From Paeniglutamicibacter cryotolerans (GTDB lineage: Bacteria > Actinomycetota > Actinomycetes > Actinomycetales > Micrococcaceae), in the NCBI RefSeq assembly GCF_014190875.1, contig NZ_JACHVS010000005.1, forward strand, positions 62,001 through 126,000: a stretch of DNA of 64,000 nt, written 5' to 3'. How positions within the stretch are numbered: the first letter of the stretch is position 1; each line of letters opens with the position of its first letter. This document shows positions 1-64,000 of the stretch, piece after piece. Position numbers and translations under genes: made by a program. The notes under the pieces are model-generated. The model searched no databases and was not told the DNA's origin. It was given only the letters and a program-made list of their open reading frames with translations.

Positions 1-2
1 AT

Positions 3-1274
3 CATCGGGCCTTCGTTGAAGCCAAGGAAGCCCAAGATGGGCTCCTCTCGCGTGTAGCCCAAATCGTGGGGACTCCGGGTGTGGATTTCGCCCAGGACGA
101 TCTCTCGAAGCTCTCCAACCAGTCCGGTCTCGTAGTTGAGGTGCTTGAGGGCGCCGGGATGTCCCATGCCCTTCCCCCGATTCCAGCCGATGGCCTGGGC
201 ACCGTTTTGACGGACACCGGTTCGCAGAGGGTCATGGTGCGTTCCCTTGCGGACGGACGCAGGATCGCTGTCGCCCAGCCGATCGCGGTCCGCCAGGACG
301 CGGTGAACGAAACTCTACTCTCGACAGTCATGCCGATCATGCTCACTGCGCCGTTCCTCATCCTGGTGGCTTGGCTTGTCGTCGCCTGGGCATTGAGACC
401 TGTCAACGCACTGGCCCGCGAACTCGAACAACGCGATGACGGGTCCCTCGCACCGCTGACGCGGACGCGCATCCCCAGGGAATTGGCCCGTTTCCTCGAC
501 GCACTTGAAGCCCACCACCTCCGTGCAGCGGAAATTCTCGAGGGACAGCGGCGCTTCGCCGCTGAGGCGTCTCACGAGCTACGCACGCCCGTGGCCGCAG
601 TCTCCTTCCAAGCGGAGCATCTGCTCTCCGCCACCTCGGATGCGGATCGCGCCCAACGGCAGGAAGCACTGCGCAGTGGACTCGCGCGGCTGCGTGCCCT
701 GTGCGAGCAGCTGCTCGTCCTGGGCGACGAAACCCCTCGGATAGACCTGCCGGTGCCGTTCGAGGAGATCGCAAGACTCGTCGCGTCAAACGTCATGGAG
801 ATGGCCGATGCAGAGCACGCGGACATGTTCTGGGACCTTGGCGACGCGGGAGATGCTCGCGTTCCGGCTTCCGCCACCCGCGTGGTCCTGCAGAATCTGG
901 TGCATAATGCGATCCGCTATGCAGGATCCGCTGGTCCAATCGAGGTGCGCGCATGGCGAGGCCCAACCTGGATCCGGATCGAAGTGCTCGACCACGGACC
1001 GGGAATCCGCGAGCCGGAGCGGGCACTGGATGCCTTCCATCGTGAAGCAGGCCAGGAAATTCCCGGCACCGGGCTCGGGCTCGCAATCACCATGCGAATG
1101 CTCGAGCGTCTAGGGGGCGAGCTGCAGTTGTTGCCTCGCGGCGATGGGGGTCAAGGCACCCTCGCGCGCGTCACGATCCCGCTCAGCCGGCATTTCACAG
1201 CTACCCGCTCCGTGGTCGATCACTTCGATCCGGATCCGGGCAGCGATACCTCTTCGAAGCTGCAGAACACGTAA
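3..1274 (+). CDS. Sensor histidine kinase (5' end outside window)
   Basis: Membrane sensor kinase of a two-component system. The frame is open to the left window edge, so the N-terminus is missing; a GTG at 66 is only an internal candidate start. Numbering from that GTG, a hydrophobic segment lies near residues 85-110, followed by a HAMP-like linker. The HisKA box ASHELRTP has the phospho-acceptor His near residue 170. The ATPase domain shows the N box (QNLVHNAIRYA), the G1 box (DHGPGI) and the G2 box (GTGLGLAI). The partner regulator is probably upstream, outside the window. The role is assigned from the domains; the stimulus is unknown. It ends about 170 bp before a glycosidase gene on the same strand. 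Confidence 0.88.
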   Translation, partial: HRAFVEAKEAQDGLLSRVAQIVGTPGVDFAQDDLSKLSNQSGLVVEVLEGAGMSHALPPIPADGLGTVLTDTGSQRVMVRSLADGRRIAVAQPIAVRQDAVNETLLSTVMPIMLTAPFLILVAWLVVAWALRPVNALARELEQRDDGSLAPLTRTRIPRELARFLDALEAHHLRAAEILEGQRRFAAEASHELRTPVAAVSFQAEHLLSATSDADRAQRQEALRSGLARLRALCEQLLVLGDETPRIDLPVPFEEIARLVASNVMEMADAEHADMFWDLGDAGDARVPASATRVVLQNLVHNAIRYAGSAGPIEVRAWRGPTWIRIEVLDHGPGIREPERALDAFHREAGQEIPGTGLGLAITMRMLERLGGELQLLPRGDGGQGTLARVTIPLSRHFTATRSVVDHFDPDPGSDTSSKLQNT

Positions 1275-1447
1275 AGGACCCTATAGTGCCGGAGCCTCGT
1301 TCGCCCTGGACTTCCGAACCCCCGCCCTGATTCTGATCCTGAAGGGGTGCTGAGAGCCTTTCGTCTCTTTCTCAGCGTCCTCTTGGGTAAGGACGCGGAT
1401 AGTAGCAAATGACACATCCTGCGCGGTTCACCATTGGAGGAAGACCG

Positions 1448-2647
1448 ATGAGACCCTCACATTCTGCGCAACACCAAGAGGTAATACCCGGCTCCGAGAC
1501 GGCGATGCCACCGGAACGGCACGGCCCGGATGGGAGCAAGAAACCGCGATCCGCACGTGCTAGACGTCTACGGAAAAATGTCCTCATCGTTTTACTGTGC
1601 CTCTCAATCATTCCCGCCGGTTCCTACGCCCAAGCGCTCACCTATCCTGGGAATGCCACTTTTGCCGACAGGTCGGTTGGCTGGTTGCGTGACAACGGTG
1701 CCAACGGCATCGTCAACGCCATCGAAAACTGGTACTACACCAGACACGCACCCACGGCGCAGACACCTCAACCTGACTCAATTCCTCTCAGGAACCCCGC
1801 ACCCCTCCGCTTTACTACGGCACTGCCGCGGCTCCAGGTCAGCCACGGATCGGGTAGCCCTCTCCGTAACGAAGGGCAATGGGTGTCAGGACGAAAGGCC
1901 GCCGATGGGCAGCCTGCCATTTACACCTCCTTCATCCGGCCTGACAACGTCCACCCGAGTGTGCTCGTCGGCGTTGCCCTGATCCGCCAATCGGTCAGCA
2001 ACGCCCACCTCGTTGCTGGCACACGGGAACCGGGCACCGGACCGTGGCCCGGGGACGCTGCCGTTCCCTCGAACGAGGTAAGCCATCTCTTGGCGACCTT
2101 CAATTCCGGATTCAAGGCCAAGGACATCACCGGTGGCTTTTACCTCAACGGCCGTTACTCCCGGAATCTCGTCGATGGCGAGGCCTCGGCGGTCATTACC
2201 GCGGACGGGCATATTAGTGTCGGCGCTTGGAACCAGGACGTCCGGATGTCACCGGCAGTCATAGCCGTGCGACAGAACCTTCATCTCATCGTCGCAAGCG
2301 GTAAGCAGGAACCGGACCTGAATATCAATGCCGGTGGAGCGTGGGGAAGTGCCAGCAACCAACTCCAATACACCTGGAGATCCGGACTGGGCACGGACAT
2401 CCACGGGAACCTGATCTACGTCGCCGGCGATGGTCTGACCCTGGAAACCCTCGCCAACGCACTGGTTCAAAGTGGCGCGATCCAGGGCATGGAACTCGAC
2501 ATCCACTATGGACAAGTCAATTTTTCCTCCTGGACGCCACGGGGAAATTTAGCGCTCCCCACGCAACTCCTGCCCAGCATGCCCAAATCACCTTCCCGCT
2601 ACTTAGCGTCGGACCAGCGCGACTTCTTTTATCTCACCGTGAAATAG
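1448..2647 (+). CDS. Phosphodiester glycosidase family protein (NAGPA-like)
   Basis: Predicted exported or membrane-anchored protein of about 399 aa. The ATG at 1448 is preferred because GGAGG lies at 1436-1440; an in-frame upstream start at 1409 lacks such a site. An arginine/lysine-rich stretch followed by a hydrophobic segment (NVLIVLLCLSIIPAGSYAQA) forms a signal or anchor. The C-terminal half has features of the phosphodiester glycosidase fold: FNSGF, GGFYLNGR and a conserved NINAGGAWG-type loop. Family members remove sugar-phosphodiester caps or decorations. The gene sits 21 bp before the ubiA-dprE1-dprE2 genes, so a role in processing an envelope glycan phosphodiester is plausible but inferred. 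Confidence 0.78.
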   Translation: MRPSHSAQHQEVIPGSETAMPPERHGPDGSKKPRSARARRLRKNVLIVLLCLSIIPAGSYAQALTYPGNATFADRSVGWLRDNGANGIVNAIENWYYTRHAPTAQTPQPDSIPLRNPAPLRFTTALPRLQVSHGSGSPLRNEGQWVSGRKAADGQPAIYTSFIRPDNVHPSVLVGVALIRQSVSNAHLVAGTREPGTGPWPGDAAVPSNEVSHLLATFNSGFKAKDITGGFYLNGRYSRNLVDGEASAVITADGHISVGAWNQDVRMSPAVIAVRQNLHLIVASGKQEPDLNINAGGAWGSASNQLQYTWRSGLGTDIHGNLIYVAGDGLTLETLANALVQSGAIQGMELDIHYGQVNFSSWTPRGNLALPTQLLPSMPKSPSRYLASDQRDFFYLTVK

Positions 2648-2668
2648 CTCCATCCCTCAGGAGGGATC

Positions 2669-3667
2669 ATGACCGAGTTCGCAACACACCTGCCGGCGCC
2701 CACCCCGCGGGCCCGCTTGCAGAAACTGACGAGAAGGAATCACACGGAATCATTTCTTCGGATGGTCGCCGCCCTTTTCGCCGCAGCCAGACCGACCCAA
2801 TGGCCTAAAAACCTCCTGCTCTTCGCCGCCCCGGCAGCGGCGGGGGTCCTCTCTGAACCACACATTGCCCTCCAGGCCCTGGCAGCATCGGTGGCCTTCA
2901 CCCTTGGCTCGGCGGCAACATACTTCCTCAACGACCTCCGTGACCTCGACGCAGATAGAAGCCACCCCACCAAATGCCGCAGACCTTTAGCCTCCGGCAG
3001 GATCAGTGCCAAGCTCGGGTACGCCGCAGCGTTATTCTTGGCTGCCGCATCGATGCTCACGGCGATGACTGTGGGGTGGATGACGTTCATCGGTCTTTGC
3101 ACCTACCTAGCGCTGACTACCTCTTATTCGCTTTACCTCAAACGCTTCCCTGTTATCGACATCCTCGTCGTTGCCATGGGCTTCGTCCTGCGTGCAGGTA
3201 CAGGGGCGCTGGCCACGGGCGTCGTGGTGACATCATGGTTTCTGCTGGTCACCTTCTTCGGCGCGCTCTACATCGTCACCGCTAAACGGCAAGCAGAACT
3301 GCAGTCCAAGACCGAGCTCATGACACCGGTCAGCGCTGAGGGTCTGCCACCGACAACGAGTCGGACCACCTTATCGCTTTACACCAAAAGCTGGCTGGAG
3401 CAGACAGTGACTCTCGCTCTGACGAGCGCGATTATCTGCTACTCACTCTGGGCCGTCCAACACCCCGGGACCCCGTTGGCTGCGGGGCTTATACAGGCCT
3501 CTATCCTCCCGTTCGTGGCGACTCTTCTGCGTTATGGCTACCTCTGCTCACGAGGCGACGGGCAACGCCCCGAACACCTCATGTTCAGCGACGGCTTCCT
3601 GGCAGCAGCAGCGATCACCTGGATGCTCACCGCCATGGCAGGAATCTACCTGGCCGTCTCGCTATGA
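2669..3667 (+). CDS. ubiA: UbiA-family decaprenyl-phosphate phosphoribosyltransferase-like protein
   Basis: Integral membrane prenyltransferase of 332 aa. In mycobacteria the orthologous family (Rv3806c) transfers 5-phosphoribose from PRPP to decaprenyl phosphate, the first membrane step toward decaprenyl-phospho-arabinose. The first aspartate motif NDLRDLDAD lies near residues 88-96 and is followed by HPTKCRRPLASGRIS, typical of the polyprenyl-phosphate branch of UbiA. Many hydrophobic segments follow to the C-terminus. The start is supported by GGAGGG at 2660-2665. Its stop overlaps the dprE1-like start (ATGA), so the genes are probably translationally coupled. The substrate is inferred from the next two genes. 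Confidence 0.85.
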   Translation: MTEFATHLPAPTPRARLQKLTRRNHTESFLRMVAALFAAARPTQWPKNLLLFAAPAAAGVLSEPHIALQALAASVAFTLGSAATYFLNDLRDLDADRSHPTKCRRPLASGRISAKLGYAAALFLAAASMLTAMTVGWMTFIGLCTYLALTTSYSLYLKRFPVIDILVVAMGFVLRAGTGALATGVVVTSWFLLVTFFGALYIVTAKRQAELQSKTELMTPVSAEGLPPTTSRTTLSLYTKSWLEQTVTLALTSAIICYSLWAVQHPGTPLAAGLIQASILPFVATLLRYGYLCSRGDGQRPEHLMFSDGFLAAAAITWMLTAMAGIYLAVSL

Positions 3668-5112
3668 GTGCCTCCCATCCCCGGCACGACCTCCCAGACA
3701 ACGGAGCAGCCATGAAAGCCTCCGACCCACAATCAGCCAAGGTTCCCAGCGACAATCAGGAAGAAAGCGCTTTCACCCACCAGAGCACAATCAACGGGTG
3801 GGGCCGAACCACCTCCACCCGGGTCCACCTCGAATGCCCTACCTCGGAGCATCGCCTCCAAGACCTCCTCACGACATCTCTCGGTCCGGTCACGGTGCGT
3901 GGAGCCGGACGTAGTTACGGAGACGCCGCGATAGGGCCTCACACCATCGACCTCACGGGCCTGGCAACCATCCGATCCTTTGATCCCGCCACCGGCATCA
4001 TCTTCTCCGATGCCGGTGCGACATTGCAGGCCCTGCACCAGGTCTCCGTTCCCCAAGGCTGGGCACTTCCCGTGCTGCCGGGAACCTCCCGCATCACCCT
4101 CGGCGGAGCCATAGCAAGCGACGTACACGGAAAGAACCACATGCACCAAGGGTCTTTCGGTCACCACGTGCTCGAGATGGAACTCATGCTTGCCTCCGGG
4201 AGCCTCTTGAGAATTTCCCCCGACACCCATTCCGAGGAATTCTGCGCAACGGTCGGAGGAATGGGCCTCACCGGGGTCATCGTCTCGGCCGCGATCCAGC
4301 TACTATGCACAGAAACGCCGTACCTGCGCGTTTTCCGTCGGAAGGCAGAAACCTTGGAAGCGGCCATGGACCTCATCACAGATTCGATACGAACGCCGTC
4401 CCATGCCGTGGCATGGGTGGATGCCACCCGAGAGGACCTGCGCGGCTTGGTCGAGGTCAGCACCCCGGCGAGCACGCAAATGCTGTCCGAAAGGATGAAA
4501 AACAAGCTGCCACCGGCACCCGGCATCTCGATGCGCAACATCCGCACGTTCCCCGGGCGAGGAATCGTCAACGATCGAAGCATTCGGTGGGCAAATGCAG
4601 TTCGCTGGAATCTTCCCTTGGGTGCCGGACCCAGGATCGTTCATTTCACCGCTGCCCTGAATCCTCTGGATGGGGCTAGTTTTTGGCCTGCGGCCTTCGG
4701 GAGTCAAGGACTGATCCAATACCAGTTCTGCGTTCCAACTTGTAGCCATCCAGTGCTGAGAGAAATTTTGGAAGGACTTCAGAGTTCAGGGCTGATCCCT
4801 GCTCTTGCCGTGCTGAAGCGCTTCGGAGCGTGCGGGAACGGCCTGCTTTCCTTCCCGCAGCCGGGCTGGACACTGGCCTTGGACTTTCCCGCCCACTACC
4901 CGGGACTCGCAGCTGCCTTGGGCCACTTAGACACGGTCGTCGCCAACGCAGGAGGCCGCGTCTACCTCTCCAAGGACAATCGCCTGCCAGCTGAGATGGT
5001 TCCGTTGATGTATCCGCAGCTGCAGCGCTGGCAGGGAACAAGAGCCCGGCTAGACCCGACCCATAAGATGGGCTCCTTGCTCTCCCAGCGGCTCAACCTT
5101 CTGGAGCTCTAA
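3664..5112 (+). CDS. dprE1: DprE1-like FAD-dependent decaprenylphosphoryl-ribose 2-oxidase
   Basis: Flavoprotein oxidase of 482 aa, the expected length. The DprE1 family oxidises the 2'-OH of decaprenylphosphoryl ribose to a keto intermediate. The N-terminal FAD-binding domain shows VRGAGRSYGD, LPGTSRITLGGAIASDVHGK and a GSFGHH loop. The C-terminal ALO/DprE1-type domain contains LKRFG and LLSFPQPGWTLALDFP, strong family signatures. The ATG overlaps the stop of the UbiA-like gene and the gene ends 2 bp before the reductase, giving the usual prenyltransferase-oxidase-reductase order. About 45 extra residues precede the first recognisable core. Assignment is strong from motifs plus context; activity is not shown. 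Confidence 0.88.
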   Translation: MSASHPRHDLPDNGAAMKASDPQSAKVPSDNQEESAFTHQSTINGWGRTTSTRVHLECPTSEHRLQDLLTTSLGPVTVRGAGRSYGDAAIGPHTIDLTGLATIRSFDPATGIIFSDAGATLQALHQVSVPQGWALPVLPGTSRITLGGAIASDVHGKNHMHQGSFGHHVLEMELMLASGSLLRISPDTHSEEFCATVGGMGLTGVIVSAAIQLLCTETPYLRVFRRKAETLEAAMDLITDSIRTPSHAVAWVDATREDLRGLVEVSTPASTQMLSERMKNKLPPAPGISMRNIRTFPGRGIVNDRSIRWANAVRWNLPLGAGPRIVHFTAALNPLDGASFWPAAFGSQGLIQYQFCVPTCSHPVLREILEGLQSSGLIPALAVLKRFGACGNGLLSFPQPGWTLALDFPAHYPGLAAALGHLDTVVANAGGRVYLSKDNRLPAEMVPLMYPQLQRWQGTRARLDPTHKMGSLLSQRLNLLEL

Positions 5113-5114
5113 CC

Positions 5115-5864
5115 ATGGCACTTCGCACGCAACCCTTTGAACGAATCATTTTGCTGGGCGGCAGCTCGGAGATAGGGCTCGCGATCGTGGGTTGCACCAG
5201 CGCACCCCACGCTACGATCTGTCTCGTGGGACGCCCCGGCCCCAGACAAGCAGCGGCCGCGGAGCATCTGCGTAGCAGGGGGCACACCGTCACTGAAGCC
5301 GCCTATGACACAGCAATGACATTTACCCAGACGCAGGACGTGCTCATGGTCGCAAAGGACCTCCTCGGGGGCCCCACAACGCGTATTGATGCGATTATCA
5401 TGGCCATTGGAACCATGGGAGATCCCCTGACCCCGGAGGCAACGCTCGGCACAAACCTCGTAGGACCCGCTTTGCTCATCCTCAGCAGTCAACGGGTATT
5501 GGGCAGTCAGGGCTCCGGGTCCCTGATCGTCCTTTCCTCGGCTGCCGCGGTACGTCCCCGCGAGTCGATCTTGTTCTATGCGATGGCAAAACAAGGAATC
5601 GACACCCTGGCCCGGACCACCACCGAGTCGATGAAATCCCAGGGGGTCAGGACATTGATCGTCAGACCCGGATTCGTCTCCACGACGATGACCGCGCACC
5701 TGAGGCCACCGCCATTCTCATCAACGCCATCGGCCACCGCGCGCCACGTAGCCCGGGCCCTCAAAGGCCGAAAGGGTGTCATCTGGGTACCCGGTATCCT
5801 GCGCTGGGTGATTCTGACGCTCCGGTTCCTTCCGCGATCGCTGCTGCCTGGATCGCTGAGATGA
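5115..5864 (+). CDS. dprE2: DprE2-like SDR decaprenylphospho-2-keto-pentose reductase
   Basis: Short-chain dehydrogenase/reductase of 249 aa, expected to reduce the keto product of the adjacent oxidase to decaprenylphospho-arabinose. The N-terminal nucleotide-binding loop is ILLGGSSEIGLAIV. The catalytic serine lies in LSSAAAV, and the YxxxK motif (YAMAK) is near residues 155-159. The RPGFV segment follows, as in DprE2. GGAG at 5103-5106 supports the ATG at 5115. It is the last gene of the tight run; about 270 bp of unassigned sequence and then an IS element follow. A generic SDR could look similar, but immediate linkage to a dprE1-like gene makes DprE2 likely. Confidence 0.84.
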   Translation: MALRTQPFERIILLGGSSEIGLAIVGCTSAPHATICLVGRPGPRQAAAAEHLRSRGHTVTEAAYDTAMTFTQTQDVLMVAKDLLGGPTTRIDAIIMAIGTMGDPLTPEATLGTNLVGPALLILSSQRVLGSQGSGSLIVLSSAAAVRPRESILFYAMAKQGIDTLARTTTESMKSQGVRTLIVRPGFVSTTMTAHLRPPPFSSTPSATARHVARALKGRKGVIWVPGILRWVILTLRFLPRSLLPGSLR

Positions 5865-6133
5865 CTCCAGGACACTGGGCTTGAGATAAGTGGAGGCAGG
5901 GTGCGAATATCCCACCACGACTTACCCTAGAGCGCAGGGACAATAACGGACTTGGCATGGTGTGCCCCCCTGGGCTGATGTCGCCAAAAGGAACCGATTT
6001 TCCACGTGATCCGCCCCCCCCATTTCAAGACTGCGCTTGGTGTGCTGCCAAGGAAAACTGTCGGCATGCGAACGGCCGAACGATACGTTGAGGCGAGCTT
6101 GGCATACCTGGCGGGTCATGGATCTCCATTGCC
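5865..6133. other. Unassigned intergenic sequence before IS element
   Basis: I see no supportable gene here. Short frames on both strands have no recognisable motif or ribosome binding site. The right edge meets the left inverted repeat of the NF041680-type IS element. Confidence 0.5.
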
Positions 6134-7708
6134 TTAGCTTGCTATTTAACCTCTGGCGGAAAGTCTGTTGACTTTCCGCGCCTCAATCGGCGTGTCATGA
6201 CACGATAAGCGGCCCTCGTTTCTCATGCTGTTTGATACCAACAAGACAGCAAAAGGACCGAGGGCCGTGGCGATGAGTATGCATGAATGTTCCGGTGAAT
6301 CGCAAGCCTCCTGCCCCGAGCAGCAATTCGATGCGTTCCGGCAAAGCTACTACCACTGCCTCACCCGTAGGGCCGATGCGCTCTTCGAACTCACTGATGC
6401 ATTGCTGTGTACCCAGGGGAAAGTCACCGACCTGGCCCACCTGTCCCTGGAACCCGAGCACCACCGCGGCTACGGCGCCCTGTATGACGCGGTGAACTCC
6501 GGGAACATCAACCACGCGGCACTGAAAACCCTCATCGGGGCGCTGCCCGTGCCCAAGATCCCGGGCCCCGATGGCCGGGAAGGAATCGTGCTGGCGGTGG
6601 ACGTGTCGAACTGGCTGAGACCGGACGCCGGATGCAGCCCCGGGCGCGCGTTCTGCCATACCTACGCCCGTAACGGACAGGCACAAATGATTCCCGGATG
6701 GCCCTATTCCTTTGTTGCCGCACTGGAGCCGGGAGCCACCTCGTGGACCGCGCTGCTGGATATTGTCCGGCTGGAAGGTGGGCAGGATGCAAGTCTGGTG
6801 ACGGCCAACCAGCTCCGTGAGGTGGTCGGTAGGCTGATCGCCGCCGGGCAGCAACAAACCAGCGATCCAGACATCCTGGTTCTCATGGATGCCGGCTATG
6901 ACGTGGTGCGGTTGGCCTGGTTACTTAATGACCTGCCGGTGATCTTGGTGGGCCGGCTGCGTTCAAACCGGGTGTTTCATGCTCCGGCAGGTGAGCGCCG
7001 TGGCTCGACGAAGGGGCGTGGCCCTCGCCATGGGTCGAAGTTCGTACTCCGGGACCCTGATACCTATCCTGCCCCGGTATGCGCCTCGTCCATCGTTCTT
7101 CAGCGGTACGGGACAGTGGAGGTGGTCGCGTTCGAGCGCATGCACCCGAAGATCGATTCCCGCGGTGGGTTCAAGGACCACCAAGGTCACCTGCCGCTGA
7201 TTGAGGGAACCGTGATCGGAGTCAGAGTTCAGTGTTTGCCGGGGAACCCGACGCCCAAGCCCTTGTGGCTGTGGGTCTCCCAGCCGATCCCCGACGACGA
7301 ACGGGAAATGGATCATGGGTGGTCCATGTACCTGCGCCGCTTCGACTGGGAGCACACCTTTCGGTTCCTGAAACAAAACATGGGTTGGACCCGGCCCCAC
7401 CTGCGGGAACCAGCCGCGGCTGATCGGTGGACCTGGATCGTGTTGGTCGCGCATACGTTGCTGCGTCTGGTGCGACCATTAGTCGTTGAGTGCCGGTTGC
7501 CGTGGCAGCAGTCAATGCCACTGTCACGTCTCACGCCAGGCAGGGTGCGGACGACCTATCGGCGGGTCTGCCAGAATGCGGTGCATCCGGCAAAACCGCC
7601 GATAGGCTCAACTACTGGTCCTGGGCGCCCCAAGGGCAGCCTGAATCGGGTCAAACCAGTGACCCAGCCAGTCGGGCTGGCCCACTACAAGGTTAAATAG
7701 CAAGCTTA
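6134..7708 (+). mobile_element. NF041680-type IS element
   Basis: The element is bounded by inverted repeats: AGCTTGCTATTTAACC at 6136-6151 and its perfect complement at 7691-7706. One long transposase gene lies between them. The outermost bases are ambiguous because an IS5 element inserted at the right tip, sharing TTA at 7706-7708. No clear target duplication can be read for this reason. Confidence 0.75.
6225..7700 (+). CDS. NF041680 family putative transposase
   Basis: DDE-type transposase-like protein of up to 491 aa. Conserved segments include ADALFELTDALL, VLAVDVSNWLRPDA, GWPYSFVAALEPG, VLMDAGYDVVRLAWLL, LGRLRSNR-type sequence and RRFDWEHTFRFLKQNMGWT. Candidate catalytic acids are the Asp of AVDVS, the Asp of MDAGYD and the Glu of WEHTFRF. 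The true start may be the GTG at 6267 or ATG at 6273 rather than 6225. The reading frame appears complete. It lies between the element's inverted repeats. Confidence 0.85.
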   Translation: MLFDTNKTAKGPRAVAMSMHECSGESQASCPEQQFDAFRQSYYHCLTRRADALFELTDALLCTQGKVTDLAHLSLEPEHHRGYGALYDAVNSGNINHAALKTLIGALPVPKIPGPDGREGIVLAVDVSNWLRPDAGCSPGRAFCHTYARNGQAQMIPGWPYSFVAALEPGATSWTALLDIVRLEGGQDASLVTANQLREVVGRLIAAGQQQTSDPDILVLMDAGYDVVRLAWLLNDLPVILVGRLRSNRVFHAPAGERRGSTKGRGPRHGSKFVLRDPDTYPAPVCASSIVLQRYGTVEVVAFERMHPKIDSRGGFKDHQGHLPLIEGTVIGVRVQCLPGNPTPKPLWLWVSQPIPDDEREMDHGWSMYLRRFDWEHTFRFLKQNMGWTRPHLREPAAADRWTWIVLVAHTLLRLVRPLVVECRLPWQQSMPLSRLTPGRVRTTYRRVCQNAVHPAKPPIGSTTGPGRPKGSLNRVKPVTQPVGLAHYKVK

Positions 7709-8714
7709 GAAATCGCGCCAATAGGCGCCCAGTCCGAGACCAACAACCGACCCCCGCCACGTCATTAACCAACCCCGCGACGTCATTAACGAAAAGCAGG
7801 CACGGCTCCGTGTTAAACATGTTTTCGACCAAGAAAATATGCGATCCAGGAGAACCGTGCCTGCCCTTCCATCATTCCTCATCAAACCCCTCTGGACACA
7901 ATTCAAGGCACTGATCCCACCCAAGGTTGATGCTCACCCACTGGGCTGCCACAAACCCCGCATCCCAGACCGGCTCGTCTTCGACAAGCTCATCCAGGTC
8001 CTCGTCCTCGGTGCCGCCTACGAAAAAATCTCCGACACCACCTGCTCGGCCACCACCATCCGACGACGCCGCGACGAATGGATCCACGCCGGGATCTTTG
8101 AACAACTCGAACAAATCGCCCTGGAATCCTACGACCGGATCGTGGGCATCGACTTCGAAGACCTCGCCGTGGACGGGTGCATCGTCAAGGCCCCCTGCGG
8201 CGGCGAGGCAGCCGGCCGATCCCCGGTAGACCGCGGCAAACAAGGAACCAAACGCTCCCTCCTGGTCGATGGCAAAGGCATCCCGCTGGGCACCGTGGTG
8301 GCACCGGCGAACCGACACGACTCCCCGCTACTACGCCCCACCCTGGAGAAACTCGCCCGCTTCGGATTCCACCTGCCACCAAAGATCACCGTGCACCTGG
8401 ACGCCGGCTACGACTCCACCACGACCCGGGACCTGCTCGAGGAACTCGGCTGCGCGGGCGAGGTCGCCACCCAGGGCATCCCCTCACCGATCCAGGTCGG
8501 CAAACGGTGGGTGGTGGAACGCACCAACTCCTGGCACAACCGCGGATTCCGCAAACTGGCGATCTGCACCGAACGACGCACCACCGTCATCAACGCGTTC
8601 ATCGCTTTGGCGAACAGTGTCATCGTGATCCGCCGACTCATCCGCGAAGCCTGGCTGACCCACCGCTGGGATGCCCGACCCCTCCGCTGCCCCTGAGCCT
8701 ATTGGCGCAATTTC
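7709..8714 (+). mobile_element. IS5-family insertion sequence
   Basis: A 1006-bp element with 18-bp terminal inverted repeats, GAAATCGCGCCAATAGGC on the left (7709-7726) and its complement with one mismatch on the right (8697-8714). It is flanked by TTA on both sides (7706-7708 and 8715-8717), the 3-bp TNA-type duplication expected for IS5 relatives. It inserted at the right tip of the NF041680-type element. Confidence 0.88.
7857..8696 (+). CDS. IS5 family transposase
   Basis: DDE transposase of about 279 aa. The GTG at 7857 is preferred because AGGAG lies at 7848-7852; an in-frame ATG at 7839 has no such site. An N-terminal helical region is followed by a DDE core. Visible acids are in EDLAVDGCIVKAP, HLDAGYDSTTTR and WVVERTNSWHNRGFRKL. 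The final YAIL-type region of other IS5 proteins is replaced by FIALANSVIVIRRL. The frame is intact and bounded by the element's inverted repeats. Confidence 0.88.
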   Translation: MPALPSFLIKPLWTQFKALIPPKVDAHPLGCHKPRIPDRLVFDKLIQVLVLGAAYEKISDTTCSATTIRRRRDEWIHAGIFEQLEQIALESYDRIVGIDFEDLAVDGCIVKAPCGGEAAGRSPVDRGKQGTKRSLLVDGKGIPLGTVVAPANRHDSPLLRPTLEKLARFGFHLPPKITVHLDAGYDSTTTRDLLEELGCAGEVATQGIPSPIQVGKRWVVERTNSWHNRGFRKLAICTERRTTVINAFIALANSVIVIRRLIREAWLTHRWDARPLRCP

Positions 8715-8834
8715 TTAGCGTTGCGATTCACACTCCCCGCGGAAAACACCAAAAAGCGTCCCGTTAAGCGTTCCTCAAAAGGGCTCCCCGGAACCGAAGC
8801 AGGAAGACTTGAAGCAGCCGGTCTTGAAGCGGCC

Positions 8835-9146
8835 GGTGACATCGGGTTCTACATTTCGACCCGCTGCTTCAAGCACGGGACCCCGGTCCCGGAATCCCCG
8901 CGCGGCCGGATCCCCTCGAACATGGGCGTGGTGGACCGGATGGCCAGGAAACTGAAGACTAGGCCGGGGCGGAAGATCTATGCAAGGCGCAAGGCGATCG
9001 TGGAACCGGTCTTCGGGCAAATCCACACCCGACAGGGCAAACACGTCCAACTCCGCGGCCTGGAAAAAGACGGTGCGGATTGGAAACTGTTGGCCGGGTG
9101 CCACAACCTGATGAAGCTGTTCGGCTACCGGACCCGAACCGCATAA
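8835..9146 (+). pseudogene. IS1182 family transposase, C-terminal remnant
   Basis: Only about 104 C-terminal residues remain. They match the C-terminus of the intact IS1182 transposase at 29055-30542: IPESPRGRIP, ARKLKTKPGKKIY-like sequence, IVEPVFGQI and HNLLKL-like motifs are shared. A 15-nt tandem duplication (coding LEAAGLEAAG) lies just upstream. The old right terminal repeat is still readable at 9310-9332, where CGACTACTGACCC resembles the CGACTACCGACCC of the intact copy. The 5' two thirds of the element are gone. Confidence 0.85.
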
Positions 9147-9514
9147 AAGACGTGTGGTGGGGGCTGGATCCCTGCGGACCTTGCCCCGACCACAAGCCCA
9201 ACGCGACTCCTGCACGGGAACGGAACTCGACTCCCTGCGGCTTCAGCGCAGAGCACGAAAACGGGCCTACGGCCTCACCAATACCGGTGAAGCACCCGAG
9301 TTCGGGAAACGACTACTGACCCAAGCTCCTAGCGGAGATTTCCATCCGAGAACTTCCTTTTGATCCCTTCACCGTATTGACCGTGTGTCCAACACTCTGG
9401 AGCGAGAACTGCGTCTCGAAGAATGTAATCATTCCGTAGCCGAGCCCGTGGCGGTCCATGGGGTCGCCGATGCTACAGTTTGGGCAAATATCGGTGGACT
9501 AGGGCGCGAACGAG

Positions 9515-12313
9515 ATGAACGGAACCAGAATCCCAATGAGTGCGCGTGCTAGATCTCTCACCGTATTTACGCTTGTTGGCGGCCTGCTGGTCGCCGGGTT
9601 AGCCGGTTCCCCCGCACAGGCCGCCCCGCTACCGGAGGCCAGACAGGTGGTAGTGCCCGCCGCAGGCGGATCCAAACACGGCAATTTTGTTGTGCGTGAG
9701 GACAACTACGGTTCAACACTTTTGTGGAGCCCCGATACGGCGTTGCCCATGGGTGGCGCCAGGCCCGAGTTGTTCCTCGACGGCAAACTCCTCGGTGCGC
9801 CTCTGGGCAAGGGTGGCACACTTACTCTGCGCGTCCCGGGCCTAAGAAATGCCAAAGCCCGCTCGCTCAGCGCCGTGAGCGGTGGCCGCGTGCTCGACGG
9901 CCCCACCCTGGCAACACCTGGCAGACCTGCTGCCGCCCAAACCCCTGCCTCCCTGCCGGCCCTGGTCAAGGTCGACCCGGGCAAGAAGGGCAAGTACGGC
10001 ACCGAATCATTCACCTACACGCAGAAATCAATTAAACTCGACGGCTTCGCCACAAAATCCGAGATGAAGGCACAGGTGGTGGCCCCGAAGGGAGCCAAAG
10101 GCAAACGTCCGGTGGTGCTCATGCTGCATGGCCGGCACGGGACCTGCTATTCAGGCAGTGAAACCTACCTGGACTGGCCCTGCGCCGCTGGCAACAAGCC
10201 AATCCACAGCTACCGCGGGTACGCCACACAACAGCAGCTGCTTGCCAGCCAGGGATACATCACCGTCTCGATCTCAGCCAACAGCATCAACGCCCAAGAT
10301 GCCGAGGTGGCCGATGCCGGTTCCGGGGCACGCGCAGAACTGGTCCGCACACACCTGAAGCAGTTAGCCGCCTGGAATAACGGCGCCGCGGCCACCGCCG
10401 ACATCCAGCGCGTGTTGCGTGGCCACATGAACATGAAGCGGGTTATGACCGTGGGCCACAGCCGCGGCGGCGAGGGCGTAAACCGTGCTGCAGTGAAGGC
10501 TGGAAGCGGCGATCCGTTCAAGATTGTTGGTCAGGTGCTGATAGCCCCCACGGACTTTGGCCGACAGGTCGCCGTGGGAACGCCCACCACCGTGATCCTG
10601 CCATATTGCGACGGTGATGTTTCGGATCTTCAGGGCCAGCAATATGTTGACCAGGGCGCGCGCATTGCCACGGGCGATAACTCGCTGAAATCCTCGGTGC
10701 TGATGATGGGCGCCAACCACAACTACTTCAACAGCTACTGGACCCCCGGTGCCACGGGCGCGCCTGCGGATGATGACTGGGGAGACCCCTCGGATGCTGG
10801 TTGCGGGACCTCATCGAAGCAGCGCCTGAGTCCCGCTGACCAGCGCGCCGCCGGTGCCACCTACGTTGCCGCGGCCGCGCGGACCTTCCTGAGTACCGAC
10901 ACCAGCGCGATAAGCCTGCTCGACGGAACAGGTTCCCGGGCGGCTTCCGCCGGACCCGTCGTGGTGCATACCGCCGCGACCTGTGGCAAACGCCGGGCCG
11001 TCATCCGCCCCGATAGAACCACGAAATTCAGGGTGAAGGGGAACGCCAAGGCCGTACTCTGTGACGGCTTCTCGCTCGGCGACTTCGGCACCGCGCCATG
11101 TTCCGTGGACGGCGTTGGCGCCTCTCCACACTGGTTGCCCGTCAGCGGGTTAGAAACCCAGGCCCCCAGCCCGCAGGCTCTGCGCTTCAGCTGGACCAAG
11201 GCCGGGTCCAGCATGCAGCTCACCGCACCTCGCGATCTGGGCACTTACCGGAACATTGATCTGCGCGTGATCGCCGACCCCGCAGTTCGCAAACAGAACT
11301 TCACTCTGCTCCTGCGCGATACCTCCGGGCGCAGTGTGAACATCAAGCCCGTGGGTGAGCTCACGGACTTGCCGGCTGTTGGCGGAATGGTGCACTACTG
11401 GGGCCAGAACATGCGCTTCGTGATTCCCGCCAAGAGCAAGGTGGATGTCCGCAAGCTCGTTTCGCTGTCGCTGGTGGGGACCAGCGGTAAGGGCAAAATT
11501 TACCTGCTTGACGGGTTTGCCTCCTCCTCGGGGCTGCGTGCCTCGACGGCCAGCGCTACGAATGTCGCCCGATTCAACGTGAAGAACGCGGTCATCAAGG
11601 GTGACCCGAAACAGGCAGAACAGGTGGGGTACGTTTCGGTGCCCGTCAGCAACTCATTCACCCGCGCCGCCCGAGTCTGGATTGAGGTCAGTGACCTTTC
11701 CGCATACAGCGGCTATAGCGGGCGGGCCTACACGGTTCGCCCCGGACAGCGTGAAATCAAGGTGCCGGTCACGTTTGCCGGTGATGATGTCTACGTGGAT
11801 GATTCCTATGAAGCTGGAAGTGGCTATGGAGTCACGGTGACGGCGCTGAGCAACGCGGTGACCGATCAATACACCGGATCCCTGGCCGTGAAGAGTGCGG
11901 CAGCGCGCCCGAAACTCTCGGTTGCTGAAACAGATGTCGTGGCCACGGCCGGCGGGATGGTTCGCTGGACTGTCGAACTCTCTGCACCGATGGGGCAGGA
12001 CTACACGGGGTGGGCCATCGCGGTGAAGCCTAGGACGGCTGGCTCCGAACTCACGCTCGCATCGGCAGTGAGCAGATGGGTAGCCCTCACCATTCCCGGC
12101 GCAAGTCAGCAGCAAACATTTTCCCAGGCTGGAGTCGTCATGAACTTCATGATCCCGGCGTATTCTACGCGCGCGACTATCGAGGTGCCGATCCGATCGC
12201 TGGCCAAGCTGGGCAGCGGCCAGCAGCTGGAATTGCTGATCGAGGCTGATCGGAGATTCGTCATCAAGCCGATCACTCTGAGGGCGAAGGTGTTGCCGGG
12301 CGGCAGCCGATAG
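9515..12313 (+). CDS. Large secreted alpha/beta-hydrolase-like protein
   Basis: Exported protein of 932 aa (ATG 9515; an in-frame ATG at 9536 is equally possible). A signal peptide (SLTVFTLVGGLLVAGLAGSPAQAAP) is followed by a beta-rich N-terminal part. Next comes an alpha/beta-hydrolase core with MLHGRHG (oxyanion strand) and the nucleophile elbow GHSRGGEG, Ser near residue 316; candidate His residues occur around MMGANHNYFNS. The roughly 400 C-terminal residues look like beta-sandwich or adhesion modules. The substrate is unknown; a lipase, esterase or envelope deacylase are all possible. It has no close same-strand partner. IS debris lies upstream and a decayed IS256 downstream. Confidence 0.72.
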   Translation: MNGTRIPMSARARSLTVFTLVGGLLVAGLAGSPAQAAPLPEARQVVVPAAGGSKHGNFVVREDNYGSTLLWSPDTALPMGGARPELFLDGKLLGAPLGKGGTLTLRVPGLRNAKARSLSAVSGGRVLDGPTLATPGRPAAAQTPASLPALVKVDPGKKGKYGTESFTYTQKSIKLDGFATKSEMKAQVVAPKGAKGKRPVVLMLHGRHGTCYSGSETYLDWPCAAGNKPIHSYRGYATQQQLLASQGYITVSISANSINAQDAEVADAGSGARAELVRTHLKQLAAWNNGAAATADIQRVLRGHMNMKRVMTVGHSRGGEGVNRAAVKAGSGDPFKIVGQVLIAPTDFGRQVAVGTPTTVILPYCDGDVSDLQGQQYVDQGARIATGDNSLKSSVLMMGANHNYFNSYWTPGATGAPADDDWGDPSDAGCGTSSKQRLSPADQRAAGATYVAAAARTFLSTDTSAISLLDGTGSRAASAGPVVVHTAATCGKRRAVIRPDRTTKFRVKGNAKAVLCDGFSLGDFGTAPCSVDGVGASPHWLPVSGLETQAPSPQALRFSWTKAGSSMQLTAPRDLGTYRNIDLRVIADPAVRKQNFTLLLRDTSGRSVNIKPVGELTDLPAVGGMVHYWGQNMRFVIPAKSKVDVRKLVSLSLVGTSGKGKIYLLDGFASSSGLRASTASATNVARFNVKNAVIKGDPKQAEQVGYVSVPVSNSFTRAARVWIEVSDLSAYSGYSGRAYTVRPGQREIKVPVTFAGDDVYVDDSYEAGSGYGVTVTALSNAVTDQYTGSLAVKSAAARPKLSVAETDVVATAGGMVRWTVELSAPMGQDYTGWAIAVKPRTAGSELTLASAVSRWVALTIPGASQQQTFSQAGVVMNFMIPAYSTRATIEVPIRSLAKLGSGQQLELLIEADRRFVIKPITLRAKVLPGGSR

Positions 12314-12714
12314 GGTGCGGGTGGCGCCCGGTGTAGCGGTCCGCTGACCGGGAGCCTGATTGCCACACCACCAGATCCGGCACCATCGTGGCGAGGTTCC
12401 AATAGCCACCGATTCGAGAGCCGGCCGGAGGCTTGATCGTCATGTTCGCTGGCGTTGCATTGTGCGTGAGCAGTACTGCTACTGAAATGAAGTTCACGCG
12501 CATCAGCACGCTGGGCGCAAAAAGTCTGCTTCGTTTGCGCCACAAAAGAAACCGTCGCCAGTTACGTTTCGCCGGGAGACAAATATGATGCGTGTAGCCT
12601 CCTTGCGGCTGGCCACACGAGCGGAGATGCGAAGTGCGTCTGACGGTCCGTGGGAATGCGCTTGATCGCGGCGAACCAACATGCAGGCAGCTTTGCCCGG
12701 CACCGCAAATAATG
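12314..12714. other. Region without confident gene; possible minus-strand remnant
   Basis: About 400 bp between the hydrolase stop and the decayed IS256. On the minus strand a frame reads ANMTIKPPAGSRIGGYWN followed by LATMVPDLVVW. This has protein-like composition and could be the C-terminal tail of a lost gene cut by the IS256. I do not recognise it and do not call a gene. Confidence 0.4.
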
Positions 12715-14234
12715 GGGCCTATCAAGTTGTTTGTGTAAATGACCTAGTCATCTAGTGTTTTTCAATATCTTGAAATGTTCCTTTAAGGCGAAAACGGGGT
12801 TCTAGCCCAGGTGCCCTTCCAGCCGTTCGGGGTAGGTCAGCACCAGGACCTGCAGGGCCTGGTTCCAGCCGGTGGTCTTCGCTCCCTCCAACAGGCGCCC
12901 GCCGGAAGAACGGGTGCCTTTCATGACCTTGGCCCACTCGGAAGCCCGCTTGTCCTCGATGTTGCAGATCGCCAGCCACAGCAGCTTCACCGCCGCCTGA
13001 TCATTGGGAAAATGCCCGCGGTTCTTGGTGACCTTCCGCAGCTGGTAATTCAAGGATTAAATGGCGTTGGTCGTGTAAATGACCTTCCTCAAGGCCGGAG
13101 GGAACGCCAAGAACGGCGTGAAACGCTCCCACGCGCTCTCCCACGTCTTCACGGCCGCCGGGTCCTTCGTCCCCCACGCCCCGGCAGCGAACTCCTGAAG
13201 CGCCGCCTTCGCGGCGTCCTCGGTGGGCGCGGTGTAGATGGTGCGCAGCTCGGTGGCGACCTGTCGGCGGTCCGCGTAGGACACAAAACGCATGGAGGCA
13301 CGGATCAGGTGCACCACGCAGGTCTGCACCGTGGCATAGGGCCAGGTCGCCTCGATGGCGTCGGGGAATCCGGTGAGCCCGTCACAGCACACGACCAGCA
13401 CGTCTTGGACGCCGCGGTTGGCCAGTTCGGAGCAGACCTGGGCCTGCGAACTTCGCGCCCTCGGCCGCGGCGATCCAGATGCCCAGCACGTGTTTGATGC
13501 CTTCCAGGTCCACGCCGATGGCCAGATGCGCGGCCTTGTTCTTCACGTGGGCGCCATCGCGGACCTTGATCACGATCGCATCCAGATACATGATCGGGTA
13601 GATCGGATCCAGCGGGCGCCTCTGCCAGGCAAGGACCTCGTCAAGGATCTCGTCGGTGATCTTCGAGATCGTCTCCCGGGAGAGCTCGGTGCCCAGCGTG
13701 GAGGCCAGGTGGTTCTCGATGTCGCGTACCGTCATGCCCCCGGCGTACAGGCTCACGATCACGTCAGCCAGTTGCCCGGTATGCCGTGAACCCATGGGGA
13801 CCAGGCATGGAATGAAGGTCCCGGCCCGGTCCCGCGGCACGGCCAGGTCGATGTCCCCGGCGCTGGTGGCCACCGTCTTGGGGTAGGACCCATTACGTGA
13901 ATTCACGACGGACCGTCCGGCGTAGTCGTGTTTCTCGTAGCCCAAGTGTTCGGTGAGTTCGGTCTTCAGCCCGCGCTCCAGTCCGGCGCTGATCAGGTGC
14001 TGGATAAACCCGTTCTTGCCATCGAGTTCGATCTCGCCGCGGTCGATCTGGCCCATCAGCTCATCGAAGGCCCCTGAAGCCTTGAGCGCTTCCATGTTTC
14101 CCACCGCGGCCATCCGCTCGGCCGCCGCGGAGGCGTCTACTTTTACTGCCGGGTCCATGGTTTCAGCCACTGTCATTATTATGCTCCAAATCAGATGGTG
14201 ACTATTTCATTTACACACTCCATCTGACACGCTC
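12715..14234 (-). mobile_element. IS256-family element, decayed copy
   Basis: Same element as the intact copy at 21800-23319, in opposite orientation and the same length (1520 bp). The ends read GGGCCTATCAAGTTG at 12715 and CATCTGACACGCTC ending at 14234, both close to the intact copy's termini. The 8-bp flanks differ (AAATAATG left, TGGTTCTG right), so there is no target duplication. This suggests a deletion or recombination after insertion. Confidence 0.82.
12802..14176 (-). pseudogene. IS256 family transposase (frameshift and nonsense)
   Basis: The minus-strand reading is collinear with the 457-aa transposase at 21858-23231 but broken twice. It runs intact through IWIAAAEGAKF, then shifts frame near 13444. 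It continues with VVCCDGLTGFPDAIEATWPYA and meets an in-frame TAA just after TTNAI (near 13056), where the intact copy has a Glu codon. The remainder (LRKVTKNRGHFPND to the C-terminus) is recognisable but has diverged. It is very unlikely to be active. Confidence 0.88.
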
Positions 14235-14350
14235 TGGTTCTGGTCGCCGGGTTGTTCACCAGCCACGTACCAGCGTTCAACCTCTGGAATCACAGTGAAA
14301 AGACTGACCTACCCAAAGAAAAGGGATCAGCAGCACCAGGGCCCAACTAG
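14235..14350 (+). pseudogene. C-terminal stub of a gene truncated by IS256
   Basis: From the IS256 edge a frame reads VLVAGLFTSHVPAFNLWN and then a hydrophilic Lys/Pro-rich tail, ending at TAG 14348-14350. A hydrophobic helix followed by a charged tail looks like the end of a membrane protein. It stops 15 bp before the response-regulator start, so it probably once headed that operon. Identity cannot be determined from about 37 residues. Confidence 0.5.
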
Positions 14351-14365
14351 GATGGAGGGCACCTG

Positions 14366-15058
14366 ATGAAAGAGGCATTCATGCGCGTATTACTCGTTGA
14401 GGACGAGAAGGAACTGGCCGAGACTCTGCGCCGCGGGCTCATCAATGAAGGATTCGTTGTAGACGTCGCCAACGAGGGGATCGGCGGGGCCTGGTTGGCA
14501 CTGGAGAACCCCTACGACGTCGCGATCCTGGACATTATGCTTCCGGGTAAACACGGCTACCAGATCCTCAAGGATATCCGTGCCGCCAATATCTGGACAC
14601 CGGTGCTCATGCTCACGGCCAAGGACGGTGAATACGATCAAACAGATGCTTTCGACCTCGGTGCTGATGACTATCTCACCAAGCCGTTTAGCTTCATGGT
14701 CCTGGTCGCCCGGCTTCGGGCTTTGATCCGCCGAGGCGCTCCGGAACGCCCGGTCAACCTCACCGTGGGAACACTTGTCTTGGATCCGGTACGTAGGAGT
14801 GTCAGCAGAGAAGGGACCACGGTGTCTTTGACTCCCAAGGAATACGCCATCCTCCACTATCTGATGCGTCGTCATGACGAGGTGGTTTCCAAGGCGGAAA
14901 TTCTCGACAATGTCTGGGACTCCGCTTACGAGGGCAGCGACAATGTCGTGGAGGTATACATGGGATACCTGCGAAAAAAGATCGACGTTCCCTTCGGCAA
15001 AGCCACGCTATCTACCATTCGAGGCATGGGATATTGTTTGGTCTCCGATGACCGCTAG
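14366..15058 (+). CDS. OmpR/PhoB-family response regulator
   Basis: DNA-binding response regulator of 230 aa. The receiver domain has the acidic pocket VEDE, the phospho-acceptor Asp near residue 56 in LDIMLPG, and the conserved Lys in TKPFS. The C-terminal winged helix shows LTPKEYAILHYLM and VEVYMGYLRKKID, ending in IRGMGYCL, typical of OmpR/PhoB proteins. GGAGGG at 14354-14359 supports the ATG at 14366; ATG 14381 is an alternative. Its stop overlaps the start of the histidine kinase gene, a cognate pair. It probably controls neighbouring envelope genes, but no operator was identified. Confidence 0.93.
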   Translation: MKEAFMRVLLVEDEKELAETLRRGLINEGFVVDVANEGIGGAWLALENPYDVAILDIMLPGKHGYQILKDIRAANIWTPVLMLTAKDGEYDQTDAFDLGADDYLTKPFSFMVLVARLRALIRRGAPERPVNLTVGTLVLDPVRRSVSREGTTVSLTPKEYAILHYLMRRHDEVVSKAEILDNVWDSAYEGSDNVVEVYMGYLRKKIDVPFGKATLSTIRGMGYCLVSDDR

Positions 15059-16586
15059 CCGCCGCCTCCCACCGCCATCAACACTCACCGGGGAAGAGGG
15101 CCAAATAAAGCAGCGACGTCATTGGGGGGTCCGCAAGAAGGTGGTTTTCGCCGCCATTGCGATCATGGCAGCTGTCTTGGTCGTGGCCGGTTTTACCTTG
15201 TTATTTGTGCTCCGCTCAACGTTGATCAGCAATGCCCGAAACCTGACAGTTCAACAACTTAGCAGTTTAGTTGAAACGATCCAGGGTGACGATGGCGAAG
15301 GCTACGCCGCCATGGTGCAGAATTCAGGGATCCAGTTCGCGCAGGTCCTTCGCGTCGATGGTACCGTCTTGGCTTCCTCGAACGATGCCAACCAAGGAAT
15401 CCTCTACAAGGGTGCTGCCCTGGAACCCGGAGAAAGCTACTTTCCAAAGAATGCCGGCCTAGCCGGGATCTTGGACTTTGATGAGCACCTCATCGCCGCA
15501 CAGGGCGTAGCCACTCCCGAGGGAAACGTTCTCGTGGTGGTGGGTGCGGATACGTCGATCGAGCGAGACGCGGTGGGTACCGTTGGATGGGTTCTGATAG
15601 CGGGAGTTCCACTTCTGGTGGTATTAGCTGGAACGCTGATGTGGTTCCTCATCGGGCGTGCCTTGTTGCCGGTGGAACGCATTCGCGAGACCGTTGCAGG
15701 AATCTCCCAAAAGAACCTGGACGATAGGGTTGCGTTGCCAAACACCGCTGATGAAATTGAACGGCTCGCACAAACCATGAACGCGATGCTGGACCGGCTG
15801 CAAAGGGCTGATGAATCACAACGCCGCTTCGTCACCGACGCCAGCCACGAGCTACGCAGTCCCTTGGCGACCCTCATGACTGGCTTGGAAGTCGCTGCTG
15901 CCGATACCACGGGCAAAACGTGGCTTGAAAGCTCAGACATGCTGCAAAACCAGACCCAACGCATGGGATACCTAGTGGTAGATCTGTTGACGTTGGCCAA
16001 GATCGACGATTCTGGCCTGCGTTTCCGCATGGAGGACGTGGACCTGGATGACGTACTAAACCAGGAAGCCCGTCGCATCCGGTCGGTATCGGACCACGTG
16101 GTGCAGACCGAAATGGTCCCGGTCAGGATGAAGGGGGATGCAAACCGCTTGGGTCAGGTCTTCCGCAACCTGGTGAACAATGCAGACCGCCATGCCGCCA
16201 GCATCATCCGAATCTCACTTTCCGCGCAGGATAGCCAAGTCAAAGTACGGGTTGAAAATGATGGCGATCGGATCCCCGCAGCTGACCGGGAACGCATTTT
16301 TGACCGGTTCGTACGTTTGGATGCCAGTCGCACCAGGGAACACGGTGGAAGCGGACTCGGTTTGGCCATCAGCAAGGAAATAATCCTCGCTCATGGTGGC
16401 ACCATCCAGGTCAGCGAAAGCCCGCGGGGAATCACGTGCTTCCTCGTGGCGCTGCCCCTTGTCCCGCAAGAGCATCCGGTCGAGAAAAAGACTGCAAATA
16501 AGCTGTCCGCCCGCAATCCTGCAACGCGGTTCTTTTCCGGTACGCAGCGATCGCACGCAACGAATCAGGAGCGGAAAAGAACATGA
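15048..16586 (+). CDS. Sensor histidine kinase, partner of the OmpR-type regulator
   Basis: Membrane histidine kinase of 512 aa. The ATG at 15048 overlaps the response-regulator stop, which fixes the start. A first transmembrane segment (VVFAAIAIMAAVLVVAGFTLLF) is followed by an extracytoplasmic sensor of about 130 aa and a second segment near residues 180-205. HAMP follows, then HisKA with DASHELRSP (His near residue 267). The HATPase has FRNLVNNADRHA, a slightly divergent G1 box (VENDGDRIP) and GGSGLGLAI. The C-terminus is basic. The stop overlaps the next ATG, coupling it to the DedA-PAP2 gene. The signal is unknown. Confidence 0.92.
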   Translation: MTASRRLPPPSTLTGEEGQIKQRRHWGVRKKVVFAAIAIMAAVLVVAGFTLLFVLRSTLISNARNLTVQQLSSLVETIQGDDGEGYAAMVQNSGIQFAQVLRVDGTVLASSNDANQGILYKGAALEPGESYFPKNAGLAGILDFDEHLIAAQGVATPEGNVLVVVGADTSIERDAVGTVGWVLIAGVPLLVVLAGTLMWFLIGRALLPVERIRETVAGISQKNLDDRVALPNTADEIERLAQTMNAMLDRLQRADESQRRFVTDASHELRSPLATLMTGLEVAAADTTGKTWLESSDMLQNQTQRMGYLVVDLLTLAKIDDSGLRFRMEDVDLDDVLNQEARRIRSVSDHVVQTEMVPVRMKGDANRLGQVFRNLVNNADRHAASIIRISLSAQDSQVKVRVENDGDRIPAADRERIFDRFVRLDASRTREHGGSGLGLAISKEIILAHGGTIQVSESPRGITCFLVALPLVPQEHPVEKKTANKLSARNPATRFFSGTQRSHATNQERKRT

Positions 16587-17983
16587 GCGCGTTCCTGGAT
16601 TCGATCATCTCCCTGCCCACTCCACTGGTGTATGTGATCGTGGGCGCTTTGACTTTTGGGGAAGCTGCCGCCTTCGTCGGATTGGTGCTGCCTGGTGAAA
16701 CCGCCCTGTTTTTCGGGGGAGTGATCGCCAGCCAGGGAAACGTGAATCTGAGCATCATGCTGATGATCGCCATCGTGGCCGCGATCGCTGGGGACTCGGT
16801 GGGTTATGAGATCGGACGACGGTTTGGGCCGCGCCTCAAACGCAGCCGTGCAGGCCGGTTCGTGGGGGCGGAAAACTGGGCTAAAGGTGAGCAGTTTCTG
16901 GCCAAGCGCGGGGGCACCGCGGTTTTGCTCGGTCGGTGGGTCGGTCTGCTGCGTGCATTAGTCCCGGCCATCGCCGGAATGTCACGCATGCCCTACCGAA
17001 CATTCTTGCTTTACAACAGCATCGGAGGAACGCTCTGGGCGGTCATTGTGGTGCTTTTGGGTTTCTTTGCCGGGCAGTCCTATAAGACGGTTGAAAAGTA
17101 CTTGGGGAAGGCAAGCCTGATCTTCACGCTCATACTCACCGGGGCATTGCTGATCGCCTTGGTTGCTCGCTTTGCCCTGCGCAATCCTGGCCGCACCAAA
17201 CAATGGGTCGACAGGATCATAGACTCCCGGCCCCTGGCTGCTCTCAAGACCAAAGCCGCGGCCTCGTACCCCCGGGCCGGCTCAGCAGCAAGGAAAAGCC
17301 GGTGGTTTCCTCTTGTCACTGCCGGGGGACGGGTGCGGGGTGTGCTCGCAGTGGGGATCATGGCGCTGGTCGGTAGCTATCACTGGATCAGCAATACCGC
17401 GGTGACCGGAAAAGTGCTGGGAAATATCGACGGTACGGTGGAGGCGTGGTTTCTGAGTCATCAAGATGACGAATTCACGGTTTTGATGCAGATCATCAAC
17501 ATCGCGGGGCACCCGGTGGTGGTTGTATCCGTGCTGGCGGGGTGCGTCTTTCTCACTCGTACGGGACCGGTCGTTCAACCGTGGTGTTTCGGTGTGTACT
17601 TATCTGGGGTTCTGCTGATGGCCACGGCGACCGGAATATGGGTCACTCATCTTGCAGGGCAGGGCACCCCCACCCGTGGGCAGGCCTTGGCCTTAGATTC
17701 AGCGATTGGTCAGCCTTTGATCTCCACCGCGCTACTGACCGGTGCCGCATGGCTTTTGCTTCGACGGTACTCCGCAAAGTGGCGCCGGGCAGTGCTTACC
17801 TTGACCGGGCTGGTCGCGATCGCCCCGTTGATAGCACTGAGTCATGTTTATCTTGGCCAGCAGAGTCCATCCGATGCGGTATTCGGCTGGCTGGCCGGGA
17901 CCTTGTTCGCCGCTGCGGTTTCCGCATCGTGGCCGACCACTAAAATGGCTACTAGATCCAAGCCGGATTGCATGGTGGACTGA
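16583..17983 (+). CDS. DedA-PAP2 fusion membrane protein with degenerate phosphatase motifs
   Basis: Membrane protein of 466 aa. The N-terminal ~200 residues are DedA/SNARE-associated type, with FGEAAAFVGLVLPGET, GDSVGYEIGRRFG and GRWVGLLRALVPAIAGMSRM; DedA proteins act in polyprenyl-phosphate or phospholipid transbilayer transport. The C-terminal half has PAP2-like topology, but the KxxxxxxRP and PSGH motifs are not visible and the third motif reads SHVYLGQQSPSD instead of SRxxxxxHxxxD. Catalysis is therefore doubtful. It overlaps the kinase gene by 4 bp. The present TGA stop is supplied by the IS3 tip; without the insertion the next codon would be TAA, so the protein is unchanged. Confidence 0.82.
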   Translation: MSAFLDSIISLPTPLVYVIVGALTFGEAAAFVGLVLPGETALFFGGVIASQGNVNLSIMLMIAIVAAIAGDSVGYEIGRRFGPRLKRSRAGRFVGAENWAKGEQFLAKRGGTAVLLGRWVGLLRALVPAIAGMSRMPYRTFLLYNSIGGTLWAVIVVLLGFFAGQSYKTVEKYLGKASLIFTLILTGALLIALVARFALRNPGRTKQWVDRIIDSRPLAALKTKAAASYPRAGSAARKSRWFPLVTAGGRVRGVLAVGIMALVGSYHWISNTAVTGKVLGNIDGTVEAWFLSHQDDEFTVLMQIINIAGHPVVVVSVLAGCVFLTRTGPVVQPWCFGVYLSGVLLMATATGIWVTHLAGQGTPTRGQALALDSAIGQPLISTALLTGAAWLLLRRYSAKWRRAVLTLTGLVAIAPLIALSHVYLGQQSPSDAVFGWLAGTLFAAAVSASWPTTKMATRSKPDCMVD

Positions 17984-17996
17984 ACCGTCCCGGAAA

Positions 17997-18896
17997 TCAT
18001 GCCGCCGTCTTGTGGGCGGCAGCGTCGGGTAACGAGCCGGAAATTTCAGCATAGTAGGTTCGCTCAAATTCCTCCGGGGATTGGTGTTCCAAAGTGGAAT
18101 GCAAGCGCTCATTGTTGTACCAGTGAACCCAGTCGAAGACGACCTCAATCACGTCGGATTCAGTCTTCAGGGCCCCGGTTCGGAACGGTGAACCCTTGGC
18201 CACGGCTTCGTTCTTGAAGAGTCCCATCACGGTTTCGGCGGCCGCATTGTCGTACGCATCCCCGACGCTGCCGATCGAAGGGATCAGTCCCTCAATCTCC
18301 AGGGTGTCGGTGTAGCGGATCGAGGTGTACTGACTGCCCGCATCGCTGTGGTGCAGAAGTCCCTTGTCAACCGGCCTATTGGCGTTTTTTCGGCGCCATA
18401 GTGCCATCTTGAGGCACTGCTCCACGAAGGCGGTGTCCTTGACCGTGGAAGTTTCCCAACCGACGATGGCCCGCGAATACAGGTCGATCACCAACGCGAC
18501 GTAAACGAACCCGGAATACACCGGGACGTAGGTGAAATCGGTGACCCAAATCCGGTTTGGCGCGCTGGCCTGGAAATTGCGGTTCAGCCGGTCCCCGGCG
18601 CGTTTTCCGTCCTTGCCGGGGATGGTGGTGCGGGTCTTACGCCCGCGAACCAGCCCGTTCATGCCTTCGTCTCGCATGAGCCGGTCCACGGTGTGTTTGG
18701 AGGCCTCAGGGAAGTCATTGCGGCGCAGCCACGCGGTCATCTTCCGCCGGCCGTAGAGGATTTCCGGCCGCGGCCGCCCCTTGGCGTCTGGGATGTTCAG
18801 TGCGCGTAACGTGTCGATGACCCTGGCGTCCTCGACCGCCCGCAGTGCCGGCAGTCGTGTTTTCCAGGCCCGGTAGGTCCGTGCGGCGACCTGCAC
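17997..18896 (-). CDS. IS3 family transposase OrfB (catalytic part)
   Basis: Integrase-core protein. HTH_21-like sequence (YGRRKMTAWLRRNDFPEASKHTVDRLMR) precedes the rve core. Catalytic residues are visible as WVTDFTYVPV, HHSDAGSQYTS and the Glu of AAAETVMGLFKNE. The frame remains open upstream into the end of OrfA (FLREGTRPSPPLICRFIDEL), so the active product is most likely an OrfAB fusion made by -1 frameshifting at the T-rich site near 19005-19010. The annotated 5' end is the first GTG and is not necessarily used. Confidence 0.88.
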   Translation of the reverse strand: MQVAARTYRAWKTRLPALRAVEDARVIDTLRALNIPDAKGRPRPEILYGRRKMTAWLRRNDFPEASKHTVDRLMRDEGMNGLVRGRKTRTTIPGKDGKRAGDRLNRNFQASAPNRIWVTDFTYVPVYSGFVYVALVIDLYSRAIVGWETSTVKDTAFVEQCLKMALWRRKNANRPVDKGLLHHSDAGSQYTSIRYTDTLEIEGLIPSIGSVGDAYDNAAAETVMGLFKNEAVAKGSPFRTGALKTESDVIEVVFDWVHWYNNERLHSTLEHQSPEEFERTYYAEISGSLPDAAAHKTAA

Positions 18897-18973
18897 GCCC
18901 TGCTCTCGCAGGACGGAACAGATCGACTCGACCGCATGGCCTTTGGCTCTCAGTTCGTCAATGAAACGGCAAA

Positions 18974-19294
18974 TCAGCGGCGGCGAGGGTCGAGTTCCCT
19001 CGCGAAGAAAATCGATGCCGCTTTCAGGATCTCGTTGGCTTCCTTCAAGTCCCGGTTTTCGACCCGCAGCCGCTTGAGCTCATCGATCTCATCGGTGGTT
19101 GGGCCGTCCTTCTCGCCTGAGTCCACCTGGGATTGGACCACCCAACGGCGCAAGGACTCGGCGCCGACATCCAGCTTCGGGGCCAGTGCCTTGCATGCTG
19201 CGTAGAGCGATGGATATTCGGTGATTCGATCCAGGACCATGTTCACGGCACGGTCACGAACTTCGGCAGGGTATTTCTTGGGCATGGTTGCCAT
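18974..19294 (-). CDS. IS3 family transposase OrfA (HTH part)
   Basis: A small helix-turn-helix protein of about 106 aa. The N-terminus MPKKYPAEVRDRAVNMVLD is typical of IS3 OrfA, followed by an HTH (LRRWVVQSQVDSG) and a leucine-zipper-like helix (IDELKRLRVENRDLKEANEILKAAS). It ends in the region where OrfB is read in the -1 frame. The start may be ATG at 19294 or 19285. Confidence 0.85.
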   Translation of the reverse strand: MATMPKKYPAEVRDRAVNMVLDRITEYPSLYAACKALAPKLDVGAESLRRWVVQSQVDSGEKDGPTTDEIDELKRLRVENRDLKEANEILKAASIFFARELDPRRR

Positions 19295-19446
19295 CTTTCT
19301 CAAAAAAGACAGCGGCATCAAACCCGGGACGGTTCAGACTAAGCAGTGTTGGGTACGTTCATGGAGCGTGTGGGGCGCTGTTTCTGAGTTATTGCGCAAC
19401 AAAAGCCCGATCCGTCCCTTCAATGAAAGAAGAGCGAGGAAACCCG

Positions 19447-20439
19447 GTGCTCACTTATGTTGCCTACCCTTTGCAGCGGATTGCAGCTATTGTCCCGTGT
19501 TACAACGAGGAACAAACCATCGGGAAGGTAGTAGCTGACCTCATGCAAGCGGTGCCAGGGATGGTTGTCTATGTTTTCGATAACGCGAGTACCGATGAAA
19601 CCTCGAGAGTTGCCACCGAGGCCGGGGCAGTTGTTCGTCATGAGTCCCGCAAAGGAAAAGGCAACGTCTTGCGGAGGGCATTTGCTGACATTGAAGCTGA
19701 TGTTTATGTCACGATCGACGGCGATGACACCTACGAAGCCAGGGATCTGCCTCGAATGATTGAGACCCTGATTCAGGGCACTTATGACCATGTGCTCGGC
19801 GTCCGTGAAGACATCAGTGAAACGACTTCTTATCGTCCGGGGCATGAAATGGGAAATCTGCTATTCAATCGACTGGTCAGCTTTCTTTTCCATTCGCATG
19901 TTTCTGACATGCTTTCTGGCTATCGTGTCTTCTCTCGTAGATTCGTGAAGTCATTTCCAGCAATCTCCAAAGAATTTGAGATCGAGACCGAAATCACGGT
20001 TCATGTGATGGCACTTCGAATTCCTCAAATCGAGGAAAAAATCGGTTTTCGGGGTCGTCCGCCCGGCAGTGAAAGCAAACTCAACACCTTCTCCGATGGC
20101 CTGAAAATTCTCCGTGTTATCTTGCAGTTGTTACGACACGAACGACCTAATCTCTATTATGGAATAGTGGGTTCTCTGGCACTCATTTTATCCTTGGGGT
20201 TGGGCCTACCCGTTGTTTTTGAGTTCTTCGAAACGGGCCTGGTGCCTCGTTTTCCCACTGCTATAGCGTCTGCGGCACTCATGGGCATATCGATACTGGT
20301 AAGCAGTGTTGGAGTGCTCTTAGAGGGTGTCACGCATGCTCGTCGAGAAGCTGCTCGGCTAGCCTATCTTCGTCTGGACCCACCATCTAAAACACCGCGT
20401 CAGACTGCTATGTCCCATGGAAAAGCCAGAGCAGCGTGA
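19447..20439 (+). CDS. GT2 family glycosyltransferase with C-terminal membrane helices
   Basis: Membrane-associated family 2 glycosyltransferase of about 330 aa. GTG 19447 is preferred, with GAGGA at 19436-19440; ATG 19423 is an alternative. GT-A motifs are IAAIVPCYNEEQTIG, VFDNASTDET, and the metal-binding DGDD in VTIDGDDTYEA. A later EIETEITVHVM segment and RPPGSESKLNTFSDG resemble DPM1/GtrB-type polyprenol-phosphate glycosyltransferases. Two transmembrane segments follow (near residues 240-300). Its stop overlaps the start of the GT-C-like gene. It probably loads a sugar on polyprenyl phosphate for that partner; the sugar is unknown. Confidence 0.85.
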   Translation: MLTYVAYPLQRIAAIVPCYNEEQTIGKVVADLMQAVPGMVVYVFDNASTDETSRVATEAGAVVRHESRKGKGNVLRRAFADIEADVYVTIDGDDTYEARDLPRMIETLIQGTYDHVLGVREDISETTSYRPGHEMGNLLFNRLVSFLFHSHVSDMLSGYRVFSRRFVKSFPAISKEFEIETEITVHVMALRIPQIEEKIGFRGRPPGSESKLNTFSDGLKILRVILQLLRHERPNLYYGIVGSLALILSLGLGLPVVFEFFETGLVPRFPTAIASAALMGISILVSSVGVLLEGVTHARREAARLAYLRLDPPSKTPRQTAMSHGKARAA

Positions 20440-21799
20440 TGTCCAGCCATGCGAAAGAACTCATCGCTGAGCATGAGAATCGGCAAATTCCAGCAGGCTG
20501 GACGGGCAAGGACTTTGCGTGGATATTTGCTACCTCTTCGCTGGCGTGTTTGGGCAGCATCTTTATGTGGGCTGCAAATGCTCCCGGAAGAATGAGCAAC
20601 GACTCGAGTTACCAACTTCGACAAGTTTTGGGTGAGGTGCCTCTCAACGATTGGCACCCAGTGATCATGACTCTCACCTGGCGTTCACTTTACGAAGCCA
20701 CGGGACACATCGGTTCAATGGTTCTTGTCCAGATAATATTGGCCTTCTTAGCCAGTGCCCTCCTATCGATTTACCTGCATGACCTGACCCGACAGTGGAA
20801 AATTTCACTCCTTGGTGTGGGAATTGTTTCCCTGCCGCACGTGCTGACTTTTGTGGGTGTGATGTGGAAAGACACACAGATGATGATCGCACTATTCCTT
20901 GCCGTCGTGCTCATTCTTTTGGCTGATCGTTTCCGAAAGATTCGGGTTCCGCTACTTGCCCTTTCCCTGTTCTTTATGATCTATGGGGTGATGGTCAGGA
21001 AAAATGCTATTTTCGCAATCTTGCCATTGGTAGTTCTCCTCTTTGTCGTATGGCGGAACCAATCACGCTTCAGCATTTGGTTGACACACTCGAAAAAAAG
21101 GCAGCTAGTCGCCGCGGTTGCCGCGATTGCCTGTTTCGCTTTACTAACAGCGGCCACAAGTACAGTTCTCACTGCCGTTACGAAACCCTCTAAAGCAGGA
21201 CAGCTTTCCCAGGTCTTTCTGGACGATGTCATCTTCACCATGTCTTCATCTGAGATCGAAAAGTCCAATGCTCCGGAAGCACTTAAAGCCAAGCTCGTTG
21301 CAGCACGGACGCTTTGCACGGAGAAGCACGCAATTTGGAACGCCTACTGGCAATGCTATGGACGTGGGGCAACAGGTCAACCATTTGAGGCGATCGCGAA
21401 TCAAGAGGAACTTAAGGATCTTTGGCTGAATGGCGTAGCCACGAACCCCACCGGATATGTGGCTTATCATGCACAGACATTCGCACGATTCCTTTTCACG
21501 ACGTCGCTTGTCTACCAAAAAGCTCCAAGTGTTGCTTCTGTTCCGCACGAATATCAAGTAAAGACCGGAAAAGCAGACAGCATCCTTACAGACTATGTGG
21601 TCAACTTTGGATACAAGATGTTTCCTTGGTTCTTTCATGGCTGGTTTTGGTTATTTTCATCGATCCTTCTATTCATGTTCGGTCGACGGGCCACATATGT
21701 CCGAACATCTGTTTTGGCTTTGACCAGCTCAGGCTTTCTTTATTTGGTCGGATATTTTCCCATTGTTCCGGCTTCCAACTACCGGTACTCGTATTGGGC

Positions 21800-23319
21800 G
21801 AGCCTGTCAGATGGAGTGTGTAAATGACCTAGTCACCATCTGATTCAGAGGACAATTATGACCGTGATAGAACGCAAAAAACCGGCAGGGAAAGTAGACG
21901 CCTCGGCAGCGGCCGAGCGCATGGCCGCCGTCGGGAACATGGAAGAACTCAAGGCCTCGGGGGCCTTCGATGAGCTGATGGGCCAGATCGACCGCGGCGA
22001 GATCGAACTCGATGGCAAGGACGGGTTCATCCAGCACCTGATCCGGGCCGGTCTGGAACGGGGCCTGAAGACCGAATTGACCGAGCACCTGGGCTACGAG
22101 AAGCACGAGTACGCCGGCCGCGAGGTCACGAACTCCCGCAACGGTTCCTACCCCAAGACGGTGTCCACCAGCGCCGGGGACATCGACCTGGCAGTACCGC
22201 GGGACCGGGCCGGGACCTTCGTCCCGCGCCTGGTTCCCAAGGGCACCCGGCATACCGGGCAGCTGGCGGACATGATCGTGAGCCTCTATGCCGGGGGCAT
22301 GACGGTGCGGGACATCGAACACCACCTGGCCTCCACCCTGGGCACCGAACTCTCGCGCGAGACGATCTCGAAGATCACCGACGAGATCCTTGACGAGGTC
22401 ATCGCCTGGCAGAACCGCCCCTTGGATCCGATCTACCCGATCATGTACCTGGATGCGATCGTGATCAAGGTCCGCGACGGCGCGCACGTGAAGAACAAGG
22501 CCGCGCACATCGCCGTGGGCGTGGACATGGACGGGATCAAGCACGTGCTGGGGATCTGGATCGCCGCGGCCGAGGGCGCGAAGTTCTGGGCGCAGGTCTG
22601 CTCCGAGCTGGCCAACCGCGGGGTGAAGGACGTGCTGATCGTCTGCTGCGACGGGCTCACCGGTTTCCCCGAGGCCATCGAGGCGACGTGGCCCCACGCG
22701 ACGGTGCAGACCTGCGTGGTGCACCTGATCCGTTCTTCGATGCGTTTCGTTTCCTACGCAGACCGGCAGAAGGTCGCCGCCCAGCTGCGGCTCATCTACA
22801 CGGCCCCGAACGAGGAAGCCGCCGGTGCGGCCCTGAAGGAGTTCAGCGACGGCGAGTGGGGCACCAGGTATCCGGCGGCGGTGAAGACGTGGCAGAGCGC
22901 CTGGGAGCGTTTCACCCCGTTCCTCGCGTTTCCCCCTGCCTTGAGGAAGGTCATTTATACGACCAATGCCATCGAGTCGTTGAATTTCCAACTTCGAAAA
23001 GTCACCAAGAACCGTGGTCACTTCCCTAACGACGCGGCCGCGGTGAAGCTGCTGTGGTTGGCGATCTGCAACATCGAGGACAAGCGCGCCATCGAACGTG
23101 CCAAGGTCCGGGCCGGCACCCGGGCCTCCAGCGGACGCCTCCTGGAGGGGGCCAAGACCACCGGTTGGAACCAGGCCCTGCAGTACCTGTGCCTGACCTA
23201 TCCCGAACGCGTGGAAGCCTACCTGGATTAGAATCGAATCTTCGCCTTAAAGGGCCTCAAGGATTAGAGCAAGAAACACTATCTGACTAGTTCATTTACA
23301 CAGACAACTTGACAGGCCC
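21800..23319 (+). mobile_element. IS256-family insertion sequence, intact
   Basis: A 1520-bp element. The left end GAGCCTGTCAGATGG and the right end CTTGACAGGCCC are inverted repeats that extend inward through GTGTAAATGA. An 8-bp direct duplication TATTGGGC lies at 21792-21799 and 23320-23327, as expected for IS256. It interrupts the GT-C-like gene. Confidence 0.93.
21858..23231 (+). CDS. IS256 family transposase
   Basis: Intact mutator-type DDE transposase of 457 aa, ATG 21858. Family signatures include RNGSYPKTVSTSAGDIDLAVPRDR (in part), TGQLADMIVSLYAGGMTVRDI, the catalytic region VMYLDAIVIKVRD-like, VCCDGLTGFPEAIEATWP, TCVVHLIRSSMRFV and YTTNAIESLNFQLRK with the catalytic Glu. A decayed copy of the same protein is at 12802-14176. 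GAGGACAATT upstream gives a modest ribosome binding site. Confidence 0.93.
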   Translation: MTVIERKKPAGKVDASAAAERMAAVGNMEELKASGAFDELMGQIDRGEIELDGKDGFIQHLIRAGLERGLKTELTEHLGYEKHEYAGREVTNSRNGSYPKTVSTSAGDIDLAVPRDRAGTFVPRLVPKGTRHTGQLADMIVSLYAGGMTVRDIEHHLASTLGTELSRETISKITDEILDEVIAWQNRPLDPIYPIMYLDAIVIKVRDGAHVKNKAAHIAVGVDMDGIKHVLGIWIAAAEGAKFWAQVCSELANRGVKDVLIVCCDGLTGFPEAIEATWPHATVQTCVVHLIRSSMRFVSYADRQKVAAQLRLIYTAPNEEAAGAALKEFSDGEWGTRYPAAVKTWQSAWERFTPFLAFPPALRKVIYTTNAIESLNFQLRKVTKNRGHFPNDAAAVKLLWLAICNIEDKRAIERAKVRAGTRASSGRLLEGAKTTGWNQALQYLCLTYPERVEAYLD

Positions 23320-23479
23320 TATTGGGCGGCTCTGGCAGTGACCGTATCAGCGGTGCTCCTCGTGGCAGATCGATATTTGGTTCGGCGCAATGTCTGGGTG
23401 CAGGGATCCGCGGTGGGCAGATGTGGCATACCCGCTACGGACGTGCAGTCTTAGCCCTGATCCACCGATGAGAATCCTT

Positions 23480-23611
23480 GAGTTCTAGTGATCGTTGCAA
23501 CACCCCCGAATCCCTCGGGAGATGCAACAACGATGAACACCGCACCCTCACCATCAAATAATGCTTCCTTAAGGGGAAAAACAGCCGCCACACCCCCGGC
23601 CCCGGCTAAGC
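23480..23611 (+). pseudogene. Truncated left end of IS30 element
   Basis: 132 bp nearly identical to the left end of the complete IS30 at 26627 onward, starting at GAGTTCTAGTGATCG and including the first ~26 codons (MNTAPSPSNNASLRGKTA), with one substitution (gccgcc versus gcctcc). Identity stops at GGCTAAGC, after which sequence assigned to IS1380 begins. It is a second, broken IS30 copy, not part of the downstream one. Confidence 0.85.
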
Positions 23612-23614
23612 CTT

Positions 23615-23638
23615 GATCCACCGATCCACCGATCCACC
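23615..23638. repeat. Three tandem copies of GATCCACC
   Basis: The 8-mer GATCCACC is repeated three times, followed by a partial copy. The same motif also occurs once to the left of the IS30 fragment (about 23458-23466). It lies at the junction of the truncated IS30 and the IS1380-like element. Confidence 0.8.
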
Positions 23639-23641
23639 GAT

Positions 23642-23691
23642 CCGCCCCCGGTCGTCGTCTGCTGACGACGGACGGGGGCGGTTTCGTTTTT
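23642..23691 (+). terminator. Strong hairpin with T-rich tail
   Basis: CCGCCCCCG with GTCGTC on the left arm pairs with GACGAC and CGGGGGCGG on the right arm around a short TGCT loop. TTTCGTTTTT follows immediately. It reads as a rho-independent terminator on the plus strand, just beyond the end of the minus-strand IS1380 transposase. Confidence 0.75.
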
Positions 23692-23872
23692 GGGCACGGG
23701 AAGGGCGCCAGCCTCTCTGCCGGCGGGTGTTCCACGATGGTTTCCTGGTTGCGCCGCAGAGGGCTCGGTGAACGGTTCTAGGCGATTTGGGGTGGGGCGT
23801 GCACGGAAGTGAAGAGCCGTTCCCCTTCGGTTTCCCAGGGCCAATCCAGCGGAAGCCGGAGCTTGGTTTTCC

Positions 23873-25253
23873 GGTTCTCCTGACTGAGATGTGGGTCGGG
23901 GAAAGCATGGTACGAAAAAGCATGGGCAACCCCGGTAGGTTTGGAAGTTCTCACACCAACAGACCTACACGGAGTCACCCATGCGAGCTTCCACTCTACT
24001 GAACCGCGTCTTCACATTCACCGGCGCCACGGTCACCGCCGTGGATTACCCCGGCCACGGACCGGTCACCGCCACCGTCAAACTCACCGCCCGCACGAAA
24101 CTTTCCTGTCCGCACTGCCCCTTCAGCACCACCGCCAGCTATGACACCCGCTGGAACGCATCCTCTTGGCGGCACCTGGACACCGCCGGAACACCAATGA
24201 TCCTGAAGATGCTGCGCCGGCGCCTACGCTGCCCCGCCCACGGAGTCGTGGTTCAGGCCGTGCCCTTCGCTCGCCATGGCTCCCGGTTCACCCGTGACTT
24301 CGAGGACCTGGTCGCTTGGCTGGTGACCCGTATGGACAAGTCCAGCGTCTCCGCTTTCACCCGGATTGCCTGGCGCACCGTGGGGGCGATCTGCGAACGC
24401 GTGGTCGCGGACCAGCTCGATGCCTCCCGCTTCGGGAACCTGGTGAACCTGGGCGTGGATGAAATCTCCTGGCGTAAGCACCACAACTACCTCACCCTGG
24501 TTTCGGACCATGAAACCTCCACCATCCTCTGGGGATCAGCCGGGAAGAACGCCGCGACGTTGGATAAGTTCTTCTCCGAGATCGGCCCCGAAAATACCGC
24601 GAACATTCAGGCGGTAAGCATGGACATGGGGGCCGCGTTCATCAAGTCAGTGAAGGCCAACGCACCGAACGCTGCCATCTGCATCGACCCGTTCCATGTG
24701 GTCCAGCTTGGCACCAAGGCCCTGGAAACCGTACGCCGGGCCCACTGGCAGCGTGCCCGGTCCCTGCCGGATCAGGCGTTTGCGAAGAAGTATCAGGGCA
24801 ACCGCTACGCCCTGCTGAAAAACCCCGGAACTCTCACCCCCACGCAACAAGAAACCTTGGAACAGCTGCGTGAGGACGGCGGGACACTCTGGGAGGGATA
24901 TCTGCTCAAGGAGTCCCTGCGCGAGGTCTTTGCCGGGGACCTGGAACCTGAGGTGGTGATGGCGATGATCCAGTCCTGGTGCGATGCGGCCACCACCAGC
25001 GGGTTGGGGCCGTTCATGAAGGCCGGGGCAACCCTGCGCGGGCACATCGACGGGGTCCATGCCGCGGTGACCCGCGGGCTGTCCAATGGGAAGCACGAGG
25101 GCCTGAACAATAAGATCCGCACCATGACCCGCCGCTCCTACGGATTCCACAGTCCCGAGGCCGCGTTGGCGTTGATCATGCTCGCCTGCGGACCGGTGGA
25201 AGTCAGGCTCCCGTACAAGAGATAACGGGACCCACACTCACGTCAGGAGAACC
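23873..25253 (+). mobile_element. ISL3-family insertion sequence
   Basis: A 1381-bp element with imperfect terminal repeats, GGTTCTCCTGACTGAG left and the complement GGTTCTCCTGACGTGAG on the right. A perfect 8-bp duplication GGTTTTCC (23865-23872 and 25254-25261) flanks it, matching ISL3 behaviour. The target is the 3' part of the IS1380 transposase gene. Confidence 0.9.
23981..25225 (+). CDS. ISL3 family transposase
   Basis: Intact transposase of 414 aa. The N-terminal zinc finger region has CPHCPF and a later CPAHG. An HTH lies near residues 120-140 (VSAFTRIAWRTVGAICERVV). The DDE core shows LGVDEISWRKHHNYLTLV, VSMDMGAAFIKSV, CIDPFHVVQLG and a C-terminal NGKHEGLNNKIRTMTRRSYGF. These are clear ISL3 signatures. 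It lies in a complete element with target duplication, so may be active. Confidence 0.93.
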   Translation: MRASTLLNRVFTFTGATVTAVDYPGHGPVTATVKLTARTKLSCPHCPFSTTASYDTRWNASSWRHLDTAGTPMILKMLRRRLRCPAHGVVVQAVPFARHGSRFTRDFEDLVAWLVTRMDKSSVSAFTRIAWRTVGAICERVVADQLDASRFGNLVNLGVDEISWRKHHNYLTLVSDHETSTILWGSAGKNAATLDKFFSEIGPENTANIQAVSMDMGAAFIKSVKANAPNAAICIDPFHVVQLGTKALETVRRAHWQRARSLPDQAFAKKYQGNRYALLKNPGTLTPTQQETLEQLREDGGTLWEGYLLKESLREVFAGDLEPEVVMAMIQSWCDAATTSGLGPFMKAGATLRGHIDGVHAAVTRGLSNGKHEGLNNKIRTMTRRSYGFHSPEAALALIMLACGPVEVRLPYKR

Positions 25254-26626
25254 GGTTTTCCTGGCACTGCGCGCGATGCGCGCCGGAACCTGGATGAGCT
25301 TGCGCCGGACCGTTGCGCTCCTGGCCTTGGCGAAGGTGCCGCCGGCCAGGATTCCGGTGGCGCGGGTGAGGTTGTAGGCGATGGCCGCGGCCACCAGCCA
25401 GGCACTATTGGCGCCGAAGTGCCCGGAGGGCATATGGGCCAGTGCGCTGTCCTTCAAATCTGCGTTGACCTGCTCGATGACCGCGTGTTGGCGGTGGGCC
25501 TTGTCCGCCGCGACGGTGTCCAGGACCCCGTGGTCCACGGTGGTGAAGAACGCGTGGAAACGGTGGCTGTCAAAGAGGGTGCCTTGCCCGGCGGCCTTCT
25601 TCGGGTTCAGTTCCGGGATCCGGCGCACCACCAGGCGCCCGGGAACCCGTTCGGCTTTCTTGCGGGAGGTGAACGCGGTGAAGCCGGTTTCGGCGACCTC
25701 GGCGCTGGAGACCAAAACCCCGGTGGATTCCTCAAGGATCGCATCGGTGTAGTGGATGGTCTCCCAGGCATCCTCCGGGATCGTGGCGATCGCCCGCTTC
25801 ACGGCCGGGTCCATGCGCACCGTCACCGAGACCTGCGCGCCCGCCTTCAAGGCCGCCGATACCGGCCCGTGGCCGTAGTAGGCGGAGTCGAAACGGCACA
25901 ACACCTTCGATCCGGGTTGGCAACGTGTGAGCGTGCCCAGTGCCTCGGTGACGAACTTCTTGGCTCCGCGGGCGGAGTTGGCTGCGCCCTTGCGCAGGCG
26001 TTGGGCGGCAATGAACGGCACCGCGTCCTTCGTGGATGCTGTGGCCAGCAAGGCGTTGAGCCCGCGCACCCCGGAATATCCGTAGCCCGAGCCCTGCTTC
26101 TGGTAGCCGTGGACCTCGATGATGGTGTCATCGACGTCGAGGTAAACGTAGTCATCAGCGGCAACATCACCCAGCAGTGGGGCCTTGCGGTTCAGGCTCA
26201 CTAGGAACCTGGAGGCCACGGCATCGAGCTGGCGTACGTGCCCGAAGGTGAAGGAGCGCAGGAAGGACCCCAGGGTGGAGGGGGCATAGCAGGCGGTGAA
26301 GACCTTTTTCATGGCTCCGTGCCGCAACAGGGCCATATCGTCAATGGAGTCGGCGCCGGCCACCATCCCGGCCACGAGGGAAGCAATCTTTAACCCGGGG
26401 TTGGCACCTTTGTCGGTGGGCACGCTGAGCCATTGGTCAGTCAGTTCATGCAGGCCTGAGTCCCGGGCCAGGACCATGGCCGGCAGCAACCCGGCGGTGG
26501 ACACGAGGTTTGGTTCGTCGAAGGAAACTGACACGGCGGAGGGATTGTGGGAAACTTGCATCTACGAGATGTCCTTCATTTCAGGAATGTTGCTACTGTC
26601 GCAAGTTCAATTTTCCCTGATACCTT

Positions 26627-28572
26627 GAGTTCTAGTGATCGTTGCAACACCCCCGAATCCCTCGGGAGATGCAACAACGATGAACACCGCACCCTCACCA
26701 TCAAATAATGCTTCCTTAAGGGGAAAAACAGCCTCCACACCCCCGGCCCCGGCTAAGCGCTCCAACCGGCGCCACACACCCCAAGATAAGACCGCGTTCT
26801 TCGAGGCGCTGGACCGTCTGGGCACCATCGCGGCCGCAGCCCGGGAACTGGGCTTCAACCGTGCCACTTGCACCATGTGGTCCCGCACCACTGCCCAGCC
26901 CCCGGGACAGGAATACACCCCCGCGCAGCGCGAGGAGTTCTTCGTCCTGCACGACCGCCTGAACAACGTCGCCGATGCTGCACGGCAGCTGGGGATCAAC
27001 GTCCAAACTGCATTCAACTGGGCCTATTCCATCAAGGCGGTCACCCGCAGGCCCCAGCGCGCCCTGAGCGCCAGAGAACAGGAACTCAAACCCTTGCGCG
27101 AGGGGTTCCTCACCGCACTGGCGCGCGTGGGAAGCGTCACCGTCGCCGCCCGGGAGGTGGGCGTGGAACCCAGCCAAGGCGCCAGTTGGGCCAGGGCCGC
27201 CGGGATCCGCAACATCCCCCGGCTCTCGGGTCAACGCGATCAATACTTGGCACTACGCCGTGAGGGCATGCCCCAGAAGACAGCCGTAGCCGCCACGGGC
27301 GCAGAGCGGAAGAATGCAGCCCGCTGGGAACAGGCACTGATGCCGGTCATAGATCGTCTTGATACCCCAAACCTTTCATCAGACGCGTATAAACAGGAGG
27401 TGACCACACTCGTCTGCGAAACACCTGCGCTCGAAACCTGCTTGCCCGTTTTAGGGGTTCGGGTGCCCGATTCACCGGCCAGCCTCGACCCCGGGAACCT
27501 GGAACCTGCGCTGATCCCCGAGATTCCATTGGAGGTCCTCGAAGCCACGATCAGTACCCGCTACCTGTCGCTGCCCGAGCGCGAAACGATTCGGGACATG
27601 CTCCAAGCCGGTGCCTCGCAGCGGGCCATCGCCCGGGAGCTGGGGCGTAGCCCCAGCTCGATTGGCCGGGAGATCAAGCGCAACTCCCACCCTGTGTTGG
27701 GATACCGCCCCTACACCGCCCAGCGAACCTCCACCGCCCAGCGCCAGCGGCCCAAGCCCAGTAAGCTGGCAGCGCCGGGAGAACTGCGTGATTACGTGCT
27801 TGCCAAGCTACGTAAGCACTGGTCCCCGGAGCAGATTTCGAACTTGTTGATCAAGGAGTTCCCCGATGACCCCTCTATGCGCGTGAGCCACGAAACGATC
27901 TATCAGGCCCTCTATCTTCAGGCCCGTGGTGGGCTAAGCCTGGAGGTGAAATCGGCCCTGCGTACCGGGCGCACCCGACGCAAAAAGCACAAGAATCCCC
28001 GGGAGCGTACGGAGCGTTTCCGGGATCCAATGGTCAATATTTCTGAGCGCCCGGCAGAGGTTGAGGACCGTGCCGTGCCCGGGCATTGGGAAGGGGACCT
28101 GATCATCGGGGCGCACAGTGGCTCGGCGATCGGGACCCTGGTGGAACGCACCACCCGCTACGTGATGCTGATACATCTACCGGTGGATCACACGGCCGCA
28201 TCGGTGCGTGACGGGCTCATCGAAGCAATGCTCACCCTGCCCGAACACTTGCGTGGTTCGCTGACGTGGGATCAGGGGTCGGAGATGGCCAAACACCTGG
28301 CTTTCAGCGTCGCGACCGACATGGATGTCTACTTCTGCGATCCACATAGTCCCTGGCAGCGCGGGTCCAATGAGAACACCAACGGGCTGCTGCGTCAGTA
28401 CTTCCCCAAGAGCACCGATTTAGGTGTTTATGGGCTGGAGGATCTGGAGCATGTCGCCCAGGAACTCAACAGCCGGCCACGTAAAACGCTGGATTGGGAC
28501 ACCCCGGCCGAGCGTCTACGTGATTTACTGGTCACCACGTAACCACCGGTGTTGCATCGACCCCTAGAATTC
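26627..28572 (+). mobile_element. IS30-family insertion sequence
   Basis: Ends form imperfect 25-bp inverted repeats: GAGTTCTAGTGATCGTTGCA at 26627 and, at the right, GGTGTTGCATCGACCCCTAG to 28572. One large transposase gene fills the interior. A 2-3-bp target duplication is not obvious. Its left end also exists as a solo fragment at 23480-23611, and a related end occurs at 41204-41228. Confidence 0.82.
26680..28542 (+). CDS. IS30 family transposase with repeated N-terminal HTH units
   Basis: About 620 aa, much longer than the usual 320-450. ATG 26680 with GGGAG upstream is preferred over GTG 26635. The first ~210 residues contain three or four similar units such as IAAAARELGFNRATCTMW, VADAARQLGINVQTAFNW and VTVAAREVGVEPSQGASW, probable HTHs. 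A standard IS30 HTH follows (MLQAGASQRAIARELGRSPSSIGREIKRN). The rve core has HWEGDLIIGAHSGSAIGTLVERTTRY, LTWDQGSEMAKH and PWQRGSNENTNGLLRQYFPK. The frame is intact. Confidence 0.9.
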   Translation: MNTAPSPSNNASLRGKTASTPPAPAKRSNRRHTPQDKTAFFEALDRLGTIAAAARELGFNRATCTMWSRTTAQPPGQEYTPAQREEFFVLHDRLNNVADAARQLGINVQTAFNWAYSIKAVTRRPQRALSAREQELKPLREGFLTALARVGSVTVAAREVGVEPSQGASWARAAGIRNIPRLSGQRDQYLALRREGMPQKTAVAATGAERKNAARWEQALMPVIDRLDTPNLSSDAYKQEVTTLVCETPALETCLPVLGVRVPDSPASLDPGNLEPALIPEIPLEVLEATISTRYLSLPERETIRDMLQAGASQRAIARELGRSPSSIGREIKRNSHPVLGYRPYTAQRTSTAQRQRPKPSKLAAPGELRDYVLAKLRKHWSPEQISNLLIKEFPDDPSMRVSHETIYQALYLQARGGLSLEVKSALRTGRTRRKKHKNPRERTERFRDPMVNISERPAEVEDRAVPGHWEGDLIIGAHSGSAIGTLVERTTRYVMLIHLPVDHTAASVRDGLIEAMLTLPEHLRGSLTWDQGSEMAKHLAFSVATDMDVYFCDPHSPWQRGSNENTNGLLRQYFPKSTDLGVYGLEDLEHVAQELNSRPRKTLDWDTPAERLRDLLVTT

Positions 28573-28632
28573 GCCGCGCGGATATTCAAGGAATTGTCCA
28601 TCAGAGGTTAAATCTCAAGATAAGGAAGAACA

Positions 28633-28881
28633 ATGAAAACACTCATCAAGGTACTGGGAACTGTCACTTCGGTTGTGGCTGGACTGATCGGTACGAAAAT
28701 TATCAGTGCCATATGGAGGGGGGCCACGGGTGAGAAGCCTCCCTCGCCAGCCAACCCGGAAATTCAACAACGGGCCACCATCGGCAAGGTGCTCAGTTTT
28801 GCTATCGTTTCCGGTGCAAGCGCTGCCGTCATTCAGGCTGTCACTAAGCGTTGGACCCAAAAATTGGCCGAAAAGAAGTAG
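28633..28881 (+). CDS. DUF4235 family small membrane-associated protein
   Basis: 82-aa protein with RBS AAGGAAG just upstream of ATG 28633. Two hydrophobic segments (LGTVTSVVAGLIGTKIISAIW and VLSFAIVSGASAAVIQAV) flank a short hydrophilic linker, and the C-terminus is basic (TKRWTQKLAEKK). This matches DUF4235, a small actinobacterial family of unknown function often found near CsbD/DUF3618-type stress genes, which also occur in this window at 41-44 kb. It is isolated here between IS30 and IS1182. Confidence 0.82.
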   Translation: MKTLIKVLGTVTSVVAGLIGTKIISAIWRGATGEKPPSPANPEIQQRATIGKVLSFAIVSGASAAVIQAVTKRWTQKLAEKK

Positions 28882-28966
28882 CACTCGCGCCATGACACAG
28901 GGGGCTCCGAGAGGTCAACTTGGGCCTCCTATGACGATCCGTTGATCATCCGGGCTCTTGCCCTAG

Positions 28967-30725
28967 GTGCGTGGGTCGGTAGTCGGGTGCCGGGCTCAAA
29001 TGATTCTTAAAACGCCGAGGAATTAACCAGGGCCGCAAAGGGGTCGCTGGAAGAATGAGGGGTATGAACTCCCCTTCTTCTTCCATCCCGCAGGACGGCT
29101 TGTTCGACGCATCCCTGGTGGAGCGCCTCGAGCCCGTTGATGACGGGCTGATGGATGCCAACGGCGGGGAGCGGAAGCGGTTCAGGGCCTTTGAACCCGA
29201 TGCGGTGATGCTGGTGCCACCCTCCCTGGAGGAGTGGCTGCCCGAGGGGCACCTGGCCCGGTTCATCGCCGAACTGGTCGAGAACGAGCTGGACCTGACC
29301 CGGTTCTACGCCTCCCACAAAAAGGCCAAGGGCCAGCCGCCGTACGACCCACGGCTGATGCTGCGCATCGTGCTCTACGGCTACTGCACCGGGGTCCGCT
29401 CCTCCCGCCAGCTGGAGCGCGCATGCACGGACGTGGTGGCGTTGCGCTGGCTGGCCGCCCAACAGGCCCCGGATTTCCGATCCATCGGCCGCTTCCGCCA
29501 ACGCCACCTGGCCGCCTTGGCCAACGTGTTCCTGCAGGCGCTAGAACTCTGCCGGGCCGCGGGCATGGTCAAACTCGGGATGGTCGCGCTGGACGGAACG
29601 AAGCTGCGGGCCAACGCCTCTCGGCACAAGGCGATGTCCTACGCGCGGCTGACCGAAAAGCAGAAGGTCCTGGCCCAGGAGATCAGCGATCTGATGGCGG
29701 AGGCCAAGACCGTGGACGAGTCCGAGGACGCGAAGTTCGGTCCCGGTAAGCGCGGGGACGAGCTGCCGGTGGAACTGGCCAACCGGCAGGCCCGGTCCAA
29801 GGCCATGGCCGCCGCACGGGCTTCCTTGGAGCAGGAGGCCGCGGACAAGGCACGGGTAGAAGCCGAAGAGAAGGCCGCCAAGCGCGGGGATGACGATGAT
29901 GAGATCACCGGTGCCGGTGACACCGCGGCCCGGGAATCGGAACCGAGGCCCACGGCGCAACGGAATTTCACGGATCCCCAAGCGCGGATCATGAAGACCG
30001 CCGACGGGTCCTATCACTATTGCTATAACGCGCAGGCGGTGGTGGACGCCGGGCATCAGGTCATTGTTGCCGCCGAGTTGGGCCAAGGGGCCAACGATTA
30101 CGGACAGCTGGTCCCCATGGTCGAGCGGGTCCAGGAAAACCTGGGCATGATGCCCAAAACGTTGAGCGCCGATGCCGGGTACTGCTCGAAGGCGAACCTG
30201 GTGGAGGCGGGGCGGATGGAGGCGGAGCATGGGACCGGGTTCTTCATCTCCACCGCCCGGGTGAAGCACTCCACCCCGATCCCGGAGTCCCCGCGGGGCC
30301 GGATCCCGGCCAACGCCACCTTGGGTGAGCGGATGGCCCGGAAGCTGAAGACCAAGCCCGGCAAGAAGATCTACTCGCGCCGGAAGGTCATCGTGGAACC
30401 GGTGTTCGGGCAGATCAAAACCCGTCAGGGTAAGCACTTGTTGTTGCGCGGACTTCAGAACGCGCAGGCGGAGTGGAAGTTGTTGGCGGCAGGGCATAAC
30501 CTGCTCAAGTTGCATGCGTTCCGGGCCCAGGGTGCCGGATAGCCAGGGTCGGAGGTGGGCCCTGGCGCTGCGCGCCAGAACCCACTGGTCCGGTTTGAGG
30601 GCCCCGGGGAAGGGCGGATGCGCCCGAAGGCCTTTTTCTCCGTGGTGTGACCCTGCGGCGGCCGGGCCGGGCCGGTATTCCTTCGTGTGTGGTGCCGTTG
30701 GTCAAACGACTACCGACCCACGCAC
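28967..30725 (+). mobile_element. IS1182-family insertion sequence
   Basis: A 1759-bp element flanked by the palindromic 4-bp duplication CTAG (28963-28966 and 30726-30729), as expected for IS1182. The termini GTGCGTGGGTCGGTAGTCG and its complement are perfect. A decayed relative sits at about 8835-9332. Confidence 0.92.
29055..30542 (+). CDS. IS1182 family transposase
   Basis: Intact transposase of 495 aa (ATG 29055, or ATG 29064). The N-terminal DUF772 region shows FEPDAVMLVPPSLEEWLPEGHLARFI and YDPRLMLRIVLYGYCTG. The DDE core shows LGMVALDGTKLRANASRHKAM, TLSADAGYCSKANL and IVEPVFGQIKTRQGKHLLLRG. A charged, Ala/Glu/Lys-rich linker lies near residues 210-300. Confidence 0.92.
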   Translation: MRGMNSPSSSIPQDGLFDASLVERLEPVDDGLMDANGGERKRFRAFEPDAVMLVPPSLEEWLPEGHLARFIAELVENELDLTRFYASHKKAKGQPPYDPRLMLRIVLYGYCTGVRSSRQLERACTDVVALRWLAAQQAPDFRSIGRFRQRHLAALANVFLQALELCRAAGMVKLGMVALDGTKLRANASRHKAMSYARLTEKQKVLAQEISDLMAEAKTVDESEDAKFGPGKRGDELPVELANRQARSKAMAAARASLEQEAADKARVEAEEKAAKRGDDDDEITGAGDTAARESEPRPTAQRNFTDPQARIMKTADGSYHYCYNAQAVVDAGHQVIVAAELGQGANDYGQLVPMVERVQENLGMMPKTLSADAGYCSKANLVEAGRMEAEHGTGFFISTARVKHSTPIPESPRGRIPANATLGERMARKLKTKPGKKIYSRRKVIVEPVFGQIKTRQGKHLLLRGLQNAQAEWKLLAAGHNLLKLHAFRAQGAG

Positions 30726-30729
30726 CTAG

Positions 30730-31076
30730 CCTGCAAGATGCTGATCCGCCGGTCAAGGACATGCGAAGGTTCGCCCCTGGATGGATCTGAAGCTGAATGT
30801 CGTGAAACCGCATCCAGCTCCGCCGGGGCCATCCGGTGAGGCTTTATCCGTGAACCTCCCCACTAGATGCAAGAGCCCACCAGAACCAGCGCTTGAAGCA
30901 AAATGGCAGCCCACATGTGGAGCGTGGCTGGAATCCCACCCCGGTACCGGGGCTGCTCTTGCGGCACACACGAGGCAGCCCAATGTGCTCCACAATCAAC
31001 TCATCAACAGAGACTAACCCCGAGAGTTGAATTGGGGACTCCTGTTCGGTGAAGTAGTTAGCTGAGCTGTACAGAA
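30730..31076. other. Unassigned sequence
   Basis: About 350 bp between IS1182 and the kinase gene. Open frames exist on both strands but have biased, proline/glycine-rich translations and no ribosome binding site. I see no supportable gene. Confidence 0.5.
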
Positions 31077-32492
31077 TTACATGGCTAGCTTCTTGACATG
31101 GGACAAGTCGAGGATCGCGCCGGTCTGTGTCGATCTGCGACTCTCAAGTCGAAGGTCCAGATCGTGCATGACCAAACCCGCGAGGTCCTTTAAGTTGGCT
31201 GTGTCGCTCTCTGACATCGTCCGCGAACTGACGTCGAGTATGCACAAGGTTCCCAGGTTGTGTCCCTCCTTAGTCGTCAAGGGGGCTCCGGCGTAGAATC
31301 CAAGTCCGAGCTCCCCTGTCACTAGGGGATTGGAAAGCGTCCGTGGGTCTTCAGCTGCGTTTTCCACCACCCAGACCTCACCCTGCAGAATAGCTGATGC
31401 ACACAGTCCCGGATCCCGGTCGATTTCCTCAACCTCAGTCCCGTGATGAGACTTAAACCAAATGCGGTCGTGGTCAACGATACTGACGATAGCTATCGGG
31501 ACGTTGAAGACTCGGGCTGCAAGGGCAGTGATGGTATCAAAGGCACCATCGGGGGGTGTGTCTAAAATTGCGTACTCAGCCACCGCGGCCATGCGTGCCG
31601 GTTCGTCATCTGAAATCAGAGAGGGATCGATTTTGCGTCGCCCCCTTGCCTGAGACGCTAGGTCAAACAAAGCCAAAGACACTTCCAAAGCGCTGGGCCG
31701 TTCTTCCGGAATGCCAGCAGTCATGGCGGCTAAGAGTTTCTTCCAGTCCTGATCCAAGTCCTCAGGGATAGCTGGATCGTGGAGGAGCCGGGCAACCCCG
31801 CTCTGTAGTGGATCCCCAGGAAACGCGCGTTTGCCAGTGAGGCACTCCAGCAATACCAGCCCAAGCGAGTACACATCGCTGGCCGCAGTAACGGCTTCGG
31901 CGCGAGCCTGCTCAGGACTCAGATAGGCCGCAGTCCCCGAGAATCCGCCCTCGGCGCCCCCCTGCCGCCCTGAAATGAGGGCAATACCGAAATCGGTTAG
32001 CTTCGCGCGCATCCGTGAGGCATCTTGGTAGTAGTCAAAGACCATGACGTTACCTGGTTTGACGTCGCGGTGGATCACGCCATTGCCATGGATATAAGCC
32101 AGAGCGTCCGCGAGATCATGCCCAATCTGTGCTGTGTGACGATGACTGAGTGGTCCTTGCGCCAAATGCTGTTTTAAATCCGGCCCATTGATCAGCTCCA
32201 TCACCAGATAGACATGCGGCTCATCGGGGTGCGCACGTTCGATTCCGGCATCCAAGAGAATAACCAAGGCATGATGTTGCAGACCTGCAAGTATTTTCAC
32301 TTCAGCAGCAGCCGCACCGGCACTTTGCTCGCTACCGCCTGGTTTTGTGAGGATCTTGACTGCCACGTCTCGTCCCAGGAATTCGTCCCGACCGCGGTGC
32401 ACCGTGGCGGTGGCTCCGGTTCCGATGCGCTCCAGCACCCGGTATCTACCGTCCAGAATGGTGTCATCGTGTTGGGCACCATATGTCATCAT
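31077..32492 (-). CDS. Ser/Thr protein kinase with C-terminal GAF domain
   Basis: Soluble 471-aa protein, ATG at 32492. Residues ~15-280 are a Hanks-type kinase: glycine loop GTGATATVHRG, Lys in DVAVKIL, catalytic loop VIHRDVKPGNVMVF, DFG in LTDFGIAL, and APE-like AAYLSPEQA. Residues ~310-455 are a GAF domain of the type starting ILDTPPDGAFDTITALAARVF, with VSIVDHDRIWFKSHHG and LGTLCILD. No transmembrane helix or PASTA repeat is seen, unlike PknB. The GAF probably senses a small ligand or redox state and regulates the kinase; this is inference. It stands alone, flanked by IS remnants. Confidence 0.9.
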   Translation of the reverse strand: MMTYGAQHDDTILDGRYRVLERIGTGATATVHRGRDEFLGRDVAVKILTKPGGSEQSAGAAAAEVKILAGLQHHALVILLDAGIERAHPDEPHVYLVMELINGPDLKQHLAQGPLSHRHTAQIGHDLADALAYIHGNGVIHRDVKPGNVMVFDYYQDASRMRAKLTDFGIALISGRQGGAEGGFSGTAAYLSPEQARAEAVTAASDVYSLGLVLLECLTGKRAFPGDPLQSGVARLLHDPAIPEDLDQDWKKLLAAMTAGIPEERPSALEVSLALFDLASQARGRRKIDPSLISDDEPARMAAVAEYAILDTPPDGAFDTITALAARVFNVPIAIVSIVDHDRIWFKSHHGTEVEEIDRDPGLCASAILQGEVWVVENAAEDPRTLSNPLVTGELGLGFYAGAPLTTKEGHNLGTLCILDVSSRTMSESDTANLKDLAGLVMHDLDLRLESRRSTQTGAILDLSHVKKLAM

Positions 32493-32767
32493 TGAGTAAA
32501 CTTATCATTTTGCGTCGATCACTAATGCCAGCTACTTATTTCGGGAGCCGGACATCGATCGCTATCTTTCGCGTTCGGGACTGCCCTCTCGACCGCGCGG
32601 CTACCGATGTTTTCTATGCTTCCCCGCCGGAATCAAAGACAAGAACAATTTCTGGGGCCATCTCAATGAGGCAGACTTCCAGATGCCTGATACGCACCGG
32701 GACCCAAAACGAGAAGCAGCTAATTTGGGCGAAACTATCAAAGGCTCCCTTTCACAGATGCGGTGAC

Positions 32768-33762
32768 GGAGTAGTCACACCTACGCGATCATCAACACGA
32801 GCACCAGAGCCCGTTCATGTTGCGAAGCCTTCCCCGTCACCAAGCCGGGAATGGACAGGGCCACCGCTTGGATCCAGAGGAATACCACCGGTGAGATCCT
32901 GGCAGCCATCGAGGGAACAAACTCCTACGGGTCCTCCATCCGACACGCTCTCGTCGTTGAGGGGATACGGGTGGTTGAGGTGAAACCGCCAAGGAAAAAG
33001 GATCGGCATGGTGTCGGGAAAAACGACCAAATTGACGCGGTCGCCGCCGCGATGAGTGTTCTGGGGCAAGAGACCGATTCGTTGCTTCACCCCCGCCAGG
33101 ACGGGGAACGGGCCGCCATCGGCGTGCTCTTGACCGCCCGGCGCCGGGTGGATCGCCAGCGCACCGCGAACCGTAATGCCTTGAACGCTTTGGTGCGGCA
33201 GATTGATTTGGGCGTTGATGCCCGCCACGCGTTGATCGAGGCTCAGATCAGGGAAATCAGTGGTTGGCGTGCGCGCGAACGTGACACCGTTGACCAGCGA
33301 GTCGCCCGGGCCGAAGCCATCGATCTGGCCAAAGCCATTGGGGCCGGACGGTCCCGCTTGAAAGCAATAGAGGTCGAGTTGGTTGACCTTGACGTGTTGC
33401 TGGCCCCGGGGTTGCAGGACCAATTTGGGATGGGACCAATAACGGTGGGGATTATCCTGGCCGCATACTCACACCTCGGTCGTCTGCGTTCCGAAGCAGC
33501 CTTCGCAGCCCTGGCCGGCGTCTCACCGCTTCAAGCGTCCTTCGGCAACACCAAGCGCCACCGGCTTAACCGCGGAGGCGACCGGCAGCTGAACCTGGCC
33601 TTGGACATCATTGCCAAGGCCCGGATCAGGGGAGATGAGAAAACCAAGGCCTACGTTGAACGACGGACCTCGGAAGGGCTGAGCTACCGTGAGATCAAAC
33701 GATGCCTGAAACGATTCCTTGCCCGTTCAATATTCCGGCAACTCGAACAGTTTGGGGCTTGA
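32768..33762 (+). pseudogene. IS110 family transposase, 5'-degraded
   Basis: Encodes most of an IS110 (DEDD) transposase but lacks the N-terminal GVDxHK start. From ATG 32851 the frame reads 303 residues with AAIEGTNSYGSSIRHAL, KPPRKKDRHGVGKNDQIDAVAAA and the C-terminal transposase_20 segment (GPITVGIILAAYSHLGRLRS, LAGVSPLQASFGNTKRHRLN). Homology can be followed upstream of that ATG (EAFPVTKPG and HTYAII) as far as an in-frame TGA just before 32768. The first catalytic Asp is missing, so it is inactive. Codon use differs little from neighbours. Confidence 0.82.
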
Positions 33763-33824
33763 TTTAATCCATAAAAGGGTCCGGTGGGCCGTCCCGTCGG
33801 CAGCTGGGCCCCGCTTGGGATGGT

Positions 33825-34841
33825 TCACAGTTCGGCCAGCGGGGTGTCGAGCATCCAGGCCAGTGATGAGCCGTCTACCTGCCCGTCTCGCAGGGCCTTG
33901 AGGTGTTCCTCGAGCAAGGATTGCGGAATGCGCGGTGATCGGTATGCTCGGGCACGGGGCCGGCTGAGGCAATCGGGGACCTGATGTGCCAAGAGTTGCA
34001 GCGTTCCTTCGTCCGCATGAACCAAGGCCGGGCCGGGGCGTATCCCCAGGGAGTTCAGGCGCGCGGCTAGTGCCTTGGCCGAGATCCCACTTTCCCACAG
34101 GAAACGGGCTAATTCATTGGGTGTTTGCCGGTTCCAATCCATGCCGCGCATTCGTTCGACCGGCAATAACAGGGCGAAGGCGAAGTAGTCAGCCCAGGTG
34201 GTCAGGCTCGGGCGGCGCCGACCGATGGCAACCGCACTTCCGCAGAGCAGGTATCCCAACTCCCGCGCCAAGACAAGGTTCCCCTGGAACCAGGCACCGG
34301 TCCCCCGAACCACGATGTAGGAAACTGATCCGCTGTTCATCGAACGGGCGTCGAAAGCAGGCCCCTCGGCCACGATAAAGACTCCCAGTCCGTAGGCGGC
34401 TTCGATGGCCGCCGGGAGGTCGTGAATGAACGGTTGACCGAATCGTTCCGATAACAGGGCCGCGACTGAATCTGCCGCGTCCTCCGGAGAGGTCTCCGGG
34501 GCGAACACCGGCAACGGAGGAGTCTCGAGCCCGATTTCGCGATACGCCGCAGCGGGAAAGGCCACCGTTTCGGCGATCCGGTCTCGGCTTTCCTCGCGCT
34601 GTTCAGCAGTTTTCCCGGATTCGTAGGATGGATCTCCGATACCGGTGATCAGCCAGGGAAGGGAGACACCTAGTATCGCAGCGAGGCGCGCCAGCTCTGC
34701 GGCACTGAATTTGCGTTGACCACTTAGTGACCGGCTGAGCGCATCGCTTCCCATCCCCACCGCCCGCGCCAAGGCGGCTTGGTTCATCGTGATCCGGCTG
34801 GACCCGATCGCATCCTTCACCCGCATCCCGGTTTGGTTCAT
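33825..34841 (-). CDS. XRE-type HTH protein with degenerate ImmA/IrrE-like domain
   Basis: Predicted cytoplasmic regulator of 338 aa. Start ATG at 34841 is chosen because GGGGGACC precedes it and the HTH follows at once; the frame extends further upstream without conserved content. Residues ~15-50 form an XRE HTH (MNQAALARAVGMGSDALSRSLSGQRKFS). Residues ~110-260 resemble the ImmA/IrrE peptidase fold (LGVFIVAEG, AWFQGNLVLARELGYLLCG, YFAFALLLP). The zinc-binding HExxH is replaced by RELGY at residues 193-197, so proteolysis is unlikely; it may be a ligand- or redox-sensing repressor. It is divergent from the zinc-ribbon/HDO/CDGSH/ligase genes and is their probable regulator. Confidence 0.75.
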   Translation of the reverse strand: MNQTGMRVKDAIGSSRITMNQAALARAVGMGSDALSRSLSGQRKFSAAELARLAAILGVSLPWLITGIGDPSYESGKTAEQREESRDRIAETVAFPAAAYREIGLETPPLPVFAPETSPEDAADSVAALLSERFGQPFIHDLPAAIEAAYGLGVFIVAEGPAFDARSMNSGSVSYIVVRGTGAWFQGNLVLARELGYLLCGSAVAIGRRRPSLTTWADYFAFALLLPVERMRGMDWNRQTPNELARFLWESGISAKALAARLNSLGIRPGPALVHADEGTLQLLAHQVPDCLSRPRARAYRSPRIPQSLLEEHLKALRDGQVDGSSLAWMLDTPLAEL

Positions 34842-35000
34842 GGTCCCCCGATTCATCCTCGTTATCGACATTTTCCCAACGTCGAATCCATCCAGTACAG
34901 CATTGTCTCGGGCGCACTGTTCCAAGCATTGCTCAGCAGGAGGACCGGTGTAAAGATGAATCATATACACAGGGGAACACTTCGAAAAGGAGCATTCACC

Positions 35001-35432
35001 GTGCCCCATACAACTACCGAACCCCCAGCGGGGCCGGGACGCGAACACAGAGAAAGCCATCAATTCCACAGTTCCCCGATCAGCCCACCCGATGACACCC
35101 CAACCTGTTACACATGCCACAGTTCGGATTTCTTGGTCTTTGAGAGTGCTACCGCTTCCATCGATGCTGGCGCAGAGCACCCGACACGATGGGACGTCAC
35201 CTACTGGTGCGGCAAGTGCGGTTCCTTTTACGGACACGCCACGCGGATCCCGCCCACACAGCCGTGGTTAATCGCTTCAGCTTACGAAGCCCCGGTGTAT
35301 ACCCATTGTGGACGGCCCATGCAGCAGGGTCCAGCGGAAGGCACCGCCCCAACCGATATAGAGGTCGGACAAATCCTGCGCTGCGACTGCGGTTTCCACT
35401 ACCTTTCCCCACTGCTTCCGCCAGAGGGCTGA
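35001..35432 (+). CDS. Cysteine-rich zinc-ribbon-like protein
   Basis: 143-aa protein of unknown function. GTG 35001 is preceded by AAGGAG at 34987-34992, which decides the start; the frame is open further upstream. Two ribbon-like Cys sets are visible: CYTC and WCGKC in the first half, HCGRP and RCDCGF in the second, plausible zinc or Fe-S ligands. The N-terminal ~35 residues are Pro/Ser-rich and probably disordered. It is the first gene of a plus-strand run with an HDO enzyme and a CDGSH protein, and lies divergent from the HTH/IrrE-like gene. I do not recognise a named family. Confidence 0.72.
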   Translation: MPHTTTEPPAGPGREHRESHQFHSSPISPPDDTPTCYTCHSSDFLVFESATASIDAGAEHPTRWDVTYWCGKCGSFYGHATRIPPTQPWLIASAYEAPVYTHCGRPMQQGPAEGTAPTDIEVGQILRCDCGFHYLSPLLPPEG

Positions 35433-35520
35433 TGCGCTCCGGACCCGGCTTTGCGAACACCGGGAAAAGGCACCTGTCGCTTCATTCCCGTTCAACCCAC
35501 ATCTCTTGAGGAGCAACCCA

Positions 35521-36552
35521 ATGAAAGACCTCCCCGCGGCCCGCGGCCCGCTCAGCGAAGTCTTGCGGGAAAGCCTCCTGCGCAACGACCTACCCTTGGC
35601 CATGGAAGCTTTGGAGGAGCAGGCCGCAGCAGCATTGCTCGGCACCGCTGACATTCTTTTCGATGAGGATCTGCAGATTTCGCTGTTCATCCTCTACGAG
35701 CTGCATTACTCGGGCTTTAGCTCACTCATCGACTGGTGGGAATGGCATCCGCCGCTTTTGGGATTGCGCGCACGCCTTGAGGAGGCTTTGGAGAACCGAT
35801 TGTACGGCGGTATCGGGACACTACCGCGTCCGGAACCAGGCGCAGGTGCTGTCGCCGAGGCACTCTTCGGGCTCATGGCCGGGGATGGTGGGCCCTCGGT
35901 CTCCTCCTACGTGTCCCGTCACGCTACCGAGGAGCAGACCCGCGAATTTCTGATCCACAAATCGGTCTATCAACTCAAGGAAGCCGACCCGCACACGTGG
36001 GCCATTCCCCGGCTCCGGGGTCGAGCAAAGTCAGCCATGGTGGAAATCCAAACCGATGAATATGGTGGCGGAATTCCGGGCAAGATGCACTCGGAACTCT
36101 TTGCCCACACCATGCAGGGGCTGGGACTCGATCCGGAGTTCGGCGCCTATATCGACTCCGTACCAGCCATCACCCTCTGCTCAGTGAATGTGATGTCGCT
36201 CTTCGGCTTGCATCGTCGGCACCGCGGAGCCATCTGTGGGCACTTGGCCGCCTATGAGATCACCTCTTCGATCCCCAACGCCAAATACGCCCGCGGATTG
36301 CGTCGACTCGGTTTCACGTCCCCGGTCACCGACTATTTCGACGAGCATGTAGAGGCCGACGCGGTCCACGAGCAGATTGCGGCCAGGGACATGGCCGGCG
36401 CTCTGATCGAGCAAGACCCCACCGTGGCCTCTAATGTATTCTTCGGTGCGGCAACGGTCCGCTTCCTCGATGCCTTGGTCGGACGTTGGCAACTCGACGC
36501 ATGGAAGGCTGGCACCAGTTCGCTGCGCCTGGCCTCGAAAGTGGCGGCATGA
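35521..36552 (+). CDS. Iron-containing redox enzyme (haem-oxygenase-like diiron fold)
   Basis: Predicted 343-aa helical metalloenzyme. GAGGAG at 35508-35513 fixes ATG 35521. Metal-ligand pattern of HDO proteins: Glu175 in VEIQTDEYGGG, His190 in KMHSELF, Glu246 in YEITSSIPNAKY, and the cluster Asp271/His276/Asp280/His283 in DYFDEHVEADAVHE. Related HDO enzymes cleave or oxidise C-C or C-N bonds with O2; the substrate here is unknown. The stop overlaps the CDGSH start (ATGA), pointing to a functional pair in which the Fe-S protein could deliver electrons. The ligase gene downstream suggests an amide or peptide substrate, by inference. Confidence 0.84.
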   Translation: MKDLPAARGPLSEVLRESLLRNDLPLAMEALEEQAAAALLGTADILFDEDLQISLFILYELHYSGFSSLIDWWEWHPPLLGLRARLEEALENRLYGGIGTLPRPEPGAGAVAEALFGLMAGDGGPSVSSYVSRHATEEQTREFLIHKSVYQLKEADPHTWAIPRLRGRAKSAMVEIQTDEYGGGIPGKMHSELFAHTMQGLGLDPEFGAYIDSVPAITLCSVNVMSLFGLHRRHRGAICGHLAAYEITSSIPNAKYARGLRRLGFTSPVTDYFDEHVEADAVHEQIAARDMAGALIEQDPTVASNVFFGAATVRFLDALVGRWQLDAWKAGTSSLRLASKVAA

Positions 36553-37034
36553 GCGCATCGGGCGGGGCCAGCATCACCGTGTGCCCACATGGCCCCCTGC
36601 TGGTCAGGGGAAATTTTGAGCTCCTCGACGGCGAAGGGCTTCCGGTACCCACACACCGCGGAACCATCGCATTGTGCCGTTGCGGAGGATCCGGGCTCAA
36701 ACCTTTATGCGACGGCTCCCACAAGATGATCAAGCCCACCGCGGGCTCCGAGGTAGCCTCTCCCAAGGTCCCCACCACCCCGGGCGCGAATCACACCATC
36801 AACCACAGCCCTGATCAGGAGAACACCATGGATCATTCCGCGAATCAAAATACGTCCACTGCAACGCCTTCACCCTCGGCTGACGCCCAGAAGATGAAAA
36901 CCGAAGCCACCTCCCGGGACCATGTTTCGGACCCCTCGCTCTCGGATGAAACCGGGCATGACTGGAGCGGCGAGGGCGGGGCCACCGAGCAGGGTCCGGC
37001 CACCGGCACCGAAGCATCCCCAGCCGCCCTGTGA
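36549..37034 (+). CDS. CDGSH iron-sulfur domain protein with long disordered tail
   Basis: 161 aa. Residues ~10-62 are a CDGSH domain with the complete cluster motif Cys43-x-Cys45-x2-Ser-x3-Pro-x-Cys54-Asp-Gly-Ser-His58, which binds a [2Fe-2S] cluster in known members. ATG 36549 overlaps the HDO stop. The second half is Ser/Thr/Asp/Glu-rich and probably disordered. It begins at an internal ATG (36828) that has its own AGGAG at 36817-36821, in frame. The tail could thus be an independent 68-aa product (MDHSANQNTSTATPSPS...) or a former separate gene fused by loss of a stop. Confidence 0.86.
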   Translation: MSASGGASITVCPHGPLLVRGNFELLDGEGLPVPTHRGTIALCRCGGSGLKPLCDGSHKMIKPTAGSEVASPKVPTTPGANHTINHSPDQENTMDHSANQNTSTATPSPSADAQKMKTEATSRDHVSDPSLSDETGHDWSGEGGATEQGPATGTEASPAAL

Positions 37035-37119
37035 CCTATGCCCCCCACCGGGCCATCCCCGTTGCGCGGCACCACGGTTCCTTTTCGTATCCGTCCGCCC
37101 ACAATGTAAAGGTCACGTG

Positions 37120-38205
37120 ATGCGGACCTTTGGCATTGAAGAAGAGTTCTTCCTGATCGATCCGGGTACTAGCATGCCTATCCTGCCAGATGCCGAAACA
37201 GCCCGGATTTTATATGGGGTCGAAGGCGGCGGTAGCAACACCACCGCGGAGTTCTTGGCCTGTCAGGTGGAAAGTGCCACACCGGTCTGTGTGGAAGCCG
37301 CTGAGGCTCTGGCTTCGTTGCGCGGATACCGCAAGGAGCTGGCCAGGACGGCTCGTGAGCTGAATCTCCTGCCGGTGGGGGTGGGAACCCCGCCACTGAT
37401 TCCGGTAGGCAGCGCGGTCATCACTGATCAGGAACGGTACCGCAATATCAATGCGTTCCTGCCGGGCATCGGCGCCGAACAGTATGTCGGCGGGCTGCAC
37501 ATCCATGTTTCGATTCCCGATGCCGATACCGGGGTGCACGTGTTGAACTCACTGCGACCCTGGCTGCCGGTCCTCTCGGCTCTGGGTGCCAATTCGCCAT
37601 TCTGGAGGGGTGGTGATTCGGGTTTTGCCTCCTGGCGCAGCATCCAGTACCGAAAGTGGTCGGTGCAGGGCATCCAACCGCATTTCCTGGATGCGGCTGA
37701 TTACCATCGGCGGCTCGCCTTCATGTTATCTTCGGACGTGGTTCTGGACGCCGGACACATCGGATGGGCCGCACGCCTGTCCGGGCGCTACCCGACCGTG
37801 GAAATACGGATGGTCGATGCCCAGATGCGACCAGAGGATTCCCTCTTGATCGCACTGCTGGCTCGAGCCTTGGTCGATACGGCCCTTCACCGTCCCGAAG
37901 ATCCCTCTATTCCCGCCCCGGAGGCCCTGGACCTGGCCTATTGGCAGGGCGCCAAACACGGCATGACGGGCAATCAGCTTGATCCCAGATCCGGCGGCGG
38001 CACGGTCAGCACGGACCATCGCGTCTCTTCCCTACTGGAATACGTCGTGAGAGCCCTAGAGGACAATGGCGATCGGGAACTAGTGGAAGCGGGCTTGGCC
38101 CGGATCAAGAGCGAGGGCAACGGTGCCATCCGCCAGCGTCGCAGCTTCGCCGAGGGAGGCTTCGACCGGGTACTTGCCGATGCCGCCACCGAGGTGAGTG
38201 CCTGA
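37120..38205 (+). CDS. GCS2/YbdK-type carboxylate-amine ligase
   Basis: 361-aa ATP-dependent ligase of the glutamate-cysteine ligase 2 family. ATG 37120 is preceded by AAAGG and begins MRTFGIEEEFFLID, the canonical N-terminus. Family features: TAEFLACQVESATPVC, YVGGLHIHVSIPD, LSALGANSPFWRGGDSGFASWRS, and PTVEIRMVDAQMRPED. YbdK-like enzymes join a carboxylate to an amine (weak gamma-glutamylcysteine activity is known for one). It follows the CDGSH gene by 85 bp on the same strand, probably in one transcription unit. The acceptor is unknown; an amino-acid or thiol conjugate handled by the HDO enzyme is a possibility. Confidence 0.87.
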   Translation: MRTFGIEEEFFLIDPGTSMPILPDAETARILYGVEGGGSNTTAEFLACQVESATPVCVEAAEALASLRGYRKELARTARELNLLPVGVGTPPLIPVGSAVITDQERYRNINAFLPGIGAEQYVGGLHIHVSIPDADTGVHVLNSLRPWLPVLSALGANSPFWRGGDSGFASWRSIQYRKWSVQGIQPHFLDAADYHRRLAFMLSSDVVLDAGHIGWAARLSGRYPTVEIRMVDAQMRPEDSLLIALLARALVDTALHRPEDPSIPAPEALDLAYWQGAKHGMTGNQLDPRSGGGTVSTDHRVSSLLEYVVRALEDNGDRELVEAGLARIKSEGNGAIRQRRSFAEGGFDRVLADAATEVSA

Positions 38206-38529
38206 TCCCCGGCTCTCCATGACCCGGGTGAATGCCCGGCTCGAGGGCGAGGATGAAACATGGATCGTGTGGCACGCATCCCAAGCACCTTCACGCGACC
38301 CTGACCAGTTCAACGCTCAAAGGCGGTGCCGGGACCTGGGACATGACTGTTAACCCGGTCGTTTCCCAGATAGCAGCCCGAAAGGGAGGCAGGATGCGGC
38401 AGGCAAAGCGGACAGCAAGGAGGTCTCTCCGAAGAAATTGGTGCCTCTGGGTGCTGACATGTTCTAAAAAAGGTTGAGCAGGTAACCGTGAAGCGTCAAC
38501 ACGTGGAAACCACGGATCGGGAGCATCTC
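38206..38529. other. Unassigned sequence upstream of topoisomerase remnant
   Basis: About 320 bp with no supportable gene. It may be decayed coding sequence, since the adjoining region is clearly a degraded gene. Confidence 0.4.
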
Positions 38530-39420
38530 ACGTCGGGTCGCCGGAACGGGGTTCACCTATATCTCGGCCAACGGCAGGCGCATCGGCTCGCAATAAATCC
38601 TTCAGCGGATTCGGTCCCTCTCCATACACCCGGCCTGGACAGATACCGGGATCGCTGCGCATACCAACGCTCACATCCTGGTGACAGGGGTCGACGCTGC
38701 TGAATGCACGCACGACATCTACCACCAACACTGGCCAGAAGTCCGTTGACAGCGAGAAATTCACCCGTTGGCTGGCTTTCGCTACTCGGCTCCCGACGAT
38801 CCGGTGAGCCGTGACCTGGGACCTGCGCCAACAGGACGACGGGCGCAGACTGGCCATGGCTGCGGCGGTCCGGCTGATGGAGCGGGTCGGGCTGAGGGTG
38901 GGCGGCGCGTCCTACGAAGAGCATAACGGTTCCTTCAACGCATCGACCCTCCAACGCCGACACCTCCGCAGGGAAGCCGGGTGATCCGCCTGACGTTTCG
39001 GAAGGAAATCAGCCGGCACCTGGAACATCCGGCTCACCGATCTGCTGCTGGAAGACTACTTCTTCTCCATCCCCCGATCCCTCGTTCTGGGCCGGCGATC
39101 TGCTACTGCGTGTCTTCTGAGCGGAAAAGGCAAGGGAAGCCGGTATCTGACACCGATATCAATGGATACCCCTCGCGGAAATCACCGGGCCCGGCTTCAC
39201 CACTAAGGCCTTTCGCACCTGGGCGGGGTCGGTAGTTGCTGCGCGATCCCTCGCGTGGGGGCTTCGCTGCGGATCAACATCTCCGGAGGCTGTCAGCACC
39301 GCTCTCAAAGAAGCCGCTGCTTGGTTGCACCATGCTCTGCCGTTGCCCGGGACTCCTCCGCAAACCCCAATGCCGTTCCGTTAAGAATCTGAAACCGTCG
39401 TCAAGTCGGCGCGTCGCCGA
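38530..39420 (+). pseudogene. DNA topoisomerase IB, heavily frameshifted remnant
   Basis: Collinear pieces of a poxvirus-type topoisomerase IB can be read in shifting frames: GTGFTYISANGRRIGS, then RIRSLSIHPAWTDTGIA and HILVTGVDAAE, then KFTRWLAFATRLPTIR, then LAMAAAVRLMERVGLRVGGASYEEHNGSFNAST and LQRRH. A LLSGKGKGSRYL piece (GK-rich catalytic region) and FTTKAFRTWAGSVVAA with SLAWG follow (the TAKDFRTWxG segment). Each piece is in the correct order, but several frameshifts and stops separate them, and the C-terminal active-site Tyr region is not readable. The gene is dead. Confidence 0.82.
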
Positions 39421-39491
39421 GCAGAAATAAGTGTGGCTCCTGTTTGAGTACTTCGGTCCTCCAAGACTGATCCACCCGCACGGGAGCCACC

Positions 39492-40748
39492 ATGTTCGAT
39501 GCTGCCATCAATCACGCCCCGGGGGTATTCGCCCCCGGTAACCTCGGGGAACTCACCGGTGTGGCCCCGTTCGAGATGGTTGACGCCGCACTGGAAGCGG
39601 CGGGCGGCAAGGAACACCGAATACGTAGGCTTCCATCCCGGGTGGTGGTTTACTTGCTGCTCGCCGGGGCGTTGTTCGCCGACCAGTGCTGGAAACAGGT
39701 CTACTCCCGCCTGGTTTCGGGGCTCTCAGTGCCGGGGAAAATCCCGGCAGCCTCGGCATTGAGCCAGGCCATGCACCGCGTGGGCCCGGCCGCGCTACGC
39801 GAGTTGTTCACCCTGCTCAAGGGACCGGCGGTCAGTAAGCAGAAGCATGAAACCCGCTTAGCCGGCCGCCTGGTCCTGGCCATCGACGGCACCCAAATTG
39901 CCGTGCCCGACACCGACGCCAACCGGGCCTCCTACCCCAAACCCCGCGGCGGACCCAACGGGGAAGCCGGGTATCCGATGATCCGGTTGGTCGCGGTCCT
40001 CACCGCGGGAACCCGCATGCTCATCGAGGCGGCCTTCGGCACCGATGCCGTGGGAGAGCTGACCTACGTCCACCAACTCACCTCGTGCCTGCGCCCGGGC
40101 ATGGTGTTGCTCGGGGACCGGAACTTCGCCACCTACAGGTTCTTCGCCGCGGTCGCCCACACGGGGGCGGTTTTCCTCTTCCGTGCCAAGACCGGGGCCA
40201 ACGCCATGATATTGCCGGTCCTGGAACGCCTGCCCGACGGCTCCTACCTCTCCAAGGCTGCGGGGCAGCCGGTGCGGGTCGTTGACGCGGTCTTGACACT
40301 CACCACCCGGGCCGCGACCCGGGAGAGCGGCTACCGTTTGGTCACCACGATCCTTGACCCACGCCAGGCCCCGGCCGAGGCGCTGGTGCGGCTCTACCAC
40401 CGGCGGTGGAAGATTGAAACTGCGTATTGCGAACTGGAATCACAGATCCTGGGCGGGCGGGTGCTGCGCGGGCGGCACCCCGGAGCCGTTGCCCAGGAAA
40501 CGTGGGCGTTGCTGGTTTGCTACCAGGTGCTGCGCACCGCAATCAGTGATGTGACACTGCAGGATTCCTTGGCTGATCCCCACCGCTTGTCTTTCAGCAT
40601 CGCCTTGAGAACCGCTCGTGACCAGGTCATCCATGCCCAAGGAATCCTGGCCGGGGCCACCGTTGACTGGGTGGGGCACATCGGGGCAGCGGTCCTGGCT
40701 GAACCACTGCCCGCGAAGCGAAGACGCACGCGGGTGCGGGTGGGTTAA
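39492..40748 (+). CDS. IS4 family transposase
   Basis: Intact DDE transposase of 418 aa, ATG 39492. N-terminal DDE_Tnp_IS4_N-like region (FEMVDAALEAAGGKEHRIRRLPSRVVVYLLLAG). The catalytic core shows LVLAIDGTQIAVPDT, LLGDRNFATYRFF and YHRRWKIETAYCELES (YREK-like). Element limits could not be fixed; the left border is near 39425. Its 3' part, from 40259 onward, is duplicated at 44207. Confidence 0.9.
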   Translation: MFDAAINHAPGVFAPGNLGELTGVAPFEMVDAALEAAGGKEHRIRRLPSRVVVYLLLAGALFADQCWKQVYSRLVSGLSVPGKIPAASALSQAMHRVGPAALRELFTLLKGPAVSKQKHETRLAGRLVLAIDGTQIAVPDTDANRASYPKPRGGPNGEAGYPMIRLVAVLTAGTRMLIEAAFGTDAVGELTYVHQLTSCLRPGMVLLGDRNFATYRFFAAVAHTGAVFLFRAKTGANAMILPVLERLPDGSYLSKAAGQPVRVVDAVLTLTTRAATRESGYRLVTTILDPRQAPAEALVRLYHRRWKIETAYCELESQILGGRVLRGRHPGAVAQETWALLVCYQVLRTAISDVTLQDSLADPHRLSFSIALRTARDQVIHAQGILAGATVDWVGHIGAAVLAEPLPAKRRRTRVRVG

Positions 40749-41074
40749 ACGGGCGATTTCCAAATACCGGGCCAAGGAACGGAACCTCGACCGGAGAACC
40801 TACGCCGCGACACTCAGTACGCAGATCTTGACAGCGGACCCCTGATCCTTAACCGAACGGCATTGCCCCTAAGGCTCATCAGCTGCCCGGTACCCGTATC
40901 GAAAAATACCATCGGACCCCAGCGGGTTTAGCAACATCCCATTGAATACGAGGACTGGAAAAGTTCGTCCATCTGTGGGGACCAAGCCCCGCGGGCATCG
41001 TCTCTGCTCAGCACGTGGGCCCCACCTCAACTGGAGGTAGCGGTGCCAGGCCTGCTGCAACGTGTAGTGCCGGT
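40259..41074 (+). repeat. 816-bp direct repeat, copy 1
   Basis: Matches 44207-45022 base for base wherever I compared. It carries the last ~165 codons of the IS4 transposase, the IS4 right flank and, in reverse, the start of an IS21 IstA fragment. The match begins at TGCGGGGCAGCC and ends at GTGCCGGT. Confidence 0.92.
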
Positions 41075-41178
41075 GGGGTGTACGTCCTGGAGGAACCTAG
41101 CCCGGTCCCGTTGGCATCAGGCCCTGCGCCCGGATGATTCCCTCATGGATCCTGGTTTTGTCGGTGGGCGCGGCACAC

Positions 41179-41228
41179 GGTCGTTGCAACTCCCCGTGAT
41201 CCGGGTGTTGCAACGACCATGAGAACTC
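41179..41228. repeat. Solo IS30-like terminal repeat with perfect 12-bp inverted repeat
   Basis: 41204-41228 (GGTGTTGCAACGACC...GAGAACTC) matches the IS30 right end at 28548-28572 at most positions. In addition GGTCGTTGCAAC at 41179-41190 is perfectly complementary to GTTGCAACGACC at 41207-41218. No IS30 transposase remains here. Confidence 0.65.
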
Positions 41229-41251
41229 AAGTTGCACCGATAGTTCCGACA

Positions 41252-41824
41252 CTACTGTGTGAGGTGGTCCCTCGCCGTCTGGCCCTGTTTCTTGATGTCG
41301 GTGGCGGCATCGATCGTCTCGGATTTGATGGTCTCCACCGACCCCACGGCCGTTTCCCGTACGGATTGGACGGCGTGCTCGACCGGCTCTTTGAGCTGTT
41401 CGACTATTTCTCGCGCGGCATCGGAGATTTCACTGGTCAGTGGTTCGGCGCGTTCCACCAACGAGGAGGCCAGATCCTTCTCCTTCTCACTGGGCGGAAT
41501 CAAGGAAGAAACCAAAAGACCGACTCCGAACGCAATGAGGCCTGCTGCGACCGGGTTGCCCTTCGTCCGTGCCGTCAGCCGATCCGGTGCCTCCTGGACG
41601 GAGCTCCCTAAGTCGTGAGCGGCAGAACGGGTGGTTGAACCCGCATCCTGGGCACTGCCCATGACAGCGTCCTTGACTCCGCGCAACGACTGGCGGACCC
41701 TGGTGCTCTGGCGGTGGGCGATGCTTGCGGGGCTGACCTTATCGGCCAATGCGTCCACATCGGCACCCAGATGACCGCGGGTACGTTCGATATCCGAACG
41801 AATTTCATCTGGCGTTTGGCTCAT
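41252..41824 (-). CDS. DUF3618 domain protein
   Basis: 190-aa membrane-associated protein. The N-terminus (TPDEIRSDIERTRGHLGADVDALADKVSP) is the DUF3618 signature. A single hydrophobic segment (VAAGLIAFGVGLLVSSLIPP) lies near residues 92-112, followed by a long amphipathic, Glu/Ala/Val-rich helix. The start ATG at 41824 overlaps the stop of the holin-like gene. It is the last gene of a three-gene minus-strand operon. Function is unknown; such operons are common in actinobacteria and thought to act at the envelope. Confidence 0.85.
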   Translation of the reverse strand: MSQTPDEIRSDIERTRGHLGADVDALADKVSPASIAHRQSTRVRQSLRGVKDAVMGSAQDAGSTTRSAAHDLGSSVQEAPDRLTARTKGNPVAAGLIAFGVGLLVSSLIPPSEKEKDLASSLVERAEPLTSEISDAAREIVEQLKEPVEHAVQSVRETAVGSVETIKSETIDAATDIKKQGQTARDHLTQ

Positions 41825-42264
41825 GGCGTTTCCTCATTTGGCTTGAACGTGGGTGGAATTTTCTTCAGGGTGTCCGCAGTTTGGGGTAGGCCCTTGACCG
41901 AATGCATTTCGCGCCGGGCCACCAGTGCCAGCACGGCCCCGATTACCGCCCAAATCACGGCAACGATGACCGCAGCCCATCCGTAGCCGACCCACAGAGC
42001 CAACCCGAACATGGAGCCAAGCGAAAGGAAAAGCAAGACAAAGTGTGCGGCCAGCCCAGCGCCGGCATACATGCCCGCCCCTTTACCGGCCGAGGACGCC
42101 GTCTCTTTGAGTTCGGCCTTGGCCAGTTCCAGTTCCTGACGCATCAGGGTCGAGACATTTCGGGTCAGGTCCCCGAAAAGCTCGCCCAAGCTGCTGTTGG
42201 CCGCTCGCGCTTCTGCCGTTGATGGGCCGGGATCTGGGTCCCTGGTGCCTTGATATTCGGTCAT
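41821..42264 (-). CDS. Phage holin family protein (holin-3_6 / DUF1469-like)
   Basis: 147-aa protein. An amphipathic N-terminal part with SLGELFGDLTRNVSTLMRQELELAKAEL is followed by two transmembrane segments (GAGLAAHFVLLFLSLGSMFGLALWVG and AAVIVAVIWAVIGAVLALVA). This is the actinobacterial holin-X/holin-3_6 pattern. Despite the name these chromosomal proteins are not linked to phage lysis genes. It overlaps both neighbours by 4 bp (ATGA), so the operon is tightly coupled. Confidence 0.86.
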   Translation of the reverse strand: MTEYQGTRDPDPGPSTAEARAANSSLGELFGDLTRNVSTLMRQELELAKAELKETASSAGKGAGMYAGAGLAAHFVLLFLSLGSMFGLALWVGYGWAAVIVAVIWAVIGAVLALVARREMHSVKGLPQTADTLKKIPPTFKPNEETP

Positions 42265-43259
42265 GAGTCCAAGGACCCCCGTCCCGGACCGGCTTTCCGC
42301 GAAGGATCAAGGTCAAGCCCGGGAATTCCTCCGATCCCCCCAACGCCACCGGTGCTAACCTCCGGACTACTTCCCAGACCACTGTCAGGATAACGCGGGG
42401 CCGGCGTTTCGGGTCCTACCGACGAGCTCTCATCCCTTTCGGGAGTGGAGGTGCGTTGAGTAGATGCTCCGCCGTGGGAATCATCCGCTGCGGCACCGGC
42501 CACCCCGCGAGCAAACCTGCCCACCAGAAGCCCAGCACCGGCAGCGATGGCCAAAAAGGCCCCTGGTCGTTGCCGAGCATAGCTCTTGACCTCTTCAAGG
42601 AGCGATCCGGGGTCACGATCCGTGAGCCATTCTGCAGCGTCACCTGTGCGATGGGCGGCCTGCCTCACCAGCGAAACCGCGGTTCCCTGATTACCGGAAG
42701 ACTCGACCATGGCTTGGAGTTCGTTGCTGATAAGGCGCAGGTTCTGAGCAATCTTCTCCTGCTGGATACCTGCCTGCTCGCGTAAATCGGTGCTGAGCTC
42801 ATTCAAGAGGTCGGTGGCCTGGTGTTTTACTTCTTCGGTCACGTTCCCGGCTTGCTCCTGAGCCGTTCCCGCCACTTGCCGCGCTGCGTCAAGCCCCTGC
42901 CTGCCCAGCTCGCTGGCTTCAGCCTTGACGTCCGGCATTGTTCCCGAATCACCGGAGTCGGAGGAAAGGGCCGAAACGCCGGAGGTTGGTTGCGGTCGCA
43001 CGTGAAGATCCTGAGGGTCCTCAGTGCCATGTCCCGGAATTGGCGAGACCCGCAGAAGGCCAGGAGGCTCAGCGACCTGTGAAACCGGTGGCAAGGCGGA
43101 AGGCGCAGCCACCTGAGAAACCGGCGGCAGGACGGAAGGCTCAGCGACCTGTGAAACAGGACGTGCTTGGCCACTGCCGTCTGGGAGCGGGACCGTGGGG
43201 TCCAAGGGGTCAGGCTCGTGGCGGGCCTTTGGTGGATCAGGTGTAAATTCGTTGGTCAT
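42261..43259 (-). CDS. Disordered protein with one membrane segment and VSQVA repeats
   Basis: 332 aa, first gene of the operon with the holin-like and DUF3618 proteins. The N-terminal ~110 residues are Pro/Ser-rich and contain three copies of a VSQVAxP unit encoded by a 36-nt tandem repeat. Residues ~120-215 are a long Gln/Glu/Ala-rich helix (LREQAGIQQEKIAQNLRLISNELQAM). A short hydrophobic segment (AFLAIAAGAGLLVGRFARGVAG) lies near 245-265, and a Gly/Ser/Pro-rich tail follows. Unknown function; likely peripheral or anchored at the membrane with its two neighbours. Confidence 0.72.
   Translation of the reverse strand: MTNEFTPDPPKARHEPDPLDPTVPLPDGSGQARPVSQVAEPSVLPPVSQVAAPSALPPVSQVAEPPGLLRVSPIPGHGTEDPQDLHVRPQPTSGVSALSSDSGDSGTMPDVKAEASELGRQGLDAARQVAGTAQEQAGNVTEEVKHQATDLLNELSTDLREQAGIQQEKIAQNLRLISNELQAMVESSGNQGTAVSLVRQAAHRTGDAAEWLTDRDPGSLLEEVKSYARQRPGAFLAIAAGAGLLVGRFARGVAGAAADDSHGGASTQRTSTPERDESSSVGPETPAPRYPDSGLGSSPEVSTGGVGGIGGIPGLDLDPSRKAGPGRGSLDS
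43066..43160 (-). repeat. 36-nt tandem repeat inside coding sequence
   Basis: About 2.7 copies of a unit beginning GGCTCAGCGACCTG (plus strand) that encodes the VSQVA repeats. Copies differ at a few positions, and the in-frame length (12 codons) preserves the reading frame. Confidence 0.8.
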
Positions 43260-43883
43260 GAGCTTCCCTCTGATCGTTTAACCGATGATCTATTTGTTTG
43301 TGGGGATCCGCTGGACCATGCGGTATCCGGGGTGGGTTCGACGGCCGCCCCTCACCGGGCCGGTGGCTTTGTGCCCGGAGTGAGCGGTTCGGCTCTCCTG
43401 TCCGGGCGAGGAACGGTGATGCTCTTTGGCCCGAGTGGATGAAATCCGGGGCGAGGCGGTGCGCGCAAATCTGTCGTTGGTTGCTCGCACTGATGGTGCT
43501 TCTGAACCCCAAGCCATCCTGATTCCGCTCCCTATCTGCTTAGCATCCGGGGTCTCGTGAAAGCCTTGACCCTTCGCCGGTCCGGCGGCCTGAACCAAAG
43601 CCAACCACCACGTGTTCCACCACACAACCCTCCCGGTCGACCGCACCCGGAAACATCTGTTTCGGACACAGAGACTGTTGTGAAAAACCCAATAGAAAAT
43701 GTCGTAATGGTCAGCAAAGTCGAAATATTGGGCCGTGAGCCTTGTCCCCGTGGAATGGCGGTGTTTGGCTAGTACTACAGGCTCGGCAGCCTCTGCGGAC
43801 AGTGGTCTTAAGGCGTTTGCCAGCTGATAGGAGACTCATTATCTGCTTATCTGCGGGAACCGCGGCCTGATCTGGGAATCATT
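43260..43883. other. Divergent intergenic region without recognised gene
   Basis: About 620 bp between the minus-strand operon and csbD. Minus-strand and plus-strand frames exist but have no motif, and none has a good ribosome binding site. It must contain the promoters for the divergent operon and csbD; I could not place them with confidence. Confidence 0.45.
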
Positions 43884-43921
43884 TAAACGGTAAACAATCG
43901 AATAAACGGTAAACAATCGAA
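43884..43921 (+). promoter_or_regulatory. Two 19-bp tandem repeats upstream of csbD
   Basis: TAAACGGTAAACAATCGAA occurs twice back to back (43884-43902 and 43903-43921), and the last A joins the AGGAG ribosome binding site 7 bp before the start codon. The AT-rich repeated unit could be a regulator-binding site or a duplication in the leader; no role is proven. Confidence 0.6.
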
Positions 43922-43931
43922 GGAGAACATC

Positions 43932-44117
43932 ATGGGTCTCGGAGACAAGATGGGCAACAAAGCGCAGGAAGCCGCTGGCAAAGTGAAGGAAAAGGCCGGC
44001 CAGGCGAGCGACAACGAGAAGCTGCAGGCCGATGGTGCCAAGGATCAGGCTTCGGCCAAGGCCAAGCAGGCAGGCGAACATCTAAAGGACGCGGCCAAGG
44101 ACGTCACCGGGCAGTAA
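43932..44117 (+). CDS. CsbD family stress protein
   Basis: 61-aa hydrophilic protein. AGGAG at 43921-43925 and ATG 43932. The sequence MGLGDKMGNKAQEAAGKVKE, rich in Lys, Ala, Gln and Asp, is a standard CsbD domain, a family induced by general stress in many bacteria. No hydrophobic segment. It is monocistronic and followed by a strong hairpin terminator. The neighbouring divergent operon has other envelope-stress-type genes. Confidence 0.88.
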   Translation: MGLGDKMGNKAQEAAGKVKEKAGQASDNEKLQADGAKDQASAKAKQAGEHLKDAAKDVTGQ

Positions 44118-44157
44118 CCGCTAGGCACGGCCATCCCACCGGGGAGCCGCCCCCTGA

Positions 44158-44200
44158 ATAGGAGGTCTTACGCCGCCACACCTGGCGTAGGACCTCCTAT
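44158..44200 (+). terminator. Hairpin terminator after csbD
   Basis: ATAGGAGGTCTTACGCC and GGCGTAGGACCTCCTAT form a 17-bp stem with one mismatch and a 9-nt loop, 40 bp after the csbD stop. The 816-bp repeat begins 6 bp later. Confidence 0.82.
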
Positions 44201-44206
44201 ATGCGT

Positions 44207-44696
44207 TGCGGGGCAGCCGGTGCGGGTCGTTGACGCGGTCTTGACACTCACCACCCGGGCCGCGACCCGGGAGAGCGGCTACCGTTTGGTCACCACGATC
44301 CTTGACCCACGCCAGGCCCCGGCCGAGGCGCTGGTGCGGCTCTACCACCGGCGGTGGAAGATTGAAACTGCGTATTGCGAACTGGAATCACAGATCCTGG
44401 GCGGGCGGGTGCTGCGCGGGCGGCACCCCGGAGCCGTTGCCCAGGAAACGTGGGCGTTGCTGGTTTGCTACCAGGTGCTGCGCACCGCAATCAGTGATGT
44501 GACACTGCAGGATTCCTTGGCTGATCCCCACCGCTTGTCTTTCAGCATCGCCTTGAGAACCGCTCGTGACCAGGTCATCCATGCCCAAGGAATCCTGGCC
44601 GGGGCCACCGTTGACTGGGTGGGGCACATCGGGGCAGCGGTCCTGGCTGAACCACTGCCCGCGAAGCGAAGACGCACGCGGGTGCGGGTGGGTTAA
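44207..44696 (+). pseudogene. IS4 transposase C-terminal fragment (second copy)
   Basis: The last ~160 codons of the IS4 transposase at 39492-40748, starting in QPVRVVDAVLTLTTR and ending at the same stop. No N-terminal domain or first catalytic Asp is present. It is part of the 816-bp direct repeat. Confidence 0.9.
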
Positions 44697-45022
44697 ACGG
44701 GCGATTTCCAAATACCGGGCCAAGGAACGGAACCTCGACCGGAGAACCTACGCCGCGACACTCAGTACGCAGATCTTGACAGCGGACCCCTGATCCTTAA
44801 CCGAACGGCATTGCCCCTAAGGCTCATCAGCTGCCCGGTACCCGTATCGAAAAATACCATCGGACCCCAGCGGGTTTAGCAACATCCCATTGAATACGAG
44901 GACTGGAAAAGTTCGTCCATCTGTGGGGACCAAGCCCCGCGGGCATCGTCTCTGCTCAGCACGTGGGCCCCACCTCAACTGGAGGTAGCGGTGCCAGGCC
45001 TGCTGCAACGTGTAGTGCCGGT
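44207..45022 (+). repeat. 816-bp direct repeat, copy 2
   Basis: Second copy of 40259-41074 at an offset of 3948 bp. Here the IS21 IstA sequence continues past the repeat end, so this copy keeps the original IS4-IS21 junction and copy 1 is the derived one. Confidence 0.92.
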
Positions 45023-45278
45023 TGGATTTCATCGATCTGACGATCCCGGGGAAATCTGGTTGAGCGAACCCGGCCGAGACGTTCTTCCTGCCATCGGGAA
45101 ACAGCCGCTCCAGCTGCTCCCGGTTCATTCCCGCAGCCTGGGCTGCGGTGATCGAGTGGGCGTGGACGGTCTTCTTCACCAGGGAAACCTCCCGGCGTGA
45201 ACATCCCACCGTCTCGACAATTGCACTGTAACTTCTGTGTTCGAGCACCAACGCCATGATCGCGCCGTAATCAGCCAT
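44817..45278 (-). pseudogene. IS21 family IstA, N-terminal fragment
   Basis: Starts at ATG 45278 (MADYGAIMALVLEHRSYSAIVETVGCSRREVSLVKK), the usual IstA N-terminus with its HTH, and continues to FPGIVRSMKSNRHYTLQQAWHRYL. After about 100 residues homology ends and unrelated sequence linked to the IS4 flank follows, so the catalytic core is missing. Upstream, 45340-45400 carries GGTACC-containing repeats typical of an IS21 terminus. Confidence 0.78.
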
Positions 45279-45452
45279 GAAAGGACCTCTCCGTCGAAGC
45301 CGACAGCACCCGATGGGCCGTCGGCTTCTTCAGCGGACCATGTTTCATTCCGGAGCGGTACCACCTAGCCGAAATGAACGGTACCGGGTGCCCGGACTGA
45401 CCGTACCATCAGGCCGTGCTCGCCAAAGTAACGACCGTTACACCTTTTGATT

Positions 45453-46056
45453 GTGACACAGAATGTTGAGTGGGTCCTCGTCCTTCTGCAAATCCCCTCC
45501 GAACCCTCCAGGTACCGGGTCGCCGTCTGGCGGCAACTGCGTAAGACAGGCGCCGTGCCCCCTCTCCGCCGGGGTTTGGGCCCTGCCTGCGGGCCTGGGG
45601 TTTCAAGCGGAACTCGAATGCGCCAGGGAGCTGTGCAGCAACGGAGGTGGCACGTTTGCCATCATTGATGCCTCACCGCGCGATGAAGAGTCCAGGGCCG
45701 TCATCGTGGGCGCTTTCCAAGCGGTGCGGGTTGATGAATGGACCGAGTTCCTGGCCAATTGCGGCAAGTTCGAGGACGAGACCGCCCGGGAAGTAGCCAA
45801 GAAGAAGTTCACGTTCGCCGAGCTGGAGGAAGAAGAACAGAGCCTGGACCGGTTACGGGGCTGGTATCGGGATTTGAAGAAACGTGATGTCCTGGAGCTG
45901 CCCGAGGCAAAAGCCGCCGAGGAACGGTTGCAAGCCTGTGTGATCGTGCTGGAGCAGCACGCCGAACGGGTTTATGCCGCCGTCCACTCAACATCGCAGC
46001 GAGATGCCCCGGAACCGGGACAAGTGACCCAGGAACTGGAAGTACCCCGGGAATGA
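45453..46056 (+). pseudogene. chrB: Chromate-resistance regulator ChrB-like, frameshifted
   Basis: The N-terminus VEWVLVLLQIPSEPSRYRVAVWRQLRKTGAVP is read in one frame. The rest (LSAGVWALPAG, GGGTFAIIDASPRDEESRAVIV, AKKKFTFAELEEEEQSLDRLRGWYRDLKKRDV) is in the +1 frame. The shift falls at a run of five C's near 45558-45562; four C's would restore the protein. ChrB proteins are chromate-responsive or assist chromate resistance. No chrA transporter is adjacent. It may be a true mutation or a homopolymer sequencing error. Confidence 0.85.
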
Positions 46057-46341
46057 GCCGGCCAGGTAGTAGTGAGCTCTCACGCGTAGGATTTTACGCC
46101 GATACATGAGACTGTTCTTCGCAGAACCAGCCGCTGGCCCTGAGCCGTTGAAAGGGTTCCCGGAATAATCACGGTCCGCATATCGAAGGCAAGGGCCGAG
46201 ACAGCGCACGGCCGTAAATATCTGCCACGGTGTCCAGAGGAACACCGACGAGAGGGGTACCCATGACGGGAGCATCCGAATCGTGGACACTGATAAATCG
46301 GACCACCACCCAGCCTTTTCTAACCAGCCCGGGGGGTATGG
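46057..46341. other. Unassigned sequence upstream of membrane protein gene
   Basis: About 285 bp with no supportable gene; it presumably holds the promoter of the two following membrane protein genes. A G-rich stretch just before ATG 46342 can act as ribosome binding site. Confidence 0.4.
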
Positions 46342-46977
46342 ATGCTGATCCCGGTGGAAGTGCTATTTGTTGTGGTCATGGGCTCAACTGCCGTGAGGCA
46401 ATCTTGGAGTGCTGCCACCATTCCGGCGCTTCTGCTTGTTGCAGCGACGGTTCCCGTGCTGGTCGAGCCTGGAGCCACAAGCCGATTCCCAGCGTGGGTG
46501 CATGGATTTTACCTTTCGTTCCTGCTTGCCGGACCGTTCGCCGGGGCCCAACTAGGGTTCTATGGGCGTTGGGAGCGCTGGGAGCGCTGGGAGCGCTGGG
46601 ACAAAGTTGTACACACATCCTCCGGGCTTTTGGTCGGATACGCCACGATATTCGCTCTGGGAGTCATCAGCAGACGGCAGAATATTGGTCTTCCACCGGT
46701 CCTGCTGGTGGGCGGCATCCTCGCCACCGGCGGTTTCATTGCCGCAATGTGGGAGATCGCTGAGTTCAGTAGCGAGCATCTTCTAGGCACCCGCGCCCAG
46801 AACGGCAATTTGGAAGACACCATGACGGACATCATCTGCGGCATCGCCGGGGCCACCGCTGTAAGTATCGCGATGAGCCTGCACCTCAAAGGCCACCGCT
46901 TCCCCTTGATCGTCTCGCTTCTCCAAGAGCGTGATTTCAGATTCAAGCTTTCCCGAAACGGAGAGCTAGAACTTTGA
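46342..46977 (+). CDS. DUF2238-like membrane protein with WER repeats
   Basis: 211 aa with about five hydrophobic segments. The loop after the second or third helix has a WERWERWERW repeat encoded by three copies of a 9-nt unit (46571-46597). After it comes DKVVHTSSGLLVGYATIF, then GGFIAAMWEIAEFSSEHLLGT and a DTMTDIICGIAGA segment. The acidic/aromatic pattern WDKVVH...E(F)...DTMxDI matches YjdF/DUF2238-type proteins. Function unknown. Its TGA overlaps the next gene's TTG start. Confidence 0.7.
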   Translation: MLIPVEVLFVVVMGSTAVRQSWSAATIPALLLVAATVPVLVEPGATSRFPAWVHGFYLSFLLAGPFAGAQLGFYGRWERWERWERWDKVVHTSSGLLVGYATIFALGVISRRQNIGLPPVLLVGGILATGGFIAAMWEIAEFSSEHLLGTRAQNGNLEDTMTDIICGIAGATAVSIAMSLHLKGHRFPLIVSLLQERDFRFKLSRNGELEL

Positions 46978-47399
46978 ACTGGTGGGAGACGTTGCTGGGA
47001 TTCCTTGCCGGGCTGATTGCCATGTATTTGGTGTTGCTGTTTACTCTCTGGATCTATGTCCGACACCACCCAGAGACAATAAGCCTGAAAGAGGCCTTAC
47101 GCCTGCTACCGGATGTGCTGCGGGTGATTCGGCGCATGGCCGCCGATAAGTCGGTGCCCGGAAGCGTCCGCATAAAACTCATCATGCTGCTGGTCTACTT
47201 ACTCTTCCCGCTGGATCTCGTCCCGGACTTCTTGCCCGTCATCGGTCATGCTGATGACCTCATCATTCTGGCGATGACGCTTCGCGCGGTGATCCGTTCC
47301 GCCGGACCAGCCGCGTTACGTCAACACTGGCCCGGGACCCCTGCCGGACTGGCAATCATTGAAAAACTCGCAGGACTACCCCCGAATTCGAACGAATGA
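46974..47399 (+). CDS. YkvA/DUF1232 family membrane protein
   Basis: 141 aa. The TTG at 46974 overlaps the upstream stop (TTGA), suggesting translational coupling. One N-terminal helix (LLGFLAGLIAMYLVLLFTLWIYV) and the DUF1232 core SVRIKLIMLLVYLLFPLDLVPDFLPVIGHADDLIIL with its conserved PLDLVPDFxPxxGxxDD motif. The function of the family is unknown. Confidence 0.85.
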   Translation: MNWWETLLGFLAGLIAMYLVLLFTLWIYVRHHPETISLKEALRLLPDVLRVIRRMAADKSVPGSVRIKLIMLLVYLLFPLDLVPDFLPVIGHADDLIILAMTLRAVIRSAGPAALRQHWPGTPAGLAIIEKLAGLPPNSNE

Positions 47400-48240
47400 T
47401 GAAGAGCCCATCGATGCTGAGGGACTTCAGAGTGCAGATAGGTCCTGGTGCCCCCTACGGGCATTACGGGTACCGGAGCCTGAGTCCCGCCAGCGGGTCC
47501 AGAGTCGGAGCAGCTTAAAGCACAATGATGGTTTAGAGGCTTTGCCTGGGTAGCGTTCCGCAGCAGACACCCTACCGCGATACCCAAGCCTGACCATCCC
47601 GGCAGCTTCATACGCCGTTTTCCACAGTGCCTGCACGGGGATTCCCGGATTTGGGGACAGGTGTAACCGGCTTCTGATACGCAGGTCGCCAGGAGCCATG
47701 TGCACCAACCTGCCACATGCTTCACAGTCATCTTCATTGCCAGCGCAGCGCAGGTGCCGAACCGAACCCGTGGTGCCCATTTCGCCTTCCCTGGTTCGTC
47801 GCACACTGCTGAGCAGCACGTCACTTATCGGCAACCGAGACGATCATGACCCGTGCACGCCACCGGAGCCGAAGCGATTCCGCGGCACCGCATCGGCACC
47901 GGCAACCTGGCAGCGGTTCACGCGACGATCCGCAGTACCATCATGTTCCACCAAGCCCCCGATCATCCCCGCTGCCAGCGCACCGGTATCGGTGGGAACA
48001 CCCACCGATACCGGTGCGGGCCGGCAGCGGACCCTCTATTTCCTGCACATGCGCCAACGCAGCTACTGCGGTGAACCCTCGCTTTCTTGTGGTGGACCAC
48101 CCGGGCCGCGAGCTGGGGCGCACCCCCTGTGCTGCTCGGGCCATCCGGAGCATGGCGCCCCAGGATGGGGTGACGAGGCATGGTTGCTCCTGAAGTGCAC
48201 GCAATCAGGAGCGCCGGAAATGCTGGCGCTCCTGGCCGCG
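47400..48240. other. 840-bp region without recognised gene
   Basis: Long frames exist on both strands: 47427-47834 minus, with CEACGRLVHMAPGDLRIRS; and 47698-48267 plus, which runs antisense into the TetR gene. None has a recognisable domain, and their translations look biased. A perfect 17-bp hairpin is at 47980-48017. This is probably decayed or noncoding. Confidence 0.45.
47980..48017. repeat. Perfect 17-bp inverted repeat with 4-nt loop
   Basis: GCACCGGTATCGGTGGG, loop AACA, then CCCACCGATACCGGTGC. No T-run follows, so it is not a typical terminator. Partial pairing extends outward (CCGCTGCC/GGCAGCGG). Confidence 0.85.
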
Positions 48241-48897
48241 CTAATCGAGAGAACCCTCATCAAGTAGCGCGGCGCCAATCGCCTTGCCCACGAAGGTACC
48301 GAGCTCGCGCGCAGTCCAGTTGCGGCCCAGCATCAGCTTCTCGCAAACCTCGGGGGCCGTGTAGAACCACATGATATCTGCGGCAAACTCCGCGGTGATG
48401 CCCGTGGCGAGCAGATTACGGTCCACCATGTGGCGGGCGTTGTGCAGCATGCGCTCATACCGATCCTGATCGATTTCCACCAGCAGCCTGGCCATTTGCT
48501 CGTCCTGGGCTGCGGCATCTCGAATGAGCGTGCGAATGGGGGCGGCCAGCGGTCCGATCTCCGCAGTGAACATGCCCAGGGCAAGGAGAAGCCCCCTGCC
48601 ATCAGTTGCTTCAGCCTGCAGGAGGTCGGAGCGCTGTTCGGCTGACACCGGACCTACTCCCAGCAAGCCCTCGTTGTAGATGTCGCGAAGCAGACGGGCC
48701 TTGGAGCCGAAGGTTTTATAGATGGTCTCGGTGGAAACAACGGCCTCTGCGGCGATCGCCGCAATGGTGGTCCCGACGTATCCAGATGCGAGAAACAATG
48801 TGCGCGCCGAGTCAAGGATGGCTTGGCGTTTGTGTTCGGCACCCTGCCGGCGTGCGGAAGAATCGTAGGGGCGCGATGTCTTGACCGGCAATGCCAT
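48241..48897 (-). CDS. TetR family transcriptional regulator
   Basis: 218 aa, ATG at 48897. The N-terminal HTH reads KRQAILDSARTLFLASGYVGTTIAAIAAEAVVSTETIYKTFGSK (positions ~23-66), the classical TetR signature. The C-terminal part is an all-helical ligand domain. It is divergent from a SnoaL-like and an NmrA-like gene with a 59-bp gap that contains an AT-rich palindrome, so it probably represses these genes and itself. The inducer is unknown. Confidence 0.92.
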   Translation of the reverse strand: MALPVKTSRPYDSSARRQGAEHKRQAILDSARTLFLASGYVGTTIAAIAAEAVVSTETIYKTFGSKARLLRDIYNEGLLGVGPVSAEQRSDLLQAEATDGRGLLLALGMFTAEIGPLAAPIRTLIRDAAAQDEQMARLLVEIDQDRYERMLHNARHMVDRNLLATGITAEFAADIMWFYTAPEVCEKLMLGRNWTARELGTFVGKAIGAALLDEGSLD

Positions 48898-48911
48898 GGG
48901 GCGTAACCTCC

Positions 48912-48941
48912 AAATTAGATACAGGTAAGTGTAACTAATTT
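48912..48941. promoter_or_regulatory. Candidate TetR operator
   Basis: AAATTAG at 48912-48918 and CTAATTT at 48935-48941 form an inverted repeat with inner partial symmetry (ATAC/GTGTAA) in the short gap between the divergent TetR and SnoaL-like genes. Spacing and AT content fit a TetR-type operator. Confidence 0.6.
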
Positions 48942-48956
48942 CTTGGGAGGTTCTCC

Positions 48957-49430
48957 ATGGCTATCTCCGCCGCTTTAGACCGGGAGGCCCTGTCGGTCGT
49001 TGAAAAGTTGCGAGATGCTACCAACGCCCACGATCTCGAGGCCATTGTTGCCCAGTTCTCCCCCGCCTACATCAACCAGACCCCGGCTCATCCCTCCCGC
49101 GGCTTCACCGGCCCCCACCAGGTCCGGGAAAACTGGAGGCGCATCCTTAACGCCGTCCCGGACCTCCGCGCCCACATCATCCGCTGCGCCACTTCTGGGG
49201 CTACCGTCTGGAGCGAATGGGAAATGGTTGGTACCCGGCTGGACGGACAGCCCCACCGGATGGTGGGCATCGTTGTCTTTACCGTCGACACCGGGCTCAT
49301 TACGGAGGCAACGTTCTACCTTGAGCCTGTCCAAGACCGGGCCGGAACCGTGTCTGCGGCCGTTGGATCCCTCCTCGGTGACCTCGCGCCGTCCAGCGAG
49401 CCGGCCCCTTCGGAGGGAAAACCGTCATGA
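48957..49430 (+). CDS. SnoaL/NTF2-like protein
   Basis: 157 aa. GGGAGG at 48945-48950 supports ATG 48957. The sequence has an NTF2-like cone: VVEKLRDATNAHDLEAIVAQFSPAYINQTPAHPSRGFTG, then VRENWRRILNAVPDLRAHI, then VWSEWEMVGT with TFYLEPV near the end, typical of SnoaL-like cyclases or ester-cyclase-like proteins of unknown substrate. It overlaps the next gene by 4 bp. Controlled probably by the divergent TetR protein. Confidence 0.83.
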   Translation: MAISAALDREALSVVEKLRDATNAHDLEAIVAQFSPAYINQTPAHPSRGFTGPHQVRENWRRILNAVPDLRAHIIRCATSGATVWSEWEMVGTRLDGQPHRMVGIVVFTVDTGLITEATFYLEPVQDRAGTVSAAVGSLLGDLAPSSEPAPSEGKPS

Positions 49431-50302
49431 TTTTGCTGACCGGCGGGACCGGGACCGTGGGCAGGGAGCTGGTCCGCCTCCTGCAGGATTCCGGGCAGCC
49501 GCATCGGGTCTTGACCCGTAGCCTCGAGAGCGCACGTCGCTTGGAAGCAGCCGGCTCCCCGGCGGTGGTGGGGGATGTCCAGCATTCACCGGATCTTGCC
49601 GCTGCCGTCTGCGGCTGCGACATGATCATTTCCGCCATGACGGGCTTCGGGCCCTCCTCGGGCAGTTCTCCTGCCGTCGTTGACCGCGATGGAAACCTGA
49701 ACTTGATCCGCGCCGCACAGGATGCCGGGGTGCAGCGGTTCGTTCTCTTCTCGGTCCGGGGCGCCGAAGCTGGGCACCATTTGGAACTCAACCGCATGAA
49801 GTTCACCGCCGAACAGGCCTTACGCGACTCGGAGCTGGGATGGACGATCCTGCGCCCCACCATCATCCTTGAAACGTTCACCGGGATCATGGAAGAATCC
49901 TTGGACCGGCACGGGGTGGTGGTGGTCTTTGGTTCAGGAGACAGGCCGGTCAACTTCGTATGTGCCTCCTATGCGGCCTGTACGGCACTCGTCGCGGCTC
50001 AAAGCCGTGACCTGTACCGGTCCGCCGTGGAGGTGGCCGGGCCTGAGAACTTGACGTTCAACGAGCTTGCCTCATTAGTCATCACCCGATACGGCTCCGG
50101 TCGCGTGCTCCATGTCCCCTTGCCGGTGCTGCGGGCCATGGAATTTTCGGCCAAGACCCTCGCGCCGCGATGGGGCAGGGTGCTTGGCGCCGCCATCTGG
50201 ATGTGTACCGCAGACATGACGAGCAAGGCGGCGTTGACCTACGAATCATTATCCAGGATCCCGGTGAAAACCATACGTGAGGCTCTGAACGAATCGCCTT
50301 AG
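49427..50302 (+). CDS. NmrA-like NAD(P)-binding protein (atypical SDR)
   Basis: 291 aa. The N-terminal Rossmann motif is ILLTGGTGTVGRELVRLL, followed by VVGDVQHSP and the SAMTGFG region. A catalytic Tyr-x3-Lys is not evident (LNRMKFTAEQALRDSELGWTILRPTII), as in NmrA/SDR_a5 proteins that act as quinone or enone reductases or as redox sensors. It is translationally coupled to the SnoaL-like gene, so both probably act on one small molecule. Confidence 0.85.
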   Translation: MILLTGGTGTVGRELVRLLQDSGQPHRVLTRSLESARRLEAAGSPAVVGDVQHSPDLAAAVCGCDMIISAMTGFGPSSGSSPAVVDRDGNLNLIRAAQDAGVQRFVLFSVRGAEAGHHLELNRMKFTAEQALRDSELGWTILRPTIILETFTGIMEESLDRHGVVVVFGSGDRPVNFVCASYAACTALVAAQSRDLYRSAVEVAGPENLTFNELASLVITRYGSGRVLHVPLPVLRAMEFSAKTLAPRWGRVLGAAIWMCTADMTSKAALTYESLSRIPVKTIREALNESP

Positions 50303-50458
50303 ATACCGTACTGCCGACATGCCCTTCCTTCACGCCGAAAAGATGCGGGGGGCCGGAATATCAAACTGCGCGGGGGGTTCCAATAACGGCCCAGGAGATG
50401 CACGATGTGAGAACGCAGCAGAACACTGCGGTAACGAACTTGGGAAAGGACAAATACC

Positions 50459-50926
50459 ATGAGCAGCCGCACTGCAGGTACCGGAACCGCGCGCACCAGC
50501 GTCCAGATGGTGGCTTTGGCGTTCGGTGCCGTCTTTCTCCTAGTCGGGATCCTGGGGTTCATTCCCGGGATCACGTCCAACTACGACCAGCTCTCCTTCG
50601 CCAGCCACCACTCCGAGGCACTGTTATTGGGCATCTTCCAAGTTTCAGTCCTGCACAATGTGGTCCATCTGCTCTTCGGTGTCGCAGGCATTGCCTTGGC
50701 CAAGACGTGGTCCGGGGCACGGGGCTACCTGCTTTGGGGCGGAGTCATCTATCTCCTCCTATGGATCTACGGGCTCTTCATCGACCATGACTCAAACGCC
50801 AATTTCGTGCCGGTGAACGGCGCGGACAACTGGCTGCACCTGGTCTTGGGTATCGTCATGGTCGCCTTTGCCTTGCTGCTGACCCGTGATAGTGACAGAA
50901 CTACGCCCGCCACCACCGTTCGATAG
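50459..50926 (+). CDS. DUF4383 family membrane protein
   Basis: 155 aa with four hydrophobic segments (MVALAFGAVFLLVGILGFIPG, a VLHNVVHLLFGVAGIAL helix, GYLLWGGVIYLLLWIYGLF and WLHLVLGIVMVAFALLL). The HNVVHL and NWLHLxLG motifs are typical of DUF4383, an actinobacterial membrane family of unknown function. The start was chosen at the first ATG before the hydrophobic core; a purine-rich GGACAAATACC precedes it. Confidence 0.85.
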   Translation: MSSRTAGTGTARTSVQMVALAFGAVFLLVGILGFIPGITSNYDQLSFASHHSEALLLGIFQVSVLHNVVHLLFGVAGIALAKTWSGARGYLLWGGVIYLLLWIYGLFIDHDSNANFVPVNGADNWLHLVLGIVMVAFALLLTRDSDRTTPATTVR

Positions 50927-50986
50927 CTCCCGCGACGTGCAGGGGCAGGGAAGGGAGTTTCCCCAGGCAGGGTGTCTGCAAAGTCG

Positions 50987-51160
50987 TCAGGCCAAGCGAA
51001 TTCCGACCAGGCGCAGTACCAGAGCGGGATAATTCCTCATCTTGCCGGTGGCTTCGGCAAGGTGGTGATTGCTCCGGCCTTCGAGCAAGATGGTGGCGAT
51101 GTTGCGCACGATGGCCACCACATGAGGCCTGTTTCCCGGTGAGAATCGGAGATTTTTCCT
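50987..51160 (-). pseudogene. Transposase C-terminal remnant (ISAs1-like)
   Basis: About 55 residues (RFSPGNRPHVVAIVRNIATI, LLEGRSNHHLAEA, RLVGI) resemble the C-terminal helices of ISAs1-type transposases (RNLAxxxLR...NIAxAxR...LLGI). No catalytic core is present; upstream sequence is unrelated. Confidence 0.5.
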
Positions 51161-51711
51161 GCGACCAGTGGACATCACGCCTCCCATGCAGGCCGCTTTC
51201 ATTGCCACCGTGTCCGCGCACCCAGGGGCCGCTGCGCTCCAGACCTGGCGGAGGCTCATGCTGCTCGGTAATATTCCACCGGTCTCGTCCCGAGCACTGG
51301 TAGTCCCGGATGGACCGCCTTCAAGAGGCATCAGACCCCTCACTTGGAGGGCCTCCGTTCGCCTCGCGCACTGCGTGGGCAGAAGGCTCCGGCGTTCGCG
51401 GGGTCTGACCGCTGTTCGGCTGTGGAGAGTATCCCTCGAGTGAGATAAATGGCATCGCCGAGCTAGGGGCGTCAATCAATGGGCCGGCCTCGATGTGCAA
51501 CAAAAGAGTCTTCGCTCATCGCGTGCCTCCGGGCAGCGAAGCCGCACCCACGGACAACAAGGTGTCCTTCCACGGCTGCGCCCAGTCCTCCGGGCCGAAC
51601 CAGCTCGACATCACCGGAACGTAGCATCTGTCGAAGGGATCCTTGATCACCAACGACAGCTGCCCGTTCCGTTGACGACGAGGAAGGACTAGCTCATATA
51701 TGGAAGGTGCT
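51161..51711. other. Unassigned sequence with one doubtful small frame
   Basis: About 550 bp. A minus-strand frame (51516-51749) reads YELVLPRRQRNGQLSLVIKD and DPFDRCYVPVMSSWFGPEDW, which looks protein-like but starts inside the ferritin-like gene and has no identifiable domain. No gene is called. Confidence 0.4.
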
Positions 51712-52668
51712 TTAGTTACTTCCGCTTCGGTTGAGCTTTCCGTTGACACCGTGCGGGAAAAACCCGCCGGATGTGACCGACTTCGGGTTCAGGTAGGCGA
51801 TGTTCAAGACCTGGCCAGGGGTTCGGCTGAAGGCCAGGGCGTTGGCGTCGGCGGGCACGAGGTTGGCGACCTTGGCCGTTCCGATGCCCTGGTCACGGTC
51901 CGTCTTGCCATCGAGGCTGTCGCGGGCGTTCGAGATGGCTTGGGTCGGAGCCTGAAGACCTCGGGCATACATGGTGGTTCTGATGATGCCGGCGTGGTAT
52001 GCCTCCACGGCAAGGATGCCGGCAGCCGCTTCGAGGTAGGTCTTATTGTCAATGAACGGTGCTGCCCCCTTGTAGGCGCTGACGCCGACGTCCTCGAAAA
52101 TGAACGCTCCGAGCAGGAAACTTGTTTCATCCTTGAACGGGTTGAAGCTCTGCCCCGCGCTGATGAGTCCGGCAGCGCGAGCGGCGGCGGTAAAGCTGGC
52201 CTTTAAATCGATCGGAGGACGGGCCACGGCGGCTTTGCCCAGCGCGCTGCGCAGGAACCGGACATGGGCCTTTTCATCCATGGCGATCTCCACGGCGTAC
52301 TTCTGGATGAGGCTGCCGGCGGTGAACGGGACCTTGCTGCCACCGGTGACCCCGCCTTTCCTTCCCCGGCCGTCGGTGAGGCTGTTGGGCAAGCCAGCAC
52401 CGGTGACCGCACGCAGGTAGAATTCGGCCTCGAGGTATTCCAGGTTCAGTGCGAAGTTCAGGATGGCCGAATCACTGGGGCCGCCCTCATGCTCATCCTC
52501 ATGCTCGTGATCGCGCTCACCGGAATGGGCGGCTGCGGCCGGGGCAGAGAACAGTGCGCCGGTACCCACGAGGCCTGCCGCAGCGGCGGCGCTGAACAGC
52601 TTCCTGCGGTCAAGGGTGTTTTCCGCGCTCCTGGCCATCGACGTGGTGATGAATTTCTGCTCGAACAT
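51712..52668 (-). CDS. Tat-exported ferritin-like (desiccation-related) protein
   Basis: 318 aa. ATG at 52668 with CAGGAGA 5-11 bp upstream on the minus strand; a longer frame upstream lacks support. The N-terminus has [30 protein letters not shown], a twin-Arg-like signal (RR-K-LF), then a His/Glu/Asp-rich linker. The ferritin-like region follows: [22 protein letters not shown] with Glu ligands, then [29 protein letters not shown] and [16 protein letters not shown]. This pattern fits ferritin-like_2 (DUF4439/dessication-related) proteins. A role in iron or oxidative stress is inferred. Confidence 0.85.
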
Positions 52669-52862
52669 GGTGTTCTCCTGCCATTCTGATGGAATGGCGG
52701 GGGCAGGATAGTCTCCTCTAGCGCTCCCCCAGCACTGCGGAACCCTCGCCACGGCCGAAGCGACCGCGATAGCTGTCAGGGTACATGCAGGACCAGTACA
52801 AGGAAAGGGCCTGCCGGACTCCCCGCACTGATCGACTCAGGGATAAGGGAAAGGACGGGAAG

Positions 52863-53183
52863 ATGACTCAGAAGAGACCAAAGGACCTGGCCGTGTAAGC
52901 GATTTCGGTCGCCGCCGAACTGGTGGGCACCGGTCAGCAGAACCTGCGCCTCTATGAACGCAAAGGTCTTCTGGACCCCCAACGCACCGAAGGGGGAACT
53001 CGCCGCTACAGCGAGAAGGACCTGGATATCCTGCGTCGGATCTCCCATCTCCTCGCCCAAGGTCTGAACCTGTCGGGAATCCGGCTGGTGCTGTCCCTGG
53101 AGGCAGAAAACATCTCGCTGAAAAACAAGCTCGACCGGCAGGAAGCGAAGCCTGACCAGCAGCAGAACACCTCGGAAAGCTGA
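52863..53183 (+). pseudogene. MerR/HspR-like regulator with in-frame TAA
   Basis: From ATG 52863 the frame reads MTQKRPKDLAV and then TAA (52896-52898). Beyond it the same frame continues AISVAAELVGTGQQNLRLYERKGLLDPQRTEGGTRRYSEKDL, a normal HspR-type MerR HTH whose consensus has Tyr at the stop position (VYAIS...). A single base change explains it. A downstream GTG (52923) could restart but would lose helix 1 of the HTH. The C-terminal helix ends in KLDRQEAKPDQQQ. Confidence 0.82.
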
Positions 53184-53324
53184 TTCCGCTCCGGCGCATC
53201 GGCACGCACCCTGGGTGAAGATCATCCTTGGTTGACCGGCCTTGAAACACTTCCCGGCCTGTCCTACCGTGGTATCCCGTGCTAGCGCTTTTCTTTCCAT
53301 CACTGGTGAACAGGAGGCAGATCA

Positions 53325-53570
53325 ATGAGCGAAGCTATTGACCCCCTGGACCCGGCCGATGCCGCGGCCATCGCGCAAGGCGTCATCGCACCGGATGATG
53401 CCCGACCCCTGGACCTGGACGATGAGCTCCCCACGGGCCCGGACGGTGAGCGGTTGGTGGTGTGGGACGAAGTGCACGACCGGGAGCTGGAACTCAACGA
53501 AGATCCTGGAATCGATGCGTACGTCGATGAACCCACCGATGATGAGGCTCCACCGGAAGCACAGGCCTAA
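53325..53570 (+). CDS. Small acidic hypothetical protein
   Basis: 81 aa with AGGAGG 7 bp upstream of ATG 53325. Strongly acidic and probably soluble (ADAAAIAQGVIAPDDARPLD and ELELNEDPGIDAYVDEP). No domain recognised. It lies between the MerR-like pseudogene and IS630 and has a good ribosome binding site, so it is probably a real gene. Confidence 0.6.
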   Translation: MSEAIDPLDPADAAAIAQGVIAPDDARPLDLDDELPTGPDGERLVVWDEVHDRELELNEDPGIDAYVDEPTDDEAPPEAQA

Positions 53571-53644
53571 TAAGCACCCAGAGCAGTACGGTGCCTACTA
53601 TCCGTAGACACTCTGCTGGGCCGCGTCTCGGTCCCCTCAAACCC

Positions 53645-54739
53645 CTAGTGTTCAGTGTTAATAATTTGTTTGCGTTTCATCTTGCCCAACAAATGATCAG
53701 CTGATGTGGTCCACACGAACGGTTTAGCGTCCTTGTTGTAGTGCTCAATGTAGCGTTCCAGGGCTTCTTGGAAATCTCTGACCGAGGAGAAAGTGCCGCG
53801 CTTGAGACACTGGCGGGTGATGACGCCAAAGAAGATCTCCACCATGTTCAGCCACGAGCAGCTGGTCGGGGTGAAGTGCATCGTCACCCGGGGGTTCGCC
53901 GCCAACCACTCCTTCACATTCTGATGCTTGTGCGTGGCGTAGTTGTCGCAGATAACGTGCACGTCAACGAAGGGATGGGCCTGGGCGACCTGATTCAGGA
54001 AGTCAACGAATTCCACGTTCGTGTGCTTTTGGTAGAACGCGTTTGCGCTGAGTTTCCCGGTCAGGACATCCAGTGCCTCAAACAAGGTGGTGGTGCCGTT
54101 TCGCTTGTAGTCGTGGGTCTGCTGCTGCAGGTTCTTCGGGGCCAGTGGCTGGTCCGCAGCGGTGCGTGAGAGGGCCTGGATGTGGGTCTTTTCATCGATG
54201 CTCACCACCACCGCGTTCGCCGGTGGTGACATGGAGAGTCCCCCCACGTCCCGGAGCTTGGATTCCAGGGCCGGATCGGTGGAGAACTTGAACGTCTCGA
54301 TGCGGTGCGGTTGGATCTTCCACCGCCGCCAGATCCGTGCCACGGAGGAAAAGGAGATCACGTGGCGTTCGGCCATGATGCGGGCCGACCAATGCGAGAT
54401 CCCCAGCTCCAGCGGTGGCTTCCCGTCGTTGGCCAGGGTGTCGGCAACCAAGGAAAGTTCGTCGATTCCCCGCGGTTTTCCGGGCCGTTGAACATCTTCC
54501 AGGCCCTTGATGCCCAGTTCCTCATCGCGCCTGCGCCAGCGCCTGACCGTGGGATCGCTGAACCCGGTGATCTCCGTGATCTGAAGGTTGGAGGACCCGC
54601 CAGCAGCCAGCAATACCGTGCGTGCCCGTAAGGCAACCGCCGCACTGATGGATTTTCCCCGGGTCATTGATTCAAGGATTTCCCGGTCCCGACACGCAGC
54701 GGAAGGGTCTTTGCATAGTTGGCCATCTTCAGAGAACAT
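53645..54739 (-). CDS. IS630 family transposase
   Basis: 364 aa if started at ATG 54739 inside the terminal repeat; ATG 54667 (MTRGKSISAAVALRARTVLL) is an alternative. HTH region ITEITGFSDPTVRRWRRR, then the DDE core: VVVSIDEKTHIQALSR, VICDNYATHKHQNVKEWL and PTSCSWLNMVEIFFGVITRQ. The frame is intact. Confidence 0.9.
   Translation of the reverse strand: MFSEDGQLCKDPSAACRDREILESMTRGKSISAAVALRARTVLLAAGGSSNLQITEITGFSDPTVRRWRRRDEELGIKGLEDVQRPGKPRGIDELSLVADTLANDGKPPLELGISHWSARIMAERHVISFSSVARIWRRWKIQPHRIETFKFSTDPALESKLRDVGGLSMSPPANAVVVSIDEKTHIQALSRTAADQPLAPKNLQQQTHDYKRNGTTTLFEALDVLTGKLSANAFYQKHTNVEFVDFLNQVAQAHPFVDVHVICDNYATHKHQNVKEWLAANPRVTMHFTPTSCSWLNMVEIFFGVITRQCLKRGTFSSVRDFQEALERYIEHYNKDAKPFVWTTSADHLLGKMKRKQIINTEH
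53648..54739 (-). mobile_element. IS630-family insertion sequence
   Basis: About 1092 bp flanked by TA on both sides (53646-53647 and 54740-54741), as for Tc1/mariner-like IS630. Terminal repeats are weak (GTGTTC left, complement of ATGTTC right). One transposase on the minus strand fills it. Confidence 0.75.
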
Positions 54740-54741
54740 TA

Positions 54742-55429
54742 GCTACGACACAGCACTAGCTGGCCTGGTCATCATCGTGGTCATCGCGCTGTCAGCTGTC
54801 CTTGCCGCGTGGCAGTCGATCGAACGCCTATTTAACCCGCAGCCCCTCGAAAACCTGTGGTGGGTGCGTGCGGCAGGCGTGATTGGATTCGCCGGGAACG
54901 AACTGGTGGCGGTGTACTGGATCCGGGTCGGTCAAAGGATCGGTTCCGCCGTGCTCGTAGCCGGTGCCGTGCACGCACGCACCGACGGATTCACTTCCCT
55001 CGCCGTGGTGTTCGGCGCCGTAGGAGTGATGCTCGGCCATCCGCTGGCCGACCCGATCATTGGCCTGCTGATTTCGGTAGCGATCAGGATCCTGCTCTTC
55101 GGATCGGTGAAAAGCATTGGCCGTCGACTCATGGACGGCCTTGAACCCGATCTTGTTTCCAGGGCACAGGCAGCTCTTGACGGCACACCCGGGATCCTTG
55201 CGGTGCCACGGCTGCAATTGCGTTGGTGGGTCATCGCCTGCAGGGTGGGGTAATCATTGTTGTCGCCGACGCGGCACTCTCAAGCATTGAGGGGACTATC
55301 AAGGAAGGCGAACACCGGCTCTGACATGCGCTCCCGAAGCTCGACGACGTGTTGGTCAAGGCCATCACGGCATCGGCAAGCCAAGAAGTGGACGACATTG
55401 AATTACCCACGCACGACCCTCATCGATGA
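54742..55429 (+). pseudogene. Cation diffusion facilitator transporter, truncated and frameshifted
   Basis: The right flank of IS630 begins inside a CDF protein (SYDTALAGLVIIVVIALSAVL, WVRAAGVIGFAGNELVAVY, HARTDGFTSLAVVFGAVGVMLG with its conserved HARxDxxTS, and DPIIGLLISVAI). The N-terminal helices are absent on the other side of the IS. Near 55226 a single-base loss turns LRWVGHRLQGG into LRWWVIACRVG; further on, EGEHRL is followed by TGA and then HALPKLDDVLVKAI. Metal specificity (Zn, Cd, Co, Fe) cannot be told. The gene is not functional. Confidence 0.83.
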
Positions 55430-55839
55430 GACAACCGGCCCAATGACGCAATTGTTCAATTTCACGAGGTGAATAGGGTGTTGTCGGCCTCCACCTTGCA
55501 CGGGTTGTTCCCCGGCCTGAGCTGGGTAGAAGTTGCCCCCGGATGACGATGGCCTGCGGGCAGTCGCACTGGGCGATTGTCCTTTCGCGTGCACGCTCCC
55601 ATAAAATGATTCAAGGCCACTGGGACACCCGGGTCCATATCCGTGGTTTCGCTGGAACTGCGTTGTGGAATTCACCCGCTTCGTCATGGCACCGGCAGGA
55701 GCCGCCTCCCCCACCGGGGTATCGGCTGTTGTCATGCCATGCAAAACACCCAGGTTGTAGCGCTGAGGGCGGCCTCCCCAGGGTGCACCAGAACACCGCC
55801 TGAACAGCTTCGAAACTATTTGCCGGAAGGGAACCCGTC
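55430..55839. other. Unassigned sequence before the copper island
   Basis: About 410 bp without a supportable gene. It probably carries the promoter of the DUF6153 gene; the GGAAGGG at 55825-55831 is that gene's ribosome binding site. Confidence 0.45.
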
Positions 55840-56289
55840 GTGAACAAACGCCGAGTGGTCCTACCCCCGGTGCTTCGTCATACGTTCATTTTGGTGGCAC
55901 TGGTCCTGGGTTTGCTGGCGATGCACATTCTCGGTATTGATCACCAGATGCCGCACGGAGCCCATGGATCCCAGGGTGCGCTCACCAATCAGGCAGGGAA
56001 TCAGCATTCCCCCCAGGACCTGACCGCCGTAGCTGCGTCGATGCAGCACACCTCAGCCGACGATTCCCCCGCCTTTCTCGCGGTGGATTCCCTCGGTGCT
56101 GCGGAATCGGCCATGATCGGCATGTGTGTCCTGGCCCTGTCCATCGGCGGACTCTTCATCCACCTTTTTTCCCGGGCTTTCCGCCCGGTCCCCGGGCGAG
56201 GGCTGGCGGCACCGCCGGTAATTTGGTTCCCACAAAGCCGTCCCCACACAACGCCTTCGCTGATCCAACTTTCGATCAGTCGCACCTAA
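55840..56289 (+). CDS. DUF6153-like membrane protein (copper-island type), copy 1
   Basis: 149 aa; GTG 55840 with GGAAGGG 8 bp upstream. An N-terminal helix ends LVLGLLAMHILGIDHQMPHG, with Met/His residues directly after it. A His/Met-containing loop follows, then a second helix (MIGMCVLALSIGGLFIHLF). The C-terminus is PSLIQLSISRT, nearly identical to the end of the second protein of this family at 60667-61161. Such proteins occur beside copper-efflux genes. Periplasmic-side copper handling is inferred, not shown. Confidence 0.75.
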   Translation: MNKRRVVLPPVLRHTFILVALVLGLLAMHILGIDHQMPHGAHGSQGALTNQAGNQHSPQDLTAVAASMQHTSADDSPAFLAVDSLGAAESAMIGMCVLALSIGGLFIHLFSRAFRPVPGRGLAAPPVIWFPQSRPHTTPSLIQLSISRT

Positions 56290-56656
56290 GAGCAGTTGGC
56301 TTGCCCCGGGGCGGTCACCCCTTTGTCGTGCTTGTTTCCGCTGGAGAATCCCTGATCATCCGGATTCTTTCGCCGTTCTTGGCGCTACCAAGGCCTCTGT
56401 GCCCATGACCACCGGGCCAGTCCCCACCGACACCATTTAGATGAGTGCTGCGCTGTTTCTTACGCTCCCGCGCCACCACGCATCGGCGATGAACGCCCCG
56501 CAGAAACGACTCCTACCCCACGAGTAAGCTCTGCCGACCCGGCCGACCCGTTCCGTCGGCGGTCAGCCGCCACCAGCCCCGCACCAAGTGAGCTTGGGGC
56601 AACCCCCCCTATGCGCTCCAGCGGGCCCACTTCTGCTCTTTTTCGTCTGGAGAATT
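56290..56656. other. Intergenic sequence before the F510_1955 gene
   Basis: About 370 bp; no gene supported. Plus-strand frames lack motifs. A GGAG at 56649-56652 serves the next gene. Confidence 0.45.
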
Positions 56657-57529
56657 ATGTCTTCCCCCCTGCCCATTTTTCGTCGTACCCGAAGGTGGTC
56701 AACGACGGCCCTCGCCGCAGTTGCCATCCTGGGACTTGCCGCATGCGGTGAACCAAGGAGTTCGAGTGTCGGTGAATTACCCCCGGTTAACCCCTACGGT
56801 CATATCCACGCCATCACCATCGAAGAATCAACTCAACGAGTCCTGCTCGCCACCCACCACGGCCTCTTTGACGCCACTGAGGTTGTCCCCCAGAAGATCG
56901 GCCCAACGATCGACCTTATGGGATTCAGCGCTGCTTCGGATGGGACTTTCTACGCTTCCGGGCATCCCGGTCCGGGCACCGATCTGCCCGATCCCCTGGG
57001 TCTGATGAAATCCATCGACGGTGGAGAATCCTGGGCACCCCTCTCCTTGCAAGGGGTCTCGGATTTCCATGCACTGAGCGTGACCAGGGAGCAGATCATC
57101 GGATACGACGGGAACCTGCGCTCAACCACTGATGGCCAGAAGTGGGCGGATATCGGCCCCCTGGCACCAACTCCCTATGCGTTGGTTGGAAACCCAAAAA
57201 ACACCGTCGTTCTGGCCACCACCGAGGAAGGTGTCTGGCGATCCACTAACAGTGGAAAAACCTGGTCCGCTCCGGGTGGAGGCCCGCAGCTTCTCACTGC
57301 CGCGTTCGCCGATCTGATGACGGTCGTTGGGGTAACACCGGAGGGAAGTGTGTACCTCAGTCTCGACGCCGGAGCTTCTTGGGCGGCCCTGGGTGCCAAG
57401 GTCGAACAACCTGCGGCCATTGGCGCCGCCGCACTGGCAGGTGGACGACTTTCCATCTGGATGGCCATGGAACGCGGTCTGGTGAAGTTCTCCTACGACG
57501 GTACGACCTTCACCGAGGAAACCCGATGA
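56657..57529 (+). CDS. F510_1955 family glycosylhydrolase-like lipoprotein
   Basis: 290 aa. ATG 56657 with GGAG 4 bp upstream. A lipoprotein signal peptide ends in LGLAACG. The rest is a BNR/beta-propeller-like protein with repeated Asp-box-type segments (SIDGGESWAPL, STTDGQKWADI, STNSGKTWSAP, SLDAGASWAAL), as in F510_1955 proteins. VNPYGHIHAITIEE near the N-terminus is characteristic. Members are common in actinobacterial copper islands; glycosidase activity is not established. It overlaps the GNAT gene by 4 bp. Confidence 0.84.
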   Translation: MSSPLPIFRRTRRWSTTALAAVAILGLAACGEPRSSSVGELPPVNPYGHIHAITIEESTQRVLLATHHGLFDATEVVPQKIGPTIDLMGFSAASDGTFYASGHPGPGTDLPDPLGLMKSIDGGESWAPLSLQGVSDFHALSVTREQIIGYDGNLRSTTDGQKWADIGPLAPTPYALVGNPKNTVVLATTEEGVWRSTNSGKTWSAPGGGPQLLTAAFADLMTVVGVTPEGSVYLSLDAGASWAALGAKVEQPAAIGAAALAGGRLSIWMAMERGLVKFSYDGTTFTEETR

Positions 57530-58209
57530 TTCAGAGGGTCTCGAATATCCCCAACCCCCGGTCTCTGGTGGTCATCAGGCAGGCCACGGAAGAAGACCTG
57601 CGATTGATGGCCTCCTACTTGATCCGGTACCTGCCCGAGGGGTTGTTCCCACGTCTGGGACACCGCTTCGTGCGGCGGTGGATGCAAACCTTTCTGAGCG
57701 AACAATATGGGGTGGCGCTGGTTGCGGTTACCAACGATGCCCCTCGGCAGCAAGTGGGCTTCCTGATCGGTTCAACCAACCAAGGACGCCACGTCGCCGA
57801 CGTCCTGCACCAGCATAAGCAGAGCCTCTTGCTCGCTGGGCTGTCGGCACTCTGCCTTCGTCCGCGGGTACTGCTTCACTTTCTGCGCACCCGGGCCCGG
57901 CCCTACCTGAGACGCATCCTGGGACGCACGCATGCCCCGGATGCCGGTACTACTTCCCAGCCGGCAACGGCCGTCATCACCTCAGTGGTGGTGCTGCCAA
58001 CGGTGCGAGGCGGGGGAATAGGCGGGCTCCTGGTGGAGGAATTTCTCGAACGTGCCGGGGCGGACCAGGCGTCCCTGGCCGAGCTTGTGACCACGGCAGG
58101 GGCTGCGGGAGCAGGAACGTTCTACGAGAAATTGGGGTGGACCTGCGTGGAGGAACGGCATTCAAAGGACGGGACACCCATCCACGCCTATCACCGTTCT
58201 CTGCGGTAG
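57526..58209 (+). CDS. GNAT family N-acetyltransferase
   Basis: 227 aa, ATG overlapping the F510_1955 stop. The N-terminus IRQATEEDLRLMASYLIRYLP starts the fold. A ~70-aa basic helical insertion (SALCLRPRVLLHFLRTRARPYLRRIL) precedes the acetyl-CoA region VVVLPTVRGGGIGGLLVEEFLERA with its R/Q-x-x-G-x-G/A loop. A further AAGAGTFYEKLGWTCVEERH follows. Substrate unknown; the coupling to a copper-island lipoprotein gene is notable. Confidence 0.82.
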   Translation: MIQRVSNIPNPRSLVVIRQATEEDLRLMASYLIRYLPEGLFPRLGHRFVRRWMQTFLSEQYGVALVAVTNDAPRQQVGFLIGSTNQGRHVADVLHQHKQSLLLAGLSALCLRPRVLLHFLRTRARPYLRRILGRTHAPDAGTTSQPATAVITSVVVLPTVRGGGIGGLLVEEFLERAGADQASLAELVTTAGAAGAGTFYEKLGWTCVEERHSKDGTPIHAYHRSLR

Positions 58210-58478
58210 CAGTCACTCGGAGGTCAAAATGCTGCTCTCGGGCCGGGTAGGGGCAAGAGCCAAGTCGGTTTTCCCGTGCTCTTTCACCTTGATCAACTAT
58301 ACCCCTAGGGGGTATAGTTGGGCTGGATGTTAGAAACATGCCCATCGCAGACATCGGCCAGTCCTGCCCCGACTTTTCACGGCCCAACCGTCGCGAAACA
58401 ACACCGGCCCGACCGCCACCTCCCTGGGAGATCATCACTTCACCTTAGAACAGCCCATCCCCTGACCTCAGGAGAATC
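58210..58478 (+). other. Leader region of the CopB gene
   Basis: About 270 bp between the GNAT stop and the CopB start. It contains the copper-type palindrome at 58295-58319 and about 160 bp of leader; no separate gene is supported. Confidence 0.5.
58295..58319. promoter_or_regulatory. Perfect copper-type operator palindrome
   Basis: AACTATACCCC and GGGGTATAGTT are perfect inverted arms around a central TAG, giving the TATACCCCTAGGGGGTATA pattern bound by CsoR-type copper repressors. It lies upstream of the CopB-type ATPase gene. No csoR gene is in the window. Confidence 0.85.
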
Positions 58479-60578
58479 ATGGAAGATCACGACCACCACA
58501 AGTCAATGCCGGACATGGACCATACGGCCATCGGACACGGCATGATGAAACACGGCGCCGTGGACCATGATGAGCATGCGGTCCACACCCAGGGCCAGCA
58601 TGCCGGACACAGCACCGCCATGTTCAAAAACCGATTCTGGTTGACCCTGGCACTGTCCATTCCGGTGGTGTTCTTCAGCCCCATGTTCGGTCACCTGCTC
58701 GGGTACACCCCACCGCAGTTCCCCGGCTCGACGTGGATCGCCCCACTGCTGGGCACCATCATCTTCTTCTATGGCGGCCAACCGTTCCTCAAGGGAGGAC
58801 GACAAGAGATCAAGGCTAGGCAGCCTGGCATGATGCTGCTGATCTCCATGGCCATCACGGTCGCGTTTACCGCCTCATGGGTGACGAGCCTGGGCCTCGG
58901 CGGCTTCGATCTGGACTTCTGGTGGGAGTTGGCCTTGCTGGTAGCCATCATGCTGCTGGGTCATTGGATCGAAATGCGGGCACTGGGCTCGGCCCGCGGC
59001 GCCCTGGACGCCTTGGCGGCGCTACTGCCCGACGAGGCCGAGCGGGTCATCGACGGCGGCACCGAAACCATCAGCGTCACCGCGCTGCGCACCGGGGATA
59101 CCGTCCTGGTTCGCTCGGGGGCGCGGATGCCTGCCGACGGCATCATCACCGAGGGTTCCGCCGAGGTCGATGAATCGATGATCACCGGCGAATCAAAAAC
59201 CGTACCGCGTACCATCGGGGATCCCCTGGTGGCGGGAACCGTGGCCACCGATAGTTCGCTGCGTCTGAGGGTCACGGCTGTTGGTGATGACACCGCACTG
59301 GCCGGGATCCAACGACTCGTCGCTCAAGCCCAGGCGTCCACCTCACGCGCCCAGGCACTGGCTGACCGGGCAGCGGCGTTCCTGTTCTACTTCGCCGCCG
59401 GCGCTGGCGTCATCACCTTCATTGTGTGGTCTTTGCTGGGCAGCATCCCGGACGCCGTGACCCGCACCGTGACGGTTTTGGTCATTGCTTGCCCGCATGC
59501 CCTGGGGCTGGCTATCCCCCTGGTGATCGCCATTTCCACCGAACGAGCCGCCCGCTCCGGGGTGCTGATCAAAAACCGGATGGCTTTGGAACGGATGCGC
59601 ACCATCGATGTGGTCCTGTTTGATAAGACCGGCACGCTGACCAAGGGAGAACCTTCCCTCACCGCCGTCGCCTCGGTCCAGGGCCTGAGCACGGGCGAAT
59701 TGTTGGCCCTGGCCGCTGCCGTCGAATCCGACAGTGAACACCCGGTGGCCCGTGCCATCGTCAACGCCGCCCAGCGGACGGGGACGCCGTCAGTGACGGT
59801 CACGGGCTTCCGGTCGATGACCGGTCGCGGAGTCAGCGCAAGGCTCGGTGATTCAGTGCTTGCCGTGGGCGGTCCTGCACTATTGGCGGACCTGAACCTG
59901 ACCGAGCCCGAGGACATAGCCAGCGAAACGAAAGTATGGAAGTACCGGGGCGCTTCGGTGCTGCATGTCATGCGGGACGGCGCCGTGATCGGGGCCCTCG
60001 CATTGGAGGACGAGGTCCGGGACGAGTCCCGTCAGGCAGTTCAAGCCCTGCAGAACCGCGGTATCAAGGTCGCCATGATCACCGGAGACGCACGGCAGGT
60101 TGCCCGCGCCGTGGCCGCCGAACTGCATATTGATGAGGTTTTCGCCGAGGTCCTACCCCAAGACAAGGATGAGAAGGTCGCCGAACTGCAGGGGCGCGGG
60201 CTCAAGGTGGCCATGGTCGGTGACGGCGTCAACGATGCCCCGGCACTGGCTCGCGCCGAGGTTGGCATCGCGATCGGCGCCGGGACCGATGTCGCCATGG
60301 AATCCGCCGGTGTGGTGCTGGCCGGCAACGACCCGAGGGCCGTGTTGTCGATGGTGGATCTCTCCCACGCCAGCTACCGGAAAATGTGGCAGAACCTGAT
60401 TTGGGCCACCGGCTACAACATCATTTCCGTACCCTTGGCTGCCGGGGTGCTCGCGTTTGCCGGGTTCGTGCTTTCGCCTGCTGCCGGTGCTGTGCTGATG
60501 TCTCTCTCCACGATTGTGGTCGCCTTGAACGCGCAATTGTTGCGCCGACTCAAGCTCAACCCGGCCGACGCCAGCTGA
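58479..60578 (+). CDS. copB: CopB-type heavy-metal (copper/silver) P1B-ATPase
   Basis: 699-aa inner-membrane ATPase that exports copper. The N-terminal ~48 residues are His/Met/Asp-rich (MEDHDHHKSMPDMDHTAIGH) instead of a CxxC heavy-metal domain. The metal site in the sixth helix is Cys338-Pro-His340 (VIACPHALGLAIPLV), the CPH signature of CopB-type pumps. Further motifs: actuator loop SMITGESKTV (TGES), phosphorylation site Asp382 in FDKTGTLTKG, HP in SDSEHPVARAIV, and MVGDGVNDAPALARAEVGIA. Eight transmembrane segments are visible. The CsoR-like palindrome lies 160 bp upstream. Confidence 0.94.
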   Translation: MEDHDHHKSMPDMDHTAIGHGMMKHGAVDHDEHAVHTQGQHAGHSTAMFKNRFWLTLALSIPVVFFSPMFGHLLGYTPPQFPGSTWIAPLLGTIIFFYGGQPFLKGGRQEIKARQPGMMLLISMAITVAFTASWVTSLGLGGFDLDFWWELALLVAIMLLGHWIEMRALGSARGALDALAALLPDEAERVIDGGTETISVTALRTGDTVLVRSGARMPADGIITEGSAEVDESMITGESKTVPRTIGDPLVAGTVATDSSLRLRVTAVGDDTALAGIQRLVAQAQASTSRAQALADRAAAFLFYFAAGAGVITFIVWSLLGSIPDAVTRTVTVLVIACPHALGLAIPLVIAISTERAARSGVLIKNRMALERMRTIDVVLFDKTGTLTKGEPSLTAVASVQGLSTGELLALAAAVESDSEHPVARAIVNAAQRTGTPSVTVTGFRSMTGRGVSARLGDSVLAVGGPALLADLNLTEPEDIASETKVWKYRGASVLHVMRDGAVIGALALEDEVRDESRQAVQALQNRGIKVAMITGDARQVARAVAAELHIDEVFAEVLPQDKDEKVAELQGRGLKVAMVGDGVNDAPALARAEVGIAIGAGTDVAMESAGVVLAGNDPRAVLSMVDLSHASYRKMWQNLIWATGYNIISVPLAAGVLAFAGFVLSPAAGAVLMSLSTIVVALNAQLLRRLKLNPADAS

Positions 60579-60666
60579 TACCTGCTCCGCGGCGAACCAC
60601 CCAGCTGACACCCGTAGAATCCGCAACAACCCATTACATCCGGCCATCCACAGGAAGGAACCCGCC

Positions 60667-61161
60667 GTGCGCATGAGCAAATCCCTGCCCATCGTGGGAA
60701 CCGCCCTATCCCGGCTCGGGTTGTTCGCCGTCGTGCTGGCCCTTATCGGGGGCCTGCTTGGCATGCACACAATGGGTATCGTCCATGCAAAGGCGATGGC
60801 CTCGGCATCGATGGCCCACCCGGCGTTAGTTCTCACTCCCGCCATGGAGGGTACTGCGGGTGAGCGCACCACCACCTCACATAGCCTTGGACAGGCCAAT
60901 CTCGTCGCAGGCATGGCCAAGCCTGCCCTTCACGGTGGTCCGATCGGCTGTGGCTTCTCACCCTCCGACGATCACGCCTCCATGACCGGTCACGGGACCT
61001 GCGTCCCCTCCTTTGGCCCGGATTTTTTGGGCCTGCCGACCCCGGGGGCACTCACCTGGACCCAAGTCCGAACCGCGTTCACGAGGGCACCCGGACCCAA
61101 GTCGATGGGCCGTGTCCCCGATCCTCCCTCACTGATTCAGCTTTCGATCAACCGAACGTAA
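60667..61161 (+). CDS. DUF6153-like membrane protein (copper-island type), copy 2
   Basis: 164 aa, GTG 60667 with AAGGAA upstream. N-terminal helix ALSRLGLFAVVLALIGGLLGMHTMGIVHAKAM, again with a GMHxMGI ending, then a His/Met/Cys-containing loop (GGPIGCGFSPSDDHASMTGHGTC, in two parts). The C-terminus DPPSLIQLSINRT matches copy 1 at 55840-56289. It follows copB by 88 bp on the same strand, so a role in copper handling at the membrane surface is likely. Confidence 0.78.
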   Translation: MRMSKSLPIVGTALSRLGLFAVVLALIGGLLGMHTMGIVHAKAMASASMAHPALVLTPAMEGTAGERTTTSHSLGQANLVAGMAKPALHGGPIGCGFSPSDDHASMTGHGTCVPSFGPDFLGLPTPGALTWTQVRTAFTRAPGPKSMGRVPDPPSLIQLSINRT

Positions 61162-61251
61162 ACCGATGACCTGCCCACCGCCGTGCTGGCGGGCACCATC
61201 GGCACGCCCCAGGGGAATGCCGTTTACCTTTCGAACCCTTTTAGTGAAGGA

Positions 61252-61860
61252 ATGATCTCCTTGAAGAAATTTCTAGTCCTCTCAACCACTGCCGTCGCCA
61301 TCGCCATCGCCTTGGCCGGGTGTTCCACCGGAGCTGACGAGACCATGCCGGGCATGGACCATGGCACCTCGGCCACCGCAACCGCCCAAACCCCCGTGGC
61401 CGAGGGGGCACACAATTCCGCTGACACGATGTTCGCCCAGATGATGCTTCCCCACCACGAACAAGCCGTGGAGATGAGCGATATCATGCTGGCCAAGACC
61501 AGCCTCGATCCCCAGATCGCGATGCTGGCCCGGGACATCAAGAAAGCGCAGGGCCCGGAAATCCAAAAGATGACCACTTGGCTCACCGGATGGGGCGAGC
61601 CAACCACCATGTCCGGAAGCCACGGCATGGACGGCATGATGACCGATGCCGACCTGGAAAAACTCAAGGCAGCGCAGGGCAACGAGGCGAGCACACTGTT
61701 CCTGTCCCAGATGATCAAACATCACCAGGGTGCCGTGGAGATGGCCCGATCCGAGGTCACCGACGGAAAGGATGCCGACGCCGTGGCCCTGGCCAAGAGC
61801 ATCGTGTCCTCCCAAGGATCCGAAATCAAGGACATGAAGGACCTGCTCACGGCCTTGTAA
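61252..61860 (+). CDS. DUF305 family lipoprotein
   Basis: About 202 aa; ATG 61252 or TTG 61261 (GAAGGA lies 9 bp before the TTG). The lipoprotein signal ends AIAIALAGCSTG. After a Met/His-rich stretch (MPGMDHG), two DUF305 repeats follow, each with an adjacent His pair and Met residues (MFAQMMLPHHEQAVEMSD and FLSQMIKHHQGAVEMARSE). These are metal-binding candidates; DUF305 proteins are frequent partners of copper oxidases and pumps. A 16-bp hairpin ends the unit. Confidence 0.85.
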   Translation: MISLKKFLVLSTTAVAIAIALAGCSTGADETMPGMDHGTSATATAQTPVAEGAHNSADTMFAQMMLPHHEQAVEMSDIMLAKTSLDPQIAMLARDIKKAQGPEIQKMTTWLTGWGEPTTMSGSHGMDGMMTDADLEKLKAAQGNEASTLFLSQMIKHHQGAVEMARSEVTDGKDADAVALAKSIVSSQGSEIKDMKDLLTAL

Positions 61861-61884
61861 CAGCCCTTTCGGCCTTCCCTTTTG

Positions 61885-61920
61885 CGGTGGTGGATCCGGG
61901 ATTCCCCGGATCCACCACCG
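61885..61920 (+). terminator. 16-bp perfect hairpin after DUF305 gene
   Basis: CGGTGGTGGATCCGGG, loop ATTC, then CCCGGATCCACCACCG. It starts 25 bp after the DUF305 stop. No strong T-run follows, but the perfect stem and position fit a terminator separating DUF305 from the oxidase gene. Confidence 0.78.
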
Positions 61921-62093
61921 ACCGTTCCATTCCGACCAGCTCCTTCTGGCCTCTCGGTCCGGCACGGCCCACGGGCTGCGCCCCCCTTTGCGATGCCCTG
62001 CCCCCGCCCCCGCCCAGCAGGCCCCATCCCACGGTCGCTGGCATCATCTCTTTCGTGCCTCCTCCGGACACGCATGTCATAAAGGATTCCCCC

Positions 62094-63620
62094 ATGACCC
62101 ACCAATTAAACCGGCGTTCGTTCCTCGGGCTCTCGGTCGCCACGACCGCAGTGGCAGCCCTGGCCGCCTGCACACCCACACCGCCCGTGACCACCGGGAC
62201 TGCCCGCATCCTGCCCACCGACCCGCTCGTCACCGCCTACGAAACCCAGCGGGCGAGCACAGGAAAAACCGTCTCCCATGCCCTCACCGCGAGGTCTTTC
62301 TCCACCACCCTGGCGGGGAAGAACATCACCACCTGGGGCTACGACGGCTCTCTCGTCGCGCCGACGCTTCGCGGCATGGCCGGAGACCAGCTCAACCTCA
62401 CCATTGCCAACCAGCTTCCTGAATCCACCAGCATCCACTGGCACGGTCTCGCATTGCGCAACGATGCCGACGGGGTGCCGGGCCTCACCCAGGAAGGCGT
62501 AGGCACTGGCAAGGATTACCCCTACGATTTCAAGTTGCCGCATCCGGGCACGTATTGGTACCACTCGCATGTGGAGATGCAGCGCGAACGGGCCCTCTAC
62601 GGGGCCCTGGTCATTGATGACCCCCAGGAACCTTTGAAGTATGACAAGGAGTGGGTGATTGTCCTGGATGACTGGCTCGACGGCATCACAGGTACCCCGG
62701 ACGAGGTCTTGAAGGAACTCTCCGAGGGTATGGGCGGCATGGGGGGCATGAATCACGGCAGGGGCGACGGTGGCATGGTGATGGGACACATGCTCATGGG
62801 TGCCACCAGCGACTTTCTGGGCGTGGACGCCGGCGACGTCGCCTACCCATTCCATCTCTTCAATGGCCGGGAACCCGGGAACCCGGAGATCTTCACGGCA
62901 AAAAAGGGTGAACGGATCCGGCTGCGCATCATCAACGCGGCAGGTGACACTGCCTACCGGATCGGGGTCCCGAACCAGAAGCTCACCGTGACCCATACCG
63001 ACGGCTTCCCGGTCCAGCACATCGAGGTCGATGCCGTGGTTCTAGGCATGGGGGAACGCATCGACGCGCTTTTGACCGTCCGTGACGGCCACACCCCGGT
63101 GGTGGCCCTGGCCGAGGGGAAAGCCCAAATGGCCTACGGGCTACTCTCCACCGGGACCGGGACCCCACCGGCCAGGGGCAGCCTCCCAAAGACGTTGACG
63201 GGCAAGGTCGTGGACGGCGGCCAGCTCACCGCCGACCCGGCCGTGAGCCTGGCGACCAAGACACCTGACCGGGTCCACGAGCTTCGTTTGACCGGCGGGA
63301 TGGCGAATTACGACTGGGGCATCAACGGCCATCGCTTCGACATGGCCAAACCATTTGAAAACGCCTTTGATATCAAGGCCGGTGAGCGAGTGGAAATGAA
63401 GTTCGTGAATGACACCGAAATGTGGCACCCGATGCACATCCACGGCCACACATTCCAGGTCGGGGACACCGGGGCCCGCAAGGACACCATCATCGTCCGC
63501 CCCAAGGAAACCATCATCGTCCGGTTCGACGCCGACAATCCGGGCCAGTGGCTCTTCCACTGCCACAACGCCTACCATGCCGAACGCGGCATGATGGGCG
63601 TCTTCTCCTACGTCAAATAG
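62094..63620 (+). CDS. Tat-exported multicopper oxidase
   Basis: 508 aa. ATG 62094 with AAAGGA at 62081-62086; the frame is open further upstream but the signal peptide fixes the start. RRSFLGLSVATTAVAALAAC gives a Tat signal with a possible lipobox Cys. Copper-ligand motifs: His115-Trp-His117 (IHWHG), WYHSH, HPMHIHGHTF and His489-Cys490-His491 with His495 and Met500 (type 1 site with axial Met). A Met/Gly-rich loop (GMGGMGGMNHGRGDGGMVMGH) resembles CueO-type cuprous-oxidase loops. It probably oxidises Cu(I) outside the membrane. Confidence 0.93.
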   Translation: MTHQLNRRSFLGLSVATTAVAALAACTPTPPVTTGTARILPTDPLVTAYETQRASTGKTVSHALTARSFSTTLAGKNITTWGYDGSLVAPTLRGMAGDQLNLTIANQLPESTSIHWHGLALRNDADGVPGLTQEGVGTGKDYPYDFKLPHPGTYWYHSHVEMQRERALYGALVIDDPQEPLKYDKEWVIVLDDWLDGITGTPDEVLKELSEGMGGMGGMNHGRGDGGMVMGHMLMGATSDFLGVDAGDVAYPFHLFNGREPGNPEIFTAKKGERIRLRIINAAGDTAYRIGVPNQKLTVTHTDGFPVQHIEVDAVVLGMGERIDALLTVRDGHTPVVALAEGKAQMAYGLLSTGTGTPPARGSLPKTLTGKVVDGGQLTADPAVSLATKTPDRVHELRLTGGMANYDWGINGHRFDMAKPFENAFDIKAGERVEMKFVNDTEMWHPMHIHGHTFQVGDTGARKDTIIVRPKETIIVRFDADNPGQWLFHCHNAYHAERGMMGVFSYVK

Positions 63621-64000
63621 GGCTGGACTACCCTGAAATCCACGACCCTCGTCCCATATCCTGGCCCACCATAGGCGCTTTCCGCAGCCTCCACCTGAGC
63701 ACATGCGGAAGCATCCCTGGAGTCGAATCCCCTCGGAAACGGAGGAAGCGAGCTATTTTCCTACGAGGCTCTGAGGGAGGGGTTGGCACAACTACCGCTC
63801 CCTCCCATCAGAGCTGAGACATCTGAGGCCTCTCCTACAGCGACGAAGGTTCTGGCAAACGAAGCTGGAAGGGAAAGAACCAGAGCATCCGCAACTACCG
63901 GCTCTGAGACAGTTCAGGGGCTCGGAAGCAGGCAATCAAAAACCGTCCACTACTCTATTTTGGATCACCCCTCGCAGCTTTGGAGTACACCCCAACGCAA
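63621..64000. other. Unassigned right edge with a hairpin
   Basis: About 380 bp with no supportable gene. GCTCTGAGGGAGGGG (63768-63782) pairs with CCCTCCCATCAGAGC (63800-63814), a hairpin with a small bulge, but no T-run follows. Confidence 0.45.

What the first reader, a model, noticed from the sequence alone, without database searches (positions are those of the whole stretch)
33825..38205. Candidate undescribed redox system: HDO enzyme, CDGSH Fe-S protein, GCS2-type ligase and divergent XRE/pseudo-IrrE regulator
Seen directly: four plus-strand genes (Cys-rich ribbon, HDO with full ligand set, CDGSH with full cluster motif, YbdK-like ligase), the HDO/CDGSH pair sharing an ATGA overlap, and a divergent regulator. 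Known: HDO enzymes do O2-dependent oxidations, CDGSH proteins carry [2Fe-2S] clusters, GCS2 ligases form amide bonds. Inference: the ligase makes or caps an amino-acid/thiol substrate that the HDO enzyme oxidises with electrons from the CDGSH protein, under control of the HTH/IrrE-like sensor.
Basis: partly seen in the sequence, partly recalled or inferred. Interest (0 to 1): 0.78.

Follow-up and report, generated by a model that had tools for sequence, protein, structure and literature searches.

The report
Diiron oxidase with iron-sulfur partner
A gene group in a soil-type bacterium pairs an oxygen-using two-iron enzyme with a small iron-sulfur protein and an amide-bond-forming ligase; the enzyme and the iron-sulfur protein are neighbours in many actinobacteria, which points to an unstudied oxidation pathway and to a possible answer to what feeds electrons to such enzymes.

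Summary
The genes are real and at the stated places: HDO (35521-36552) and CDGSH (36549-37034) overlap by ATGA, a YbdK/GCS2-type ligase follows (37120-38205), and a Cys-rich gene and a divergent XRE/dead-IrrE regulator lie upstream.

Seven invariant HDO residues match the 3His/4carboxylate ligands of SznF; the model is closest to the N-oxygenases HrmI, RohS and SznF.

HDO-CDGSH is a conserved couple: within 1.5 kb in 31 of 51 HDO-bearing genomes of a 296-genome phylum sample, in four arrangements, and within 1.4 kb in 76 of the 80 closest relatives. The ligase recurs beside it in a minority of loci, but in separate GCS2 lineages. Regulator and Cys-rich gene are local.

On plasmids of other phyla the HDO overlaps a Rieske [2Fe-2S] gene in four of five relatives read, three of them with an ATP-grasp gene: same roles, unrelated proteins.

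Best reading: a small-molecule pathway in which the ligase supplies or caps an amino-acid-type substrate, the HDO oxidises it, and CDGSH donates electrons. Substrate and electron transfer are inferred.

The parts
33825..34871 (-). XRE-family regulator with a degenerate IrrE/ImmA (M78) domain, divergent from the operon; genus-level accessory
   Evidence: HTH_3 above cut-off, M78 20.8 against 22 bits. Where HExxH would stand (place judged by eye) there is ARELG, invariant in 7 aligned copies from 5 genus genomes (two further copies, L221 and L224, left out). Full-length relatives in 6 of the 7 other genus genomes sampled; faces the HDO gene only here and in L207
34872..35000 (.). divergent intergenic region, probable control region (overlaps the first codons if the Cys-rich gene starts at 34956)
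   Evidence: sequence directly; no palindrome of 6 or more bases per arm found in 34781-35020 and only 9-10-base matches with the L207 counterpart
35001..35432 (+). small Cys-rich (zinc-ribbon-like) protein, start uncertain (ATG 34956 or GTG 35001)
   Evidence: no Pfam/NCBIfam match; relatives, mostly weak, in 35 of 149 family genomes, own included; five genus relatives lie directly upstream of GCS2 paralogues
35521..36552 (+). HDO: heme-oxygenase-like diiron oxidase/oxygenase, PF14518
36549..37034 (+). CDGSH-type [2Fe-2S] protein with genus-specific acidic tail; ATGA overlap with HDO
   Evidence: PF09360; nearest solved 3tbm E 1.2e-10; tail and overlap compared in relatives
36828..37034 (+). 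possible second, in-frame start inside the CDGSH gene giving the tail as a small separate protein
   Evidence: ATG 36828 preceded by AGGAG at 36817-36821, read from the sequence; tails with an internal Met at a like place in L207-L209
37120..38205 (+). GCS2/YbdK-type carboxylate-amine ligase
   Evidence: PF04107, TIGR02050 above cut-off, EgtA model far below; aligns with solved YbdK 1r8g and 1tt4

Best explanation
This is a small-molecule oxidation module. The GCS2-type ligase joins an amino acid, or an amine, to a carboxylate by an amide bond and so makes or caps the substrate. The HDO, with a SznF-type 3His/4carboxylate diiron site, uses O2 to oxidise it, most likely at a nitrogen. The CDGSH [2Fe-2S] protein, probably made in step with the HDO through the overlapping start codon, re-reduces the diferric site after each turnover and is thus the HDO's dedicated electron donor. 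In this strain a dead-protease XRE regulator probably controls the operon. Shown: domains, ligand set, fold class, conserved coupling of HDO with CDGSH, recurrent linkage to the ligase. Inferred: N-oxygenation, electron transfer, order of steps, the role of the regulator. Unknown: the substrate and product.
For: (1) All seven SznF ligands align and are invariant in 35 rows; they are also kept in 14 of 14 HDOs aligned (window and 6 rows of the earlier alignment included), 4 of them Rieske-partnered. (2) The fold is nearest to N-oxygenases; HrmI aligns over 315 residues. (3) CDGSH lies within 1.5 kb in 31 of 51 HDO genomes of the phylum sample, in four arrangements, and co-occurs (39 of 51 against 57 of 245, Fisher p about 1e-12, no correction for kinship). 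Many arrangements of one pair argue for selection rather than inherited order. (4) GCS2 lies beside the HDO in separate GCS2 lineages: Micrococcaceae, Microbacterium plus Leifsonia, and a distant clade that also has a HemK2-like methyltransferase; plus a Kitasatospora plasmid with GCS2, dimethylargininase, HDO, CDGSH and methyltransferase. (5) In Azospirillum, Gloeothece, Methylobacterium and Pantoea the HDO overlaps a Rieske [2Fe-2S] gene, in 3 of these 4 with an ATP-grasp gene and in 2 with a methyltransferase annotated as L11-type. Unrelated proteins, with the same cofactor in the first case, fill the same places. (6) A dedicated HDO redox partner carrying an Fe2S2 cluster, with amino-acid ligases making the substrate, is established for MboA-MboB (PMC13185094, passages read).
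Against: 12 of 51 HDO genomes have no CDGSH by this search, and several HDO loci have neither CDGSH nor any other partner sought, so CDGSH is not essential to every HDO of this family. A Gordonia plasmid with a partial HDO shows no CDGSH nearby. Of seven annotated proteobacterial HDO loci of a more distant kind, none has an annotated [2Fe-2S] gene directly beside the HDO, and Tistrella, a weaker relative of the Rieske-paired HDOs, has no Rieske gene. The ligase is adjacent in a minority: 7 of 80 closest loci within 4 kb. HrmI, the nearest fold, is 3His/3carboxylate, and HDOs with the same ligands can differ in reaction (PMC13108848, sections 4 and 11). I saw no reductase for CDGSH in the cluster. 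A glycosyltransferase-like gene takes the place of ligase or methyltransferase in many loci, which does not fit a single fixed product.
Confidence: 0.5

Rival explanations
1. CDGSH is a metallation or protection factor for the HDO: it gives iron or a cluster, or senses redox state, and keeps the labile diiron site loaded; it is not the catalytic electron donor.
For: Many HDO diiron sites are labile (PMC13108848, section 4); mitoNEET-type CDGSH proteins are known for cluster transfer (recalled). Overlapping genes fit a chaperone as well as a donor.
Against: The counterpart in other phyla is a Rieske protein, a family known for electron transfer and not for cluster donation (recalled). MboA gives its first product with Fe(II) alone (PMC13185094, passage), so at least that HDO needs no loading factor in vitro.
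Confidence: 0.17
2. The module is a stress-protection system like DtpC of Acinetobacter: the HDO, fed by CDGSH, consumes O2 or reactive oxygen, and the ligase makes a gamma-glutamyl-type protectant. No secreted natural product is made.
For: DtpC is an HDO-domain protein whose predicted metal ligands are needed for desiccation survival, and it keeps H2O2 low in dried cells (PMC13232832, abstract and sections 6 and 10 read). Actinobacterial HDO loci often lie by stress-type genes: a DUF4383 family in 14 of 81 stretches, CsbD, SigB/F factors.
Against: DtpC itself could not be compared here. A peroxide consumer would not need ligase, methyltransferase or glycosyltransferase partners. DtpC's authors also allow a small-molecule product.
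Confidence: 0.16
3. Only HDO and CDGSH form a unit; the ligase, Cys-rich protein and regulator are neighbours collected on an IS-rich replicon.
For: GCS2 genes are common: 148 of 149 family genomes. Regulator and Cys-rich genes are local. The replicon is rich in transposases and carries ParA-, relaxase- and conjugation-type genes (by eye).
Against: GCS2 beside HDO in 8 of 60 family genomes against about 0.2 expected, and in several GCS2 lineages; 5 of 5 HDO genomes of the genus sample keep the order HDO-CDGSH-GCS2 (and window).
Confidence: 0.12

Closest known systems
MboA-MboB with ligases MboC and MboD, mangotoxin cluster (PMC13185094, passages read)
   Same: HDO with a dedicated Fe2S2-containing redox partner, and free-standing ligases that make an amide-linked amino-acid substrate
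   Different: MboB is a flavin/Fe2S2 NAD(P)H reductase, not CDGSH; ligases are ATP-grasp, not GCS2; MboA has the usual 3His/3carboxylate set in three of four chains and desaturates
SznF, HrmI and RohS N-oxygenases
   Same: HDO fold; SznF has the same seven ligands
   Different: about 16-20% identity; SznF is fused to a cupin domain; other HDOs are driven in vitro by mediators such as phenazine methosulfate (PMC13185094, passage), while here a CDGSH gene is coupled
DtpC of Acinetobacter (PMC13232832, abstract and sections 6 and 10 read)
   Same: HDO-type domain linked to stress genes; the ten-residue step E143/H153 equals E180/H190 here
   Different: operon with catalase KatE; CDGSH does not occur in the text
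YbdK / GCS2 carboxylate-amine ligases (1r8g, 1tt4)
   Same: family by sequence
   Different: linked here to HDO-CDGSH; not EgtA (21.9 bits against 370.8)
HDO-Rieske clusters on plasmids of Azospirillum, Gloeothece, Methylobacterium, Pantoea (found here)
   Same: HDO with the same seven ligands overlapping a [2Fe-2S] gene; ATP-grasp gene in 3 of 4, methyltransferase in 2 of 4
   Different: Rieske in place of CDGSH, ATP-grasp in place of GCS2, longer HDO (463-475 aa)

Membership tests
HDO superfamily (PF14518) | heme-oxygenase-like helical fold and Pfam match | tested here: met
   (190.6 bits)
HDO superfamily (PF14518) | core 3His/3carboxylate dimetal ligands | tested here: met
SznF-type 3His/4carboxylate HDOs | extra Glu from an auxiliary helix | tested here: met
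   All seven ligands of SznF (numbers recalled) align with the same residue kind; E154 and E180 stand at SznF E189 and E215. By sequence alignment only; no metal was modelled
N-oxygenases (SznF/HrmI/RohS) | N-oxygenation of an amine or guanidine | not testable with these tools
   fold rank only; needs assay
CDGSH [2Fe-2S] proteins | C-x-C-x2-S-x3-P-x-C-D-G-S-H motif | tested here: met
CDGSH [2Fe-2S] proteins | bound [2Fe-2S] cluster | not testable with these tools
   needs spectroscopy
YbdK-type GCS2 ligases | TIGR02050 above its cut-off | tested here: met
   224.5 against 176.4 bits; the narrower NF010041 is just missed (327.8 against 332)
EgtA (ergothioneine) ligases | TIGR03444 above its cut-off | tested here: not met
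   21.9 against 370.8 bits
MboAB-type HDO/redox-partner clusters | flavin/Fe2S2 NAD(P)H reductase next to the HDO | tested here: not met
   partner is CDGSH
MboAB-type HDO/redox-partner clusters | ATP-grasp amino-acid ligase | tested here: not met
   ligase is PF04107
DtpC-type protective HDOs | role in desiccation or oxidative-stress survival | not testable with these tools
   DtpC sequence was not at hand
ImmA/IrrE regulator-proteases | HExxH zinc site | tested here: not met
   ARELG invariant in 7 copies from 5 genus genomes

The most novel reading that the evidence does not exclude
Small [2Fe-2S] proteins are the dedicated redox partners of a large branch of HDO enzymes, and the partner is interchangeable between folds: CDGSH in actinobacteria, Rieske in some cyanobacteria and proteobacteria. 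Around this core a ligase (GCS2 or ATP-grasp) and a methyltransferase are recruited repeatedly, so that a family of undiscovered N-oxidised amino-acid conjugates awaits. CDGSH proteins would gain a defined bacterial enzyme partner.
Probability: 0.45. Interest if true: 0.8.

Novelty: new variant of a known kind. Interest (0 to 1): 0.66.

Why it matters
HDOs number over ten thousand and about a dozen are validated (PMC13108848, section 4), and MboAB is said to be perhaps the first characterised dedicated HDO-redox partner pair (PMC13185094, passage). If CDGSH feeds this branch, the question of what reduces these enzymes in the cell becomes directly testable with two small proteins, and a bacterial role for CDGSH proteins is fixed. 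The ligase and methyltransferase neighbours give a route to the product. A survey of HDO clusters that looked for ATP-grasp ligases (PMC13185094, passage) would not, as described there, pick up GCS2 ligases.

Tried and rejected
A selenocysteine or split-gene idea: 12 family HDOs and one from another family of the class (G278) were listed with one in-frame TGA. Checked: it is the ordinary stop at the C-terminus. Ten of those 12 family loci also have a CDGSH motif just downstream (of the other two, L292 ends 136 bases past the HDO match and L296 shows no motif; the 13th, L302, shows none).

A shared operator between window and L207: L207 has an 8-base inverted repeat (TTGGTTCA, 7 bases, TGAACCAA) in its gap; no such repeat was found in the window, where only the half-site-like TTTGGTTCA occurs, inside the regulator's coding start. 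Inconclusive.

Dimethylargininase as a general partner (would suggest a methylarginine substrate as for SznF): tblastn found it only in the Kitasatospora locus among the loci searched.

HDO in the phage collection: no match. The window locus in the plasmid collection: no near match. Of 24 plasmid records with an HDO-like match I read 15; H4, H5, H8-H12, H18 and H21 were not read.

Papers. No paper held both 'iron-containing redox enzyme' and CDGSH, or CDGSH, 'heme oxygenase-like' and 'diiron' together, or three of 'heme oxygenase-like', Rieske, ATP-grasp and CDGSH; (amidoligase, ATP-grasp, COG2170) found none. Searches showed no paper on this couple among the titles and abstract starts listed (20 of 117, 20 of 130, 15 of 203, 3 of 3); one search gave only PMC13185094. 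In PMC13061610 I saw passages only, and CDGSH does not occur. The library lacks most subscription papers, so this is not proof of novelty.

Not done: a HDO-CDGSH complex prediction (the tool folds single proteins); comparison with the DtpC sequence; a genome-wide test in phyla other than the window's.

Weak points. Gene calls in the neighbourhoods come from a simple script. The 80 loci are the best of 557 and mostly Micrococcales. The 20 phylum loci were chosen because CDGSH was near, so only ligase, methyltransferase and glycosyltransferase counts there are informative. Some loci are the same contigs under two numbers (L033=L208, L034=L225, L036=L212, L078=L227, judged from contig lengths). 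The GCS2 tree is midpoint-rooted, several forks are open, and the program warns that the long rows (G357_RIB, the L229 group) may be joined falsely. One search's match list was cut, so 8 of 60 is a lower bound.
Full report
What is there. The window is positions 62001-126000 of a 163,031-base contig (C5) of a 4.14 Mb genome. The genus is probably Paeniglutamicibacter: G420 of the same genus has a contig of the same length (4,173,408) as the longest contig listed for a protein named for Paeniglutamicibacter sp. Y32M11. Family scans give PF14518 for the HDO, PF09360 for the CDGSH protein, PF04107 and TIGR02050 for the ligase, an XRE helix-turn-helix with a sub-threshold M78 domain for the regulator, and nothing for the Cys-rich protein. 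The HDO and CDGSH genes are the only ones of their Pfam families found in this genome.

The couple. In 296 genomes drawn across the phylum (own genome included), 51 hold an HDO of this family and 96 hold a CDGSH domain. 39 of the 51 have CDGSH, against 57 of the other 245 (Fisher p about 1e-12, kinship not corrected). In 31 of 51 genomes (32 of 55 HDO places) the CDGSH lies within 1.5 kb: downstream on the opposite strand 13, downstream on the same strand 12, upstream on the same strand 6, upstream on the opposite strand 1. Among the 80 closest relatives of 557 found, a CDGSH motif is in the fetched stretch in 77 and within 1.4 kb in 76; it is absent from L061, L063 and L085, and 8.7 kb away in L052; L061 ends 1 kb past the HDO. 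Four-base overlaps with ATG, GTG or TTG starts were listed for 9 of 16 loci looked at (L207-L210, L213, L226, L033, L035, L077; L033 is the same contig as L208). On plasmids, a Curtobacterium pair overlaps the same way, and in a Streptomyces the order is CDGSH then HDO, again with four bases shared. In the phylum sample 20 HDO genomes have no CDGSH within 1.5 kb; of 18 such loci read, one has a CDGSH at 2.7 kb and one at 7.2 kb.

The ligase and other partners. A HemK2-like methyltransferase (NPPY motif; TIGR00537 above cut-off in L229, L230 and L240) is near in 10 of 20 phylum loci, one of them (L246) at 3.8 kb, in 2 of 18, and only weakly in 2 of 80; it is present in all four phylum loci that have GCS2 (L229, L230, L236, L254). 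A glycosyltransferase-2/21-like gene is near in 27 of 80, 2 of 9, 3 of 20 and 4 of 18. The GCS2 tree places the HDO-linked ligases in at least three places: among Micrococcaceae sequences, Microbacterium with Leifsonia (100/99), and a distant clade L229/L230/L236 (100/100, long branch); rows not linked to an HDO lie between them, so linkage was gained or lost more than once, with the caveats on that tree given under weak points. On a Kitasatospora plasmid NCBI's annotation reads, in order, YbdK ligase, dimethylargininase, HDO, CDGSH, HemK2 methyltransferase. Twelve of the 80 close loci have a GCS2 4.5-7.5 kb away, in all but one on the opposite strand, which I count as inherited neighbourhood, not linkage.

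Local parts. Within the genus sample (window plus 7 genomes), 5 have the HDO, all 5 with HDO-CDGSH-GCS2 in the same order (window). The regulator has full-length relatives in 6 of the 7 other genomes but faces the HDO only in the window and L207; in L214 two copies flank a GCS2 paralogue. Its protease motif is lost in the 7 aligned copies from 5 genomes. Cys-rich relatives lie directly upstream of GCS2 paralogues in 5 genus loci, with no HDO in the fetched stretch (L215-L219). In this window the two pairs, Cys-rich with GCS2 and HDO with CDGSH, are combined.

A parallel in other phyla. A weak plasmid relative from Azospirillum is followed, with a four-base overlap, by a Rieske [2Fe-2S] gene. 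Searching with that HDO gave 12 plasmid records, itself included. Five cover at least 90% of the query. Four of these five (Azospirillum, Gloeothece, Methylobacterium, Pantoea; the last three 33-47% identical to the query) have an overlapping Rieske gene (4, 4, 10 and 20 bases as annotated); three of the four have an ATP-grasp gene nearby and two a methyltransferase annotated as L11-type. The fifth, Tistrella (26.5% identity), has none. Three Rhizobium and two Streptantibioticus records of that list were not read. The four Rieske-paired HDOs keep all seven ligands. Of seven other annotated proteobacterial relatives read, none has an annotated [2Fe-2S] gene directly beside the HDO; Sphingobium and Komagataeibacter have a class I methyltransferase there, and in Agrobacterium a ferredoxin-NADP reductase lies about 2.2 kb upstream (the rest); one more record is unannotated. 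Of five annotated actinobacterial plasmid loci read, four have CDGSH beside the HDO and Gordonia, with a partial HDO, has not. So redox partnering is a property of some HDO branches, not of all.

Mechanism. Established: one HDO, MboA, needs a dedicated partner, MboB (flavin and Fe2S2), for its second oxidation; chemical reductants and mediators cannot replace it, and its substrate is made by free-standing ligases (PMC13185094, passages). By analogy I propose ligase, then HDO with CDGSH as donor. The coupled overlap, the conserved pairing in varied orders and the Rieske counterpart are the arguments for electron donation. What remains inferred: that CDGSH is reduced by a general cell reductase, that electrons pass to the HDO, that oxidation is at nitrogen, and that the ligase acts before rather than after. 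The recurrence of ligase, methyltransferase or glycosyltransferase next to the same core fits variable tailoring of related products. The rival protective reading rests on DtpC (PMC13232832, abstract and sections 6 and 10 read) and on stress-type neighbours.

Verdict. New variant of a known kind; interest 0.66.

Noticed in passing
window 1-64000 and contig C5 (L269, L271): The replicon looks plasmid- or conjugative-element-like: a ParA-type ATPase, a relaxase-like protein and conjugation-type ATPases (read by eye), with many transposase genes in the window (by eye).
   Followed up: partly
window 58479-63620: Probable copper-resistance genes (P-type ATPase, multicopper oxidase, DUF305-like protein) on the same replicon, named by eye.
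   Followed up: no
window 36741-37034: The CDGSH gene has an acidic tail with a GHDW...EGGAT motif shared by genus relatives L207-L209, and an internal ATG after AGGAG; it may also be made as a separate small protein.
   Followed up: partly
L215-L219: A small Cys-rich protein gene sits directly upstream of GCS2 paralogues in five genus loci without HDO in the stretch: perhaps a second, independent ligase system.
   Followed up: partly
L059 11047-12114 and other close loci: A glycosyltransferase-2/21-like gene often sits between or beside HDO and CDGSH (27 of 80 within 4 kb); its Pfam matches are weak.
   Followed up: partly
L283 3094-3915: A dimethylargininase gene lies between GCS2 ligase and HDO on a Kitasatospora plasmid, a hint at arginine-type substrates.
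   Followed up: partly
L286, L287, L288: HDO-Rieske clusters with an ATP-grasp gene nearby on plasmids of a cyanobacterium and two proteobacteria; one search of the held papers found no description.
   Followed up: partly
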